Assembly (NCBI GenBank): GCA_009692555.1
Contig: SHYY01000004.1
Span: 17,901 to 81,900, forward strand
Source: Myxococcales bacterium
Lineage (GTDB): Bacteria; Myxococcota_A; Polyangia; Palsa-1104; SHYY01
DNA: 64,000 nucleotides
Direction of reading: 5' to 3'
The notes below the pieces were generated by a model that did no database searches, had not been told where the DNA came from, and saw only the letters and a list, made by a program, of their open reading frames with translations. Below are positions 1-64,000 of the stretch, in pieces. The first letter of the stretch is position 1, and each line of letters begins with the position of its first letter. A program made the translations under genes and the position numbers.

Positions 1-809
1 CGGCCGGGTGGGCAGTCCGCCGCCTTCAGGCAGCCGCACGCGCCAGCGATGAGACAGACCGGACCGTCGCCGCTCTTGGCGCAGTCGACGCATGCCCCGC
101 CCGCGACCGCGCACGCGCCGTCGCCGACCGCGGCGCACTGGTTTTGTGCACTGCAGCAGAAGCCCTTGGCGCACACGCCGGGCTGGCCGACGCCGCCGGC
201 GACGCAGGAGGCGGTGCAGGCCCCTCCCGCGCAGGTGGGCGTGGCGCCGCCGCAGGGAGCACACACCCCGCCGTTGGTACCGCACGCTCCGTTCTCGTTG
301 CCGCCGCGGCAGGTGGCGCCGTCGCAGCAGCCGCCGTTGCACAGGAGCGCGCCGGCGCAGGCCTGCGAGCACACGGCGCTCTTGGGATCGCACGCGCTTC
401 CCTTCGGGCAGTCCGCGGGTCCGGCGCAGCCGCATTTCTTTGCGACGCACGCGGAGCCGCCGCTGTTGCCGGTGCAGTCCTGGCACGCGCCCGGTGCGCC
501 GCAGCTTTGCGGTGTGCCTTCGCACGCCGGCAGCGCGAGGTCGGCCGCGCCGTCGGACGACGCAGCGTCCGCGGCGATCAGTCCATCGACGGAGAGGGCG
601 TCCTCACCTTCCGCGGAGTCCACCACCGCCAGATCCGGGTCGGCCGGGCCCTGATCGAGGAGCACCCCATCGAAGGCCGGCGCGCGATCGGCAGACGGCA
701 GCGCGGCGAGGTCGGCCGGGGCGGCATCCGCGGTGGCAACAGGAGGCTCCTCGCCGCACCCGACGAGTGCGACGACCACCCACGGCAGCGCCCACAGCTT
801 GAGGTTCAT
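1..809 (-). CDS. Cys-rich repeat lipoprotein, C-terminus beyond window
   Basis: The frame opens with an ATG at 809 and stays open to base 1, so the C-terminal part is missing. The N-terminus MNLKLWALPWVVVALVGCGEE is a lipoprotein signal with lipobox LVGC. An Asp/Ala-rich linker of about 60 residues follows, then Cys-rich modules with CNGGCCDGATC, CGCAGPADCPKG and CAKSGDGP motifs. It is a paralogue of the next two genes downstream in coordinate. By family knowledge such modules are disulfide-bonded extracellular domains; the function is unknown. Probably anchored in the outer membrane facing outward. Confidence 0.85.
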   Translation of the reverse strand, partial: MNLKLWALPWVVVALVGCGEEPPVATADAAPADLAALPSADRAPAFDGVLLDQGPADPDLAVVDSAEGEDALSVDGLIAADAASSDGAADLALPACEGTPQSCGAPGACQDCTGNSGGSACVAKKCGCAGPADCPKGSACDPKSAVCSQACAGALLCNGGCCDGATCRGGNENGACGTNGGVCAPCGGATPTCAGGACTASCVAGGVGQPGVCAKGFCCSAQNQCAAVGDGACAVAGGACVDCAKSGDGPVCLIAGACGCLKAADCPPG

Positions 810-860
810 CCGGATGCGCCTCTTGCCGACGCTCGCGAGACATGCCGAGCGGCAGAGGCG

Positions 861-869
861 ACGGTAGCA
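861..869 (-). promoter_or_regulatory. candidate extended -10 promoter of the first Cys-rich lipoprotein gene
   Basis: On the minus strand the bases read TGCTACCGT, the same nine bases found 43 bp before the second Cys-rich gene (3917-3925). The start ATG lies about 52 bases downstream. No good -35 box is visible, which fits an extended -10 promoter. Inferred from position and recurrence only. Confidence 0.4.
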
Positions 870-936
870 TACGCTGCCGTGCGTTAGAAGCGGTGCCGAG
901 CGGGAAGAGGGGTTGGAGCGGAAGGAGAGAAGGAGG

Positions 937-967
937 AACCGGGCGCCGGCGATACCGACGCCCGGTT
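937..967 (-). terminator. terminator-like hairpin after second Cys-rich gene
   Basis: AACCGGGCG and CGCCCGGTT form a perfect 9-bp stem around a 13-base loop, 10 bases past the stop codon at 977. The minus strand continues into a pyrimidine run (CTCC/CTTC) rather than a clean U tract. The third paralogue has an equivalent hairpin at the same place. Confidence 0.6.
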
Positions 968-976
968 CTCGCTACA

Positions 977-3874
977 TCAGTTGCAGAGGCCGTTCGCGAA
1001 CATGAGGTTCGCGCAGCAGCCGGCCGCCGTCTGAGCGGTCTGGCCCTTGGTGGCGCAGATGCAGTTGAAGGAATTGGCGGCGCCGACGTGATTGGAGCAG
1101 CAGGCGCGCGGCTCGGCACCAAGGCCGAAGTTCGTTTTTGTGCCGTTCGGGAGGCACTGGCAGGTGCCATTGCCGGCGACGGAGAGCGAGCAGCAGTTCC
1201 ACGGATTGGCCGGCGCTCCGGCGTTCACCCCGTTGAGGTTGCAGGTGCAGGTGCCATTGACATCCATGCCGGTGCAGCAGGCGTTGCCGACTCCCTTCAG
1301 GTTGTAGATACCCGGGACGCAGCAGACGTTGGTGGCGAGGTTGCAGCCTGCGCGGAAGGCGTTCGGGTTCACGAAGCAGGAGTTGGCGGTGTTGCACGAA
1401 AGGGTGCCGCCGTCGAGGTTGGCGATGGTGCAGCCGCACGAGCCGTTCTGCGCGTTGCACTTCGGGCCGGCGTTGCAGGTGTCGAGGCAGCTATTGCACT
1501 GACCGCCGCTGACGCCGCACGCGTTGTCGGCGACGCCCGGACGGCAGGTGCCGCCGAGGCAGCAGCCGCCGTTGCAGCCACCCGCCGCCGCGCCGGCGTA
1601 GCCGCAGGCGTTGGTGCAGGTGCTGCTGTTGGTGTCGCAGGTCTGACCCGCCTGGTTGCCGGCGGCCGCGAAGCACTCGGACTTCTGGGTGCAGCCGCAC
1701 GACCAGTTGTTGTTGACCGGGACGAGGCACTTCTTGCCCGTCGAGGCGTTGCCGCACTTGAGGCAGGCACCCGTGTAGCCGCAGGTGGCGTCCGCCTTGC
1801 CGCCGACGCACTTGCCGGCGGAGCAGCAGTTGCCGCCGCCGCACACGCCGTTGGCGAGCGCACCGCACGCCGAGGTGCAGACCCCGGCGGTGCAGGTCGG
1901 GGTCGCGCTAGCGCCCGGCTTGCAGTCGAGGCAGGCGCCGCCAACGCCGCCGCAGGCGGTGTTCGAGCTGCCGACCGCGCAGGTGCCGCCGCTGCAGCAG
2001 CCGCCGTTGCACAGCTGGTTCGCGGTGCAGACGTTGGTGCAGAGCTTCTTCACGGTGTCGCAGGCCTGGAGGGCGCCGCAGTCCGACGACTTGTTGCAGC
2101 CGCAGCTCGTGCCGTTGATGCACGCGTGGCCACCGACGTTCGCCGAGCAGTCGACGCAGGCGTTGGCCGCGCCGCAGGCGGTGGGGGCATTGCCGGCGAG
2201 GCACTGGCCATTCACCGCGGCCGAGCAGCAGCCGCCGTTGCAGGCCTGCTGCGCGTTGCAGGCCACGACGCAGAGGTGCGACACGACGTTGCAGGCGAAG
2301 CCCACCGCGCAGTCGGCTGCCTTGTCGCAGCCGCAGGCGTTGTTGTTCATCGCCCCAGGACGGCAGAGGTGCCCGGCGTTGTTGGTCGTGCAATCGACGC
2401 AGGCGGCCATCCCGGTGATGAGGCAGGCGGCAGCCACGGTGCCGTTCGAGCAGGCACCGTTACCGCCGCAGCAGCCGAACTGGCACTTGTTGTTGGCGTC
2501 GCACTTGTTGTTGCAGACCTTGTTCACGCAGCCGGTGCTGGAGATCGGGCAGTCGGCCGGGAAGGCCGCGCAGCCGCAGACGCCGCCGTTGCCCAAGGCC
2601 ACGCACACCTTGCCGTTCGGGTTGCCGGTGCAGTCGGCGCAGAGGCCGCCGTTGTTGCCGCACTGCTTGTTGGTTCCCTCGATGCCCTTCTGGCAGGTCC
2701 CGTTGACGGCGGCCGAGCAGCAGCCACCGTTGCACAGGTTGTTGGCGTCGCACTTGTTGGTGCAGACGTTGGTCACGGCGTCGCAGGAGAAGCCGACGGC
2801 GCAGTCCGCCGCGACCTTGCAGCCGCAGAAGGTCTTGGCGTTGATGGTGAGGCAGGCGGTGCCCATCGCGTTGGCGACGCAGGTGCCGCACGCCGCCATG
2901 CCGAGGGCGCACGAGGCCTGCAGGTTGCCGGCGAGGCACTTCTTGTTCGCGACGTCGCAGCAGCCGCCGTTGCACGGGGTGTTCATGTCGCACGCCGCGC
3001 CGCAGACGCCCGCGGTGCAGGCCTGGTTGGCGGCGCAATCGGCCGCCTTGGCGCAGCCGCAGGTGCCGTTCATCAGGCAGGTCGGACCGTTCGCGCTCTT
3101 GCTGCAGTCGTTGCAAGCGCCGCCGGCGAGGCCGCAGGCGCCGTTGCCGATCGCCGCGCACTGGTTCTTCGCATCGCAGCAGAAGCCCATCCCGCAGGCC
3201 GCGCCGCCCATGCCACCGATGACGCAGGTCGCGGTGCAGGCGCCAGCGGTGCAGGTCGGAGTGGCGCCGCCGCAGGCCGCGCAGGCCTTGCCGTCGCCGC
3301 CGCACTTGCCGTTGTCATTGCCGACGAGGCAGTTCGCGCCGTCGCAGCAGCCGCCGTTGCAGGCGAGACCGCCGGCGCAGGTCGGGTCGCACTGGCCGTT
3401 GGCCTGGCAGGCGAAGCCCTTCGGGCAGTCCGAGGAGCTGTTGCAGCCGCACTTGAGCGCAACGCAGGCCTGACCGCCCTGGTTGCCGGTGCAGTCCTGA
3501 CATGCCCCCGGGGCGCCGCAGCTCTGCTGCGTGTTGCCGCAGGGCATGACCGCGGGGCCATCGCCAGCGTCGCTTCCGCCGCCGCCGATGTCGTCGGTAC
3601 CACCGATGTCGTCGGTGGGGAGAATGGTCATGTCGGCCTCTACGACGACCGTCATGTCGTCGTCCTCAACGATCGTCATGTCGATCTCTGGGACGACGGT
3701 GAGGTCTTCCTTGACGCCGCCGCTGTCGACCTTGGGCTTTGCCAGGTCAGGCGTGGGGACCGGCGGCATTTCCGGATCTTCCGTCGTTTCGCAACCGACG
3801 CTCCCCAGTCCGGCCCCCAGGAGGGCCAGCGGGAGCACAATCCTGAGCGTCCACTTCGTTCCCATTTTTGCCAT
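977..3874 (-). CDS. Cys-rich repeat lipoprotein (965 aa)
   Basis: Signal peptide with lipobox GSVGC (residues about 24-28), then an acidic linker with repeated DMT/DDIGG elements to about residue 110, then Cys-rich modules to the end. The core CNGGCC occurs six times (after LA, TP, NL, QA, QL and GG), with variants such as CQFGCC and CGGGNCC. Between them are C-x-C and CGCxxxxDC motifs of the type CGCNSSSDCPKGFACQ. A strong ribosome site TTGGAGG precedes the ATG. Protein and DNA are strongly similar to the gene at 4043-6907, indicating tandem duplication. Likely a disulfide-rich cell-surface protein; no enzymatic motif is visible. Confidence 0.9.
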   Translation of the reverse strand: MAKMGTKWTLRIVLPLALLGAGLGSVGCETTEDPEMPPVPTPDLAKPKVDSGGVKEDLTVVPEIDMTIVEDDDMTVVVEADMTILPTDDIGGTDDIGGGGSDAGDGPAVMPCGNTQQSCGAPGACQDCTGNQGGQACVALKCGCNSSSDCPKGFACQANGQCDPTCAGGLACNGGCCDGANCLVGNDNGKCGGDGKACAACGGATPTCTAGACTATCVIGGMGGAACGMGFCCDAKNQCAAIGNGACGLAGGACNDCSKSANGPTCLMNGTCGCAKAADCAANQACTAGVCGAACDMNTPCNGGCCDVANKKCLAGNLQASCALGMAACGTCVANAMGTACLTINAKTFCGCKVAADCAVGFSCDAVTNVCTNKCDANNLCNGGCCSAAVNGTCQKGIEGTNKQCGNNGGLCADCTGNPNGKVCVALGNGGVCGCAAFPADCPISSTGCVNKVCNNKCDANNKCQFGCCGGNGACSNGTVAAACLITGMAACVDCTTNNAGHLCRPGAMNNNACGCDKAADCAVGFACNVVSHLCVVACNAQQACNGGCCSAAVNGQCLAGNAPTACGAANACVDCSANVGGHACINGTSCGCNKSSDCGALQACDTVKKLCTNVCTANQLCNGGCCSGGTCAVGSSNTACGGVGGACLDCKPGASATPTCTAGVCTSACGALANGVCGGGNCCSAGKCVGGKADATCGYTGACLKCGNASTGKKCLVPVNNNWSCGCTQKSECFAAAGNQAGQTCDTNSSTCTNACGYAGAAAGGCNGGCCLGGTCRPGVADNACGVSGGQCNSCLDTCNAGPKCNAQNGSCGCTIANLDGGTLSCNTANSCFVNPNAFRAGCNLATNVCCVPGIYNLKGVGNACCTGMDVNGTCTCNLNGVNAGAPANPWNCCSLSVAGNGTCQCLPNGTKTNFGLGAEPRACCSNHVGAANSFNCICATKGQTAQTAAGCCANLMFANGLCN

Positions 3875-3916
3875 CGTCCAGCCTCCAAGAATACGTTAGG
3901 TTCAGCAGTGTCGGGG

Positions 3917-3925
3917 ACGGTAGCA
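3917..3925 (-). promoter_or_regulatory. candidate extended -10 promoter of second Cys-rich gene
   Basis: Minus-strand TGCTACCGT, identical to the box before the first paralogue. A start of transcription near 3910 would give a leader of about 36 bases containing the GGAGG ribosome site. The third paralogue has only a weaker equivalent (TGCGACCAT, minus strand, around 6950-6958). Confidence 0.4.
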
Positions 3926-3996
3926 CGCAGGGCTTCCAGGATGGAAGCTTTTTTTGAAGGGGAAATGGTGGTGCGGGAGAGGGGGGAAGGAAGCGG

Positions 3997-4025
3997 CTGG
4001 GCGCCGGCGTCGTACCGGCGCCCAG
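3997..4025 (-). terminator. terminator-like hairpin after third Cys-rich gene
   Basis: CTGGGCGCCGG and CCGGCGCCCAG form a perfect 11-bp stem with a 7-base loop, 18 bases past the stop of the gene at 4043. The minus strand runs on into CCGCTTCCTTCCCCCC rather than a U tract. Confidence 0.6.
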
Positions 4026-4042
4026 TCGCGGGGATCAGAGAG

Positions 4043-6907
4043 CTACGGCGTGCAGGTGAGCGGGCCGTTGTTCATGGAGGGCTTGCAGGTGAGGCCCATC
4101 GCGCAGCCGGCCGTGGTGAGGCAGGTCTGGTTCAGGATCGCCGCCACGCAGTTGCCGCCGCTCAGGAGGCTGCAGCGGAGCGAGCAGCAGCTGGTGTTCT
4201 GACCACTTAAGCCGCAGCCACCCGGCGACATTCCGTTCGGGATGCAGATGCAGGCGTTGTTGTTCTGGACCTGCGTGCAGCAGGCCGAGGCGTTGCCGCC
4301 CGAGGGCTGGCTGACCGCGATGCAGGTGCAGTTGCCACCCATCGTCATCGCGCCGCTGCAGCAGGCCGCTGCCATGCCGCCGCTCGGACGGACCTGGAGG
4401 GCCGTCGTCGCGATGCAGCACGAGCCACCGACGATGACCGTGTTGCAGCCGTTGCGCTGGCCGCAGGCCATGCCGCCCTGAGCGCACTGGGTGGAAGCGG
4501 TGCAGCCGCACGACCCGTTCGCCGCGTTGCAGGCCGGGCCCGGGTTGCAGGCCGTGCCGCAGTTGTTGCACTGGCCGCCGGCGACGCCGCAAGCGTTGTT
4601 CTGATTTCCCGGACGGCAGGTGCCGCCGAGGCAGCAGCCGCCATTGCACCCGGTCGCGCCCATGTAGCCGCAGCTGTCGGTGCAGGTCTTGGCGGCGGTG
4701 TCGCAGGTCTGACCCGCCATGTTGAGGGCGGCCTTCGAGCAGTCGGCCGCCGCGGAGCATCCGCACACCGACTTCATGCCGGTCGTGATGCAGACGTGAC
4801 CGGTCGACGCGCTGGTGCAGTCTGCGCAGGTGTTGGTGTAGCCACAGGTGCTGTTGGCCTTCCCGCCGACGCACTTGCCGGCAGAGCAGCAGTTGCCACC
4901 GCCACACGTGCCGTGGCCGAGATCACCGCAGGCCGAGGTGCAGACGCCGGCGGTGCAGGTCGGGGTCGCGCTTGTGCCCGAGTTGCAGTTGGTGCAAGCG
5001 CCGCCCGCCGCGCCGCAGGCGCTGTTCGAGGAGCCGGCCGCGCAGGTGCCGCCCGAGCAGCAGCCACCCTTGCAGAGCTGGTTGGCGTTGCAGACGTTGG
5101 TGCACTGGTGGCTGACCGTGTTGCAGGCCTGGAGGTCGCTGCAGTCGGCGCTGACGTTGCAGCCGCAGGCCAGGCCGCCGATGCACGCGTGGCCGACCTG
5201 CGCGTTGGCGCAACTGACGCACGCCACCGCGGTTCCGCAGGCGGTCGGGGCGTTGCCCGGGACGCACGAGCCGGCGTTGCAGCAGCCGCCGTTGCAGGCC
5301 TGCTGGGCGCTGCACTGGGTCACGCAGAGGTGCGTGGTGATGTTGCACGCGAAGCCGACCGCGCAGTCGGCCGCCTTGTCGCAGCCGCATGCGTTGCTGC
5401 CGTTGCCGACCGGGCGGCAGTAATGGCCCGCGTTGTTGTTCGAGCAATCGACGCAGGCCGCCATGCCCGCGATGAGGCAGGCCGCGGTGGCGCTGCCGTT
5501 CGCGCAGGCGCCGTTGCCGCCGCAGCAGCCGAACTGGCACTTGTTGTTGACGTCGCACTTGTTGTTGCAGACCTTGTTCACGCAGCCGGTGCTCGAGATC
5601 GGGCAATCGCCGGGGAAGGCGGCGCAGCCGCACACACCGCCGTTGCCGGAGGCCACGCACACCTTGCCGATCGGGTTCCCTGCGCAATCGGCGCAGAGGC
5701 CGCCGTTGTTGCCGCACACCTTGCTGGTGCCCTCGATGCCCTTCTGGCAGGTTCCGGCCACCGCCAGGGAGCAGCAGCCGCCGTTGCAGAGGTTGTTCGA
5801 GTCGCACTTGGTGGTGCAGGTGTTGGTGACGGTGTCGCACGCGAAGCCGACGGCGCAGTCCGCCGCGACCTTGCATCCGCAGAACGTCTTCATTGCGACG
5901 GTGAGGCAGGCGGTGCCCATCGCGTTGGCCACGCAGGTGCCGCAGGCCGCCATGCCGAGGGCGCAGCCGGCCTGGACGTCACCGAGGCTGCACTTCTTGT
6001 TGGCCACATCGCAGCAGCCGCCGTTGCACGCGGTGTTCGCGTCGCAGGCGGTGCCACAGACGCCGTTGGTGCAGGCCTGGTTGACGGCGCAGTCGGCCGC
6101 CTTGGCGCAACCGCAGGTGCCATTCATGAGACAGGTCGGGCCGTTCGCGCTCTTGCTGCAGTCGGTGCAGGCACCGGCAGCGACGCCGCAGGCGCCGTTG
6201 GCGATCGCCGCGCACTGATTCATCGCGTTGCAGCAGAAGCCCATGCCGCACGCGCCACCGCCCATGCCACCGACGGCGCAGGCCGTGGTGCAGGCGCCAG
6301 CCGAGCAGCTCGGGGTGCCGGCGCCGCAGGCCGCACAGGCCTTGCCGTCACCGCCGCACTTGCCGTTGTCGTTGCCGGAGAGGCAGTTCGCGCCATCGCA
6401 GCAGCCGCCGTTGCAGGCGAGGCCGCCGGCGCAGGTCGCGTCGCACTGGCCGTTGGCCTGGCAGGCGAAGCCCTTCGGGCAATCCGCCGCGCTGTTGCAG
6501 CCGCACTTCAGGGCGACGCAGGCCTGACCGCCCTGGTTGCCGGTGCAGTCCATACAGGCGCCGATGGCGCCGCAGCTCTGCTGGGTGTTCAGGCAGTCGG
6601 GGCCGGGCTTGGCCATGTCGGGGTCGGGCCCATCGGTGCCGACCATGTCCTCCGTCACGATCGGTGCATCGTCGGTGGAGAGGTCGGCCCCCTCCATGGC
6701 GATGTCCGGCTCGTCCATCGAGATGTCGGGCTCCTCGACGAGGGCCATGTCCCTCTTCACCGAGAGGTCAGGCTTCGTCGTCACCGCGAGGTCGTTAGCG
6801 GGCGTACCACCATCCTCCGTGACGTCGTTGCCGCAACCGAGCAGCCCGGTGGCGGCACCGGTCAGACTCACCGTGAGAAATAAGCGCAACGTCCATTTCA
6901 GGGTCAT
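4043..6907 (-). CDS. Cys-rich repeat lipoprotein (954 aa)
   Basis: Starts MTLKWTLRLFLTVSLTGAATG with lipobox LLGC, followed by an acidic linker rich in DxS/PDI elements to about residue 105. The rest is the same Cys-rich module series as the neighbour, with CNGGCC (five copies plus CKGGCC) and CQFGCC. The two proteins align over nearly their whole length; they differ most in the linker and in the last ~100 residues, where this copy has CCSGAMTMGGNCTC-type units. Ribosome site TTGGGAGG lies 7 bases before ATG. Function unknown; envelope or surface role inferred from the signal and disulfide-rich build. Confidence 0.9.
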   Translation of the reverse strand: MTLKWTLRLFLTVSLTGAATGLLGCGNDVTEDGGTPANDLAVTTKPDLSVKRDMALVEEPDISMDEPDIAMEGADLSTDDAPIVTEDMVGTDGPDPDMAKPGPDCLNTQQSCGAIGACMDCTGNQGGQACVALKCGCNSAADCPKGFACQANGQCDATCAGGLACNGGCCDGANCLSGNDNGKCGGDGKACAACGAGTPSCSAGACTTACAVGGMGGGACGMGFCCNAMNQCAAIANGACGVAAGACTDCSKSANGPTCLMNGTCGCAKAADCAVNQACTNGVCGTACDANTACNGGCCDVANKKCSLGDVQAGCALGMAACGTCVANAMGTACLTVAMKTFCGCKVAADCAVGFACDTVTNTCTTKCDSNNLCNGGCCSLAVAGTCQKGIEGTSKVCGNNGGLCADCAGNPIGKVCVASGNGGVCGCAAFPGDCPISSTGCVNKVCNNKCDVNNKCQFGCCGGNGACANGSATAACLIAGMAACVDCSNNNAGHYCRPVGNGSNACGCDKAADCAVGFACNITTHLCVTQCSAQQACNGGCCNAGSCVPGNAPTACGTAVACVSCANAQVGHACIGGLACGCNVSADCSDLQACNTVSHQCTNVCNANQLCKGGCCSGGTCAAGSSNSACGAAGGACTNCNSGTSATPTCTAGVCTSACGDLGHGTCGGGNCCSAGKCVGGKANSTCGYTNTCADCTSASTGHVCITTGMKSVCGCSAAADCSKAALNMAGQTCDTAAKTCTDSCGYMGATGCNGGCCLGGTCRPGNQNNACGVAGGQCNNCGTACNPGPACNAANGSCGCTASTQCAQGGMACGQRNGCNTVIVGGSCCIATTALQVRPSGGMAAACCSGAMTMGGNCTCIAVSQPSGGNASACCTQVQNNNACICIPNGMSPGGCGLSGQNTSCCSLRCSLLSGGNCVAAILNQTCLTTAGCAMGLTCKPSMNNGPLTCTP

Positions 6908-6970
6908 AAGCGGCCTCCCAAATTGTGGTTTTCAACCGGCGGCGGGATGGTCGCACGGGAGCCGACGAAT

Positions 6971-6996
6971 AAAAAGGGGAACCCATGGGTGCCCTT
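6971..6996. repeat. AT-flanked inverted repeat, possible degenerate member of the repeat family at 40276
   Basis: AAAAAGG precedes GGGAACCCATGGGTGCCC (6977-6994), an 18-bp near-perfect palindrome. The layout resembles the hairpin AAAAAGGAACCCTGGGAGGGTTCC inside gspI and AAAGGGACCC...GGGTCCCTTT at 40341-40364. The flanks do not match the longer family, so relationship is uncertain. It lies between divergent genes and could equally be an operator. Confidence 0.35.
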
Positions 6997-7019
6997 CAAG
7001 TTTTTCACGCGCCTTATTG

Positions 7020-7050
7020 TGACAAATTGGCCGGGCGTTGACAAAACGGC
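7020..7050 (+). promoter_or_regulatory. two candidate activator sites (TGACAAAWYGGC)
   Basis: TGACAAATTGGC (7020-7031) and TGACAAAACGGC (7039-7050) lie 19 bp apart on the same DNA face. A third copy, TGACAAAATGGC, lies at 8643-8654, upstream of the sigma-54 promoter candidate of gspC. Sites before a regulator gene and before its probable target suggest binding by that regulator. The second copy overlaps a possible TTGACA -35 box. Confidence 0.4.
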
Positions 7051-7065
7051 ACGATGGCGTAGCCT
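7038..7065 (+). promoter_or_regulatory. possible sigma-70-type promoter of the response regulator gene
   Basis: TTGACA (7038-7043), a 16-bp spacer and TAGCCT (7060-7065). Transcription would start near 7072, leaving a leader of about 100 bases before the ATG at 7171. The -35 overlaps a candidate activator site, so autoregulation is possible. Confidence 0.35.
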
Positions 7066-7170
7066 CGGGAACGATACGAGGAGGTCTGTGATGCAACTTA
7101 GTCGTTTATATTCAGTTAGTTGTTGTCGTGTTGACCGCTGGCGCGTGGTTCGCAGAGGAGCCCGGATCCA

Positions 7171-8604
7171 ATGAGCACTCCGACTCTGCTGGTGGTGGAC
7201 GATGAGCCCTCGAACCTCGAATCTCTGGTGCGGATCTTCGGCCGCGAGGGCATGAACGTCCTCGCCGCGCCCGATGGAAGGGAGGCGCTCGAGACCCTGC
7301 GCAAGCAGCGGATCGATGTGCTGCTGACCGATCTGATGATGCCCGGGATGACGGGCGTCGATCTCCTCAAGGCGGCGCGCGCGGTCGCGCCCGAGACCGA
7401 GGTGATCCTCATGACCGCCTACGGCACCGTCGAGACGGCGGTGGAGGCGATGAAGGAGGGGGCGTACGACTTCATCATCAAGCCGCTCAAGCGCGCTCAC
7501 GTCGTGCGGGTGGTGGCGAAGGCGCTCGAGAAGCAATCGCTGCTGGTCGAGAACCGCGCGCTCCGGGTGCAGCTCGACAACGTTCGACGGAAGCCGATCG
7601 TCGGGCAGTCGCTGGCGATGCGCCGCACGCTCGACATGGTGACCCAGGCCGCCCCGTCGGTGGCGACGGTGCTCCTGCTCGGCGAGTCGGGCACCGGGAA
7701 GGAGCTGCTGGCGCGGCAGGTCCACGATCTCTCGCCGCGCGCGGGGAGACCGTTCGTGCCGGTCAACTGCGCGGCGATCCCGGAGTCGATCCTCGAGGCG
7801 GAGCTGTTCGGCTACGAGAAGGGGGCGTTCACCGGCGCGGTCACGCGGCGCGACGGACGCTTCGCACACGCCGACGGCGGGACCCTGTTCCTCGACGAGA
7901 TCGGGGAGATCGCACCGTCGGTCCAGGTGAAGCTCCTCCGCGTACTGCAGGAGGGGGAGATCGAGCGGCTCGGCGGCAAGTCGCAGAAGATCGATATCCG
8001 CCTCGTCGCGGCGACCAACAAGGATCTCAAGCGCGCGGTGGCCGAGGGGCGCTTCCGGGAAGATCTCTACTACCGCCTCAACGTGATCGCGGTGACCGTG
8101 CCGCCGTTGCGCGACCGCAGCGATGACATCCCGCTGCTGGTGGATCACTTCCTCACCCGCTTCCGGGAGAAGAACCAGAAGACGCTGTCGGGCTGCACGC
8201 GCGCGGCGATCGAGGCGCTGTGCGACTACGGCTGGCCGGGCAACGTGCGCGAGCTCGAGAACGCGATCGAGCGGGCGGTCGTGCTCACCAAGTCGAGCAC
8301 CATCGACGTCGATGATCTCCCGCGTGAGGTGTTCGCCGAGCACACCGGCGAGCCGCCCCTGCGCGGCGCGGGCGCAGCCGGCCGGGCACTCTCCTTCGAG
8401 ATCGGAACGCCGCTCGAGGAGATCGAGCGCCGCGTGATCCACGAGACGCTCAAGCAGACCCGCGGGGACAAGCGCCTCGCCGCCCAGCTCCTCGGGATCT
8501 CCACGCGCACGATCTACCGGATGCTCGATCGCGATCGGATCGAGGAGCGCGATCTCGACGAAGACGACCCGGCGGGCGGGAAATCCGCCGAAGCGCACGA
8601 ATAG
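7171..8604 (+). CDS. sigma-54-dependent response regulator (NtrC family)
   Basis: 477 residues in the classic order. Receiver 1-115: acidic pocket DDE (10-12), phospho-acceptor Asp54 in LLTDLMMPG, switch Thr in LMTAYGT, Lys in IIKPL. AAA+ domain about 140-380: Walker A GESGTGKE, sigma-54 contact loop GAFTGA, Walker [12 protein letters not shown]. Fis-type helix-turn-helix at the C-terminus (RLAAQLLGISTRTIYRML). Start fixed by GAGGAG 12 bases upstream. No histidine kinase is adjacent, so its partner is elsewhere. Its place just before gspC and the sigma-54-like promoter there suggest that it activates the secretion operon; that link is inference. Confidence 0.95.
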   Translation: MSTPTLLVVDDEPSNLESLVRIFGREGMNVLAAPDGREALETLRKQRIDVLLTDLMMPGMTGVDLLKAARAVAPETEVILMTAYGTVETAVEAMKEGAYDFIIKPLKRAHVVRVVAKALEKQSLLVENRALRVQLDNVRRKPIVGQSLAMRRTLDMVTQAAPSVATVLLLGESGTGKELLARQVHDLSPRAGRPFVPVNCAAIPESILEAELFGYEKGAFTGAVTRRDGRFAHADGGTLFLDEIGEIAPSVQVKLLRVLQEGEIERLGGKSQKIDIRLVAATNKDLKRAVAEGRFREDLYYRLNVIAVTVPPLRDRSDDIPLLVDHFLTRFREKNQKTLSGCTRAAIEALCDYGWPGNVRELENAIERAVVLTKSSTIDVDDLPREVFAEHTGEPPLRGAGAAGRALSFEIGTPLEEIERRVIHETLKQTRGDKRLAAQLLGISTRTIYRMLDRDRIEERDLDEDDPAGGKSAEAHE

Positions 8605-8642
8605 CCCCTCCTGCCAGCTTGTCCCGAGGCGCCCAACCTCGC

Positions 8643-8654
8643 TGACAAAATGGC
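8643..8654 (+). promoter_or_regulatory. candidate activator site upstream of gspC
   Basis: TGACAAAATGGC matches the two sites at 7020-7050 at 11 of 12 positions. It is 66 bp upstream of the -24 box at 8720, a normal distance for an upstream activating sequence of an NtrC-type protein. Confidence 0.4.
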
Positions 8655-8719
8655 ATCGACAACGCCGCTTCCCTGGTCCATTCTCCCCGTCCCTTCAAGT
8701 ACTTGGACAACACCCCCCC

Positions 8720-8734
8720 TGGCACCTCGGTTGC
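8720..8734 (+). promoter_or_regulatory. candidate sigma-54 promoter of the gsp operon
   Basis: TGGCAC, five bases, TTGC matches the -24/-12 consensus (TGGCAC-N5-TTGC) exactly, with GG at 8721-8722 and GC at 8733-8734. Transcription would start near 8746, 13 bases before the gspC ATG. Caveat: TTGCTACAC here also resembles the TGCTANNNT extended -10 box seen before other genes in this window. Confidence 0.6.
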
Positions 8735-8758
8735 TACACCCGCGGTGGGCAAAGGCCG

Positions 8759-9715
8759 ATGGACGTCCTCCTCAAGAAATATTTCTGGATCCTCACCCTC
8801 GGGGTGACCGGGGTCTGTGCCGCCCTCGGCGGGCGCACCGCATCGCGCTTCATCACCCAGTCGTTCCTGGTCGCCGACGAGAGCCAGGCACCATCGCGCC
8901 GGGCCTACGTCAACAGCGCCGACCGGGTGCGCTCGAAGGAGGTCGAGGGGATCGTCAAGCGCAACGTCTTCTGCTCGGCCTGCTCGCCGATCGTCCCGTC
9001 GGGCGATAACCCGGCGGGGCCCGTGGAGGAGATCTCCAACGAGCCGCGGCGCACCGAGATGCAGCTCGAGCTGGTCTCGACGATGGTGGTGCCGGGCGAC
9101 GAGAAATGGTCGATGGCGGTGATCCGCGACACCTCGACCAAGGAAAAGGATCCGGGCCTCTATCGCAGCGGCTCGCTGCTCCCGGGCGACGCGGCGACGG
9201 TCGTGCGGATCATCGAGAAGAAGGTCTACTTCACCAACAACAATCACCTCGAGTACCTCGAGCTCGATCCGGGCGCGAACGCCAAGGTGGCCAACGCGGG
9301 CGGCGGCAACGAGTACGTCGCGATGGCCCAGCCGGTGTCCGCAGCGACGGGAGATCCGCTCGACAACGACATCAACCGCGGCGTGCGCTGCGTGGGATCG
9401 AACTGCGAGATCGACCGCTCCCTGGTCGACAAGCTGCTCTCCAACACCACCATGCTCGCCACCTCGGCGCGCTTCGTCCCGTCGATCAAGGACGGGCGCC
9501 CGAACGGCTTCAAGCTCTACGCGATCCGCCCGAACTCCATCTTCGGGAAGATCGGCCTCCAGAACGGCGACACGGTGAAATCGATCAACGGGATGGAGAT
9601 GTCGAGCCCCGACCAGGCGCTCGGCGTGTACACCAAGGTCCGCACGGCCAGCCACCTCACCGTCTCGGTGGAGCGGCGCGGCGAGACCGCCACGCTGGAC
9701 TACACGATCCGATGA
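8759..9715 (+). CDS. gspC: type II secretion inner-membrane clamp GspC
   Basis: 318 residues. A single membrane helix near residues 8-26 follows a short cytoplasmic start (MDVLLKKYFWILTLGVTG). The periplasmic homology region begins near VEGIVKRNVFCSACSP, and a C-terminal PDZ-like domain (about 225-318) contains GFKLYAIRPNSIFGKIGLQ and NGDTVKSING. GspC links the inner-membrane platform to the secretin. First gene of the gsp operon, directly behind the sigma-54 promoter candidate. The pair of Cys in FCSACSP is not typical of well-studied GspC. Confidence 0.92.
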   Translation: MDVLLKKYFWILTLGVTGVCAALGGRTASRFITQSFLVADESQAPSRRAYVNSADRVRSKEVEGIVKRNVFCSACSPIVPSGDNPAGPVEEISNEPRRTEMQLELVSTMVVPGDEKWSMAVIRDTSTKEKDPGLYRSGSLLPGDAATVVRIIEKKVYFTNNNHLEYLELDPGANAKVANAGGGNEYVAMAQPVSAATGDPLDNDINRGVRCVGSNCEIDRSLVDKLLSNTTMLATSARFVPSIKDGRPNGFKLYAIRPNSIFGKIGLQNGDTVKSINGMEMSSPDQALGVYTKVRTASHLTVSVERRGETATLDYTIR

Positions 9716-9761
9716 CGCGCACGCCAGCAGGTCAGGCGTGGGGCGACACGATGAGGCCTCG

Positions 9762-12631
9762 ATGAAATTGATCCGGTGGGTAGTGCCGCTCTCCGCTGCC
9801 GCGCTCACGCTGACGCCGTGCGTGTTCGCGCAGCCGCGCATCACCGCCCCGGCGGCCGCCAAGCCCCCGCCCGCGGCGACGGGACGGCCGACCTCGCTCG
9901 CACCGCTTGCCGCGGCGACGGGCAAGGGCGCATCGGGAGCGGCCGCGAGGACGCCCCCGGCCATGACGACGACCGGAACCGGCAAGCCCGCGCCGTTAGC
10001 CAAGCCTCCCGCCACCAGCCGCCCCCCGAGCAGCCTCCAGAATGGCCAGCCACCGTCGGGAAACCCCGATCCCGGCTTCGGCATCGGACCGGGCATCGGC
10101 GCGGGTGGCGCCAACTTCCCCGAGGGAATGCCCGCCGAGAAGGCGATCGCCACCGAGTGCAAGGACAAGATCCCGCCCAACAAGAAGTTCAAGATCGACT
10201 TCCGCGGCGAGGTCGAGCTCTCGCAGCTCGTGCAGTGGCTCGCCCCGACGCTGTGCCGGCCGGTGATCGTGCCCCAGAACCTGCGCCAGCAGAAGGTGAC
10301 GATCTACTCGCCCGGCCTGGTGACCGCCGAGGAGGCGCAGCGCCTGTTCCTCGCGTCGCTGACCTCGATGGGCCTGACGGTGCAGCCCGAGGGCGGCAAG
10401 GGGCACGAGGTGTTCACGATCATCGAATCGAACCGCGCCCACGAGTTGCCGGTGCCGCTCTACGGGCCGGACGCGCAGGCCCCCTCCAGCTCCGCCTTCG
10501 TCACCAAGCTGATCCGGATGAAGAACATCACCACCGACGAGATCCTCCAGACGCTCAACCGCCTGAAGACCAAGGACGGCGACATCGTCGCCTTCGCGCC
10601 CGCCGGGACGCTGATCATCACCGACCTCTCCGAGAACATCCGGCGCATGGAGGCGATCATCAATCAGCTCGATGTGCAGCCGCTCGGCGCCGAGAAGATC
10701 TGGGTCCACAAGCTCCACAACACGGCCGCGTCGGAGATGGCGGCGATGCTGGAGAAGATCTTCCAGCCGAGCAAGGGGGCGGCCCAGCCGGGGGGGCGTC
10801 CCGGCGGGCGGGCGATGCACCTCGCGCAGTCGGTGACCAGTCCACCGGCGGTGACACCCGGCGCGGCGCCGGGATCGGCCACCGAGACCTCAGGGCCCGC
10901 GTTCGGCAGCGTCAGCGTCTCGCAGATCATCCCGGAAGATCGCTCGAACACCCTGATCATCGTCGCCAGCGACAAGGCCTTCTCGTTCATCCTCTCGCTC
11001 ATCCAGCGCCTCGACCAGGCCGGCGGCCCGCTCGACAACGCCGGCGATCGCATCCACGTCCACTTCCTCAACAACGCCACCGCCGATGAGATCGCCGCGA
11101 CGCTCTCCGGCCTCGGCGTCGGGGTCTCGGGCTCGCGCGGCCGCACCGGCGCGCGGGCGACCGGCGGTCCGGCGGGTGGAACGCCCGGCCAGGCGGGTGC
11201 GCTGTTCGAAGGCGAGGTCAAGGTCGCCGCCGACAAACCAACGAATTCGCTGGTGATTGTCGCCTCCGGGCGCGATTACCTCACGGTGCGCGACCTCGTC
11301 CGCAAGCTCGATATCACGCGCCGCCAGGTGTTCATCGAGGCCACCATCCTCGAGGTGTCGCTCGACAAGGCGCGCAAGCTCGGGGCGGCCTTCCACGGCG
11401 GCGGCACGGTCCTCGACGGCGACAACAAGTCGCTCCTCTTCGGCGGCTCGGAGCCGAACGGGCAGGCCAACTCGCTGTTCTTCTCCCCGGCGGCGCTGAC
11501 CGGCCTCGCCGCCGGCCTGCGCGGGCCCGCGATCCCGGGCGCCGATACGCTCCTCGGCCTCCCGCCCGGCCAGTCGGTGCCGAGCTTCGGGGTGTTCATC
11601 CAGGCGCTGCAGAACAACAACGACGTCAACGTCGTCTCGATGCCGCACATCCTCACCTCCGACAACGAGAAGGCCACCATCCAGGTCGGCCGCAACCTGC
11701 CTTTCCCGGGGTCGCTCGGCGGCTTCCCGGGCGCGGGGGGCGCTGCCGCGGGGGCTGCTGCCGCCTTCGGTATCGGCACGTCGGTGCAGCGGCAGGACGT
11801 GGCGCTGAAGATGGACGTCACCCCGCACGTCAACGACTCGGACATGGTGCGGCTCGAGCTGGACGCCGAGATCTCCGACGTGGCCTCGGAGAACTTCAAC
11901 GGCCTCGGCCCGGCCACCGACAAGCGCACGGTGAAGACCACGGTATCGGTGCGCGATCAGCAGTCGGTGGTGATCGGCGGCCTGGTGAAGGATCGCATCG
12001 CCGAGAGCATCGACAAGGTGCCGCTGCTCGGCGACATCCCGATCCTCGGCTACCTGTTCAAGTTCACCCGCAAGACCATCCTGAAGCAGAACCTGCTGAT
12101 CATCCTCACCCCCTACGTGATCAAGGATCCGATGGATCTGCGGCGGATCTTCGAGCGCAAGATCCGCGATCGCAAGGAGTTCCTCGAGCGCTACAGCGCC
12201 TTCCAGGATGAGCACAACTACGACCCCGAGATCGACTACCGCCGGAAGCGTGGCCTGCTCGAGGAGATCAATCGCACCGCCATCGAGGCCGAGCTGGAGG
12301 CCGCTGAGCTGCGCACCGCCCAGGCGTCGATGCAGGAGCGCTTCCAGGAGGGGCCGGTCGAGCCGGTGGACATCCCGCGCGGGCGGGGCGGCGCGCTGCG
12401 GCCGGGCGCAGGGGAGCGTATCAACGAGGACGAGTCGCCGGGCACGCAGCCAGTCCCGTCGCCGCCGTCGCCACGAGAACGTCCGGTGCGCCAGCGCCAG
12501 CGCGAGCGGATGGTCCCGAACGTCCCGCAGATGGAGGACAGCGTGCCGCCGCCGACCGGTGCGCCCGCGCTGCCCGAGTCGCCGCGGGGCGAGGCACCGG
12601 TGCCGCAGCCAGCGACGGCAGGAGACCGGTA

Positions 12632-12632
<1 letters not shown>
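9762..12632 (+). CDS. gspD: type II secretion outer-membrane secretin GspD
   Basis: 956 residues, longer than the usual 650-700. The ATG at 9762 is chosen over one 24 bases upstream because GAGG precedes it and it begins a clean signal peptide (MKLIRWVVPLSAAALTLTP...VFAQ). A low-complexity Ala/Pro/Gly segment runs to about 130, then N0 (KFKIDFRGEVELSQLVQWL), N1-N3 ring-building domains with Gly-rich insertions, and the secretin core beginning VFIEATILEVSLDKARKLG. The signature VPLLGDIPILGYLF is near residue 752. The last ~100 residues are Arg/Pro-rich, possibly for the outer-membrane pilotin or the cell wall. It forms the exit pore. Confidence 0.96.
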
Positions 12633-14506
<1,874 letters not shown>

Positions 14507-14512
14507 CGCCGG

Positions 14513-15784
14513 ATGCCGGTCTTTTCCTACAAGGGCTTCGCGGCGAGCGGCAAGCCGGTGTCGGGCGTCAAGGACGCCGACAACGTCCGCAATTTACGCG
14601 CAATCCTGAAGCGCGACGGGATCTTCCTCACCACCGCCAAGGAGGCCAACCTGCGCGCCGCCGCCGCCGAGGCCGCGGGCGACACCGGGATCGGGATCCT
14701 GCGGATCTTCACCGGCCTCTCGCCGGGCGGGCTCACCGCGGGCCGGCAGAACGCGGACAAGCGACAGGTGGCGATCCTCACCCGCCAGCTCGGCGTGCTC
14801 TTGAAGGCCGGCGTGCCGCTCTCGGAGGCGCTCGGCGCGCTGGTCGAGCAGTCGGAGCGCCCCGCGCTGAAGCGCATCCTCGCCGACGTGAAGACCCAGG
14901 TGAACGAGGGATCGTCGCTGGCCGACGCTCTGGCCCGCCACCCCGGCTCGTTCGAGGACCTCTTCATCAACATGGTCCGCGCCGGCGAGGCCTCGGGCAA
15001 CCTCGACACCGTGCTCTTCCGCCTCGCCGAGTTCCTCGACGCGCAGAACCGCCTGCGCGGGAAGATCATCTCGGCGATGTTCTACCCGGTGGCGATGGCC
15101 TGCATCGGCATCGTGATCATGGGCATCCTGATGCTCACCGTCGTGCCGAAGGTCACCTCGATGTTCGCCGACACCGGGCAGGTGCTGCCCTGGAACACCC
15201 GCCTGATGATCTTCGTCTCCGACATGATCGGCGGCTACTGGTACCTGATCATCGCCTGGGTCTTCGGGTCGGTGATCGGCTTCCGCTACTGGAAGAAGAC
15301 GCCGCGCGGGCGCATGACCTTCGACAGGATGATCCTCCGCCTGTGGGTGATAGGACCCCTGGCGCGGATGATCGCGATCAGCCGCTTCGCGAAGACCCTC
15401 TCGACGATGCTGGCCTCGGGCGTGCCGCTCCTCCGCGCGCTCGACATCGTGAAGAACATCCTCGGCAACGTCACCCTCACCAAGGTGATCGAGGAGGCCA
15501 AGGAGTCGATCAAGGAGGGCGAGTCGATCGCCGCGCCGCTGCGCCGCTCGGGGGAATTTCCGCCCATCGTGACGCATATGATTGCGGTGGGTGAGCGCAC
15601 CGGGCAGCTCGAGCCGATGCTGGAGAACGTCGCCGAGTCGTACGACGTCGAGACCGACATGAAGATCGCGCGGCTCACCACCCTGCTCGAGCCGGTGATG
15701 ATCCTGATCATGGGCGGCTCGGTGGCGTTTGTGGTGTTTTCGATCTTGTTGCCGATTTTGCAGATGAACGAGTTTGTGTCCTGA
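14513..15784 (+). CDS. gspF: type II secretion inner-membrane platform protein GspF
   Basis: 423 residues, beginning MPVFSYKGFAASGKPVSG as GspF/PilC proteins do. Two T2SSF domains are present: the first carries LTRQLGVLLKAGVPLSEAL, the second FAKTLSTMLASGVPLLRAL. Three membrane segments are visible (about 195-220, 243-262 and 390-415). It anchors GspE and the assembly platform. Six bases separate it from gspE; a fragment after the stop leads into the gspG ribosome site. Confidence 0.96.
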   Translation: MPVFSYKGFAASGKPVSGVKDADNVRNLRAILKRDGIFLTTAKEANLRAAAAEAAGDTGIGILRIFTGLSPGGLTAGRQNADKRQVAILTRQLGVLLKAGVPLSEALGALVEQSERPALKRILADVKTQVNEGSSLADALARHPGSFEDLFINMVRAGEASGNLDTVLFRLAEFLDAQNRLRGKIISAMFYPVAMACIGIVIMGILMLTVVPKVTSMFADTGQVLPWNTRLMIFVSDMIGGYWYLIIAWVFGSVIGFRYWKKTPRGRMTFDRMILRLWVIGPLARMIAISRFAKTLSTMLASGVPLLRALDIVKNILGNVTLTKVIEEAKESIKEGESIAAPLRRSGEFPPIVTHMIAVGERTGQLEPMLENVAESYDVETDMKIARLTTLLEPVMILIMGGSVAFVVFSILLPILQMNEFVS

Positions 15785-15803
15785 ACCCAGCCGAAGGAGT
15801 CGG

Positions 15804-16223
15804 ATGATGCGGCCAAGCAGCAAGCGAAGGATCACCCAGCGCGGCATGACTCTCGTCGAGATCATGGTCGTGGTGGCGATCATCGGGACCGTGATGGCGG
15901 CGGTGGCGCTGGGCGCCCTCCCTGCGCTCAACCGGGCCACCTGCAAGACGGCGTGGACGGGAACGCAGACCCTCGCCCAGGCGGTGGAGGTCTACAAGAC
16001 CGAAAACAACGGCGACTGCCCGAAGTCGCTCGACGACCTGGCCCAGATGAAGATCGTCAAGAAGATCCCGATCGACCCGTGGGGCCAGCCCTTCAACTTC
16101 AAGTGCCCCGGCGACAAGGACGAGGACGGCGCCGACATCTGGTCGAAGGGCAAGAACAAGCAGGACGGCGACGACGACGATGTCCGCGGCTGGATGAAGA
16201 TGGACGAGCAGTGCAAGAAGTAG
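15804..16223 (+). CDS. gspG: major pseudopilin GspG
   Basis: 139 residues. Two adjacent ATGs (15804, 15807) follow the ribosome site GAAGGAG; the second has the better spacing. The prepilin site is QRG^MTLVEIMVVVAIIG: Gly at -1, Glu at +5, but Met instead of the usual Phe at +1. The C-terminal part has the GspG pattern DLAQMKIVKKIPIDPWGQPF and an acidic calcium-loop-like DGDDDDVRGW. It polymerises into the pseudopilus. The long GspG-type C-terminus distinguishes it from the minor pseudopilins that follow. Confidence 0.95.
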   Translation: MMRPSSKRRITQRGMTLVEIMVVVAIIGTVMAAVALGALPALNRATCKTAWTGTQTLAQAVEVYKTENNGDCPKSLDDLAQMKIVKKIPIDPWGQPFNFKCPGDKDEDGADIWSKGKNKQDGDDDDVRGWMKMDEQCKK

Positions 16224-16224
16224 C

Positions 16225-16953
16225 ATGTCCCCCTCGGCGAAGCTGCGGGCGGGCCGGTCTCCGAGGGGCTTCACGCTCATCGAGATCATGCTCGTCCTGG
16301 CGATCGTCGGGGCGGCGATGGGGGTGGCGGTGGTCTCCTTCCGCGCCGTCGATCGCGCCACCGCGCGCAGCAACTCGAGCCGCCTCGCCGCCGCGATCCG
16401 CTACGTCTACGACCGCGCCGTCACCACCGGCGGGTACTACCGCATCGTCCTCGATCTGACCGCCAACAAGTACTGGGCCGAGCGCTCCGATGACCGCTTC
16501 TACCTCGCGCGCGAGCCCGAGAAGTCCTCGCGCGGCCGCGCCCCCGACGAGGAGGCCAAGGAGAAGAAGCTGAAGGAGGACGAGGATCGCGCGAAGCAGC
16601 AGGTGACGGGGCTGGCCAAGGAGCTCTTGCCGCCGCCCGCGCCGCGACGGGCGCGCTTCCAGGCCTTCACCGACTCGACGCTCCCGAAGATCGACCTCAA
16701 AGGCTGCAAGCTCCGCGACGTGCTCACCCGTCGCCAGCGCGACCCCTACACCGAGGGCAAGGCCTACCTCTACTTCTTCCCCGACGGGCACACCGAGCGG
16801 GCGCTGATCCACATCGAGGACACCAACGGCGACGTCTACTCGCTCTCCGTCCACCCGCTCACCGGGCGGGTCACGCTGAAGTCGGGCGACGTCCGGGCGG
16901 GGCGCGACTTCGGCGAGACCGACGACGAGGGGCGCTCCGAGGCGCCGCGTTGA
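16225..16953 (+). CDS. gspH: minor pseudopilin GspH
   Basis: 242 residues. Prepilin site SPRG^FTLIEIMLVLAIVG with a 15-residue leader. The body has the GspH-like start SFRAVDRATARSNSSRLAAAIRYV, then a Lys/Glu-rich charged insertion (about 95-130) and a beta-rich C-terminus with AYLYFFPDGHTERALIHI. GspH sits near the tip of the pseudopilus. Starts one base after the gspG stop. The leader SPSAKLRAGRSPRG looks like translated repetitive DNA rather than a conserved leader. Confidence 0.9.
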   Translation: MSPSAKLRAGRSPRGFTLIEIMLVLAIVGAAMGVAVVSFRAVDRATARSNSSRLAAAIRYVYDRAVTTGGYYRIVLDLTANKYWAERSDDRFYLAREPEKSSRGRAPDEEAKEKKLKEDEDRAKQQVTGLAKELLPPPAPRRARFQAFTDSTLPKIDLKGCKLRDVLTRRQRDPYTEGKAYLYFFPDGHTERALIHIEDTNGDVYSLSVHPLTGRVTLKSGDVRAGRDFGETDDEGRSEAPR

Positions 16954-17822
16954 TGCGATCGCATCATCATAAAAAGGAACCCTGGGAGGGTTCCTTTGAC
17001 CTCCCGCGGGAGCGCCACCAGGCAAAGCCCGGCGGCGCATACGCGACCAAGATCGCTGGCGGCTTCACGCTCCTCGAGATGATGGTCGCGCTGGCGATCC
17101 TCGCCGTGTCGCTGACCTGGCTGGTGCAGGCGACGATGCGGGCGATCCAGTCCGCGAACCACGCCAAGCTGGTCACCACCGCCACCTTCCTCGCCCGCGC
17201 TCGCCTCGTCGAGCTCGAGGACGAGCTGGCCGAGAAGGGCTTCACCGACGATTCGTTCGCCAAGGAGGCCTCGGGGGACTTCGAGGAGCAGGGCTTCAAG
17301 CGCTTCCAGTGGACGGTGGTGATCGACAAGATCGAGCTGCCGAGCACCTCCGAGGTGGAGGCGCTGGTGTCGAAGGGGGCGGACTCGCAGGAGACGCTCG
17401 GCGGGATCGGCGGGGGCCCAGCCTCCGCGTCGTCGCCCGGGGGCCTCTCGAACACGCCCGTCGGTGGCGGCGCCGGTGGCGGCGCGGGGATGCTCGCCTC
17501 GCAGTTCGGGATCATCAAGGATGTCCTCGAAAACTCGATCCGCCGCGCGCGGGCGAAGATCACCTGGAGCGAGGGCAAGAAGGAGGAGATGGTCGAGGTG
17601 GTCGAGTACCTGACCGATCCGAAGCGGGTCGATCAATCGATCCAGCTCGGCATCGGCGGCGCAGGCGCTGGCGGAGCGGGGGGCGGAGCAGCCGGTGGCG
17701 CGGGCGGTGGCGCGGGCGGCGGCGCGGGCGGCGGCGCGGGAGGCGGCGCGGGCGGCGCTGGCGGTGGCAGCTCCGGCGGTGGCAGCTCCGGCGGCGGCAC
17801 CACCCGGGGATCGGCCCGTTGA
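16953..17822 (+). CDS. gspI: minor pseudopilin GspI with repeat-derived leader
   Basis: 289 residues; ATG overlaps the gspH stop (TGATG). The prepilin site IAGG^FTLLEMMVALAILAVS comes after a 37-residue leader, versus 6-10 usually. Bases 16971-17047 of this leader match the 81-bp repeat at 40276-40445 in reverse orientation, so leader residues such as PRERHQAKP are encoded by an inserted repeat. The core pseudopilin runs to about residue 230, and a tail of some 55 Gly/Ala/Ser residues (DNA 17659-17812, 12-bp GGCGGCGCGGGC-like units) closes the protein. Minor pseudopilin of the GspI-J-K tip. Whether such a leader is cleaved normally is unknown. Confidence 0.9.
   Translation: MRSHHHKKEPWEGSFDLPRERHQAKPGGAYATKIAGGFTLLEMMVALAILAVSLTWLVQATMRAIQSANHAKLVTTATFLARARLVELEDELAEKGFTDDSFAKEASGDFEEQGFKRFQWTVVIDKIELPSTSEVEALVSKGADSQETLGGIGGGPASASSPGGLSNTPVGGGAGGGAGMLASQFGIIKDVLENSIRRARAKITWSEGKKEEMVEVVEYLTDPKRVDQSIQLGIGGAGAGGAGGGAAGGAGGGAGGGAGGGAGGGAGGAGGGSSGGGSSGGGTTRGSAR
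16971..17047 (-). repeat. copy of the 81-bp repeat family inside gspI
   Basis: A hairpin (GGAACCC/GGGTTCC) is followed by TTTGACCTCCCGCGGGAGCG and CACCAGGCAAAGCCCG. The reverse complement of the tandem repeat at 40276-40445 has the same order: hairpin, TTTGACCCCCCGCGACGAGC, CACCAGGCGAAGCCCG. By eye about 80% of 65 aligned bases agree. The insert keeps the gspI frame open. Confidence 0.75.
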
Positions 17823-18565
17823 TGATGCGGTCGCATAAAAAATTGGGCGGCTGCCTTCCTTGCGCGCGAAGCGCGAGGCGTCCCGGCGGGAGCCGGGGCT
17901 TCACCCTGATCGAGGTGCTGATCGCGATCTCGATCCTGGCGGTCGTCACCACCCTCGTCTGGGGATCGTTCCGTGAGACCTTCAGCGCCAAGAGCGCCGT
18001 CGAGGCCAACTCCGCGCGCTACCACTCCGTGCGCCTCGGCCTCGAGCGCCTCGCGCGCGAGGTGACGATGGCCTACCTCTCCCAGAACGACGACACCGGC
18101 CAGCAGGAGCGCCGCACCTTCTTCATCGGCACCCGGCGCGGCGACGTCGACGAGCTGCGCTTCTCGATGCTCGGCCACCAGCGCCTCTACGCCGACGCCA
18201 ACGAGGCCGACACATCTCAGGTGGTGTGGTACGGCGGGCGCGACCGCGACGACGGCGGCAAGGTGAACCTGATGCGCCGCGAGACCCGCCGCCTCGCCAA
18301 CGAGAAGCCGGAGACCGCGCCCGGCGAGTCGGACATCGCGTGCGACGACGTGGTCAGCCTGAAGATCGACTACTGGGACGCGCGCGACAAGAAGTGGCGC
18401 GAGGAGTGGAGCACCTCCTCCGCCGACGGGCAGCCCGATCGCCTGCCATCGAAGGTGCGGATCACCCTGACCGTGTACGACGAGCGCCGGCAGGAGGTCC
18501 CGTTCCAGACCGCGGTGCGCCTGCCGATGCAGGAGCCGCTCAACCTCCAGGCGAGGAAGAAGTGA
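17822..18565 (+). CDS. gspJ: minor pseudopilin GspJ
   Basis: 247 residues; ATG overlaps the gspI stop. The 26-residue leader (MMRSHKKLGGCLPCARSARR...) is again long and contains a DNA palindrome (CGCGCGAAGCGCG). The prepilin site is SRG^FTLIEVLIAISILAVVT. The body is GspJ-like (LGLERLAREVTMAYLSQN, then FFIGTRRGDVDELRFSMLG and a C-terminal PFQTAVRLPMQ). GspJ pairs with GspI and GspK at the pseudopilus tip. The start region TGATGATGCGGTCGCATAAAA matches the gspI start region. Confidence 0.93.
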   Translation: MMRSHKKLGGCLPCARSARRPGGSRGFTLIEVLIAISILAVVTTLVWGSFRETFSAKSAVEANSARYHSVRLGLERLAREVTMAYLSQNDDTGQQERRTFFIGTRRGDVDELRFSMLGHQRLYADANEADTSQVVWYGGRDRDDGGKVNLMRRETRRLANEKPETAPGESDIACDDVVSLKIDYWDARDKKWREEWSTSSADGQPDRLPSKVRITLTVYDERRQEVPFQTAVRLPMQEPLNLQARKK

Positions 18566-20004
18566 GGCACGCCGCCCATCGCCTGCTGGCGCGCCTCGCG
18601 CGTCCGCTGATCGCGGCGCACCGTCGCAAGGTGAACCGCCAGGGAGGCTTCGCGCTGGTGGTGGTCACCGTCACCGTCGCTGTCCTCGCCGCGGTGGTCG
18701 GCGAGTTCGGGTACAACTCCCGCGTCGAGATGGAGTCGGCCGCCAACGCGCGCGATCAGCTGCGCGCCGAGTACCTCGCCCGCTCCGGGATCAACCTCTC
18801 GCGCCTCCTCATCAAGACCCAGCAGGCGGTGATCGACAAGATCAACAACCAGTTCAAGATGGACATCCAGATCGGCGACTTCGCCCCCTTCCTGATGAAG
18901 GCCTTCGGCGGCGCCGACGGAGCCGAGGCGCTCGGCGACCTCCTCGGCATCGGGGCCGGGTCGGTCAAGGGCCTCGGCGTCGGCAAGAGCGCCAGCTTCG
19001 ACGTGGCGATGACCCCCGAGGACGGCAAGATCAACATCAACTGCGCCGGCGGCCTGAACGCGGCCGGCAATGGAGTGATCCCCCAGGGCAATCCACAACC
19101 GGTGGCGATCCGCCGGCCGGGCGACGCCCCGACCGCCACGCCGATCAACGATCCGAAGGAGGGGCTCTTCCGGATGCTGGTGGCCCTCATGTACCCGCGC
19201 CGCTACGACCGCATCTTCGACAACCCCGACGCCGACGGGCAGTACGCCACCCGCGAGGAGGTGGCGCGCGCGATCATCGACTGGTCCGACGTCGACGAGA
19301 CGCGCTACGACCCGGCCACCCCCTCGGGCGGCGGCGGCGAGGACTACCACTACGACTCCCTTCGCGACACCTACAAGGCGCACAACAACTTCTTCGACAC
19401 GGTCGAGGAGCTGCAGCTGGTCAAGGGCGTCAGCGACGACTTCTGGGGCTCCTTCGGCGAGATGTTCACCGTCTACGGGACCTGCCAGATCAACCTGAAC
19501 GCGGTGTCGGTGGAGCACTGGCCGATCACCGCGGCGATCGTCCGCGCCTCGGCCAAGGATCAGCAAAACCCGTCGCTGCTCGACGAGACGCTGGTGGCGG
19601 CCCTGGCGCAGCAGGTGCGCGCGATCACGCAGGCGACCGGCGGCCTGAAATCAACCGATGACCTCGCGAAGTTTGCGGCGAACAAGGGAATGCCGTTGAC
19701 GCCGCCCGGCGCGGCCGGGGGCACCACAGGAGGGACAGGGGGAGCCGAGGCTCCACTGGAGTTCCCGCCCATCCCGGGGCTGACCGCGATCGAGCTCGAC
19801 AACAAGAATCTCAACACGCTGGCCCGGATCGGGCCGCGCGAGATCTACCGGATCGACTCGACCGGAACCATCCAGCGCTCGGCGGGCCGCAAGATCCAGG
19901 TCCACATCCGCGCGGTCTTCGACACGACGCACTTCAACGGGAACGCCACCAGCGGCGACCCGGGCGACACCAGGGGCACCTGGGTCTACTGGCGGATGGA
20001 CTGA
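18562..20004 (+). CDS. gspK: minor pseudopilin GspK (tip protein)
   Basis: 480 residues. GTG start overlaps the gspJ stop (GTGA) and is in frame with no better start before the prepilin site. Site RQGG^FALVVVTVTVAVLAAVV lacks Glu at +5, as GspK normally does. The large alpha domain includes AEYLARSGINLSRLLI, INCAGGLN, IDWSDVDETRYDP and NLNAVSVEHW. A Gly/Pro-rich insertion is near 375-395. Caps the pseudopilus. The unusually basic 29-residue leader (RHAAHRLLARLARPLIAAHRRK) is noteworthy. Confidence 0.93.
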   Translation: MRHAAHRLLARLARPLIAAHRRKVNRQGGFALVVVTVTVAVLAAVVGEFGYNSRVEMESAANARDQLRAEYLARSGINLSRLLIKTQQAVIDKINNQFKMDIQIGDFAPFLMKAFGGADGAEALGDLLGIGAGSVKGLGVGKSASFDVAMTPEDGKININCAGGLNAAGNGVIPQGNPQPVAIRRPGDAPTATPINDPKEGLFRMLVALMYPRRYDRIFDNPDADGQYATREEVARAIIDWSDVDETRYDPATPSGGGGEDYHYDSLRDTYKAHNNFFDTVEELQLVKGVSDDFWGSFGEMFTVYGTCQINLNAVSVEHWPITAAIVRASAKDQQNPSLLDETLVAALAQQVRAITQATGGLKSTDDLAKFAANKGMPLTPPGAAGGTTGGTGGAEAPLEFPPIPGLTAIELDNKNLNTLARIGPREIYRIDSTGTIQRSAGRKIQVHIRAVFDTTHFNGNATSGDPGDTRGTWVYWRMD

Positions 20005-20033
20005 GTTTGAACGGAGATTGAGGTAACTCCCCC

Positions 20034-21662
20034 ATGGCACACAAGATTCTCGGCGTCGACCTGGGCGCGCACACCCTCAAGCTGGCTCGCCTCGAGGCCG
20101 GCTTTCGCAAGGCGTTGCTGCTCGACGTCACCCTCCTGCCCGCCGAGTTCTCGGAGCCGGGCGCACCGACTGCCGACCGCCTGGGCCTGCAACTGCGCGC
20201 GGTCAGGCAGGCGATCGGCGACGACCGGGCGGCGATCGAGGAGGTGGCGATCGCGCTCCCCGGCGAGCTGGTGACCTTCCGGCTGCTCGATCTGCCCTTC
20301 TCCGATCCCCGCAAGATCGAGTCGGTGCTCGGCTACGAGCTCGAGTCGCAGGTGCTCACCCCGATCGAGGAGCTGGTGATCGATCACGTCATCGTCGGGC
20401 CGCGCAACCCCGGGGGCCCGGAGACGCGCGTCCTTTGCGCCGCCGTGCCGCGCGCGCTGATCGAGGCGCTGGTCAAGACCGCGGCCGAGCTCGATCTCCC
20501 GCTCCGGGTGATCGGCGCCGCCCCGCTCGCCTGGGCGCTCGACCTTCCCGCCCCGGCGCCCACCGATCCGCAGGCGCCGCCCGAAGGACCATCGCTGGTG
20601 ATCGATGTAGGACACTTGCACACCACGCTGTGCGCGGTCCGCGCCGGCAAGCCCGAGCTGGCGCGCTCGGTGCCCCGCGCCGGCCATCACTTCACCGCGG
20701 CGATCGCCACCACCTTTCGCCTCGATCTCGAGGCTGCCGAGAGTGCCAAGCGCGAGGCGGGCTTCATCTCGCACGCCACCATGCAACCCGAATCGGCCGG
20801 TCAGAAGCGCATGGACGCGTGCCTCCGCGAGGCGGCCCGCCCGCTCCTCCGCGAGCTTCGCCAGACCCTCGCCTCCTACCGCGCCTCCTACGGCGCCCCG
20901 ATCGAACGCCTGTTCGTGACCGGCGGCGGCGCGCGCCTGCCCGGCCTCATCGAGCACCTCGGCGAGGAGCTCAGCCTGCCCACCTCGCCCCTGCCGTGGG
21001 CCGAGCACGAGGGGTGGGCCGAGGTGTCCACCGACGTGCGCGATCGGGTGGGGATCGCCGTTGGCGTCGGGCGCGCGGGCGCCGCCCCGCTGCCCCAGGT
21101 CAACTTCCGCAAGGGCGAGTACTCCTACCGCTCCGACTACTCCTTCCTGCGCGGCAAGGCGCTCCACCTCGCCGCCGCGCTCCTGGCCGTGCTCGCGTTC
21201 GGCGCGTTCAACGCCTTCGCGTCGCTGCGCGGGCTCCGGCGCGAGCAGGATCAGCTCGCCACGCGCCTCAAGCGCGAAACGGTCGAGCTGTTCGGCGCCG
21301 AGCGAATGGACGCGCGCAAGGTGTCCGAGGAGCTGAAGGGCGGCTCGAAGGGGCAGAGCGCACCGCCAATCCCGAGCATCACCGCCTTCGATGTCCTCGA
21401 TGAGATCTCGCGGCGCGTCCCGCCCGAGGACAAGATCAAGCTCGATATCGTCGAGCTCGACATCAAGCCGAAGAAGATCTTCATCAAGGCCACCGCCGAG
21501 ACCGCCCAGCAGGTGGACGACCTCGCCGACGCGCTCGCCAAGATCGAGTGCTTCGAGGAGGTCCAGAAGGGCAAGCTCTCGACGGTGACCGGCCCGGTCG
21601 TCGACGGCAAGGCGAGCGAGTCGAAGCAGTTCACCCTCACCATCACCACCACCTGCCCGTAG
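20034..21662 (+). CDS. gspL: type II secretion inner-membrane protein GspL
   Basis: 542 residues; GAGG lies 10 bases before ATG. The N-terminal two thirds are an actin-like (PilM/GspL-type) cytoplasmic domain: ILGVDLGAHTLKLARLE, ALPGELVTFRLLDLPF, VIDVGHLHTTLCAVRAGK, RLFVTGGGARLPGL. One membrane helix is near residues 376-396 (LHLAAALLAVLAFGAFNAF), followed by a coiled stretch and a small periplasmic ferredoxin-like domain. GspL recruits GspE and pairs with GspM. Longer than the usual ~400 residues because of the PilM-like head. Confidence 0.93.
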   Translation: MAHKILGVDLGAHTLKLARLEAGFRKALLLDVTLLPAEFSEPGAPTADRLGLQLRAVRQAIGDDRAAIEEVAIALPGELVTFRLLDLPFSDPRKIESVLGYELESQVLTPIEELVIDHVIVGPRNPGGPETRVLCAAVPRALIEALVKTAAELDLPLRVIGAAPLAWALDLPAPAPTDPQAPPEGPSLVIDVGHLHTTLCAVRAGKPELARSVPRAGHHFTAAIATTFRLDLEAAESAKREAGFISHATMQPESAGQKRMDACLREAARPLLRELRQTLASYRASYGAPIERLFVTGGGARLPGLIEHLGEELSLPTSPLPWAEHEGWAEVSTDVRDRVGIAVGVGRAGAAPLPQVNFRKGEYSYRSDYSFLRGKALHLAAALLAVLAFGAFNAFASLRGLRREQDQLATRLKRETVELFGAERMDARKVSEELKGGSKGQSAPPIPSITAFDVLDEISRRVPPEDKIKLDIVELDIKPKKIFIKATAETAQQVDDLADALAKIECFEEVQKGKLSTVTGPVVDGKASESKQFTLTITTTCP

Positions 21663-21671
21663 GCGGAGCCC

Positions 21672-22304
21672 ATGGCGCTTTCCGACAAATTGAACGAGCT
21701 GCGCGGGCGCTGGGATCGGCTCTCCGATCGCGAGCGCTCGCTGATCGCCGGCCTCGGCGCGGCGCTGGTGGTGGTGGCGATGCTCGGCATCGGCGTCTCG
21801 ATCGCCCAGGGGCTCTCCGACCTGGAGGACGAGAACGCCGACATGCGCCAGGCGCTGCGCGACATCGATCTCAACCGCGACTCCTACCAGCGCGCCAAGG
21901 CCAAGACCGCGCAGTTCGAGGTCAAGATGGGCCGCGGCGGAGTCCAGCTCCAGGGCCTCCTGGAGACCGCCGCCAAGGACACCGGGGTCGACATCGCCGA
22001 GATGTTGCCGCGCCAGGCCGCCCCGCTCGGCAAGAAATACCTGGAGCTCGCCGTCGATGTGCGCCTGCGCAAGGTGGGCCTCGATCCGCTGAGCAAGTTC
22101 CTGCGCAAGATCGAAACCGGTCCCAACCTGGTGGTGGTCACCGCCCTCGAGATCCGCTCGCGCGACGACAAGCACGAGGACCTCGAAGTGGAGGTCAGCG
22201 TCTCGTCCTACGAGCACGCCCCCGAGGCCAAGCCGGGCCACAAGAAGGACAAGGACAAGGACAAGGACAAGGACAAGGACAAGGACAAGGAGGACAAGGG
22301 ATGA
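21672..22304 (+). CDS. gspM: type II secretion protein GspM with Lys-Asp tail
   Basis: 210 residues. Cytoplasmic start MALSDKLNELRGRWDRLSDRE, one membrane helix (about 26-46), a short coiled coil (LEDENADMRQALRDID) and a ferredoxin-like periplasmic domain. The C-terminus is a run of seven Lys-Asp pairs encoded by an exact AAGGAC tandem repeat. Partner of GspL. The repeat tract could change copy number without shifting the frame, so tail length may vary between strains. Confidence 0.92.
   Translation: MALSDKLNELRGRWDRLSDRERSLIAGLGAALVVVAMLGIGVSIAQGLSDLEDENADMRQALRDIDLNRDSYQRAKAKTAQFEVKMGRGGVQLQGLLETAAKDTGVDIAEMLPRQAAPLGKKYLELAVDVRLRKVGLDPLSKFLRKIETGPNLVVVTALEIRSRDDKHEDLEVEVSVSSYEHAPEAKPGHKKDKDKDKDKDKDKDKEDKG
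22245..22286 (+). repeat. (AAGGAC)7 hexanucleotide repeat in gspM
   Basis: Seven exact copies of AAGGAC encode (Lys-Asp)7 at the C-terminus of GspM. The unit length is a multiple of three, so copy-number change alters tail length only. Confidence 0.95.
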
Positions 22305-23617
22305 GCCCGCTCCATCTGCCCGACAAGCTGATCGCACCGGCGAAGTGGGTCGGCTACCCGCTGTTCGCCCTGCTGGTGTTCGTGCTCTCGCTCTACCAGG
22401 CGCTCCCGCGCAAGCAGATCCAGGAGCGCCTCGAGAACGACGCCACCGCGATCCTCGGCGCCACCGTCGAGGCCGACGACTTCGGGCTGACCCTCTTCAG
22501 CGGCCCCGGGGTGAGCGCGACGACCGTCCTGGTGAAGACGCGCCCGCTCTCACCGGCCGAGAAGCCGACCCGCTACACCGTCGAGGATCTGGTCCTCCAC
22601 TTCAGCCTCTACCAGCTCCTCCGCGGCTTCGCCGACACCTCCTTCAGCGGACGCATCGCCAGCGGGTCGGTGAGCGGCAAGTTCCGCTCCGTCCCCGACG
22701 AGGGGCTGCTGGTGGTCGACGCGAGCGAGATCGCGCTCGCCGAGATCCCCGGGATCGCCCTGGCCATCCCGCTGCCCGTCGCTGGCGTGGTCGAGCTCAA
22801 GGCCGATATCACCACCCCGAAGAACGTCATCCCGCAGGCCAACGGCTCGGTGGCCCTCACCATCACCGACGCCACGGTGGGCGACGGCAAGGCCAAGCTG
22901 ACCATCCCGGGCGGCGATCCGTTCCTCTCCCAGGGCGTGACGATCCCGAAGATCGCGCTCGGCAAGATCGCCGGCAAGGTCGTGATCGACAAGGGGCGCG
23001 CGGTGTTCCGCGATCTCCGCGGCCACTCCAAGGATCTCGACGTGGAGCTCGACGGCTACATCGAGCTGCGCGACCCCCTCTCGCTGTCGCTGGTGCACCT
23101 CTACCTGAAGGTGAAGCCCGCCGACGCGCTGCTCAAGCGCGAGCCCGCCCTCGAGCTGATGATCAACGGCATCGCGCCGCTCGCCCGCCGCAGCGACGGC
23201 TACCTCGGCTTCTCGATCACCGGCACGCCCTCCTCGCCCTTCGCGCTTCCGTCGAAGGAGGTGCCCGCCGGGGTCACCGTCCCGCCGCCGGTTCGCAACG
23301 CACCCCCGGTCGCGACCGCCCCGGTGGTCACGCCGCCACCGGTGCGAACCCACATCCGCGGCGAGGCGCGCGGCGGGGACACCTCCACCGCCGTGCCGTT
23401 CGTTCCCGCGCCGCCCTCCGAGGCCGCCGGCAACCCGCCGCCGGCGCAAAACCTCCCCGCGCCGATCCAGCTCACCCCCGCCACCGCCATGCCGCCCGCC
23501 GCGTCGCGCTTCCGCCAGTACATGGATCCGACCGGCTCCTCGACGGGAACCACCACCGAAGAGGTCCCCACCCCGACCCGCGGCGGCGAGGCGACGACCG
23601 AGACCCCCATTCCCTAG
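22301..23617 (+). CDS. gspN: type II secretion protein GspN
   Basis: 438 residues; ATG overlaps the gspM stop (ATGA). One N-terminal membrane helix (about 16-36, WVGYPLFALLVFVLSLYQ) and an AsmA/GspN-like periplasmic beta domain: LTLFSGPGVSATTVLVKTR, LVLHFSLYQLLRGFADTSF, GYIELRDPLSLSLVHLYLKV. The last ~120 residues are a Pro/Thr-rich tail. Last gene of the operon; a hairpin follows the stop. The exact role of GspN in secretion is not settled in the literature. Confidence 0.88.
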   Translation: MSPLHLPDKLIAPAKWVGYPLFALLVFVLSLYQALPRKQIQERLENDATAILGATVEADDFGLTLFSGPGVSATTVLVKTRPLSPAEKPTRYTVEDLVLHFSLYQLLRGFADTSFSGRIASGSVSGKFRSVPDEGLLVVDASEIALAEIPGIALAIPLPVAGVVELKADITTPKNVIPQANGSVALTITDATVGDGKAKLTIPGGDPFLSQGVTIPKIALGKIAGKVVIDKGRAVFRDLRGHSKDLDVELDGYIELRDPLSLSLVHLYLKVKPADALLKREPALELMINGIAPLARRSDGYLGFSITGTPSSPFALPSKEVPAGVTVPPPVRNAPPVATAPVVTPPPVRTHIRGEARGGDTSTAVPFVPAPPSEAAGNPPPAQNLPAPIQLTPATAMPPAASRFRQYMDPTGSSTGTTTEEVPTPTRGGEATTETPIP

Positions 23618-23643
23618 ATCGGGCCACGGCATCTCGACCCGAT
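23618..23643 (+). terminator. hairpin directly after gspN
   Basis: ATCGGG and CCCGAT form a 6-bp stem around a 14-base loop beginning with the base after the stop codon. No U tract follows; another inverted GC-rich stretch (GGTCCCTGGCGGGGCC) is next to it. Weak candidate for the operon end. Confidence 0.35.
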
Positions 23644-23695
23644 CGCCGCCCGCCGGTCCCTGGCGGGGCCAGGCGAAATCAGGCATCATCGGGGC

Positions 23696-23935
23696 GTGGA
23701 GAAGCGCAATCGATACGCGGTGAAAGACCGCCGCCAGACCGCTCGTGCCGTCGCTGAGCGCGCCGCCAATGAGCGCGCCGCCCGCGCCGGGAGCCCGCTC
23801 CCCCACCCGAACCCCTGGGACGCGATCGATCCCACCAAGGTGGCGCGCGACGCGACACCGGAGCAGATCCACCGGCGCTACCTGGAGTTCAACAAGCTAT
23901 GTCCACCGAGGGCGAGGAAAAAACACACTCTCTAG
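23696..23935 (+). CDS. small basic protein upstream of nucleotidyltransferase, possible antitoxin
   Basis: 79 residues from a GTG. Highly charged, helical start (EKRNRYAVKDRRQTARAVAERAANERAARAG), then HPNPWDAIDPTKVARDATPEQIHRRYLEFNKL. Not a family I recognise. Its 3' end overlaps the next gene by 37 bases, so the two are translationally coupled, as in many toxin-antitoxin pairs with a nucleotidyltransferase. Codon use is normal for the window. Confidence 0.6.
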   Translation: MEKRNRYAVKDRRQTARAVAERAANERAARAGSPLPHPNPWDAIDPTKVARDATPEQIHRRYLEFNKLCPPRARKKHTL

Positions 23936-24648
23936 TCGATTTCGGTGGTTTCTTCGAGCTGCTGACGCGGGAGGGCATCGAGAGCCTCGTCATCGGCGGG
24001 TGCGCCGTCGGAGCCTATGCCCATCTCATCGGTGAGACGGTGCTCTCCCGCGACCTCGACCTGTTCACCGATCACTCCACCCTCGAGCGGATCGTCGACG
24101 CCGCGCGGCGCGACGGGGCGCGGATCCGGAAGCTCCCACGGCCGCGCTCGATCCAGGTGGCGGTGTTCGACTGGCGGGAGAAGGAGATCAATGTCCTCAC
24201 CGCGAGCGTGGGGCTGCCGGGGCCCGCCACCGCGGCGCGCGTCGCCCGCGAGTTCCTTCTGCCGGGCCGCTGCGACCTGCCGATCCTCGTCGCTGACCCG
24301 TTCGATCTTCTCGCCAACAAGCTCTCCGTCGACCGTCCCAAGGACCGCCCGCACGCGCTGGTGCTGCGCCGCTTCATCGAGGAGGAGGTGGTGGAGGCGT
24401 TTGTGAGCGCGGTCGATCCGCGGGCGCGGATCGCCCCGGCGCGCCGGCTCCTCGCGGCGACCCGCGCGCGCATGCTCGACGAGGCGCTGTCCGATCGACT
24501 GCTCCCGCTCGCGCGCACCGCCCCCGACTTTCGCTTCCTGATGGATTGCATTCCGCTGGCGCGGCAAGCGGAGGCGCTCCTGGCGCTAGCGCCCCCGGCG
24601 ATCGCCGACGACCTCGGCACGATCCGCAAGCGGCGACGCCTCAAGTAA
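23899..24648 (+). CDS. nucleotidyltransferase-fold protein, possible toxin partner
   Basis: 249 residues. The N-terminal half has the minimal nucleotidyltransferase pattern: LVIGGCAVGAYAHLIG (G-G-x8-H-like helix start) and SRDLDLFTD (the D-x-D metal pair), then ARIRKLPRPRSIQVAVFDWR and EINVLTASVG with a third acidic strand. The C-terminal half is helical and basic (IRKRRRLK end). AbiEii- and MNT-type proteins share this fold, and the overlap with a small upstream gene supports a two-gene module. A housekeeping transferase cannot be ruled out. Confidence 0.65.
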   Translation: MSTEGEEKTHSLVDFGGFFELLTREGIESLVIGGCAVGAYAHLIGETVLSRDLDLFTDHSTLERIVDAARRDGARIRKLPRPRSIQVAVFDWREKEINVLTASVGLPGPATAARVAREFLLPGRCDLPILVADPFDLLANKLSVDRPKDRPHALVLRRFIEEEVVEAFVSAVDPRARIAPARRLLAATRARMLDEALSDRLLPLARTAPDFRFLMDCIPLARQAEALLALAPPAIADDLGTIRKRRRLK

Positions 24649-24671
24649 CCTGCTCATCTGAGCAGCCGGCG

Positions 24672-26018
24672 TCAGCCTCGCGCCTCGATCCGGTAGCGCC
24701 GGACCTTGTCGCACAGCGTCGACTTCGCCATCCCGAGCGCGCTCGCCGCCGCCCGCTTGTTGCCCGCCGTGCGCCGCAGCGCCGCCGCGATCACCTCGCG
24801 CTCCACCTCGTCGAGCCTGCGCCCGGCGATCGCCACCGCTTCGCCCCCCGCCATCTCGCCGCACACCGACGCCGGCAGCAGGTCGGCCGGCTGGATCACC
24901 GCGCCGCCGAAGATCGCCGCCCGCTGCACCGCGTTCCTGAGCTCGCGCACATTGCCCGGCCACCCGTAGGTCGCCAGCGCCTCCATCGCCGACGGCGAGA
25001 ACACCTTGTCGCCCGACTCCGCCGCCATCTGATCGAGGAAGTAGCGGGCCAGGATCGGCACGTCCTCCCCGCGCTCGCGCAGCGACGGCAGGTCCAGCAC
25101 CACCGTCGACAACCGATGAAACAGATCGAGCCGGAAGGCGCGCTCCTGCACCGCCGTCCGCAGATCGCGATGGGTCGCCGCCACCACCCGCACATCCACC
25201 CGCCGCTCGCCGCTCGCCCCCACCGCCCGCACCGACCGCTCCTCGAGCGCACGGAGGAGCTTCGACTGCAAGCCGATCGGCAGCTCGCCGATCTCGTCGA
25301 GGAACAGCGTCCCGCCGTCCGCCTCGACGAACACCCCCGAGCGCCGCGCGGTCGCCCCGGTGAAGGCCCCCTTCTCGTGCCCGAACAACTCGCTCTCCAC
25401 CAGCTCAGGCGAGATCGCCCCGCAGTTCAGCACCACGAACGCCCCCGTCCGCCCGCTCTGATCGTGCAGCGCGCGCGCCGCCAGCTCCTTGCCCGTGCCG
25501 CTCTCGCCGAGGAGGAGCACGTTCGCCCGCGTCGGCGCCACGGTGAGGATCTGCTGCTTGAGCTTCCGCATCCCCGCGCTCCGGCCGATCAGCCCGGGGT
25601 CGATCGCCGGCCCTTCGACCACCATCCTGAGCGCGGTCCGCCCGACGGTGAGCCGCATCCCCGGCCGCAGCTCCCCGGAGGCCACCCGCACCCCGCCGAG
25701 GAAGGTCCCGTTGCGCGATCCGCAGTCGACCACCACCACCCGGCTGCCCATCCGCCGCACCACGCAGTGCCACCCCGAGACGAAGGGATCGTCGAGCACC
25801 AGCCCGTTGTCGGGCGCGCAGCCGAGCGTCAGCCGCCGATCGATCACCGCCTCCCGGCCATCCTCCAGCCGCAGCACCCAGCGCTGCCGCCCCTCGCCCC
25901 CGCCCCGTGGCGCCCCCTCCCCTTCGCCCTCGGCCTCCTCCGCGGGCCGCGTCACGCCTCGCCGCGTGCTGCCGCGCATCGCCCGCTCGACCTCGAGAGC
26001 CTCGACCAGTGCACTCAT
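24672..26018 (-). CDS. FHA-domain sigma-54 activator
   Basis: 448 residues. An FHA domain (about 45-135) shows [21 protein letters not shown] and the phospho-Thr-binding signature SRNGTFLGG. The AAA+ domain follows: Walker A GESGTGKE, sigma-54 loop GAFTGAT, Walker [12 protein letters not shown]. The Fis-type helix-turn-helix is at the end ([23 protein letters not shown]). No receiver domain, so input is probably a phosphothreonine made by a Ser/Thr kinase, an arrangement common in myxobacteria. Ribosome site GGCGGAGG precedes ATG. Target genes are not identifiable from the window. Confidence 0.95.
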
Positions 26019-26166
26019 CCGGACCTCCGCCTAAGCCACCCAATTGTCGGCGGTCGGACCAATAAAGTTTCGCGCAGCTGGCGAAAACCTCACGTTACTT
26101 CATTGACTTGTACGATCTGTCGGCGATCCCACAAAACTAACCGGAAGAGCCGCCAGGCCCGTGCGG

Positions 26167-26175
26167 TGCTATGCT
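26167..26175 (+). promoter_or_regulatory. extended -10 box before moaDE
   Basis: TGCTATGCT, nine bases before the GTG at 26185. No -35 box is visible. Transcription would start within a few bases of the start codon, so the mRNA may lack a leader. Confidence 0.4.
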
Positions 26176-26184
26176 GCCCGCGCC

Positions 26185-26841
26185 GTGCGTATTCGCGTCC
26201 TCTACTTCGCCGTGGTCCGCGAACGCCTCAAGAAGGACGAGGAGCTGTGCGAGCTGCCGGCCGGCGCCACCGTCGCCGATCTCCTCGATCAGCTGAGCCG
26301 CTGCTACCCGGTCGTCGCCGGGCTCCGGCGCCACCTCCAGGTCGCACGGAACCGCGAGACCGCGCGCCCCGATTCGCCGCTGTGCGACGGGGACGAGGTC
26401 GCCCTCATCCCCCCGGTGGCGGGTGGGGCCGATGCGGCGGTGCGCGATGCGCCGCTCGACTTGAACGAGGTGGTGCGGCAGGTCGCTCACGAGGGCGCCG
26501 GCGGGATCGTCACCTTCACCGGGATCGTCCGCCGCGAGAGCCAGGGCAAGCGGGTCGTCCGCCTCGAGTACGAGGCCTACCAGGCGATGGCCGAGGAGCG
26601 CCTGCGCGCGATCACCGCCTCCCTGGAGCAGGCCCACCCGGGGACGCGCGTCGCCATCGTCCACCGCGTCGGCAAGCTGGTGGTCGGCGATCTCGCGGTG
26701 GTGATCGCCGCCTCCGCGCCCCACCGCGCCGAGGCCTTCGCCGCCTGCCGCGACGCGATCGAGCGCCTGAAGGTCGAGGTGCCGATCTGGAAGAAGGAGA
26801 TCGGCGAGCAGGGCGAAGAGTGGGTCGGCCTTGGGCCGTAG
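26185..26841 (+). CDS. MoaD-MoaE fusion (molybdopterin synthase)
   Basis: 218 residues from the GTG at 26185 (VRIRVLYFAVVRERL), preferred over a GTG 24 bases upstream because the ubiquitin-like fold begins here. Residues 1-80 are MoaD, ending VALIPPVAGG with the di-Gly that carries the sulfur. Residues 85-218 are MoaE: GGIVTFTGIVRRESQGK, LEYEAYQAMAEERL, AIVHRVGKLVVGD, ERLKVEVPIWKKE. The active-site Lys pair of MoaE (VPIWKKE) is present. Both subunits of molybdopterin synthase in one chain; here the MoaD tail is followed at once by MoaE sequence, so the di-Gly is internal and would have to act without a free C-terminus or be released by cleavage. Confidence 0.9.
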   Translation: MRIRVLYFAVVRERLKKDEELCELPAGATVADLLDQLSRCYPVVAGLRRHLQVARNRETARPDSPLCDGDEVALIPPVAGGADAAVRDAPLDLNEVVRQVAHEGAGGIVTFTGIVRRESQGKRVVRLEYEAYQAMAEERLRAITASLEQAHPGTRVAIVHRVGKLVVGDLAVVIAASAPHRAEAFAACRDAIERLKVEVPIWKKEIGEQGEEWVGLGP

Positions 26842-26871
26842 GAGCGCCAGCCGCCGCGGCTTGTGGATAAG

Positions 26872-26899
26872 TTGCGTTCGGAGGGCGCCCAGGTATAAT
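26872..26899 (+). promoter_or_regulatory. promoter of the SprT-like gene
   Basis: TTGCGT (26872-26877), a 16-bp spacer and a perfect TATAAT (26894-26899). Start of transcription near 26906 gives a leader of about 70 bases. Confidence 0.65.
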
Positions 26900-26915
26900 C
26901 AGCGCCTATTGTGCA

Positions 26916-26936
26916 GCTTCCCGATGCCAGGGAAGC
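26916..26936 (+). other. hairpin in the 5' leader of the SprT-like gene
   Basis: GCTTCCC and GGGAAGC form a perfect 7-bp stem with loop GATGCCA, about ten bases after the predicted transcription start and 28 bases before the GGAGG ribosome site. Could stabilise the mRNA 5' end or regulate translation. Confidence 0.45.
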
Positions 26937-26974
26937 CACTGTAATCAATGGCGATTCATACACTGGAGGTGTGA

Positions 26975-27874
26975 GTGAAGCCGGCTGAGCAGACCTCGTA
27001 CCATTATGCCGAGTTAGGCACCGCGGATCGCCGCGTGGGCGCCGTGGACCGCCGCGCAGGCGCCCTCCCGAGGGTGGCGCGCGAGCACTCTCTCGCCACC
27101 GTGGGAGCACGTCCCGCGCTTCGCGTCGCGCGCACGCTCGACCGCGACCGGCCCGCCGTGCAGCGCAGCGCCGATCCCACCGAGATCGCAAGGCAGCGCC
27201 TGGAGAGGCGTATCGGCGCCCACCTCCCGGGCCGCCGCCTCGCCCTCGCGGTCACCGACAACAGCTTCACGATGATCTCGGTGAAGCGCGAGAAGGGGCT
27301 CTTCCGCCTCCGCCTCCACCACATGTTCCTGGAGGCGGACCACGTCGTGGTGCGCGCGCTCGGCCGCTACGTCGGCGAGAACGACCGCCATGCCTCCGAC
27401 GCGCTCGGCCGCTACATCGATGTCCACCAGGACGACATCCGCCGCGCCCGCCGGCCGAAGACGCCCGCCATCACGCTCGAGACCAGCGGCGAGGTCCACG
27501 ACCTCCACCAGCTCTACGGCGACCTGAACGCGCGCTACTTCCGGCGCCGGATCGAGGCCCGCATCACCTGGGGCATCCGCACGCCCGACGGGGGCCGCCG
27601 CCGCCGCCGCAACTCGATCAAGATGGGCTCCTACTCCGTCGAGGACCGGCTGATCCGCATCCACCCGTCGCTGGACCGCGACTTCGTGCCGCGCTACTTC
27701 GTCGAGTGGATCGTCTACCACGAGATGCTGCACCAGAAGCACGACATCCCGGTGGTGGGCGGGCGCCGCCAGTTCCACACGCCCTCCTTCCTCGAGGAGG
27801 AGGCGGCCTTCGAGTACTTCGATCGGGCCCGCCGCTGGGAGCGCGAGAACCTGAATCGTCTCCTGTTCTACTGA
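26975..27874 (+). CDS. SprT-like zinc metalloprotease
   Basis: 299 residues from GTG (TGGAGGTGTGAGTG; GGAGG 5 bases away). The N-terminal ~85 residues are Arg/Ala-rich and disordered-looking. The SprT-like domain covers about 165-299: DLHQLYGDLNARYFRRRIEARITWG, the zinc-binding helix VYHEMLHQKH (HEMLH near 249), and HTPSFLEEEAAFEYFDRA with a third ligand candidate. SprT/Spartan proteins cut DNA-protein crosslinks in some organisms; a bacterial role here is unknown. Confidence 0.82.
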   Translation: MKPAEQTSYHYAELGTADRRVGAVDRRAGALPRVAREHSLATVGARPALRVARTLDRDRPAVQRSADPTEIARQRLERRIGAHLPGRRLALAVTDNSFTMISVKREKGLFRLRLHHMFLEADHVVVRALGRYVGENDRHASDALGRYIDVHQDDIRRARRPKTPAITLETSGEVHDLHQLYGDLNARYFRRRIEARITWGIRTPDGGRRRRRNSIKMGSYSVEDRLIRIHPSLDRDFVPRYFVEWIVYHEMLHQKHDIPVVGGRRQFHTPSFLEEEAAFEYFDRARRWERENLNRLLFY

Positions 27875-28001
27875 CAATCCCACGGACAAGGAAGTCGGCT
27901 TCGGCGAGAGCGCCCTCGCCGAGATGTGCTTCGCGTGGCTCTACTACTACCCGTCGCGCGGCTTCGACTTCTGCGTCGACGGAACCTGCCTGGTCGAATA
28001 G
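27873..28001 (+). pseudogene. remnant: C-terminus of a copper type II monooxygenase-like protein
   Basis: Directly after the SprT-like stop, in another frame, 42 codons read DNPTDKEVGFGESALAEMC, then FAWLYYYPSRGFDFC and a TAG stop. The GFGES..EMC..LYYYP pattern is the C-terminal hallmark of PHM/DBH-type copper monooxygenases, where the Met of EMC is a copper ligand. There is no start codon and no upstream domain, so this is a leftover tail. It overlaps the 3' end of the opposite-strand BtuF-like gene. Confidence 0.7.
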
Positions 28002-28795
28002 GGAGCCAGTCGCGCGACGGCATCCGCGAGGGCGGCGATCCCCGCGGTGCGCCCCCCGTACCACTGCAACACCTTGCCATCGACCACCTCGGCGGGCGCG
28101 ATCGCCGCAAGCTCGGCGACGTCGGCCGGTCCGAACGCGTAGGGTTCGTCGGGCAGCAGGATCGCCTCGGGGCGCGCCGCGCGAACCTGCTCGAGCGTGA
28201 CCTTCGGGTAGCGATGCGCCGGGTTGCCCGCCAGCACCGGGATCGCGCCGCACACGGCCAGCACCTCGTGCATGAACGTGTCGGTGGAGCAGGCCATCCA
28301 CGGGTCGCGCCACACCGGGCAGAACACGCGCACCGGCCGCCGCCCCGCCGCGCTCAGCCTCGCCACCGCGATCCCGGCCCGCACCCGCTCCCTGAGCGCG
28401 TCACAGCGCGCCGGCTCCCCGTCGACCAGATCGCCGATCTCGCCGATCAGGGCGACCGCGTCCTCGAGGGTCCGCACATCGGCCACGTACACCGCGATCC
28501 CCGCCGCCTCGAGCGCGTCCACGTCGCGGCGATGGTTCTCCTCCTTCACCGCCAGGACCAGATCGGGCGCGAGCGCGATGATCCGCGCCACCTCGGGATC
28601 CTTCTGCCCGCCCACCCTCGGGAGGGCGTCCAGCTGGCCCGCCGGCTCGCTGCAGTAGCGCGACACCGCGACCACGCGCGGGCCCGCCCCGAGGTCGAAC
28701 AGCAGCTCGGTCAGCGACGGAACGAGCGAGACGATCCGCGCCGGGGTCTCCGGCACCGACAGCTCCCGTTCCAGCGCGTCCTGCAGCAGCCTCAA
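27947..28795 (-). CDS. BtuF-like helical-backbone metal/cobalamin-binding protein, no signal peptide
   Basis: 282 residues. Class III periplasmic-binding-protein features: RIVSLVPSLTELLFDLGAG, VVAVSRYCSEPAGQLDALPRVGG, ARIIALAPDLVLAVKEEN, EAAGIAVYVADVRTLED, ARPEAILLPDEPY. Such proteins usually bind cobalamin or haem for an ABC importer, but here there is no signal peptide and no permease or ATPase next to it, so a cytoplasmic corrinoid-binding role is possible. The last ~18 residues (STRQVPSTQKSKPRDG) lie antisense to the monooxygenase remnant and are probably not ancestral. Confidence 0.8.
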   Translation of the reverse strand: MRLLQDALERELSVPETPARIVSLVPSLTELLFDLGAGPRVVAVSRYCSEPAGQLDALPRVGGQKDPEVARIIALAPDLVLAVKEENHRRDVDALEAAGIAVYVADVRTLEDAVALIGEIGDLVDGEPARCDALRERVRAGIAVARLSAAGRRPVRVFCPVWRDPWMACSTDTFMHEVLAVCGAIPVLAGNPAHRYPKVTLEQVRAARPEAILLPDEPYAFGPADVAELAAIAPAEVVDGKVLQWYGGRTAGIAALADAVARLAPYSTRQVPSTQKSKPRDG

Positions 28796-28850
28796 GGCAC
28801 CCCGTTTGTTTGCCGCGATCGTCGCGGTGTGTTAACCAGAGAGCATTTCG

Positions 28851-30257
28851 ATGCCGATCCATCAAGAACTGATCGACGCCGACGCCCAGAAGGTGATCCG
28901 GCGTCTGGTTCGCGCCAAGCACCAGGCCTACTTCGTCGGTGGCTGCGTGCGCGACCTGCTCCTCGAGCGCACCCCGAAGGACTTCGATATCGCCACCAGC
29001 GCGACCCCGCCGCAGATCAAGGATCTCTTCCGCAACTGCCGGATCATCGGCCGCCGCTTCCGCCTCGCGCACATCTTCTTCGGCCAGAAGATCATCGAGA
29101 CCGCCACCTTCCGCGCCAACCCGCGCGAGGTCGACAGCGACGGTGGGGAGGGGGATGATGCCCTGCCCACCAGCGAGGATCTGCTGATCCGGCGCGACAA
29201 CGTCTTCGGCAACGCCGAGGAGGATGCGAGGCGCCGCGACTTCACCATCAACGGCCTGTTCTACGACCTCGATGCCGACCAGGTGATCGATTACGTCGGC
29301 GGCCTGACCGACCTCGCCAGCCGCACCGTGCGCACCATCGGCGACCCGGACATCCGCTTCCGCGAGGACCCGGTGCGCATCCTTCGCGCGGTCAAGTTCG
29401 CGGCGCGCCTCGACTTTCAGGTCGAGCCGGCGGCCTGGCAGGCGATCATGGTGCACAAGGTGGAGATCCCGAAGTGCCCCGCCCCGAGGGTGCTGGAGGA
29501 GGTCTACCGTCTCCTGCGTGGCGGCGCGGGGCGGCGCTCGATGGAGCTTTTGCGCGAGACCGGCATCCTCGAGCTGCTCATGCCGGAGCTGGCAGCGCTC
29601 GTCGCCGCCGAGGGTGGCGACTCTCCTTCGGCCCGCTGGTGGTGGCAGACCCTCGACCGCATCGATGTGCGAATGCGACGGCGGGACTTCATGCCGTCGA
29701 ACGCTGTGCTCCTGTGTGCGCTGCTCGGGCCGTTCGTCGGCATGGAGGTGCTCGAGGAGGCGGAGGGCCCCGGGCAGGGCCAGGGGCGAATCCGCGATAT
29801 CGGGCAGGTGATCGAGGACCGCATCCGGCCGCTGCTCGAACGGATGCGGGTCTCGCGGCGCGACAGTGAGCGCGTGCGTCAGATCCTGCTCTCGCAGCGA
29901 CGGATCGCACCCTCGAAGCGGCGGCGCGGAAAGCCGCTGACGCTGGTCCGGCGCGACTACTTCCAGGAGGCGCTCGACGTCTACGAGCTGCTCGCGCCCG
30001 CGCGCCCCGGAACGGCGCAGGAGGGCGACGCCGCAAGCTGGCGCAAGATGGCGCAGGACGCTTCGCAGGGCGGCCTGCTTTCGGCTCAGGACGGGGACGA
30101 GAGCGGAGACACCGACGAGGCCGCGGTCAGCCCGGGCGAGGAGCCGCGCAAGAGGCGTCGCCGAAGGCGTGGGGGACGGAACCGCCCGCGCCCCGATGGG
30201 ACCGCCGGGGCCACCCCCGCTGCCGCGCTCGCCGCCAAGCCCGACGAAGTCGGCTGA
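28851..30257 (+). CDS. pcnB: poly(A) polymerase / tRNA nucleotidyltransferase family (PcnB-like)
   Basis: 468 residues. The class II nucleotidyltransferase head shows FVGGCVRDLLL and KDFDIATSA with the catalytic D-x-D near 44-47, then RRFRLAHIFFG and EDARRRDFTINGLFYD. The RNA-binding helical part has IRFREDPVRILRAVKFAARL. The C-terminal ~60 residues end in an Arg/Lys-rich tail (KRRRRRRGGRNRPRP). The RRDFTINGLFYD and RNCRIIGRRFRLAHI signatures favour poly(A) polymerase over CCA-adding enzyme. It would tag RNA 3' ends for decay. Confidence 0.87.
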   Translation: MPIHQELIDADAQKVIRRLVRAKHQAYFVGGCVRDLLLERTPKDFDIATSATPPQIKDLFRNCRIIGRRFRLAHIFFGQKIIETATFRANPREVDSDGGEGDDALPTSEDLLIRRDNVFGNAEEDARRRDFTINGLFYDLDADQVIDYVGGLTDLASRTVRTIGDPDIRFREDPVRILRAVKFAARLDFQVEPAAWQAIMVHKVEIPKCPAPRVLEEVYRLLRGGAGRRSMELLRETGILELLMPELAALVAAEGGDSPSARWWWQTLDRIDVRMRRRDFMPSNAVLLCALLGPFVGMEVLEEAEGPGQGQGRIRDIGQVIEDRIRPLLERMRVSRRDSERVRQILLSQRRIAPSKRRRGKPLTLVRRDYFQEALDVYELLAPARPGTAQEGDAASWRKMAQDASQGGLLSAQDGDESGDTDEAAVSPGEEPRKRRRRRRGGRNRPRPDGTAGATPAAALAAKPDEVG

Positions 30258-30339
30258 TATCAGCGGGCCGCGTCTTCGGGTGGGACCAAGACCCGCGACC
30301 CGCGTTCCCACGCGGTCGCCGCGGCGGGCTCCCTGCTTC

Positions 30340-30852
30340 TCACGCGTCAAACTCGGTCTGCTCGGGAGCGTGTCCGTCCTCGCTCGCAGGAGCAGGCCGG
30401 TACGAGGCCGCCAGGGCCCGCTCGTCCGGCGTCGCATCGTACAATTCGAAGACCGCCTCATCGAGCGTGGTCTCTGCCGCTTCAAGTGCACGCAGCCACT
30501 TCTCCCTCTCGCGCTCCCCAACCGCACCGACCAACCCGCAACTGGCGGCCCTCGCCTGCTCCGCCAGATCCATAACTTGAGCATGGATCTTTCTGCCGGA
30601 GGCGACGTCAAGCCGGGGAATTACCACGGCAACATCTTGAATGTATTGCTGATTGTATGCATACCAGCCGTGCTGAAATCGACTGCTCTGGGACTTGATG
30701 GCGAAGTCGAGGAGAGAACTGTCGAGGATACCGGTCAGATAGCGTAGATGCAGTCCCGCGGCGAGGTTTTTCGGCGACAACTGAAGACCGTAGCCCCCGC
30801 CACCACCGCCACCGCTGCCCATGAAAAAGTATCTCCGCCGAGACCGGCCGCC
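30340..30852 (-). pseudogene. remnant: target-recognition C-terminus of an Eco57I/type IIG-like DNA methyltransferase
   Basis: The minus-strand frame reads YFFMGSGGGGGGGYGLQLSP, then YLTGILDSSLLDFAIK, FQHGWYAYNQQYIQDVAVVIP and a helical tail to a stop at 30340. The GGGGYG..., LLNSxLLdF and YaYnxQYIe...P pattern is that of the TaqI-like C-terminal specificity domain of N6-adenine methylases in restriction-modification and BREX-like systems. The methylase core is absent: upstream the frame runs straight into hexanucleotide repeats. Most likely a decayed gene. An ATG at 30822 could in principle still give a 160-residue fragment. Confidence 0.6.
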
Positions 30853-30860
30853 CGCCCCCT

Positions 30861-30914
<54 letters not shown>

Positions 30915-31037
30915 AGCGGGAGCAACCGAAGAACCAGAGGTGGCGCGGCAGCGCGCCCACCGAGCACTTTGGATCGCACCCGTTGAGCAGGGGGTGCAGC
31001 CACCCCGGGTCGCTGCTGTTCGTCTTGTCGATCACCA

Positions 31038-31074
<37 letters not shown>

Positions 31075-31091
31075 CGGGGCGCCGTAGGGCG

Positions 31092-31121
31092 TTGACAGCC
31101 TCGGGGAGGGACTGCTAGAAG
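31092..31121 (+). promoter_or_regulatory. promoter of the FAD oxidoreductase gene
   Basis: TTGACA (31092-31097), an 18-bp spacer ending in TGC, and TAGAAG (31116-31121). The predicted transcription start, near 31128, coincides with the ATG at 31129, so the transcript is probably leaderless. Confidence 0.6.
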
Positions 31122-31128
31122 TGTGATA

Positions 31129-32577
31129 ATGATTTTCGATTTCAAGAAGCCGCGGGTGGCGGTGCTGGGGGGCGGGGCGTGCGGGATGACCGCGGCGTGG
31201 GAGCTGGCGGCGGCGGGCTGCGAGGTGACGGTGCTGGAGCGCGAGCCGCGGCTCGGCGGGCTGTGCGCGACCCACGAGCGCGATGGCTATCGCTTCGACC
31301 TCGGTGGCCATCGCTTCATCTCGCGCAGCGGTGAGCTGGTCGACAGGGTGCGCGGGCTGCTCGGCGAGGAGCTGCTCTCGCGCACCCGTCGCAGCGTGAT
31401 CCTGCACGGCGATCGCCGCTACCGCTACCCGCTCGACGCCGCCGATCTGGCGCGCAATCTCGCCTCGGTGGAGGCGGTGCGCGCGGTGGCGAGTTATGCC
31501 CGCGCGCGCCTCGGACAGCGGGTCGCCCCGGGCGCCGACGCCTCGTTCGAGGACTGGGTGGTGGCGCGCTTCGGCAGCCACCTCTACGACCTCTTCTTCG
31601 GCCCCTACACCGAGAAGCTCTGGGGCCTCCCGCCGTCGCAGCTCTCGGCCGACTGGGCGAGCGAGCGGATCTCGCTCCTCGACCTCGGCGACGCGCTCCT
31701 GCGGCTCCTCCGGGTGCGCCGCGGCGGTCGCCCGCGCAGCTACGCGCGCGGCTACTTCTACCCGCGCCTCGGCATCGGCCAGATCTTCGAGGCGATGGGC
31801 GAGGAGATCCGCCGCCTCGGCGCGACGGTGACCCTCGGCGCGACGGTGACCGGCCTCGACCGCGACCGTCGCGGACAGGTGCGCGCGGTGCGCTGGCGAG
31901 ACGAAGGCGGGCGCGAGCGCGGCCTCGATTGCGACTTCGTGATCTCGACGGTATCGCTGCCGCTTTTGGCCCGCTGGCTCGCTCCCGGCGACGGCGAAGT
32001 CGAGCGCCACGCCGAAGCTCTCCGCTACCGCGCGGTGCGCTTCCTGAACCTGATGCTCGATCGCCCGGCGGTCTCGGAGAACACCTGGATGTACGTCTCC
32101 GAGCCGCGCTACCTCGCGACGCGGATCCAGGAGCCGCGCCACCGCAGTCCGGAGATGGCCCCGCCGGGGAAGACCTCGCTGATGCTCGAGATCCCGTGCG
32201 ACGTCGACGACGCGGTGTGGCGCGCCGCCGACGCCTCGCTCCTCGCGCGCTGCACCGACGATCTCGGGCGCCTCGGCTTCCCCGGGATCGCCGCCGACAC
32301 CCGCGGCTGCTTCTCCACCTTCGTCGCCGAGGGCTACCCGATCTACACCCTCGGCTACGGCGCGCACCAGCTTGCGCTGTTCGCCCACGTCGAGCGCGCG
32401 GGCAACCTCGCCTCGTGCGGCCGACAGGGAACTTTCCGCTATATTTTCATGGACATCGCGATGGAGATGGGGCTCCATGCGGCGCGTCAGGTGCTCGCCG
32501 GCGCGCTCCGACCGCGCGACTACGCAGGCTTCCGCTCCGACCGCCAGTTGATCGAGTCCCAGAGCGTGACGGCCTAG
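31129..32577 (+). CDS. FAD-dependent oxidoreductase of the protoporphyrinogen-oxidase/amine-oxidase fold
   Basis: 482 residues. The dinucleotide-binding motif VAVLGGGACGMTAAWELAAAG is followed by VLEREPRLGGLC and YRFDLGGHRFI, the usual FAD-wrapping elements. Later come PYTEKLWGLPPSQLSADWA and FISTVSLPLL-like elements, and near the end YPIYTLGYGAHQLALF plus the C-terminal FAD contact (GRQGTFRYIFMDIAMEMGLHAA). Related proteins act near cell-surface sugar or haem pathways (UDP-galactopyranose mutase-like, HemY-like); the substrate cannot be told. ATG at 31129 is preferred to a GTG six bases earlier from the promoter position. Confidence 0.85.
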   Translation: MIFDFKKPRVAVLGGGACGMTAAWELAAAGCEVTVLEREPRLGGLCATHERDGYRFDLGGHRFISRSGELVDRVRGLLGEELLSRTRRSVILHGDRRYRYPLDAADLARNLASVEAVRAVASYARARLGQRVAPGADASFEDWVVARFGSHLYDLFFGPYTEKLWGLPPSQLSADWASERISLLDLGDALLRLLRVRRGGRPRSYARGYFYPRLGIGQIFEAMGEEIRRLGATVTLGATVTGLDRDRRGQVRAVRWRDEGGRERGLDCDFVISTVSLPLLARWLAPGDGEVERHAEALRYRAVRFLNLMLDRPAVSENTWMYVSEPRYLATRIQEPRHRSPEMAPPGKTSLMLEIPCDVDDAVWRAADASLLARCTDDLGRLGFPGIAADTRGCFSTFVAEGYPIYTLGYGAHQLALFAHVERAGNLASCGRQGTFRYIFMDIAMEMGLHAARQVLAGALRPRDYAGFRSDRQLIESQSVTA

Positions 32578-32644
32578 TCTAGCCATCGATTGACGCGCGT
32601 CGGCCTGGTGTTACCTTGGTAGTATCACCCACACGGAGCCGTCG

Positions 32645-32929
32645 ATGCCGGTCACCACCCTCAAGCTGCCCGCCGAGCTGAAGCAACGGATCGCCGCGGT
32701 CGTCGAAGGCAGCGGGCAGTCGATGCACGCATTCATGGTCCGCGCGGTCGAGGAGGAGACCCGGCGGGCTGAGCTGCGTCGAGCCTTCCACGCCGACGCA
32801 TTGGCGGCGCGCGAGGAGGCGTTCCGCACCGGCCTGGCGCATCCCGCCGCCGCCGTGCACGCCTACATCCGATCGCGTGTGAACGGCAAGAGAGCGACGC
32901 GCCCCAAGGCCAAACCGTGGCGCGGGTAG
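32645..32929 (+). CDS. ParD/RHH-type antitoxin
   Basis: 94 residues. The N-terminus TTLKLPAELKQRIAAVVEG with SMHAFMVRAVEEET is a ribbon-helix-helix DNA-binding fold; the C-terminal half would wrap the toxin. Its end overlaps the next gene by 13 bases. A TTGACG with TACCTT/TAGTAT boxes upstream (about 32590-32625) may be the promoter, with the usual autoregulation by the pair inferred. Confidence 0.82.
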   Translation: MPVTTLKLPAELKQRIAAVVEGSGQSMHAFMVRAVEEETRRAELRRAFHADALAAREEAFRTGLAHPAAAVHAYIRSRVNGKRATRPKAKPWRG

Positions 32930-33207
32930 TCTACTCCGAGCGCGGCCTGGCCGATCTGGAACTCCTGTTCGACTTCGCCGCCGTCGCGGACCGGGAGTTC
33001 GCCGTCGCATCGATCGACGCGATGGAAGAGGCGGTGAGCCTCCTCGCCCATCACCCGCTGATCGGGCGCCCCGTCGATGACGATCTGCGCGAACTGGTGA
33101 TCTCGCGCGGCAAGACCGGATACGTGGCCCGCTACGCCTGGCTGGAAAGCGACGACGTCGTGATGGTGCTGGCGATCCGGCATCAGAGCGAAGCCGGCTA
33201 TCGATAG
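32917..33207 (+). CDS. ParE/RelE-type toxin
   Basis: 96 residues from GTG. RelE/ParE fold pattern: VVYSERGLADLELLFDFAA, SIDAMEEAVSLLAHHPLIGR, ELVISRGKTGYVARYAWLE and VMVLAIRHQSEAGY. The R-x-GYVARY and IRHQ elements are typical of ParE toxins, most of which poison gyrase; some RelE members cut mRNA instead. Overlap with the antitoxin gene supports a type II system. Confidence 0.85.
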   Translation: MARVVYSERGLADLELLFDFAAVADREFAVASIDAMEEAVSLLAHHPLIGRPVDDDLRELVISRGKTGYVARYAWLESDDVVMVLAIRHQSEAGYR

Positions 33208-33230
33208 GCCTCGCTGAAAAGGCCGCCGCT

Positions 33231-34619
33231 TCAGTACAGGAAGGCCAGCGACGTGACGTAGCCGAGGTCGGGCTTTGCGAACGGGTTCTGCGCGCCACCG
33301 ACGTGATCGAGCTGCAATTCGTGCTTCCAGACGACGGCCTCGATGAAGCGGTAGTTGAGGCCGAAGGTGACGCGTTGGCGGTCGCCGCTGCTCTTGATGT
33401 TCCTATCCGTGTCGATGAGGTCGTAGCGCGCAGCGAGGGTGAAGACCGACTCTCGCAGCCAGGACGGCAGGCGGCGCCGGAGCGCGTTCGGCATGACGTG
33501 GTAGTGGGCCTCGACGAACAGCCCCTGCAGCGCGGTCGGCACCGCCTCGCGCGTCGAGATCGGGTAGTCGTCGTCGAAGCCGGGGTCGTTGAAGCCGCGC
33601 ACGTATTCCGCGATGAGCTCGAAGCCCGCGACGTGCAGCGCGAGGTCGCCACCGACGAGGTTGGCGCGATTTCCGCGGCGATCGTAGGCGCCGGTGTAGC
33701 CCGAGACGCCAAGGTCGATCTGCACGGTGCGGCGGCCGATCGGTCCGAAGAAGTAGAAGCCGAGGCGCCCGACCACGGCCTTGTCGTCGTTGTTGTCCTG
33801 CAGCTTCGAGCCGCGCGCCGCGCGGTAGCCGAGGCCGTCCCTGATCTTCGCGTCGAAGCCGTTGACCACGTAGGCCTCCCAGGTGAGGTCGACGCCGCCG
33901 GGGAGCTTCTGCTTGCCGAGCAGCCCCGCGCCCGCCTCGAACCAGGTCGACGGGATGAGGTAGGTGAGGACCAGCGGGCGATCGGTGAGATCCTGCGTCG
34001 GCGCGTCGTGGTTGATGTTGAAGCGGCCGAACGGGACCAGGATGATCCCGCCGCGCAGGATGAACTGATCGAAGAACTTGAGGTCGACCGCGGCGAACTC
34101 GAGCTGCACCTCGCCCGCGCCAAGCGCACCGTCGCGTTTCAGCGGTGAGCCGCCGTGCTCGAACTCGATCTCGGTGGTGAAAGAGATGCGCTCGTGGATC
34201 GGCGCGTGGAGGAAAGCGACCACCCGCCGCGCCTCGAAATAGGAGTCCTCGCCCTGTCGCTTCACGAACGCGAACTCGCCGTAGCCGCCGAGGACGGTGC
34301 GGTTGATGATCGCCTCGGCCTTGCTCTTCAGGTCGGAGAAGATCGATGTGCGACTCACTTCCGACGATGCACCCGGCGACGCGGCGGTGCCCTTCGGAGG
34401 CGCGGGACCTCCGTCCTCGGGTGGCAGCTCGATCACCGGGCCGCCGCTCGCGCGCGGAGTGGCCATCACCCTCGGCACCCCGAGCGGGGCGCGCGGTGGC
34501 GGCTGCTCCGCGGGCGGCACCTCCCCCTGCGCCGCGCCGCCGTCCGCGCGCGCACCTGCGTCACCGTCGGCCCAGGCGGGGATGGCGCACAGCAGCAGGC
34601 ACGCAGCGACGAGGCGCAC
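33231..34619 (-). CDS. outer-membrane porin of the phosphate-selective (OprO/OprP-like) fold
   Basis: 462 residues. Signal peptide MRLVAACLLLCAIPAWA, a Pro/Ala/Gly-rich linker to about 95, then an anti-parallel beta-barrel rich in alternating strands: GGYGEFAFVKRQGED, ISFTTEIEFEHGG, FILRGGIILVPFGRFNINHD, FELIAEYVRGFNDPGF, VTFGLNYRFIEAVVWKHELQ. It ends in an aromatic residue (SLAFLY) as barrel proteins do. The third-strand region LVPFGRFN is typical of OprO/P-like proteins. Last gene of a four-gene envelope operon; it starts 2 bases after the preceding stop. Confidence 0.85.
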   Translation of the reverse strand: MRLVAACLLLCAIPAWADGDAGARADGGAAQGEVPPAEQPPPRAPLGVPRVMATPRASGGPVIELPPEDGGPAPPKGTAASPGASSEVSRTSIFSDLKSKAEAIINRTVLGGYGEFAFVKRQGEDSYFEARRVVAFLHAPIHERISFTTEIEFEHGGSPLKRDGALGAGEVQLEFAAVDLKFFDQFILRGGIILVPFGRFNINHDAPTQDLTDRPLVLTYLIPSTWFEAGAGLLGKQKLPGGVDLTWEAYVVNGFDAKIRDGLGYRAARGSKLQDNNDDKAVVGRLGFYFFGPIGRRTVQIDLGVSGYTGAYDRRGNRANLVGGDLALHVAGFELIAEYVRGFNDPGFDDDYPISTREAVPTALQGLFVEAHYHVMPNALRRRLPSWLRESVFTLAARYDLIDTDRNIKSSGDRQRVTFGLNYRFIEAVVWKHELQLDHVGGAQNPFAKPDLGYVTSLAFLY

Positions 34620-34621
34620 GC

Positions 34622-35545
34622 TCAGAACTTGAAGCCGAAGGTGGTGTCGATCGCGGTGACGAGGATCGTGAACTTCACGTCCTTCATCGTCGCGGGCTTC
34701 TGGGGGTCGCCCTTGGCCAGCTCGGCGTCGATCGTGGCGAGGGTCGCGGCGCCGCCGGGCTGGGTCTTGATCCAGTCGCGCAGGAGGGCGATCACGCCCT
34801 TGCCGACCGCGTAGGGTTCTACCGCCTCGTCGGGGAGGTTCTTTTCCACCGCTTCAGCGGCCTCGCCGAACTCGTGGCGCGCCTGGAGACCGAAGAACTC
34901 GGTGAGCGCCTTGTCGACGGTGGCGGCCTGCGCGGCGGTGGTGCCGGCGTCGCCCGCCGCGAGCGCGTTGCGCCCCTCGATCAGCGCGCGGAAGACGGTG
35001 TCGTTCTTCTTCGTGGCGAACTCGGCGTCGCGCTTTTGCGCCTTGGCGGCGATGCCGCTCACGGTCAGTCCATCGGCCGACCGACCATAGAAGGCGAAGG
35101 CGCGGTCCCAGCCCTCGCGGGTGCTCCTCTGCTGCTCGCCGTGGATGGTCTCGAAGGTGAAGCGGTAGACGATCGTCTGCACCAGCTCCTCGGCGGCCTC
35201 CTTGATCTTCACGTCCGGCGATCCCGCCCCCATCGCGATCGCGTCGATCACCTGCTTGTCGAGGTTCGCGCCGAGCTGCGCACCGTCGCTGACATAGGCA
35301 TGTGCGGCGACCAGCGCCTTGAGCTCGGCCTGGAATCCCTTCTTGTACGCCGCATCGATCGCGGCGAAGTCCTTCGCCTCGAGCGTGGTGCGGAAATCGT
35401 CGAGCACCTTCACCTTCGCCTGGGTGGTCGCGACGAGCGCCGGATCGAAGGCGACGTAGCGATCGGTCACGGCGGCGGGCTGGCCGCTGCAGCCAGCGAC
35501 GAGAGCGGCGAGGGTGGCGACCTTCGGGACGAGCAGGAAACGCAT
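34622..35545 (-). CDS. helical lipoprotein of unknown function
   Basis: 307 residues with signal MRFLLVPKVATLAALVAGC (lipobox VAGC). The mature part is nearly all helical with long amphipathic stretches (VLDDFRTTLEAKDFAAIDAAY, AEELVQTIVYRFTFETIHGE, GIAAKAQKRDAEFATKKND, ARHEFGEAAEAVEKNL). I do not recognise the family with confidence; an imelysin-like helical fold is one possibility, but the defining motif is not clear. Lies between a cupredoxin-like lipoprotein and a porin in the same operon, suggesting a joint periplasmic or outer-membrane role. Confidence 0.75.
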   Translation of the reverse strand: MRFLLVPKVATLAALVAGCSGQPAAVTDRYVAFDPALVATTQAKVKVLDDFRTTLEAKDFAAIDAAYKKGFQAELKALVAAHAYVSDGAQLGANLDKQVIDAIAMGAGSPDVKIKEAAEELVQTIVYRFTFETIHGEQQRSTREGWDRAFAFYGRSADGLTVSGIAAKAQKRDAEFATKKNDTVFRALIEGRNALAAGDAGTTAAQAATVDKALTEFFGLQARHEFGEAAEAVEKNLPDEAVEPYAVGKGVIALLRDWIKTQPGGAATLATIDAELAKGDPQKPATMKDVKFTILVTAIDTTFGFKF

Positions 35546-35565
35546 GGGAACTTCTCCTTGGGTGT

Positions 35566-36135
35566 TCAGTCGTGAACAGCGGCATCGGGGATCGAGGTGG
35601 CACCCGCGCCGCAGAATCCAAATCCGACCTCCGGGTCGTCGACGACCACGCAGAGGCTCCCCGGGCACTTCCGGGGCTCGCCCTTGTTGCAGCACAGCGC
35701 GTCGCAGCCCCCGCCGACGCAGATCGTCCCCTGGCCGCCGGTGCTGCCGCCGCCGGCGATGCGGGTGCCGTAGTAGGGATCGATCGCGCCACCGCCGGCT
35801 CCCTGGTTGAAGTAGTCGACCCGGCCTCCGCGCTGGAACGTGTGGCGCCAGCGGACCGCGCTGCCGACGAGGTTCGGCGAGAACAGCTCGGGCGGGGCGC
35901 CGCGGACGGAGGCGCTGGTGACGTTGAAGGGGCGCCCGGTCGGGTTGTGCCATTCGACCGTCGCGCCGAGGTCGATGAGCAGGCAGGGCCTGGTGAGGTT
36001 GCCGCGTTCCGTGACGGTGATGGTGAGCGTGGGCTCGCCTGGCGACGAGGGCTGGACAAACGGGAGCTGACCGTTGCCGCGGTTCGAGGAGCAGGCGGCG
36101 AGCAGCGCGGCGAGCAGAAGGGCGCGGCGGGTCAT
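35566..36135 (-). CDS. cupredoxin-like lipoprotein lacking copper ligands
   Basis: 189 residues. Signal MTRRALLLAALLAAC (lipobox LAAC). Residues about 35-125 follow the plastocyanin pattern: TLTITVTERG, GATVEWHNPTGRPFNVTSAS, FSPNLVGSAVRWRHTFQRGG, VDYFNQG. The ligand His expected in P-H-x-V-T is Phe (RPFNVTS) and no C-x-x-H-M loop follows YFNQG, so a blue copper site is unlikely. A C-terminal segment with seven Cys (CVGGGCDALCC...CPGSLC...C) may be a separate disulfide-bonded cap. ATG overlaps the upstream gene stop. Confidence 0.75.
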   Translation of the reverse strand: MTRRALLLAALLAACSSNRGNGQLPFVQPSSPGEPTLTITVTERGNLTRPCLLIDLGATVEWHNPTGRPFNVTSASVRGAPPELFSPNLVGSAVRWRHTFQRGGRVDYFNQGAGGGAIDPYYGTRIAGGGSTGGQGTICVGGGCDALCCNKGEPRKCPGSLCVVVDDPEVGFGFCGAGATSIPDAAVHD

Positions 36136-37544
36136 GGTCCGCCTCGCCGGGCGTGGGCGGCGTAGAGGGTGGCGTCGCCGAAGCGGACCAGGGGATCGAG
36201 GTCGAGATCGGGGCGCGCGAGGTCGGGGATCTCGGAGCTGGCGACGACCGTGATGCCGTCGCCGAGGGCGGCGGCGATGCGGGCCACATCGGCGCCGTCG
36301 AGGGCGCGGTCGGTGCGCAGCGCCGGCTGGTAGAAGGCGGCGACGCGCGGCAGGTGGGTGCCTACCAGGAGCACGCGATCGAGGCCGAAACGCCCCTCGA
36401 TCCAGGCGATCGCGTCGCGGCGCCAGGGGGCTTGCTGCGACGCAGCAACCGCGGCGGCGAGCGCGTGGGTGAGCGTGAGGGCGACCGCCGCGCGCGGCGC
36501 CCAGCGACGGAGGGGGCGGACGGCGCCGCGAGGGCAGAGGCCGATCGCGAGGGCCCCGCAGAGCAGGAGGGCGAGCGGCGCGGCGTGGCGGGTGCGGTCG
36601 ACGTTCTGCGCCAGCCAGACCCACAGGGCGTAGGGTGCGGCGGCGAGGGCGACGGCGACGGCGACGCGGCGGGAGAGACGATCTCCGACGGGGGTTGCGC
36701 GCTGCACCAGCAGGGCGAGAGCCATCGCACCGAGCAGACCGGCGGCTGCGTGGGCGACGAGATGGAGGGCGCGGACGGCGAGTCCCTCGGACGAAGAGGC
36801 GATCGAACCGCCCCAGGTCGTGAAGTGGCCCGCGACGTGGGCTTCACCGACGGCGATCAGCGAGCGCGCGCCGACCAGGACCGAGAGCGGGAGGAGCCAG
36901 GCCACGACGGCGGCGGCCATGCCGGCCAGGGCGTACGCCGGTCCGCGGTGGTCGCCCGAGAGGACGGCGGAGAACAGCAGCAGCGATGGGGCGAGGGGCA
37001 GGTAGGAGGGCCTCGCGCCGAGGGCGAGGCCGAGGAGCGCGCCGGCGAACATCCGGGTGAGGCGCGGGTGCGCGGCCCCAGGCTCGCTCCCCACCAGCGC
37101 GGCGGCGAAGGCGCATCCCGCGAGGGCGAGGGCGAGTCCGTCGGAGCCCGGGAGCGCGCCCACTTCGACCAGCGGCGGCGCGACCGCGACCAGCCAGGCA
37201 GCGATCACCCCGGCGCGCTCGCCCGCCCGTCCGGCGACGGCGCGCCGGATCGCGAAGATGAGCAGCACGGCGCCGAGGACGCCGGGCAGGGCGAGGGCGA
37301 CCGCCGGCTCGGCGACGTGGGCGCAGGCGCGCGCGGCGAGAACGTAGAGCGGGTAGCCGGGGAAGTGCGGCTGGTGGAGCGTGAGATCGAAGCGATCGAG
37401 CGCGAGGGCGAAGTTCACCGCATCGGTGGTGTCGAGCGCGCGCGGGAGGGCCAGGAGGCGGAGCGCCACCGCCGCGATCGCCGCGCCCAGCGTCGGCAGC
37501 CACGCCGGGACGGGGGTTCCCGTGATTTTGAATTCGATTTTCAT
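36132..37544 (-). CDS. multi-pass membrane glycosyltransferase-like protein
   Basis: 470 residues from the ATG at 37544 (MKIEFKITGTPVPAWLPTLG). About ten hydrophobic segments are visible. The first loop has TTDAVNFALALDRFDLTLHQ followed by PHFPGYPLYVLAARA, a pattern of GT-C/DUF2723-type transferases with an acidic first loop and a PHPPGYP-like motif. Such enzymes move lipid-linked sugars or act in protein glycosylation; the substrate is unknown. First gene of the operon that continues into the cupredoxin, helical lipoprotein and porin genes. Confidence 0.75.
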   Translation of the reverse strand: MKIEFKITGTPVPAWLPTLGAAIAAVALRLLALPRALDTTDAVNFALALDRFDLTLHQPHFPGYPLYVLAARACAHVAEPAVALALPGVLGAVLLIFAIRRAVAGRAGERAGVIAAWLVAVAPPLVEVGALPGSDGLALALAGCAFAAALVGSEPGAAHPRLTRMFAGALLGLALGARPSYLPLAPSLLLFSAVLSGDHRGPAYALAGMAAAVVAWLLPLSVLVGARSLIAVGEAHVAGHFTTWGGSIASSSEGLAVRALHLVAHAAAGLLGAMALALLVQRATPVGDRLSRRVAVAVALAAAPYALWVWLAQNVDRTRHAAPLALLLCGALAIGLCPRGAVRPLRRWAPRAAVALTLTHALAAAVAASQQAPWRRDAIAWIEGRFGLDRVLLVGTHLPRVAAFYQPALRTDRALDGADVARIAAALGDGITVVASSEIPDLARPDLDLDPLVRFGDATLYAAHARRGGP

Positions 37545-37667
37545 TATCCGCCAAGTGGAAATAGGTCCTGGCGCACCGCCCGTCAAGCTCTTTTTCGCCG
37601 CGCGGACAGCGACCGCGCGCCTCTTCAACGCGGCGCAGGTGGCAAAGCAGCCCTTGCCCGGTCCAGT

Positions 37668-38402
37668 CTAGTGCGGGGAGTGGACGTCGCCGGCGCAGCG
37701 GAAGCCGATGTCGTCGTCGCTGTAGTCGGGAGGGAAGGCAAGGCGGTTGGCGGAGCGCGGGAGGCCGAACATCGAGCAGCAGGCGCCACCGCGCACCACG
37801 CGCCGCCCGCTGGCCGCGGGAGCCACCCGCCCCCTCTTGCCGGCGCGGTAGCTCGGACGATAGACATCGGCGACCCACTCCCAGACGTTGCCGGCGAGGT
37901 CGCGCGCGCCGAACGGGGAGGCGCCCGACGGGTAGCTTCCGACGGCGACCGGGCGCCCCGGGTTGTTCGGGCAGCGCCCCTCGCCCTGGTAGTTGCCGAA
38001 GTTGGCCCGCGCGCACTCGGGGGCGTCGCCCCACGGGAAGCGGCGGCCGTCGCCGCCCCGCGCCGCACGCTCCCACTCGGCCTCGGTGGGGAGCCGCTTG
38101 CCGGCGTGGCGGCAGTAGGCGTCGGCGTCGCGCCAGCTCACGAAGGTGACCGGCTCGTCGGGAGCGCCCACCGCCCGCCTCGGGGCGGCGCACGCGCGCG
38201 CGGCCACGCAGAGCCGGTACTGCGCCACCGTCACCTCGTCGCCATCGAGATCGAAGGCCCGCAGCGTGACCAGGTGCGCGGGCCGCTCGTCCGCCTCGTC
38301 CGCGTCGCTGCCGATGCGCGAGCTGCCCGCCGGCACGCGCACCATGCCCACCGGAACGGCGAGGAGCACGATCGCGAGCAGGGCGCGCATCGACTCCTTC
38401 AT
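37668..38402 (-). CDS. secreted formylglycine-generating-enzyme-like (SUMF1) protein
   Basis: 244 residues. Signal peptide (MRALLAIVLLAVPVGMV), then the FGE-sulfatase domain: VRVPAGSSRIGSDADEADE, DLDGDEVTVAQYRLCVAA, FVSWRDADAYCRHAGKRLPTEAEWERAARGG (shown in parts), GSYPSGASPFGARDLAGNVWEWVAD, VVRGGACCS, DDIGFRCAG. Most family members outside sulfatase clusters are not true formylglycine enzymes but ergothioneine-like or binding proteins. Many Cys are present. A second in-frame ATG at 38390 fits the signal peptide equally well. Confidence 0.85.
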   Translation of the reverse strand: MKESMRALLAIVLLAVPVGMVRVPAGSSRIGSDADEADERPAHLVTLRAFDLDGDEVTVAQYRLCVAARACAAPRRAVGAPDEPVTFVSWRDADAYCRHAGKRLPTEAEWERAARGGDGRRFPWGDAPECARANFGNYQGEGRCPNNPGRPVAVGSYPSGASPFGARDLAGNVWEWVADVYRPSYRAGKRGRVAPAASGRRVVRGGACCSMFGLPRSANRLAFPPDYSDDDIGFRCAGDVHSPH

Positions 38403-38416
38403 ACACCAGACGCCGG

Positions 38417-38452
38417 CGTCCGGCTGCCGGACAGCTGTCCGCCTGCCGGACA
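38417..38452 (+). promoter_or_regulatory. pair of 17-bp palindromes, possible operators
   Basis: CGTCCGGCTGCCGGACA (38417-38433) and TGTCCGCCTGCCGGACA (38436-38452) lie 19 bp apart in the region shared by the SUMF1-like gene and radC. GTCCGG/CCGGAC half-sites recur at 58544-58586 before another gene. Could be binding sites for one regulator, or simply GC-rich hairpins. Confidence 0.4.
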
Positions 38453-38520
38453 ACACGGCCGTTCCACGGCACGGATCTCCACGCTTTTCCGACGGCACGG
38501 TGCGTGCTTCGGGGACGCGG

Positions 38521-39192
38521 ATGGCCGTCTCGATCAAGCACCTCCCCGAGAGCGAACGGCCGCGCGAGCGACTCCTCCAGGCGGGCCGCGAGGCGCTCTC
38601 CGACGTCGAGCTGGTGGCGCTCGTGATCGGCGGCGATCTCGGATGCGCAGCGACGGTGGTGCGGGGGCTCGGCGGCGCCCGCGGGATCCATCGCGCGGTG
38701 CTGGGCGAGCTGCTCCTCCTGCCCGGGGTCGGGGTGGCGCGGGCCTGCCAGCTCCTCGCCGCGCTCGAGCTCGGGCGGCGCGCCCAGGGCGCGAGCGAAG
38801 ATCTCGGCGCCCCGCTGCGTACGCCCGCCGACGGGGTGGCGCGCTTCCGCGACATGACGCTGCTCGAGCAGGAGGAGCTGCATGTCATCGGCCTCGACTC
38901 GCGCCATCGCCAGATCACCCGCTTCGTCGCTGCGCGGGGCTCCCTGAACGCGGTGCACGTCTCGACGCGCGACGTGTTCCGACGCCTCCTTCGCGAGGGC
39001 GCCGCGGCGGCCATCGTCGCCCACAACCACCCGAGCGGCGATCCGGCCCCGAGCCCGGCGGACCTCGACCTCACCCATCGCCTGCGCGCTGCGGGCGAGC
39101 TGGTCGGCGTCCCGCTGCTCGATCACCTGGTGATCGGCTGTCAGGGCTTCCACTCCTTCGCTGACCAGCTCCGCTTTCCGACCGCGGGGTGA
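38521..39192 (+). CDS. radC: RadC-family JAMM/MPN protein
   Basis: 223 residues, the normal length. N-terminal UPF0758 part MAVSIKHLPESERPRERLL, a helix-hairpin-helix-like segment (LLLLPGVGVARACQLLAALELG), then the JAB domain with EELHVIGLDSRHRQI, STRDVFRRLLREGAAA and the metal motif HNHPSGDPAPSPAD near 168. The family was once linked to DNA repair but its role is unresolved; the JAMM motif implies metal-dependent peptidase chemistry. Confidence 0.92.
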   Translation: MAVSIKHLPESERPRERLLQAGREALSDVELVALVIGGDLGCAATVVRGLGGARGIHRAVLGELLLLPGVGVARACQLLAALELGRRAQGASEDLGAPLRTPADGVARFRDMTLLEQEELHVIGLDSRHRQITRFVAARGSLNAVHVSTRDVFRRLLREGAAAAIVAHNHPSGDPAPSPADLDLTHRLRAAGELVGVPLLDHLVIGCQGFHSFADQLRFPTAG

Positions 39193-39216
39193 AATTGTGG
39201 ACACCCGATCGGCGTT

Positions 39217-39225
39217 TGCTACATT
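39217..39225 (+). promoter_or_regulatory. extended -10 box before the outer-membrane barrel gene
   Basis: TGCTACATT. Transcription would start near 39232, which favours the TTG at 39245 as start codon over the GTG at 39197. Confidence 0.4.
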
Positions 39226-39244
39226 GCAGACCGGCCCACCGACC

Positions 39245-40264
39245 TTGACCCCTCCCCTCACACCGCGCCGCCTCTCCCTGATCCTGATCGGGCTGATCCT
39301 CGCCTCCACCGTCGGGCGCGCCTTCGCGATCGACGACGTGCAGACGCCGCGCGGTCTGGCGATGGGCGGCTCGGGACGCGCGATCGCCACCGGCTCGCTC
39401 GGACCGCTGCTCAACCCCGCAGGGATGGTAGCGATCCGCCAGTACTCGATGGAGGCGATGTACGGCTTCAACATCCAGAACCTCGGCAGCAGCATCCACC
39501 TCGGGATCACCGACTCGGTGACCAACAGCCGCCTGGCGATGGGGCTCTACTACCAGTTCACCAGCAGCACCCCGAAGTTCACCTACGGCGGCGAGGGCGG
39601 CCCCACCCAGGCGGCCCGCCAGGGTAACGAGACCGGCGTGGCGCTGGCCCTCCCGCTCGGCGAGCGCTTCTCGATCGGGCTGACGTCGAAGTACAGCAAC
39701 GTGACCACCGAGGTGGCGAACCCGGGCGCCAACATGGAGGTCGAGAAGGGGATGCCCGCGCCGCAAAAGACGCTGGTCCTCGACAGCACCAACGCCGCCG
39801 ACTCGAAGGGCTTCACCATGGATGCCGGCGTGATGCTGCGCCTCGGCGACTCCTTCCACATCGGCGTCTCGGGCCACAACTTCATCCCGCTCCACTCGGT
39901 GGAGGTCCCGATCGGCCTCGGCATCGGGCTCGGCTACATGATGGGCGCGAGCTTCGTCATCACCACCGACGCGCGGATCGACTTCGACAAGTACCGCCAG
40001 CCCGGCACCACCGACGAGAAGGGCAACCGCGTGCAGGGCGACCGGCGCACCACCGCGAAGATCAGCGGCGGCCTCGAGTACCTCGCCGGCGGGGTGGTCC
40101 CGATCCGCGCCGGCTTCGCCCACGACACCGGAATGCCGGGCAGCTTCCTCTCCCTCGGCATCGGCTACATGGGCAAGAGCTTCGGCATCGACCTCGGCTA
40201 CCGCCAGAAGGTGAACGGCGGCAACGAGGCGCTCCTGAACCTCGGCCTACGCGTCTTTCTGTAG
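39245..40264 (+). CDS. outer-membrane beta-barrel (FadL/PorV-like)
   Basis: 339 residues from TTG at 39245, chosen because a promoter box sits at 39217-39225; a GTG at 39197 would add 16 residues. Signal peptide LSLILIGLILASTVGRAFA. The mature N-terminus DDVQTPRGLAMGGSGRAIATG and PLLNPAGMVAIRQYSME matches the PRGxAMGGAxxA...NPAG start of FadL/PorV-like barrels. Strands alternate to the C-terminal LLNLGLRVFL. Such proteins carry hydrophobic compounds or act as attachment barrels. Specific role unknown. Confidence 0.78.
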   Translation: MTPPLTPRRLSLILIGLILASTVGRAFAIDDVQTPRGLAMGGSGRAIATGSLGPLLNPAGMVAIRQYSMEAMYGFNIQNLGSSIHLGITDSVTNSRLAMGLYYQFTSSTPKFTYGGEGGPTQAARQGNETGVALALPLGERFSIGLTSKYSNVTTEVANPGANMEVEKGMPAPQKTLVLDSTNAADSKGFTMDAGVMLRLGDSFHIGVSGHNFIPLHSVEVPIGLGIGLGYMMGASFVITTDARIDFDKYRQPGTTDEKGNRVQGDRRTTAKISGGLEYLAGGVVPIRAGFAHDTGMPGSFLSLGIGYMGKSFGIDLGYRQKVNGGNEALLNLGLRVFL

Positions 40265-40275
40265 TAGCGCGTGAT

Positions 40276-40445
40276 GGTCCCTTTCTACCAGCGCGTGAGC
40301 GACGGCGGGCTTCGCCTGGTGTCGCTCGTCGCGGGGGGTCAAAGGGACCCTCTCAGGGTCCCTTTCTACCAGCGCGTGAGCGACGGCGGGCTTCGCCTGG
40401 TGTCGCTCGTCGCGGGGGGTCAAAGGGACCCTCTCAGGGTCCCTT
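40276..40445 (+). repeat. 81-bp perfect tandem repeat (2.1 copies)
   Basis: Two identical 81-bp units (40276-40356, 40357-40437) and eight bases of a third. Each unit ends in AAAGGGACCC, which pairs with the GGGTCCCTTT of the next to make a 10-bp hairpin stem. 81 is divisible by three, so open frames run through on both strands but I do not regard them as genes. A diverged copy lies inside gspI (16971-17047). Located between the barrel gene and the ECF sigma gene. Confidence 0.95.
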
Positions 40446-40491
40446 GTCCTGATAGGATGGAACCCTTTCCGATCTGAAGGGTCCAAGTGCC

Positions 40492-41106
40492 ATGGGCGCC
40501 TCGCCCGATCCGCTCGGCATGACCATGATCCGCGAGCGGCTGCTCATTCGCCGTCTCCAGCAACGCGAGGAGCGCGCCTTCCAGGAGGTGGTGCGCCTCT
40601 ACCAGCACAAGGTGTGGAACCTCGTGTTCCGGATGATCGGGAGCCGCGAGGAGGCGGAGGACATCGCCCAGGAGGTGTTCGTCACCGTCTTCAAGTCGAT
40701 CGACGGCTTCCGTGGCGACTCGAAGCTCTCGACCTGGCTCTACCGGATCGCCGCCAATCACTGCAAGAATCGGATGAAGTACCTCGGGCGGCGCAGCTAC
40801 AAGACCACCGGCGAGCTGGACGAGGCGGCCGAGCGCGAGCTGCAGGGCGCGCAGCCGAGCGCGCTGACCCCGCACCTCGACGGGCCGGAGAAGGTGCTGG
40901 AGGGGCTGCAGATGGAGAAGCTGGTGCAGGAGGCGATCGCGCTGCTCGACGAGGATCACCGGGTGCTGGTGGTGCTGCGCGACGTGGAGGACCTCTCGTA
41001 CCAGGAGATCACCGCGATCACCGGGCTCGCGGAGGGGACCGTGAAGTCGCGGCTCCACCGGGCGCGGATGGCGCTCAAGGACTATCTGGCCAAGCGTGGC
41101 GGGTGA
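40492..41106 (+). CDS. ECF RNA polymerase sigma factor
   Basis: 204 residues. Region 2: RAFQEVVRLYQHKVWNLVFR, EEAEDIAQEVFVTVFKSIDG and FRGDSKLSTWLYRIAANHCKN. Region 4: LVQEAIALLDEDHRVLVVLRD, LSYQEITAITGLAEGTVKSRL with HRARMALKDYL. No region 3, as usual for ECF factors. The anti-sigma gene follows within 7 bases. Controls a stress or envelope regulon not visible here. Confidence 0.94.
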   Translation: MGASPDPLGMTMIRERLLIRRLQQREERAFQEVVRLYQHKVWNLVFRMIGSREEAEDIAQEVFVTVFKSIDGFRGDSKLSTWLYRIAANHCKNRMKYLGRRSYKTTGELDEAAERELQGAQPSALTPHLDGPEKVLEGLQMEKLVQEAIALLDEDHRVLVVLRDVEDLSYQEITAITGLAEGTVKSRLHRARMALKDYLAKRGG

Positions 41107-41113
41107 TATTACG

Positions 41114-41482
41114 ATGAGCGACGTGGACCATGCGCAGGCGAGCGAGCTGTTCTCGTCCTACTGGGACGAGGATCTCGGCCCCGACGACACCGCGCGCCTC
41201 GAGGAGCACCTCCGCTCGTGCATCGTCTGCCGGCGCGAGTACGCCGACTTCGAGAAGGCGCTCGGCGCCGTCGGTGGGCTGCCCCACGAGATCGCCCCGC
41301 CGGGGTTCGCCGCGGGGGTGGTCAAGCGGGTCCACAAGCGCTCGCGCGGCCGCTTCTTCGCCACGCGCGGGATGCTCGACCGGGTGCCCTACGAGCTGTT
41401 CTCGCTGGTGATGCTGGGGCTGATCCTGGCGATCTACGTCATCCTGCAGCTGTCGCAGCCGGGACACGTCAAGATCCCGTAG
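41114..41482 (+). CDS. membrane anti-sigma factor with zinc (ZAS) domain
   Basis: 122 residues from the ATG at 41114. The zinc anti-sigma motif H-x3-C-x2-C is present in EEHLRSCIVCRREYADFEKA, and a single membrane helix near residues 98-116 (LFSLVMLGLILAIYVILQL) leaves only a short outer tail. Follows its sigma factor by 7 bases. With so short an outer part, the signal may be sensed inside or through the membrane. Confidence 0.9.
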   Translation: MSDVDHAQASELFSSYWDEDLGPDDTARLEEHLRSCIVCRREYADFEKALGAVGGLPHEIAPPGFAAGVVKRVHKRSRGRFFATRGMLDRVPYELFSLVMLGLILAIYVILQLSQPGHVKIP

Positions 41483-41490
41483 CTGGCTCC

Positions 41491-41715
41491 CTACCGCTCT
41501 TCCCAGAAGAACAGGGTGATCGCCAGGCAGTGGAACTGCTCGTCGCTCGACTGCGTGACCACCTTGTCGACCACTCGCGCCTCCCGGTGGCCGTCGAGCC
41601 ACATCGTCACCTTCTCGCCGAGGCGCTCGCGCTCCTGCGCCATGGTCGCGGAGAAGATCTTCACGCCGTTGAACTTCAGCTGATCGATCGTTTCGTGCTT
41701 GCGTTGGTCCTTCAT
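41491..41715 (-). CDS. small conserved-looking protein, unknown
   Basis: 74 residues, MKDQRKHETIDQLKFNGVKI then FSATMAQERERLGEKVTMWLDG and a beta-rich end FHCLAITLFFWEER. Not recognised. Its ATG overlaps the stop of the HMGL-like gene (ATGA), so it is the last gene of that operon. Confidence 0.6.
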   Translation of the reverse strand: MKDQRKHETIDQLKFNGVKIFSATMAQERERLGEKVTMWLDGHREARVVDKVVTQSSDEQFHCLAITLFFWEER

Positions 41716-43079
41716 CGCACCTGCCCATTCGTGTCTGCGGTGGTTTGGGGGGACGGCCCGGGGACCGCCTGGGACACCACGCCGCGGTACTCCTCGATCG
41801 CCGCGCGGAGCTCGCTCTCGCGGAGCAGGTGATCGTTCTGCTTGGCGTGCGCGAAGAGGAACTTCACCAGCCCCGGCTCGGGCGCGATGTTCCGCTTTTG
41901 CAACCAGTAGACGACGTTCGACTCCCCGGACATGAAGCCCACCTCGATCTCCTGCTCGCGCCCGAAGCGGCCGGCCGGAACACCCGAGTAGATGCGATCG
42001 GCCAGCCAGGCGTGACCCTTCTTCTCCGCCTTGATGATCGCCGCGGCGTGCACTCCGGTGGCGGTGCGGAAGGCGTCGCTGCCGAACACGGGATAGTTGT
42101 GGGGGATCGCGACGTGCGTGGCGCGCGACGTGAGCTGCACCAACTCGCCCAGCGACGTGAGATCGCGATCCCCGAGCTCGCCGAGGAGCGCGAGGTTGAT
42201 CAGGATCTGGTCGAGCGCCGCGTTGCCCACCCGCTCGCCGACGCCGAGCACGGTGCCGTGGCAGCGATCGGCGCCCGCCTCGATCGCCTGGATGGAGTTG
42301 CTCAGACCGAGGCCGCGATCGTTGTGGCCGTGCCAGTCGATGCCCACGCGGGCGCCCATCCCGTGGACGATCGCGCGGGTGAAGCGAATCAGGTTGCTGA
42401 TCCCGTCGGGGGTGGCGTGACCGACGGTGTCGCACAGGCAGAGTCTCTCTGCGCCGTGCTCGATCGCGTTCCGGAAGAGCGCCGCCAGCACCTCGGGGCG
42501 CGAGCGCGTGGTGTCCTCGGTGACGTAGGTGCAGGGCAGCCCGCCCGAGACCGCGAGATCGATCGCCTCGGCGGAGCGCTGGAGGATGAGCGCGAGGCTC
42601 CAGTCCTCGGCGTAGAAGCGGATCGGCGACGAGCCGACGAAGGCCATCACCTCGATCGCCACGCCGAGCTTCTGCGAGATCTCGACGATCGGCCGGATAT
42701 CGTTGACGTGGGTGCGCGCGGCGCAGGCCGGCTTGATCCGGAGCTTGCGATCGCGGATCTCGCGGGCCAGAAACGTCACATCCTCGACGGCGCGCTGGCC
42801 GGCGCCCGGCAGCCCGATGTCGACGTGATCGACCCCGATCCGATCGAGCAAGAGGACGATCGCCAGCTTGTCCTCGATCTTCGGGTCGGTCACCGACGGG
42901 GACTGGATCCCGTCGCGCAGCGTCTCGTCGAAGAAGGTGATTCTGCCGCGCGAGAGCGGCGCCACCTTCTCGACCGAGTTCCAGTCGTAGATGAAGTCGT
43001 CCTCGCGCGCGTCGCCCTGCCCGTCGCCCGTCGCTGTGGCCACCTTTTCGCCCGCTACTTCTCCGGCCACTTCTCCCAT
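41712..43079 (-). CDS. HMGL-like synthase (isopropylmalate/homocitrate/citramalate synthase family)
   Basis: 455 residues. The TIM-barrel start RITFFDETLRDGIQSPSVTD carries the metal-binding Asp and catalytic Arg; further features are HVDIGLPGAGQRAVED, LCLCDTVGHATPDG and the metal His pair in IDWHGHNDRGLGLSN, then GTVLGVGERVGNAALDQ. The C-terminal LeuA regulatory domain is absent, so it is not a standard LeuA. An acidic N-terminal extension of about 45 residues is unusual. Downstream of a thiolase gene by 1 base, suggesting acyl-CoA carbon-chain chemistry; the exact substrate is unknown. Confidence 0.85.
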   Translation of the reverse strand: MGEVAGEVAGEKVATATGDGQGDAREDDFIYDWNSVEKVAPLSRGRITFFDETLRDGIQSPSVTDPKIEDKLAIVLLLDRIGVDHVDIGLPGAGQRAVEDVTFLAREIRDRKLRIKPACAARTHVNDIRPIVEISQKLGVAIEVMAFVGSSPIRFYAEDWSLALILQRSAEAIDLAVSGGLPCTYVTEDTTRSRPEVLAALFRNAIEHGAERLCLCDTVGHATPDGISNLIRFTRAIVHGMGARVGIDWHGHNDRGLGLSNSIQAIEAGADRCHGTVLGVGERVGNAALDQILINLALLGELGDRDLTSLGELVQLTSRATHVAIPHNYPVFGSDAFRTATGVHAAAIIKAEKKGHAWLADRIYSGVPAGRFGREQEIEVGFMSGESNVVYWLQKRNIAPEPGLVKFLFAHAKQNDHLLRESELRAAIEEYRGVVSQAVPGPSPQTTADTNGQVR

Positions 43080-43080
43080 T

Positions 43081-44277
43081 TCAGGCGGCCTCGACGATCA
43101 CTGCGATGCCCTGCCCGCCGCCGATGCAGGCCGAGCCGAGACCGAGCTTGCCTCCTCGACGGCGCAGCTCGTAGAGGAGGTGGATGATGATCCGCGCGCC
43201 CGAGGCGCCGAGCGGGTGGCCGAGCGCGATCGCCCCACCATCGACGTTGGTGCGCGCGCGGTCGAGGCCGAGCTCCTTCTCGACGGCGAGGTACTGCGCG
43301 GAGAAGGCTTCGTTGACCTCGACCAGATCGAAGTCGCCGAGCTTGTTTCCGGAGCGGTCGATCGCCCGGCGGATCGCCGGCGCCGGGCCGATCCCCATCA
43401 CCTTCGGGTCGCAGCCCGCGACGCCCCACTGGACGAGCTTTCCGAGCGGCTTCCAGCCGTGGCGCTCGCCCGCCTCGCGCGAGCACACCAGGAGGGCCGC
43501 CGCACCGTCGCTGATCCCCGAGGCGTTGCCGGCGGTGACGACGCCGTCCTTTTTGAACACCGGTGCGAGCTTGGCCAGCACCTCGCCGGTGGTCTGCGGG
43601 CGCGGATGCTCGTCGACGAGAAACTGCGTCGTTCCTTTTTTTCCTTTCAGTTCGACCGCCGCGATCTCCTCGCGGAAGCGCCCCGCCTCGTTGGCCTGCG
43701 CCCACGCCTGCTGCGAGCGCAGCGCGTAGGCGTCGATGTCTCCGCGCGAGAGTTCGTACTGCACCGCGAGATTCTCGGCGGTGATCGCCATCGGCATCCC
43801 GGTGTAGGAGTCGGTGAGCGCGTCCCACAGCGTGTCCCCGAGGGCGTTCGGCTTCCCGAAGGCGAGCCCGAATCGCGCGCCGCGAACCACGTGCGGCGCC
43901 ATCGACATGGCCTCCGTCCCGCCCGCCAGCACCACCTCCGCCTCGCCAAGCAGGATCTGCTGCGCCGCGCTCACCACCGCCTGGAAGCCGGAGCCGCACA
44001 GGCGATTCACCGTCAGAGCCGGCGCCGCGATCGGCACCCCGGCGCGGAGGCCGACATGGCGGGCGAGGTAGATCGCGTCGGCCGAGGTCTGCTGGACGTT
44101 GCCGAAGATCACCTCGTCGACGTCCTCGGCTTTTGCGCCGGCCTGGGCGAGCGCCGCCTGCGACGCGATCACCGCGAGATCGGTGGCGGTGTGATCCTTC
44201 AGGGCTCCGCCGAACGCGCCGAACGCGGTGCGCTTGGCGCCGACGAACCAGATTTCACGAGCGAGTTTCTTGGCCAT
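43081..44277 (-). CDS. acetyl-CoA acetyltransferase (thiolase)
   Basis: 398 residues, normal length. Catalytic Cys in NRLCGSGFQAVV near residue 93; VVLAGGTEAMSMAPHV; the GHPLGASGARI His and the second active Cys in SACIGGGQGIAVIVE near the C-terminus. Makes or splits acetoacetyl- or 3-ketoacyl-CoA. First gene of an operon with the HMGL-like synthase and a 74-residue protein. Confidence 0.93.
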   Translation of the reverse strand: MAKKLAREIWFVGAKRTAFGAFGGALKDHTATDLAVIASQAALAQAGAKAEDVDEVIFGNVQQTSADAIYLARHVGLRAGVPIAAPALTVNRLCGSGFQAVVSAAQQILLGEAEVVLAGGTEAMSMAPHVVRGARFGLAFGKPNALGDTLWDALTDSYTGMPMAITAENLAVQYELSRGDIDAYALRSQQAWAQANEAGRFREEIAAVELKGKKGTTQFLVDEHPRPQTTGEVLAKLAPVFKKDGVVTAGNASGISDGAAALLVCSREAGERHGWKPLGKLVQWGVAGCDPKVMGIGPAPAIRRAIDRSGNKLGDFDLVEVNEAFSAQYLAVEKELGLDRARTNVDGGAIALGHPLGASGARIIIHLLYELRRRGGKLGLGSACIGGGQGIAVIVEAA

Positions 44278-44348
44278 GGACAGACAGCTCCTGAAGGTGC
44301 CTGGGGCGAAGATTAGCGCGTCTTGTCGCGTTGGGGTACATGCGTGTG

Positions 44349-44990
44349 ATGCCGCGTGTGCTGGTCCTGGACTTCGATGGCACCGTCACCAACGCCGACA
44401 TCGGGGACGCCGTTTGCGCGCGCTTCGCCCCGCCGGAGTGGCGCGCGATCGACGACCAGTGGGTGCGGCACGAGATCTCGCTGCCCGAGGCGCAGCGGCG
44501 GATGTGGGCGCTCTGCCGGGCCACCCGCGCGCAGGCGCTCGATGGTGCGCGCGAAGCGGGGGAGCTCAGGCCGGGCCTCGACGCCCTCCTCGACGGTGCG
44601 GCGGCGCGCGGAGTCGACCTGTGGCTCGCCTCGGGAGGCTTCGACTTCTACATCGAGGCGCTCCTCGGCGCGCGGCTCGATCGCTTCGCGCGGCGCTACT
44701 ACAGCACCGCCCGGTTCGGCGGCGATCGCATCTCCGTCTCGTTCCCGCACGCCGATCTGGCGTGCGATCGCTGCGCGGTGTGCAAGGGCAAGGTGTGCGA
44801 CCTGGCGCGCGCGAGCGGTCCGGGAACGGAGGTGCTCTTCGTCGGTGACGGCCACTCCGATCGCTGCGTGATCGGGCGCGCCGATCGGGTGGCGGCGGTG
44901 CGGGGCTCGCATCTCGCGAAGCACCTCGAAGGCCACGGCGCCGGCTTCCGCGCCTTCGACGCCCTCGACGAGCTGCTCGACTGGATCTAG
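44349..44990 (+). CDS. HAD-family phosphatase (MtnX/SerB-like)
   Basis: 213 residues from the ATG at 44349 (MPRVLVLDFDGTVTNADIGD); a TACATG box six bases before this codon favours it over upstream starts. Nucleophile Asp in DFDGTV, LWLASGGFDFYIEALL (motif II), VGDGHSDRC (metal Asp pair). A small insert CDRCAVCKGKVC could bind zinc, as in some MtnX-like phosphatases. Substrate probably a phosphorylated small molecule. Confidence 0.83.
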   Translation: MPRVLVLDFDGTVTNADIGDAVCARFAPPEWRAIDDQWVRHEISLPEAQRRMWALCRATRAQALDGAREAGELRPGLDALLDGAAARGVDLWLASGGFDFYIEALLGARLDRFARRYYSTARFGGDRISVSFPHADLACDRCAVCKGKVCDLARASGPGTEVLFVGDGHSDRCVIGRADRVAAVRGSHLAKHLEGHGAGFRAFDALDELLDWI

Positions 44991-44999
44991 CCTTTCGCG

Positions 45000-45233
45000 A
45001 TGCCGATCTACGAGTACCAGTGCGAGTGCGGGGAGGTGGTCGAGGCGATCGAGCGGGTCGGCACCGAGCGCGCCACCTGCGGCGAGCTTTGCAAGCGTCT
45101 GCCACCGACGGGCGACGGCAAGGTCTCGCGCCTCTTCTCCGGCAGCACGCTCCGTGGCACCGGCCACGAGGCCAAGGAGCCCGCCGTCGACGTGCACAAG
45201 CGCGCCCGTCGCCCCTGGGACGACTGCAAATGA
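45000..45233 (+). CDS. FmdB-type zinc-ribbon protein
   Basis: 77 residues, MPIYEYQCECGEVVEAIERV, then ATCGELCKRLPPTGDGKVSRLFSGS. The PxYEYxCxxCG start is typical of FmdB-like putative regulatory proteins, but the second knuckle is C-GEL-C rather than C-x-x-C. Nine bases after the HAD gene; likely co-transcribed. Confidence 0.8.
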   Translation: MPIYEYQCECGEVVEAIERVGTERATCGELCKRLPPTGDGKVSRLFSGSTLRGTGHEAKEPAVDVHKRARRPWDDCK

Positions 45234-45248
45234 GGGATCCTGTCCCCG

Positions 45249-45257
45249 TGCTAGATT
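45249..45257 (+). promoter_or_regulatory. extended -10 box before oppD
   Basis: TGCTAGATT, six bases before the GTG at 45264. The spacing places the transcription start on the start codon. Confidence 0.45.
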
Positions 45258-45263
45258 CCCGGC

Positions 45264-46270
<1,007 letters not shown>

Positions 46271-46274
<4 letters not shown>

Positions 46275-47308
46275 TCGCGGGCGAGGGTGCGACGGCACCA
46301 CAAAATGATGCACTTGCACCATTGGTCCGGGTCGAGGCGCTGACCCGCCACTTCGGCGGCGGCGGCCTCTTCGGCGGCGGCCCGGTGGTGCGCGCGGTCG
46401 ACGGCGTGTCGCTGACGATCCGTCGCGGCGAGACGCTCGGCCTGGTGGGCGAGTCGGGGTGCGGGAAGTCGACCCTCGGCCGCACCGTGCTGCGCCTGAT
46501 CGAGCCGACCGCCGGGCGGGTGACGATCGACGGCGTGGAGATCACCGCCCTCGGGGCGCGCGCCCTGCGGGCCTTCCGCAAGCACGCCCAGATGATCTTC
46601 CAGGATCCCTACGCCTCGCTCAACCCGCGGATGACCGTCGGGGAGATCCTCGAGGAGCCGCTGATCATCCACCGCCTCGCCGCCACCCGCGACGAGCGGC
46701 GCCGCGAGGTGGCGCGCCTGCTGGAGCGCGTTCACCTCCGGCCCGAAGCGCAGGGCCGCTATCCGCACGAGTTCTCGGGGGGTCAGCGCCAGCGGATCGG
46801 GATCGCCCGGGCGCTCGCGGTGCGGCCGCGCTTCATCGTCGCCGACGAGCCGATCTCCGCGCTCGACGTGTCGATCCAGGCGCAGGTGGTGAACCTCCTG
46901 GCCGACCTGCAGGCCGAGGAGAAGCTCACCTATCTGTTCATCTCGCACGACCTGAAGATCGTCGAGCACCTGTGCGATCGGGTGGCGGTGATGTACCTCG
47001 GGCGGGTGGTCGAGGAGGCGCCGGCGAGCGCGCTCTACGGCCGTCCGCGACACCCCTACACCGAGGCGCTCCTCTCGGCGGTGCCGGTGGCCGATCCCAC
47101 GCGCAGGCGGCAGCGGATCCTGCTCGAGGGGGATGTCCCGTCGCCGTCGCACCCGCCGCCCGGCTGCGCCTTTCACCCGCGTTGCCCGCTCTACGCGGCG
47201 AAGGGGCGTCCGGAGATCTGCCGCACCGACGCTCCGGTCCTTCGCCCCGTCGCCGGGGTGCTGCCCGCCGACGGCGCCCACCGCGCCGCCTGCCACTTCG
47301 CGGAGTAG
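46271..47308 (+). CDS. oligopeptide/dipeptide ABC transporter ATPase (OppF/DppF type)
   Basis: 345 residues; ATG overlaps the oppD stop. Walker [17 protein letters not shown]-loop [12 protein letters not shown], signature [15 protein letters not shown], Walker [16 protein letters not shown]-terminal [16 protein letters not shown] and Cys cluster [19 protein letters not shown]. The first ~20 residues ([17 protein letters not shown]) come from an AT-rich island with TGC-N4-GCACCA (46309-46321) not expected in family members. Confidence 0.93.
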
Positions 47309-47321
47309 CTGCCTGCACGAC

Positions 47322-48128
47322 CTACTCGGCGCAACTCACCGTTTCGACCGCGAGACCGGGGGGCGGGTCGAGGTGGAAGACCCCCTCGGGGAGCACGACG
47401 TTGACCTCGCGCGAGCGGAAGCGGAGCCTGGCGTCCGCCTTGTTGCCGGGATCGAATATCTGGGTGCGGGTGGGGAAGCGCAGGCCGTTCTCGCCGGCGA
47501 AGTCGTCGTTCTCCAGGCGGTAGACGACCCTCGTCGCGGCCCCGGCGGGTCCGACGACCTCCGCCGCGACGGCCTCCCAGCTCTTGGGGAGGAGGTGGAT
47601 CGTCTCCACCAGGCCGCCCTCGCCGCGCAGGACCAGCACCTCGTGGCCGCCGTCCGCCGGATCCCAGCGCACCCCGCCGTCCGCGGGCTCGCCGAGCAGC
47701 GGGACGGAGCCGGTGACCACGTCGATCACGTCGGCCGGTCGGAGGCGCACCCGGAGCAGGCGCGCGAGGTTGCAGGCGGTGGCCTCGCCGGTCAGGAAGC
47801 GGTTGTTGCGCACGTCGAGGAGCTGGAAGGTCTTGCCGTCGCTGGCCAGGCTCGCAGCGCTGCCGCCGAGCGGGCTCTCGGCGTCGATCCGCAGGCCGCC
47901 GCTCGGTCGATCGATGAGGAAGGTCATGGTCAGCTTGATCCGGTCGCCGCGCTCCTCGAGGTAGTCGACCCTGGCCTCGGCGCGCATCGTGCTAACTTTC
48001 TTGGTGCGAGTGCGTAAAGAATCGAGGAGCTGCGCGGCGGTCGGTGGCCGGCCGGGGCGCTCTACCGGCGGCGTCGGGCAGCCGGCGAGGAGGACGACGA
48101 GGGGCAGCAGGCGGCGCACGACGGCCAC
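47322..48128 (-). CDS. LolB/DUF4292-like outer-membrane lipoprotein
   Basis: 268 residues from GTG at 48128. Signal VRRLLPLVVLLAGC (lipobox LAGC), then a LolA/LolB-like half-barrel: MRAEARVDYLEERGDRIKL, MTFLIDRPSGGLRIDAESPL, GKTFQLLDVRNNRFLTGEA. Starts 4 bases after the stop of the TPR lipoprotein gene. Probably helps insert lipoproteins or handles a lipid at the outer membrane. Confidence 0.8.
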   Translation of the reverse strand: MAVVRRLLPLVVLLAGCPTPPVERPGRPPTAAQLLDSLRTRTKKVSTMRAEARVDYLEERGDRIKLTMTFLIDRPSGGLRIDAESPLGGSAASLASDGKTFQLLDVRNNRFLTGEATACNLARLLRVRLRPADVIDVVTGSVPLLGEPADGGVRWDPADGGHEVLVLRGEGGLVETIHLLPKSWEAVAAEVVGPAGAATRVVYRLENDDFAGENGLRFPTRTQIFDPGNKADARLRFRSREVNVVLPEGVFHLDPPPGLAVETVSCAE

Positions 48129-48132
48129 CGAT

Positions 48133-49878
48133 CTAGCGGGCGCCGACGCGGCCACTCTCGAGGAGGAGGAGTCGCTCCTCGACCGCGTGGCGCAGCCGCT
48201 CATCGGGCCGGTTGCCCAGGGCGCGTCGGAAGATCGTCACGGCGCGGGCGCGATCATCGCGCTTGAGGTAGAGCTCGCCGAGGTGGGCCAGCACCTCGGG
48301 ATCGTCGGGGCGGAGGCGTTCGGCGCGGGCGAGGAGCCGCTCGGCCTCGTCGGTGCGGCCGAGCTGGAAGTGCAACCAGCCCAGGCTGTCGGCGATCTCG
48401 GGCGAGCTTGGCTTGAGCGCGAAGGCGCGCTCGAGGAGCCGCTGCGCCTCGGAGAGGTGGGTCCGGTTGCGCGCGTAGACGTAGCCGATGAAGTTCAGGG
48501 CCGCGGCGCTCTCGGGGGTGCGCTTGAGGACGGCGCGGGCCACCTCGATCGCCTTCTCCCAGTCGCCCCCTCGGTCGAGCAGCCCGGCCAGCGCGAAGGT
48601 CAGGCTCTCCGACGCCGGGTGCGTCCGGAGAGCGGTCTCGAGGACGCGACGCGCCAGCAGGCGATCGCCGGCGCGCTCGTGGACCCCGGCCAGCGCCTCG
48701 GTGAGCGCGTCGCGGTCTTCCGGCTTCGGAGCCGCGGCGAGTGCTCGGCCGAGGCTCGCGGCGGCCTGGTCGAAGAGGCCCGCGTCGCGGAGGAGCCGCC
48801 CGAGACGGAGCTGCGCCGCCGGGTACTCGAGCGCGCCCGAGCGGATCTTCCGCAGCTCGGCGATCGCGTGCTCGAACTGACCTGACTCGCCGAGCGCCGC
48901 CCCGCGGAGCAGCCACGCCTGCGGGAGATCGGCCCCTCTCGCCTCGCGGATCAGTGCATCGGCGAGGGCCAGGGCGCGCGCGCCCTGGTGGAGCTGTACG
49001 AACAGCCATCCGATGGCGATCCGCCGATCCGGCGTGCGCGCGCCGCCTTCCAGGGCATCGAGTAGCGTCTGGGCGGCGTCGACGCGTCCGGAGGCGTTCC
49101 ATGCGGCGACCAGCAGCGCCGCAACCTTCACGTCGCGTCCGGAGCGCTCGTAGGCGAGCTTGAGCTCGACCGCGGCCTCGCTGCTGCGCCCGTCGGCGTG
49201 GAGCAGCTCACCGAGCTCGCGCCGCGCGTCGGGGAGCGAGCCGTCGGCCGCGAGCGCCCGGCGGAGCTCTGCCTCGGCCATCGTGAGGTCGCCGCGCCCG
49301 GCCGCGGCGCGCGCCAGCTGGAGGTGCGCCGACGCCGAGCCTGGATGGCGGTCGAGCAGCGTCCGATAGACGCCATCGGCACGGCTGCTGTCACCCCGCT
49401 CGCGGTAGAGTGCCGCGAGCGACAGGTAGGCGTCCTCGCAGGTCCGGTCGGCCTCGAAGGCACGCCGGAACGACTGCTCCGCGCCCGCGAGATCGCCGAG
49501 CTTGAGATGGATCCGCCCGAGGTCGACGTGGGCTTCGGCGAAGTTCGGCTCGAGGCGGAGCGCCCCGTCGAGCTCGTCGCGCGCCTCGTCGAGCCGCCCG
49601 AGGGCCATCAGCTCCTCGGCCAGGCGCGTGCGCAGGTAGGCCGACTGCCCGTCCGAGGCGAGCGCGCGCCGGAGCTCGTCGACCGCGTCCTGGCTCCTGC
49701 CGTCGAGGGAGGCGAGCTGCGCCTGGAGGTAGTGCTGGTACGCCTGCGGGCTCACGTAATAGCCGATCACGCGCTCGCCGCGGAAGAGCCGCGCGGTCCC
49801 GGTGTCGCGCGGCGGCTGGACCGTCGCTGTGCAGCCACCGAGCGAGAGGAGAAGCGCAGCAGCCAGCGGACGACGCAT
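48133..49878 (-). CDS. TPR-repeat lipoprotein
   Basis: 581 residues from the ATG at 49878 ([16 protein letters not shown], lipobox LGGC). About fourteen tetratricopeptide-like repeats fill the rest, e.g. [60 protein letters not shown] and [20 protein letters not shown]. Protein-protein scaffold of the outer membrane. Co-transcribed with the LolB-like gene, an arrangement that suggests a role in outer-membrane biogenesis or polysaccharide export. Confidence 0.9.
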
Positions 49879-49923
49879 CGACCCTGAGCCTATCACCGGG
49901 AGCCGCGCCGGGCAACGCGCGGC

Positions 49924-49979
49924 GGGCCGAGGTCAGGGCCGAGGTTGGGCCGAGGTTGGGCCGAGGTAGGCCCGAGGTT
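49924..49979 (+). repeat. 11-bp tandem repeat array between divergent genes
   Basis: Five units of GGGCCGAGGTT, with 12, 11, 11, 11 and 11 bp steps and one or two changes per unit. Spacing of about one helical turn would place a bound protein on one DNA face. Lies between the TPR lipoprotein gene (minus) and the primary-type sigma gene (plus). Confidence 0.9.
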
Positions 49980-50081
49980 CGCGGGAGTCGGCTCCACGCC
50001 TCCCCGCCCCGTCCGGTTCGCAACGCGGCGTGTGACAAAAATTCCCACTCCTGGCGGCGCCGTGTTAAAGGGCAACGCTCC

Positions 50082-51680
<1,599 letters not shown>

Positions 51681-51708
51681 TCTTCGCGCGGCGCGGCCTC
51701 CGCATCTG

Positions 51709-52014
51709 TCAGGCGGGCGGTGCGAACGGACCGAGGCGGCGGCGCGGCAGTTCCCCGGCCATGTACTCGCGGAAGCGGCGGTTCCACAGCTGCGCCAGGT
51801 AGAGGATCGCGTTGAACCGGCCCGCAGGAAGGTCCGGCCCGGGCTGCGCGCGGCTCGGGCGAGGGTGCCGATCGGCGAGCACCGCCGCCACCACGGGCGG
51901 GAGCCAGAGGAGGCTCGCCCACCAGACATGCGGCCCGGTGGCGACGAAGAGCAGCGTGAGGGTGGGCAGGAGGAGAGAGCCCGCGTGCTTCAGCCACAGC
52001 GACCAGGACGACAT
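51709..52014 (-). CDS. short two-helix membrane protein, possibly truncated alkane-monooxygenase/desaturase-like
   Basis: 101 residues, MSSWSLWLKHAGSLLLPTLT, two hydrophobic helices (about 10-27 and 31-45, GPHVWWASLLWLPPVVAAVL) and a basic C-terminus. The start resembles the N-terminal helices of AlkB-like membrane hydroxylases, which are 350-400 residues long with His boxes; none is present here. It is divergent from a TetR gene with two operators between them, so it is probably under that repressor. Truncated or simply a small membrane protein. Confidence 0.55.
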   Translation of the reverse strand: MSSWSLWLKHAGSLLLPTLTLLFVATGPHVWWASLLWLPPVVAAVLADRHPRPSRAQPGPDLPAGRFNAILYLAQLWNRRFREYMAGELPRRRLGPFAPPA

Positions 52015-52031
52015 GGCGGCTCCCTTTCTAC

Positions 52032-52049
52032 ACATACGAGTTCGTATGT
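52032..52049. promoter_or_regulatory. TetR operator 1
   Basis: ACATACGAGTTCGTATGT, an 18-bp palindrome in the divergent intergenic region. Shares ACATACG and TATGT arms with the second operator 31 bp away. Confidence 0.75.
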
Positions 52050-52062
52050 TGCTTGAGTATTG

Positions 52063-52080
52063 ACATACGGACTGGTATGT
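52063..52080. promoter_or_regulatory. TetR operator 2
   Basis: ACATACGGACTGGTATGT, imperfect palindrome with the same arms as operator 1, centre-to-centre 31 bp (about three turns). Ends just before the likely tetR start. TTGAGTATTGACATACGG probably also holds promoter elements. Confidence 0.75.
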
Positions 52081-52088
52081 CAAGTCCG

Positions 52089-52742
52089 ATGGCGCGGAAA
52101 AATACGAAGGCCGGCGGATCGCGCGACGCGGCCAAGGAGGCGACTCGCCTGCAGCTGATCGACGCGGCGATGCTGGCGTTCGGCGAGCAGGGCTTCGACG
52201 CGCCCAGCCTCGACTCGATCTGCGAGCGAGCGGGGCTGACCCGTGGCGCCTTCTACGTCCACTTCCAGGACCGCGATGAGCTGATCGCCGCGGTGATGGG
52301 GCGCTTCAACGGTGCCCTGCACCACCTGATGATCGCGCGGGAGGGGGAGCCGCTTGATCTCCAGCGCGTGATCCGCTTCTTCGTCGACGCGGTGGAGGGC
52401 GGCCTCTACCCGCCGCGCACCGGCGCGGTGCGGCTGCACCATGTCCTTGACGCCGCGGCGCGCTCGCAGGTGATCCTGGCGCAGCGCGCGACCATGCAGG
52501 GCCAGGCGGTGGCGCTCCTCACCGAGGCGGCCCGGGTCGCCCAGGTCTCGGGCCGGATCCGCGACGACGTCACCCCCTCATCGCTGGGCACCCTGCTCCT
52601 CGCCCTCGCCACCGGCATCGAGACGATGCAGGAGCTGGGCTACACGCCCGCGGTGCGCTCGGCCGGCGAAGCGCTGCTGCGGCTTCTGGAGCCGCCTCCT
52701 CGGGCCCGCGCCCCACCCAAGCGCTCACGCCCCGGACGTTGA
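52089..52742 (+). CDS. TetR-family transcriptional regulator
   Basis: 217 residues from the ATG at 52089 (MARKNTKAGGSRDAAKEATR); an ATG at 52077 within operator 2 is the alternative. The helix-turn-helix is LIDAAMLAFGEQGFDAPSLD with ICERAGLTRGAFYVHFQDRD. The C-terminal ligand domain is of the AcrR kind. Very likely binds the two palindromes before it and controls itself and the divergent membrane gene. TGC-N4-GCACCA occurs at 52429-52441. Confidence 0.93.
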   Translation: MARKNTKAGGSRDAAKEATRLQLIDAAMLAFGEQGFDAPSLDSICERAGLTRGAFYVHFQDRDELIAAVMGRFNGALHHLMIAREGEPLDLQRVIRFFVDAVEGGLYPPRTGAVRLHHVLDAAARSQVILAQRATMQGQAVALLTEAARVAQVSGRIRDDVTPSSLGTLLLALATGIETMQELGYTPAVRSAGEALLRLLEPPPRARAPPKRSRPGR

Positions 52743-52803
52743 CGGGCCTCGCGAGCCGGTGATCGGTCCGTGGTCGGCCTTCCTTGCGGTCACGCCGCGA
52801 CTT

Positions 52804-54368
<1,565 letters not shown>

Positions 54369-54372
<4 letters not shown>

Positions 54373-54683
54373 GACGGCACTCTCTCCTCGACGTAGCGGG
54401 CGATCCGGGCGCGGGTGGGCTCGTCGAGCGCGAGGAAGCGCACCGCGCGGCGACGATCGTTCGGGTCGCGCTCGTCCACCTCGGCGGCCACCACCCGGCC
54501 ACGGCAGCCGATCGGCTCCGGGTCCTCGGGGAGGTGGAAGGTCAGGTCGACCACCTCCTCCATCTCCTCGGGGAGCGCGCGGAGGAAGAGCATGCCACCC
54601 TCGGAGACTCCCTCCGCGAGGCGGAACCAGCGCGCGCCCTGGCGGATCTCCACGGGAACGCGCAGCGAGGCGATGACCGGCAC
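54369..54683 (-). CDS. PilZ-domain protein
   Basis: 104 residues from GTG at 54683. PilZ layout: [34 protein letters not shown] (the D/N-x-S-x-x-G motif region, here with G-x-S-x-x-G), [32 protein letters not shown]. The first R-x-x-x-R of c-di-GMP binders is not evident, so ligand binding is uncertain. Its stop overlaps the carboxyltransferase start (ATGA). Confidence 0.75.
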
Positions 54684-54800
54684 GGCCCGGGACGATAGTG
54701 AAGGAGCGCGGCGCGCGCAAGACGGCATGGGCGTCTCGATGGGTGCGCGCACGCAAACACGTGGCGTGCGAGAATTGACGGACGGACCGTTCGACCGGCC

Positions 54801-54809
54801 TGCTATTCC
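54801..54809 (+). promoter_or_regulatory. extended -10 box before the MYXO-CTERM-like gene
   Basis: TGCTATTCC, eleven bases before the TTG at 54821. A TTGACG at 54775 is 23 bp upstream, too far for a standard -35. Confidence 0.35.
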
Positions 54810-54820
54810 TGGGAGTCATC

Positions 54821-55927
54821 TTGCGCATCTTGCTCGTAGTTCTCGTCGCTGCCGCCCTCTCTTCGGCTCCTGCCCGGGCGGCGTGCAACTTCCCGGCGCC
54901 GGTGCGGATCCGGACGGTGATCCCCGCGGACAACGAGGCGGGGGTCCCGACGTCGATCCGGGTGCGGGTGAGCTACGCGACCGGCGCCGACGCCGAGCTT
55001 CAGTGCGGGAGCAAGCCGGCCGCCCCGATCCTGCGCCTCGCCGCGCCGGTTCCCGACGGTGGCATCGGGGACGGAGGCGCGCCGCTCGACGGGGGCGCGC
55101 CGCCCGACGGGGGCGCGGGGATCGCCGGGCAATGGGTGAAGGCGACCGACGTCGACCCGCGGGCAGCCACGGCGTGGGAGTTCCGCGCGACCCAGCCGCT
55201 CCCGCCGCAGACCACCTTCGAACTGCTCGACACCGCGCCGGCCAAGTGCCCGTGCTCGGGCGGCGGCTGCAAGGCGACCCCGCTCGCGGTGTTCGCGCGC
55301 TTCGCGACCGGCGCCGGCCCGGACAAGATCAAGCCGGTGTTCAGCGGGCTGATCGCGACCACCTGCGAGCACCGCACCTGCCCCGTCCAGAGCGCCGACT
55401 GCTGCGGCCCCTTCGATCACCTCCAGTACACCTTCTTCGACGCCAAGGACGCCGCGGACCAGAACTTCGTCGGGCTGCACCTCCACCTCCGCCGCGACGA
55501 TCAGAAGACCTACGACTTCACCCACCCGGTCGGGCCGCTCACGCTGACCGATCCGGTGGATTCTCCGGGCGCGACGAAGTGGGACACGACGCTCACGCCG
55601 GGTACCTGGCACGCCATCGCGCGGGCCTTCGACAGCTCGGGCAACGAGGACGAAAACGTGGTCGAGGTGAGCTTCGTGTGGCCACTCGCGAAGGACCCGC
55701 TGTGTGCCCCGCGCCCCGACGCCGGCGCGCCCGATCGGCCGGATCTCGCGACGCCGCTGGTCGATTCCGCGGCGCCCGACCTGGCGAAGGGGCCGGAAGG
55801 CGGAGGCTGCACCTGCACCGTCGGCCGGGGCAGGGGCGTCGGCTTCCGGGGAGCGGCGGCCCTGCTGTTCAGCCTCGCGCTAGCGCTTGCACGACGGCGT
55901 CGTGCAGAGCGGGACGGAAGGTCTTGA
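54821..55927 (+). CDS. secreted protein with MYXO-CTERM-like sorting tail
   Basis: 368 residues from TTG. Signal peptide [19 protein letters not shown]. The mature region has immunoglobulin-like or SbsA-type beta repeats ([20 protein letters not shown]), a Gly/Pro/Ala linker near 80-105, and a second domain with a Cys-rich stretch ([14 protein letters not shown]). The C-terminus [20 protein letters not shown] then [15 protein letters not shown] matches the myxobacterial C-terminal sorting signal: Cys motif, hydrophobic helix, Arg cluster. Likely exported by the type II system and anchored at the surface. Confidence 0.78.
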
Positions 55928-56921
55928 TCGCCTCGTTGCCGTCGCCGAGGAGGACGCGGTTCGAGAGCAGCACCACGAAGCGCCCGCGCGGGGGATCGAT
56001 CCACAGCGAGCAGCCGGTGAAGCCGAGGTGACCTACGCCGTCGCGGGGCCAGAGCGCGCCCGCCTGCGAGCCACCCGGCGACGGACGGTCCCAGCCCAGG
56101 CACCAGGTGGAGCCGGGAACACCCGACCCGGTCCAGAAGGCGCGCACGGTGGCGGGGGCGGCGATTGGTTTCTTGATGCGATCGCACCATGATTGTGTGC
56201 AGTCGCACCAGGCGCTGATCAGGGCGCGCGCCACGACGCCCACCTCGCGCGCGGTGGCGAACAGCCCGGCGTGCCCTGCCACGCCCTCCATCGCGAGGGC
56301 GTTGTCGTCGTGGACCGTGCCGGCGAGGGAGAGCTCCTCCGCGGGCCCCGCCTCTGGGCCGGGCGAGGGACGGGTGGGCGCGCAGCCCGCCGGATCGGGA
56401 TCGAAGCTCGCTGCGATGCCCAGCTCCTCCGCCACCTCGGCCCACTGCAGATCGAGCCGGGTCCCCGCCGCCTGCTCGACCGCGTCGCCGAGGAGGATGA
56501 AGCCGAGATCGCTATAGACGGAGCGCGTTCCAGGCGGCGTCTCGAGCGGTTCCGTACGCGCCGCCTCGATCACCGCGCGCCGGAGATCCTCCGGCTCGCC
56601 CGCCGCCGCCAGTTCGTGGAGCGGCTGCGACGCGGGCAGGCCGCCGGCATGGGCGAGCGCGTGCCGCACCGTCACGCCGGGGCGAAGCTCGTGGTCGAGC
56701 GGGAGCCGCCCGGCGTCGCCGAGCCGCATCACCAGCGTGGTCGTCACCAGCGCCTTGGTCAGCGAGGCGACATCGAAGCGGGTCTCGGTTGTGCAGTCGC
56801 CCACCGCCTCGTCGAGCTGCGTGCTGCCCCCGTCGCACACCAGGAGCTGCGCCGCGGGAAAGACCGTTCCGACGGCCGATCGCAGCAGATCACGGACCGC
56901 GTCGAGCTGACCTCGCACCAT
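55869..56921 (-). CDS. class C beta-lactamase-fold serine hydrolase
   Basis: 350 residues. Nucleophile motif S-x-x-K in [10 protein letters not shown] (Ser53, Lys56), second motif Y-S-D in [13 protein letters not shown], and [12 protein letters not shown] near the C-terminus. No signal peptide, so probably cytoplasmic. A segment rich in Cys, [17 protein letters not shown], is encoded by two TGC-N4-GCACCA palindromes (56177-56210) and looks like an in-frame insertion. Most such proteins are peptidases or esterases rather than antibiotic-resistance enzymes. Its 3' end overlaps the opposite MYXO-CTERM-like gene by 59 bases. Confidence 0.85.
56177..56210. repeat. two adjacent TGC-N4-GCACCA micro-palindromes
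   Basis: TGCGATCGCACCA (56177-56189) and TGCAGTCGCACCA (56198-56210), within a local AT-richer stretch of the serine hydrolase gene. The same unit occurs in seven other places in the window. Confidence 0.7.
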
Positions 56922-56988
56922 GGCGCGGGAGGATAGCGGACCCTGGCGGGGACCGCATCCTCATCGACGCAGGCGTTGCGAAGCGGGC

Positions 56989-57135
56989 ACGGGAACGGAA
57001 ACGGGGACGGGAACGGGGACGGGAACGGGAACGGGAACGGGAACGAAAACGGGGACGGGGACGGAAACGGAAACGGGAACGGGAACGGGAACGAAAACGG
57101 GGACGGGGACGGGGACGGGAACGGGAACGGGAACG
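56989..57135 (+). repeat. 147-bp hexanucleotide array (ACGRRR)
   Basis: About 24 units in perfect 6-bp register: mainly ACGGGA and ACGGGG, with some ACGGAA and ACGAAA. Lies between divergent genes, upstream of the zinc-ribbon membrane gene. The strong strand asymmetry (purine-rich plus strand) could favour unusual structure. It is open on both strands, but I see no gene in it. Confidence 0.95.
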
Positions 57136-57188
57136 ACGAGAACGCCTCGCCGCTTGACCATCGTTCGCCACGGTAGCAAGGTGCAGCC

Positions 57189-57617
57189 GTGATCAAGATC
57201 TGCCCCGATTGCCACTCGACCTGGGCCGGGGGCCAGCGGTGCGAGGACTGCGGCGGCGTACTGCGCGATCCCTTCGGCGCCGAGGCGAAGGAGCTGCCAC
57301 CGTCGATGTGGGGGTACATCCGCCTCCAGTACGGGGCGCGGCGCGGGATGCTGGTGCGGGTGATGGCGATCCTGCTCGCGCCGGTCACCTTCGGCGCGAC
57401 GCTCCGCAGCGGGGCCGGGTGCGAGCGCCCGTGGTCGATCGTCCTCGGCGTGGTGGCCTTTCCGGTCGGCTTCCTGACCTGGTGGTCGATCCACTGGCTC
57501 GCCGGGCGCGCCGTCCGGATCTGGGTCCTGCGGAAGGGACAGGTGAACAAGCGCCGGCTGGTCCGCGCGCTGGCACGCCGCGCCCTCCGGCCCCTCGGGG
57601 CACCGGATCGGCGCTAG
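57189..57617 (+). CDS. zinc-ribbon membrane protein, unknown
   Basis: 142 residues from GTG. The N-terminus [21 protein letters not shown] is a zinc ribbon (C-x2-C...C-x2-C), then two membrane helices (about 58-75 and 88-112, [20 protein letters not shown]) and a very basic C-terminus ([14 protein letters not shown]). Unknown role. Its promoter region is the hexanucleotide array. Confidence 0.75.
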
Positions 57618-57740
57618 GAGCTAGTAGTTGCGCGCGTCGAAGTCCCCGGCCGATCGCACCCGGACACCGCAAATGCGGCAGCGGCGCAAGGCCGCGGAGT
57701 CGGGCGATCGACCGGGGCGTCGATCACGTCCTGCCTCGCC

Positions 57741-58145
57741 CTACTTCTTCGCGAGCGCCTCCTCCTCGCTCAGCGTGGTCGCCCCGGCGACGGCGAGGTA
57801 GGGCTTCAGCTTCGCCAGCGTCTTCCGCCCGATCCCCTTCACCCGGGTGAGATCCTCGACCTTGCGGAACGGGTGCGCCTTGCGGTGCTCCAGGATCTGC
57901 TTCGCCTTCGCCGGCCCGATCCCCGGCAGGAGCTCGAGCGCGACCTCGTCGGCCTGGTTGAGGTTCACCACCCCGTGCAGCATCGTGCGGACGCGGCCGC
58001 GCGGGGGGCCCGGCGCCTCCTCGTCGGGCTGGGGCGCGGGGGAGAGGGCCTTCGCCGCGCGCGGGTGCTCGGCGGCGCTCCCGACGGTGGGGCCGGCGCC
58101 GAGGGCACAGAGGGTCAGCATCAGGATCTGGATCAGCTTCTTCAT
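57741..58145 (-). CDS. ComEA-like helix-hairpin-helix DNA-binding protein
   Basis: 134 residues. Signal peptide MKKLIQILMLTLCALGAGPT, a Pro-rich linker, then the ComEA domain: VNLNQADEVALELLPGIGPA, KAKQILEHRKAHPFRKVEDL and VKGIGRKTLAKLKPYLAV, with both hairpins. ComEA binds incoming DNA during natural transformation. ATG overlaps the stop of the gene upstream. Confidence 0.88.
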   Translation of the reverse strand: MKKLIQILMLTLCALGAGPTVGSAAEHPRAAKALSPAPQPDEEAPGPPRGRVRTMLHGVVNLNQADEVALELLPGIGPAKAKQILEHRKAHPFRKVEDLTRVKGIGRKTLAKLKPYLAVAGATTLSEEEALAKK

Positions 58146-58426
58146 CACAGCACTCCGTTCTGCGCGTGGCCACGCGCGCTCTGGTCGTTGTCGTTGCGCC
58201 GCCCGACCGGCCGATCGTCGGGGACGTAGTCGCGGATGTGGAGCGTGCCGTTGACCGGGATCGCGTCGAGCTTCACGTTCCACGACTGGTCGCGGTTCAC
58301 GAACGCCGTCCCGATCCGAAGGAAGAACCCCTTCCGGTCGGGCCCCTTGTCGATGATCGTGTAAACGACCTTGTGCTTGCCCCGCTCGCCGGGATCCGGC
58401 GGCGGTCCTTCGTGCGCCTCATGCAT
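58145..58426 (-). CDS. small conserved-looking protein
   Basis: 93 residues, ribosome site AAGGAGGA upstream. Core GKHKVVYTIIDKGPDRKGFF, LRIGTAFVNRDQSWNVKLDA, IPVNGTLHIRDYVPDD. The IGxAfxNrDgSxnvxLdaiPvxGxLhiR pattern is a short domain seen in many hypothetical proteins, role unknown. Overlaps the ComEA-like gene by one base. Confidence 0.72.
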   Translation of the reverse strand: MHEAHEGPPPDPGERGKHKVVYTIIDKGPDRKGFFLRIGTAFVNRDQSWNVKLDAIPVNGTLHIRDYVPDDRPVGRRNDNDQSARGHAQNGVL

Positions 58427-58543
58427 GCGTTCCTCCTTGGGTTTTGGTGCGTTATCGAATCGGCCGATGCAGGGGCGAATAGCAGCAGTCGTGCCGACGT
58501 CGAACTGGCGCGGAATGGGCACTTCGAGGCATCCGGGGGGCGC

Positions 58544-58586
58544 TGTCCGGCCGGCTGCCGGACGGGCGTCCGGAATCCGGCCGGAC
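58544..58586 (+). promoter_or_regulatory. GTCCGG/CCGGAC inverted repeats, possible operators
   Basis: GTCCGGCCGGCTGCCGGAC (58545-58563) and GTCCGGAATCCGGCCGGAC (58568-58586), in the region shared by the divergent small-protein and TonB-like genes. The CGGCTGCCGGAC half matches the palindromes at 38417-38452. The remaining intergenic DNA (58427-58543 and 58587-58672) shows nothing else I can name. Confidence 0.35.
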
Positions 58587-58686
58587 GGCCCGAAGGCCGA
58601 AGACCAACGGTGGAAGGCCCGTGGTCGCCTGGACCTTCGCGCGGCGCGTTCTGGCCCGATCGCCCTGCTCGGTGTAAGGAATTGGC

Positions 58687-59925
58687 GTGCGCACCCGGCG
58701 TAGGCCACTGGCGATCGCGGGCACGGCCTCGGCCGCGCTGCACGCCGCCACGCTGCTCGCGATGGCGTGGGTGCCGCAGATCCGGTGGCCCGAGCCGCCG
58801 ATCGCGGTGGAGGTGCGCGCGCCGCACCGCGTGACGCCGAAGGTCGCGCCCCCTGCGGCGGGCCTGCCTGGCAGCGAGGAGACCCGGCCGCAACCACCCG
58901 CGCCACGCGCCGCAGCGACGAGGAAACCCGCGAAGAAAGGCCCTGGACCGGCGGTCGCGAAGCCCGCCCCGCTCCCACCGCCGCCGAGCACCGCCGACCT
59001 CCGCCCGTTCGCACCCGGCGACGCGAAGATCGTGATCCTGCTGCGCACCGATCGCCTCCGCAAGTCGCCCTACAAGGACAGCGTCCAGGCGCTCCTCGAA
59101 GCGCTGCCCGACTACCGCACGCTGCTCGCCGGGACCGGCCTCTCCCCGCTCGACGACTTCGATGCGCTGCTGATCGCCACCGCGAACCCGTTCGACGTCA
59201 CCGCCACCTTCCTCGCCGCGCGCCATCGCGCCGACCCGCGAATCCACAAGGCGCTCGCGCAGCGCATCATGCCGACCTGGGATCCGCGCACGATCCGCTA
59301 CCTCACGCCGACGCTGTCGGTGCTCACCCGCCCCGACGGCGCGGGACGGATCGACGCGGTGGCGGCGCCCGGCTACCCGCTGCCCGCCCCTCCGGTCCCA
59401 TCGCCCAGTGGAGCGGACGGGGGCGTCGACGAGACCGCGCGCTGGCTGGACGATCTCGCGCGCTTCGACCGGATCGCAGGCGAGGATGGCGGCCCGTCGA
59501 TGATGGTCACCGTGAGCGATCTCGCGTCGCTTTTGCACCTCCAGCAGGGCCTCCCGACGCCGCTCGACGGATCGCTCGCCGCCACCGCCGACCCGAACCC
59601 CGCGCTGCGCCTGCGGATGACCTTCACCGACGAGGGGGAGGCCACCCTCTTCGAGGCCGAGTGGCCGGCGATCGTCAAACGCTGGCGAGCCTCGGCGCTC
59701 CTGCTCGGGCTCGGTGGGATGCTTGACGGGCTGACGGTCAAGCGCGAGGGCGTGGTGCTGGAGGTCTCGGGGCGCATCGCCGGCACGCAGGTGGCGCTGG
59801 CGCTCTCCTGGGCCAAGGCGCTCCTTCCGCGCGCGCGCGAAGCCGCCGCCACCGACGATCCGGCCGACGGTGGCACGCTCCAGACCGACGGGGCGAAGGC
59901 TCCGGTTGACTCGGGCGGGGGTTAG
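58687..59925 (+). CDS. TonB-N-terminus-like protein of unknown function
   Basis: 412 residues from GTG, directly behind a TAAGGA box. One membrane helix (about 12-28) and a Pro/Ala/Lys-rich stretch (residues ~35-100) as in TonB or similar envelope-spanning proteins. The C-terminal ~310 residues form a globular domain I do not recognise (KIVILLRTDRLRKSPYKDSV, FDALLIATANPFDVTATFLA, VEVSGRIAGTQVALALSW-like). No TonB C-terminal domain. Periplasmic location inferred. Confidence 0.7.
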   Translation: MRTRRRPLAIAGTASAALHAATLLAMAWVPQIRWPEPPIAVEVRAPHRVTPKVAPPAAGLPGSEETRPQPPAPRAAATRKPAKKGPGPAVAKPAPLPPPPSTADLRPFAPGDAKIVILLRTDRLRKSPYKDSVQALLEALPDYRTLLAGTGLSPLDDFDALLIATANPFDVTATFLAARHRADPRIHKALAQRIMPTWDPRTIRYLTPTLSVLTRPDGAGRIDAVAAPGYPLPAPPVPSPSGADGGVDETARWLDDLARFDRIAGEDGGPSMMVTVSDLASLLHLQQGLPTPLDGSLAATADPNPALRLRMTFTDEGEATLFEAEWPAIVKRWRASALLLGLGGMLDGLTVKREGVVLEVSGRIAGTQVALALSWAKALLPRAREAAATDDPADGGTLQTDGAKAPVDSGGG

Positions 59926-59933
59926 TCTAGAGT
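59906..59933 (+). promoter_or_regulatory. promoter of the zinc-knuckle gene
   Basis: TTGACT (59906-59911), 16-bp spacer, TAGAGT (59928-59933). Start near 59940 gives a short leader with GAGG before the ATG at 59967. Confidence 0.5.
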
Positions 59934-59966
59934 GTGCGCCCCAATCACCGAAAACACCGAGGCACA

Positions 59967-60257
59967 ATGGCTGACCAGGGAACGACGGAAGCGACCGAAG
60001 CGAAGACCGACGCGAAGCCCACCGAGCGGCACCTCTCGCGCGCCGACGCGAAGTGCAGCGTCGAGGGCTGCAAGCGCCCCTACCGCGCCAAGACCTACTG
60101 CGTCACCCACTACAAGCTCTGGCGCCGCGGCGAGATCGCGACCCACAAGTCGCGCTACAAGATCTGCAGCAAGGAAGCCTGCAAGAAGCCGATGGTCCAG
60201 TGGGGCATGTGCGAGGAGCACGTCAAGGCCGCCAAGAGCGGCGAGGTCGCGGCCTAG
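59967..60257 (+). CDS. double zinc-knuckle protein
   Basis: 96 residues. Two motifs with identical spacing C-x4-C-x9-C-x2-H: CSVEGCKRPYRAKTYCVTH and CSKEACKKPMVQWGMCEEH. The rest is charged, with an acidic Thr-rich N-terminus. Similar small proteins are called vegetative proteins in myxobacteria. Could bind nucleic acid or regulate. Start ATG at 59967 chosen over GTG at 59934 for its ribosome site and the promoter position. Confidence 0.78.
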   Translation: MADQGTTEATEAKTDAKPTERHLSRADAKCSVEGCKRPYRAKTYCVTHYKLWRRGEIATHKSRYKICSKEACKKPMVQWGMCEEHVKAAKSGEVAA

Positions 60258-60302
60258 CGTCGATCCAGGAAGCAACGGCCGTCACCGACGGTACTCCTCC
60301 CC

Positions 60303-61571
60303 GTGGACAGCATCGTCATTCGCGGCGGGCATCGCCTGAAGGGCGAGGTCCGCATCTCCGGCGCCAAGAACGCGGCGCTGCCGATCCTTGCCTCGTCGCT
60401 GCTCGCGCACGGCACCTCCACCTTCAAGAACGTCCCGCTGCTGAACGACGTCGCCACCATGCGCCGGCTGCTGATCGGCATGGGCGCCACGGTCGAGCCC
60501 GATGGCGGCATCTCGCGCACGCTCCGGATCAACACCGACGGGGTGGACAAGGTCGAGGCCTCCTACGAGCTGGTCAAGACCATGCGCGCGTCGGTGCTGG
60601 TCCTCGGGCCGCTTTTGACGCGCCACGGGCGAGCGGTGGTGTCGCTCCCCGGCGGGTGCGCGATCGGCGAGCGGCCGATCGACCAGCACCTGAAGGGCCT
60701 GGAGGCGATGGGGGCGAAGATCATCCTCGAGCACGGCAACGTGGTGGCGCGCGCGAAGCGGCTGCACGGGGCGTCGATCGTGTGCGACATCCCGACGGTG
60801 ACCGGCACCGAGAATCTGATGATGGCGGCGTCGCTCGCCCGCGGCCGCACCACCCTCGAGAACGCGGCGCGCGAGCCGGAGGTCGAGGAGCTCGGGCGGG
60901 TGCTGAACAAGATGGGCGCGCACATCGAGGGGGCGGGGACCTCGATGATCACCATCGAGGGGGTCGAGGAGCTGCAGCCGATCGAGCACGCGATCATGCC
61001 CGACCGGATCGAGGCGGGCACCTTCCTCGTCGCCGCGGCGCTCACGAGGGGCGATGTGCTGGTCCGCGACGTGGTGCCCGAGCACATGGAGGCGATCGTC
61101 GCCAAGCTGCGCTCGGCGGGCGCCGAGGTGACCCCCGAGGGCGATGGCCTCAGAGTGCGCGGGCGCGCCGAGATCCAGCCGGTCGATATCACCACCCAGC
61201 CCTTCCCCGGCTTCCCGACCGACATGCAGGCGCAGTTCATGGTGCTGGCGACGCGCGCGCGCGGGCAGAGCGTGATCACCGAGACGATCTTCGAGAACCG
61301 CTACATGCACGTGCAGGAGCTGCGCCGGATGGGCGCCGACATCGTGGTCGACGGGCGGACCTCGGTGATCCGCGGTGTGCCGAAGCTCTCCGGGGCGAAG
61401 GTGATGGCGACCGATCTGCGCGCCTCGGCGAGCCTGATCCTGGCGGGCCTCGTCGCGGAGGGGGAGACCGAGGTGCTGCGCGTCTACCACCTCGATCGCG
61501 GCTACGAGAAGATCGAGCGCAAGCTGCGCGCCCTCGGGGCAGACGTGCGGAGGATGAAGGGCAGAGGCTAG
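60303..61571 (+). CDS. murA: UDP-N-acetylglucosamine 1-carboxyvinyltransferase MurA
   Basis: 422 residues, normal length, from [59 protein letters not shown], and the catalytic Cys119 in [21 protein letters not shown]-terminal [20 protein letters not shown] and [19 protein letters not shown]. First committed step of peptidoglycan synthesis; transfers enolpyruvate from PEP to UDP-GlcNAc. The Cys marks it as fosfomycin-sensitive type. Confidence 0.97.
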
Positions 61572-61623
61572 GTCCGGCGCGGTTTCTTGTGCACACCCAC
61601 GAGACGTTGTACCTATCGCAGCG

Positions 61624-62130
61624 ATGAAGACGCTCGACATCACGACCACCCACCGCCTCCTCAGCCGGATCATGGAGTTCGAGCTGGCCGGCGTGGTGCG
61701 CTACACCCACTACGCGCTGATGATCACCGGGCCGAACCGGATCCCGATCGTGCAGTTCATGCAGTCGCAGGCGGCGGAGTCGCTGCTCCACGCGCAGCAG
61801 GCGGGGGAGATCCTGACCGGGCTCGACGGGCACCCCAGCCAGCGCATCGCGCCGATCGAGGAGACCTACCAGCACTCGGTGGAGTCGATCCTGCGGGAGA
61901 GCCTGGCCCACGAGGAGCGCGCGCTCGAGCTGTACAAGCAGCTCCTCGAGGTGGCGAAGGACGCGACGATCTACCTCGAGGAGTTCGCGCGCACCAAGAT
62001 CGGGCAGGAAGAGCTGCACGGGATCGAGCTGCGGAAGATGCTCCGCGATATCGGCGTCGAACAGGTCCACCATCCGGCCCAGGCCGCAAGGCGCCCGACG
62101 GCGACGGCGACGAAGCGGAAGCGACGGTAG
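61624..62130 (+). CDS. bacterioferritin-like ferritin
   Basis: 168 residues. Four-helix ferritin pattern: RIMEFELAGVVRYTHYALMI, QAAESLLHAQQAGEILTGLD, LRESLAHEERALELYKQLLE, EEFARTKIGQEELHGIELRK, each with the Glu/His iron ligands (E in EFEL, E and H in AAESLLHA, E in EER, E and H in EELHG). A basic C-terminal tail follows. Stores iron or protects against peroxide. Haem-binding Met is not certain. Confidence 0.85.
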   Translation: MKTLDITTTHRLLSRIMEFELAGVVRYTHYALMITGPNRIPIVQFMQSQAAESLLHAQQAGEILTGLDGHPSQRIAPIEETYQHSVESILRESLAHEERALELYKQLLEVAKDATIYLEEFARTKIGQEELHGIELRKMLRDIGVEQVHHPAQAARRPTATATKRKRR

Positions 62131-62135
62131 CGCCG

Positions 62136-62837
62136 ATGGCGTCAGGCGGCGGGCCGCTCAAGCTGGCGGTACCCAAGGGGCGTGTCCTCGACGAGGCGGT
62201 GGCGCTGTTCGAGCGCGCCGGGATCGGCCTGCAGGCGGTGAAGGCGAAGTCGCGGCGGCTGGTGCACGATCTCGCGCCGCTCGCCAGCGACGGGGACGGG
62301 CCAGAAATTGGCCTCCGGGTGTACGTGGTACGCGACGCCGATGTGCCCACCTACGTCGAGTACGGCGCCGCGGATCTCGGGATCGCCGGCAGCGATGTGC
62401 TCGGCGAGCAGGGGCGCGATCTCTACGAGCCGCTCGATCTCCGCATCGGGCGCTGCCGTCTCGCCGTCGCCGAGCCGGCCGAGCGCCACGTCGACGACCG
62501 CGCCGAGCTGCACCTGCGCGTCGCCACCAAGTTTCCGAACCTCACCCGCCGGCACCTCGAGGCGCGCGGGATCGTCGCCGACGTGATCAAGCTCTCCGGC
62601 TCGATCGAGCTGGCGCCGCTGACCGGCCTCGCCGACTGGATCGTCGATCTGGTCTCGACGGGAGAGACCTTGCGCCAGCATCACCTGCGCGAGGTGGAGA
62701 CGGTGCTCGAGGTGTCGGCGCGCGTGGTGGTCAACCGGGCCAGCCTGAAGCTCCGTCGCCGCGAGATCGACCGCGTGCTGGCGCGGCTGCGCGGGGCGGT
62801 CGGCCCGGCGATCGCCACAAGCAGGCTGAGGGGATGA
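62136..62837 (+). CDS. hisG: ATP phosphoribosyltransferase HisG (short form)
   Basis: 233 residues: LKLAVPKGRVLDEAVALFER, DADVPTYVEYGAADLGIAGS, LRVATKFPNLTRRHLEARG, KLSGSIELAPLTGLADWIVD, LVSTGETLRQHHLREVETVL. The C-terminal regulatory ACT-like domain of long HisG is absent, so this is HisG-S, which in known cases needs HisZ. Catalyses the first step of histidine synthesis. No other his gene is near. Confidence 0.95.
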   Translation: MASGGGPLKLAVPKGRVLDEAVALFERAGIGLQAVKAKSRRLVHDLAPLASDGDGPEIGLRVYVVRDADVPTYVEYGAADLGIAGSDVLGEQGRDLYEPLDLRIGRCRLAVAEPAERHVDDRAELHLRVATKFPNLTRRHLEARGIVADVIKLSGSIELAPLTGLADWIVDLVSTGETLRQHHLREVETVLEVSARVVVNRASLKLRRREIDRVLARLRGAVGPAIATSRLRG

Positions 62838-62854
62838 TCGTCCCGCCCGGCGTG

Positions 62855-62863
62855 TGCTAGGCT
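62855..62863 (+). promoter_or_regulatory. extended -10 box before the unknown gene at 62870
   Basis: TGCTAGGCT, six bases before the GTG at 62870, again placing the transcription start at the start codon. Confidence 0.4.
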
Positions 62864-62869
62864 CGCGCC

Positions 62870-63574
62870 GTGGATCTCCTCCGCGCTGCGGTCGTCGACG
62901 CGCTCCGCTTCCACCCGCGGGTGGCGCAGCAGAAGATCGCCGGGGAGCGCGCCGCGCGGGAGCGGCTCGCCGCGACGCTGCCGACGCTGATCCCGTTTCG
63001 CGGGCGCGCGGTGCAAAAGGTGGTGGCCCTGCTCGACTGGGATCACCGGCTGCCCTCCAAGCAGCTGACGCTCCGGGTGCACGCCTTCTACAGCGCGCCG
63101 AGCGTGGAGCGCTTCGAGGAGGCGCTCTCGCGGCGCGGGGCGGAGATCCAGCGGAAGGACCTCTTCCCGGAGTTCGATGTCCCGGACTACGTGGACCTCC
63201 CGGGCGACGAGAGCTACGACGTCGATCTCTCGGGCGAGCTCAACGTCGACGCGATGCGCCTCGTCTCGCCGTGGCGGCGCGAGGTGGACAACGACACCGG
63301 CAACGTCGCGGTGCGGGCAGTGCGCTCCTCGACGGCGTTCACCAAGGCCAAGGCCGCGCACCCCGGGCGCTCGCAAAACCTCGGCGATCTCGAGGCGGTG
63401 GCGTGGATGCCGCCGTGCGAGAGCGGCCAGGCGCGCTGGACGATCGACGTCTGGTGGCTGACCGCCTTCGATGGCCGGATCGGCAAGGGATGGTCGTTCC
63501 TCGTCGACACCGATCCGTCGGTGACCGGCGATCGGATCGTCGCCCACCGCGAGTTCACGGTCCGGACCGGGTAA
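62870..63574 (+). CDS. unknown protein
   Basis: 234 residues from GTG. No signal peptide. Begins MDLLRAAVVDALRFHPRVAQ; later YVDLPGDESYDVDLSGELNV, ARWTIDVWWLTAFDGRIGKG and WSFLVDTDPSVTGDRIVAHR. Mixed alpha/beta, no family recognised. Its 3' end overlaps the opposite-strand CHAT gene by 20 bases. Confidence 0.7.
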   Translation: MDLLRAAVVDALRFHPRVAQQKIAGERAARERLAATLPTLIPFRGRAVQKVVALLDWDHRLPSKQLTLRVHAFYSAPSVERFEEALSRRGAEIQRKDLFPEFDVPDYVDLPGDESYDVDLSGELNVDAMRLVSPWRREVDNDTGNVAVRAVRSSTAFTKAKAAHPGRSQNLGDLEAVAWMPPCESGQARWTIDVWWLTAFDGRIGKGWSFLVDTDPSVTGDRIVAHREFTVRTG

Positions 63575-64000
63575 GCAGGAGCGCCGCCAGCGCGGCGAGC
63601 AACACGCCGACCGCTGCGCCGATCGCCGCAGCGAGCAGCCACGGTCTCCGCGCACGCCGCGCGATCGCCTCGCCCTCGGGCGCTCCCCCGCGCGTTGCGA
63701 GCGAGCGCGGCGACTCGCGCAGCCGCGGCCGCTTCCAGGGCGCCGACGAGCGCGCGTCGAGCTGCTTCGCCGACGGGATCACCAGCGCCCGCGCCTCCTC
63801 GCGACGGAGCGGAGTGAAGGTCGGATCGCCGTAGAGCACGTAGGAGGCCCAGGCCAGCTCCCCCTCGCCGCCGCGCGCCACCACCGCCTCGCGCGCCCGC
63901 CGCACCGCCGAGCCGATCGACGCCCCGGTCACCAATTCGGCGTAGAAGGCGGCCGCGAAGGTGGCCGATTGTCCGTCGACCACCTCCCACTGCGTGCCGA
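63555..64000 (-). CDS. CHAT-domain protein, C-terminal part only
   Basis: The frame is open from the window edge to the stop at 63555, so the 5' part is outside. Residues read GTQWEVVDGQSATFAAAFY, then YAELVTGASIGSAVRRAREA and GELAWASYVLYGDPTFTPLR, the C-terminal hallmarks of CHAT peptidase domains (caspase-like HetF-associated). A cytoplasmic basic linker and a final membrane helix (WLLAAAIGAAVGVLLAALAA) follow. Such proteins are often partners of gasdermins, TPR proteins or kinases in myxobacteria; the catalytic His/Cys would be upstream. Confidence 0.8.
   Translation of the reverse strand, partial: GTQWEVVDGQSATFAAAFYAELVTGASIGSAVRRAREAVVARGGEGELAWASYVLYGDPTFTPLRREEARALVIPSAKQLDARSSAPWKRPRLRESPRSLATRGGAPEGEAIARRARRPWLLAAAIGAAVGVLLAALAALLLTRSGP

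Follow-up and report, generated by a model that had tools for sequence, protein, structure and literature searches.

A small two-hairpin repeat of Myxococcota, found beside stop codons and in frame within conserved genes, has the features of a mobile palindromic element

Two identical copies of an 81-bp repeat stand in front of an ECF sigma factor gene of a Myxococcales bacterium (contig SHYY01000004.1), and a relative of the same repeat lies within gspI, a gene of type II secretion. What kind of sequence occupies both the upstream region of a regulator and the body of a protein gene, and does the array serve the sigma gene or has it merely come to rest there? We followed the repeat through the 64,000 nucleotides around it (hereafter the window), through the rest of the genome and into related genomes.

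The window array and the copy in gspI

The 81-bp tandem described in the initial annotation is real: a repeat finder and TRF delimit units at 40276-40356 and 40357-40437, which are 100% identical and accompanied by 8 bp of a third, and the repeat score of 340 is the highest within the window. The hairpins claimed for it are equally well founded, both strands of the array folding well beyond shuffled sequences (z -6.4). The annotation also drew attention to frames open on each strand and to a unit length divisible by three. Two plus-strand frames and one minus-strand frame are indeed free of stops, so openness on both strands stands, but a special meaning for it is not supported: of shuffled 81-nt units, 91% likewise have one or more frames open on either strand once they are tandemised, so that such frames are unremarkable and expected for sequence this rich in GC. 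The tandem and its structure are thus far beyond chance; the open frames alone are not. Nor is a special meaning of 81 being three times 27 supported. The unit length is not universal, and tandem spacings elsewhere are 74, 78, 80, 81 and 83 nt.

Read on the minus strand, the window unit starts with a hairpin AAAGGGACCCT-GAG-AGGGTCCCTTT, from which a linker leads to another hairpin, this one imperfect and with CGCG/CGCG as its closing bases (Table 1). The rightmost CTA of the third-unit remnant is the TAG stop of the upstream gene and sits at the array edge.

Comparison with relatives bears on how the repeat reached both loci. In a genome of the same genus (G001), the ECF sigma ortholog is 86% identical and about 84 bp, free of the repeat, separate the upstream TAG from the ATG; the ortholog of the upstream gene has its own TAG at the corresponding place, again without repeat. 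The same interval in the window measures 227 bp, about 170 bp of it repeat. The related copy in gspI, asserted at the outset, proved to be genuine but diverged. The GspI leader of the window reads MRSHHHK-KEPWEGSFDLPRERHQAKPGGAYAT-KIAGG/FTLLEM, the additional block being the element, and the leaders of 11 relatives are short and devoid of it (MKARGQKG/FTLLE, MKRG/FTLLE and similar). Because the repeat is missing from the G001 locus and the element from the leaders of 11 relatives, we regard both copies as insertions. Here as in relatives, gspI begins at a start codon that shares bases with the stop codon of the preceding gene, and no later in-frame start precedes the pilin motif, so the element peptide should be translated.

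Table 1. Positions of repeat copies, neighbouring genes and the promoter-like motif in the window
Feature	Position	Strand	Remarks
gspI, type II secretion pseudopilin	16953..17822	+	extended leader MRSHHHKKEPWEGSFDLPRERHQAKPGGAYATKIAGG/FTLLEM; N_methyl motif
Element copy in gspI prepilin leader	16972..17049	+	in frame, 26 codons; covariance model E 6.5e-15
Upstream gene, outer-membrane-type protein	39197..40264	+	weak PF13729 match, below cut-off; TAG end at array
Third-unit remnant	40262..40287	-	hairpin-1 start AAAGGGACC fused to element right end CACGCGCTACTA; read in sequence
Element copy B	40288..40366	-	81-bp unit identical to copy A; covariance model R1 E 9.2e-16 (G000:C273:58188-58266)
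Element copy A, nearer ECF sigma gene	40369..40447	-	79 nt: hairpin 1, 7-nt linker, hairpin 2; covariance model R1 E 1.2e-14 (G000:C273:58269-58347)
Altered promoter-like counterpart	40459..40477	+	GGAACC, 8 nt, TCTGA; presumed function only
ECF sigma factor gene	40492..41106	+	PF04542, PF08281 (Sigma70_r2/r4)

Anatomy, ends and distribution of the family

The element is about 80 nt long and has the plan [YYNA]-N-ATGGGAACCC-NNN-GGGTTCCCAT-ACCCTCCCGCG-(imperfect stem, GGC-NNN-GCC cap)-CACGCG-AYYR, the outer bases of hairpin 1 differing between lineages. In an alignment of 37 matches from relatives, fitted to the covariance model (R1; 79 positions, 27 pairs) and including a few reverse-strand shadows, 92% of cells in the two-hairpin structure are paired, compensatory cells number 118 against 45 in shuffles, and 18 pairs have changes on both sides; slid controls of the alignment lose half or more of the pairing. 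Covariation extends to a third position, as hairpin 1, GG[A/G]ACCC..GGGT[T/C]C, varies together with the linker C[T/C]CCCGCG: the A-T pair goes with a linker T in 146 copies and the G-C pair with C in 23, with 3 exceptions among 172, which suggests either that the bases can pair in another way or that a recognition motif occurs twice. An element has on average 4.86 of its six frames open, compared with 3.8 after shuffling.

The left boundary is YYNA followed by N-ATGGG and the right boundary CACGCG followed by AYYR; neither end is an inverted copy of the other, and no target-site duplication stands clearly above shuffled pairs. Left ends lie at -3 to 6 nt from the stop codon of the inward gene in 22 of 54 cases, as against 2.4% of intergenic positions in the control. 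For roughly 8 of the 22 copies within the genome of the window, a flanking gene takes its stop codon from the element, either from the CTA at the right end, which reads TAG on the opposite strand, or from the stop triplet at the left end.

A second small repeat (GAGGGCGCGCGCGAAGCGCGCGGGGTGGGCAGGGTGG...GTCCCGAAG), about 65-80 nt long, was read by eye as an insert, in one orientation or the other, within the apical loop of hairpin 2 at L117, L121, L122, L130, L141, L162, L172 and L173; it is inverted in L155, and a related form occurs twice in L089. Two of these long copies (L117, L121) lie in frame within genes.

A genome without further copies was the counter-case raised in the initial annotation, and it fails: a BLAST search with the 81-mer yields 13 matches at E<1e-7, the two array units included, and the covariance model about 22 copies, in a count drawn from model and pattern searches with reverse-strand shadows of tandem arrays left out. 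Copies are present in 7 of 57 relatives, numbering, with no more than 81 candidates scored per genome, at least 81 in G023, 71 in G047, 46 in G039, 40 in G014, 17 in G031, 10 in G001 and 1 in G008. An exact pattern is found in 119 stretches of GTDB genomes, nearly all of them MAGs of uncultured Myxococcales or Deltaproteobacteria and many, by their record titles, from fens, permafrost and groundwater; viral contigs hold no exact-pattern copy. A stricter pattern matches 2 of 379 sampled genomes of the phylum, both in the class of the window's genome. Given this incidence in relatives and phylum, the family has a patchy distribution and, within the genomes sampled, keeps to a single class.

Two loci in this survey deserve mention. 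A larger version of the window array stands at L137:5539-5913 (G023:C93), where five copies, some of them partly identical, follow one another head to tail at a spacing of 74 bp. A single copy (L104) sits on a contig binned as Chloroflexi (UBA12275), which was probably misbinned or received the element by transfer.

Copies within protein genes

The ability of the family to sit in coding DNA, first proposed from the gspI copy, is borne out in related genomes. Of 175 distinct copies, 22 were classed as intragenic by a script that looked for an open frame of coding character to either side, and a gene caller flagged a few more; gene calls around copies came from a home-made caller, and a host was accepted as a real gene only if it had a Pfam domain. 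By this measure there are, besides gspI, 21 copies at 20 further distinct sites, in genes for Lhr helicase, a PAS histidine kinase, a dynamin GTPase, a DUF6057 protein, a molybdopterin oxidoreductase, CcmF, an X-Pro/CocE hydrolase, a POR-type oxidoreductase, succinyl-CoA ligase alpha (sucD), an amine oxidase, MMPL, Lnb_N, a fatty-acid desaturase, LigA, FtsK, RlmN, a SpoU methylase, CarB, an MqnA-radical SAM protein and VgrG. The sucD copies apparently represent one and the same site in two MAGs.

Alignment to solved structures in the PDB places the element peptides as discrete additions. Residues 107-137 of LigA replace 4 residues of E. coli LigA, which makes an insert of 27 residues; residues 88-117 of SucD replace 3 of a solved ortholog, residues 387-429 of the CocE-like hydrolase replace 4 of a solved ortholog, and Lhr has about 26 additional residues (~194-220) within its DEAD domain; an example of the element peptide in LigA or SucD is SWEPSEGSQTLPR. 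For two hosts the insert is placed by Pfam context only: the POR-type oxidoreductase (L121) has no PDB relative, and the solved FtsK chains begin downstream of the insert (L196). Conserved proteins with an in-frame element, DNA ligase among them, are thus longer by about 25 amino acids.

Intragenic copies use all six frames and both strands of the element. Their length is divisible by three in 19 of 22 cases, compared with 125 of 175 overall, a share that one would predict if insertions that break the frame are lost. Part of the family thus resides in coding DNA as a matter of course. Where starts, leaders or domain boundaries of genes are annotated in these MAGs, they can contain element-derived peptides and should be read with this in mind.

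At one locus (L178:6430-7998) a single ORF joins VitK2_biosynth (menaquinone biosynthesis) and radical SAM domains with an element between them, possibly two genes fused through the element.

Nature of the element and its bearing on the sigma gene

Judging from sequence comparison, the repeat is very probably a mobile palindrome that resembles REPs and RPEs and is non-autonomous. All evidence for its mobility is comparative and comes from MAGs. We envision, tentatively, that the element would move as a folded single strand (or cruciform), with an enzyme acting in trans and short YYNA-like targets; a single-strand, hairpin-recognising (HUH-type) mechanism would fit its anatomy. With stop triplets (TGA, TAG) in both the target and the ends, an insertion would often hit or supply a gene's stop and be harmless. 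Since most frames of the element are open, those insertions into protein linkers and loops that have a suitable length would be tolerated and persist. All others would be purged, so that the element survives where it does no harm. On this reading the window array arose from one insertion behind the TAG of the upstream gene, followed by a head-to-tail duplication, which was probably recent because the two units are identical.

Elements of this kind are already known; what appears to be new is this particular family, with a unit of two hairpins, with its own hosts and with its enzyme missing. A close parallel in behavior is the RPE of obligate intracellular Rickettsia, a short palindromic repeat of 105-146 bp with terminal inverted repeats (PMC2229807, PMC3733652). 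Both are found between genes and in frame in many unrelated conserved genes, with peptides of comparable size. However, our element is about 80 nt long with two separate hairpins and its hosts are GC-rich Myxococcota with large genomes; the likeness drawn here is one of described behavior, so that the element is said to work like an RPE, not to be one. REPs lie mostly downstream of genes, often supply TAG stops through their ends and are in some cases intragenic (PMC3733652). The new family shares this general REP behavior, with many dispersed palindromic copies near gene 3' ends and termini that provide stop codons, and resembles GTAG and CGTC REPs further in its small palindromes, dozens of copies and some intragenic sites (PMC3733652), but it has no constant GTAG or CGTC tag. 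Moreover, a REP unit is one palindrome of 20-40 nt (PMC3733652), whereas the unit described here has two unlike hairpins in fixed order and spacing. As in REPINs, two hairpins form one small dispersed unit (PMC3116915, PMC8266576), although here neither hairpin is the inverted copy of the other and a RAYT linked to the element was not found. The MITE-like ERIC/RU-1, RU-2, RU-3 and Correia/NEMIS repeats are likewise small and non-autonomous, with open frames fused in frame to genes (PMC2229807, PMC2759123); our element differs in having neither terminal inverted repeats that span it nor a clear target-site duplication. Hairpin anatomy and boundary motifs would also suit an IS200/IS605-derived (PATE-like) element; a Y1 transposase linked to it was not found.

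A narrower version of the preferred reading is that the repeat is a GTAG-type REP whose RAYT has been lost or is missing from incomplete assemblies. An AGTAG/GTAG right end is present, on the other strand, in about a third of the copies in the window's genome and is often a TAG stop, as in GTAG REPs (PMC3733652). However, GTAG stands near the right end in only 7 of 116 copies from related MAGs, and neither the constant GTAG end nor the RAYT association of the GTAG super-family is seen. The Y1 transposase domain (PF01797) has no match in the genome of the window (G000, 80% complete), in G001, G023, G031, G039, G047 or in several other carriers, and five carriers without a match are rated 91-96% complete; none of the Y1 genes found elsewhere has a confident element within about 1.5 kb. 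We therefore rejected a Y1 transposase as the mover, as it was not found in most tested carriers and is unlinked to the element where present, and we consider a GTAG REP rather unlikely. CGTC-type REPs also have no dedicated transposase (PMC3733652).

A bolder proposal, which we hold to be slightly less likely still, is that this is a lineage-specific Myxococcota palindrome moved by an enzyme other than Y1/RAYT, targeted to stop-codon-like tetranucleotides and repeatedly adding peptides to essential proteins (LigA, FtsK, SucD) as a source of protein variation. If so, the three-way covariation of hairpin 1 and linker would be a recognition feature of that enzyme.

The initial annotation raised the possibility that the array influences the sigma gene, and it does lie directly upstream, at a distance of 46 bp. 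One could suppose that selection maintains it for regulation of the ECF sigma operon, where its double hairpin, once transcribed, would serve as an attenuator, as an RNA-stability element or as a spacer. Most of the intergenic region is indeed taken up by the array, and both of its strands fold strongly. ECF sigma orthologs are present in 12 of 12 genomes searched, and five keep GGAACY-N16-GTCTRA/GTCCAA just upstream of the gene, which we take to be an ECF-type promoter-like motif. The array ends about 13 bp upstream of the window's counterpart, in which the spacer is 8 nt as opposed to about 16-17 in orthologs; this proximity to a shortened motif is no more than suggestive of an influence on the ECF gene. 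Against selection for such a role, the same-genus ortholog and the other inspected relatives have no array, and other copies of the element adjoin unrelated genes. The array region has no match to an intrinsic terminator (G+C-rich hairpin and T run) or to a sigma-70-type promoter, and hairpin 1 in relatives is followed by AWACCC, not by a T run. We judge a dedicated regulatory function very unlikely and prefer to see the array as DNA that is for the most part selfish or neutral and whose effect on the ECF gene, if any, is incidental.

Least probable is a dispersed family of small-RNA or structural-RNA genes selected as RNA, since the strong covariation of its two helices would arise equally from a DNA palindrome, Rfam has no match in the whole 64-kb window, copies lie within protein genes in several frames and on either strand, and the distribution is patchy (8 of 58 genomes, including that of the window).

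The family appears to be undescribed so far, as judged from a limited literature search in which no relevant paper joined REPs or palindromic repeats with Myxococcota or Myxococcus. In-frame palindromic elements are best known from Rickettsia, and intragenic REP copies have been reported for some further species. Myxococcota with large genomes now add a clean family, whose in-frame sites number about 20, with ligA, ftsK, sucD and carB among them, and which offers an independent system. With it one can ask how a small mobile palindrome persists within a protein, and what enzyme is responsible for the movement of REP-like elements that have no RAYT.

The window contains other repeats. Blocks with a period of about 3.05 kb, 65-85% alike, extend over 12-6626 and look like duplicated repeat-protein genes, and perfect or near-perfect hexamer arrays (CGGGAA, CGGCGA, CGTTGC, AAGGAC) occupy 56984-57135, 30861-30912, 31038-31074 and 22245-22291.
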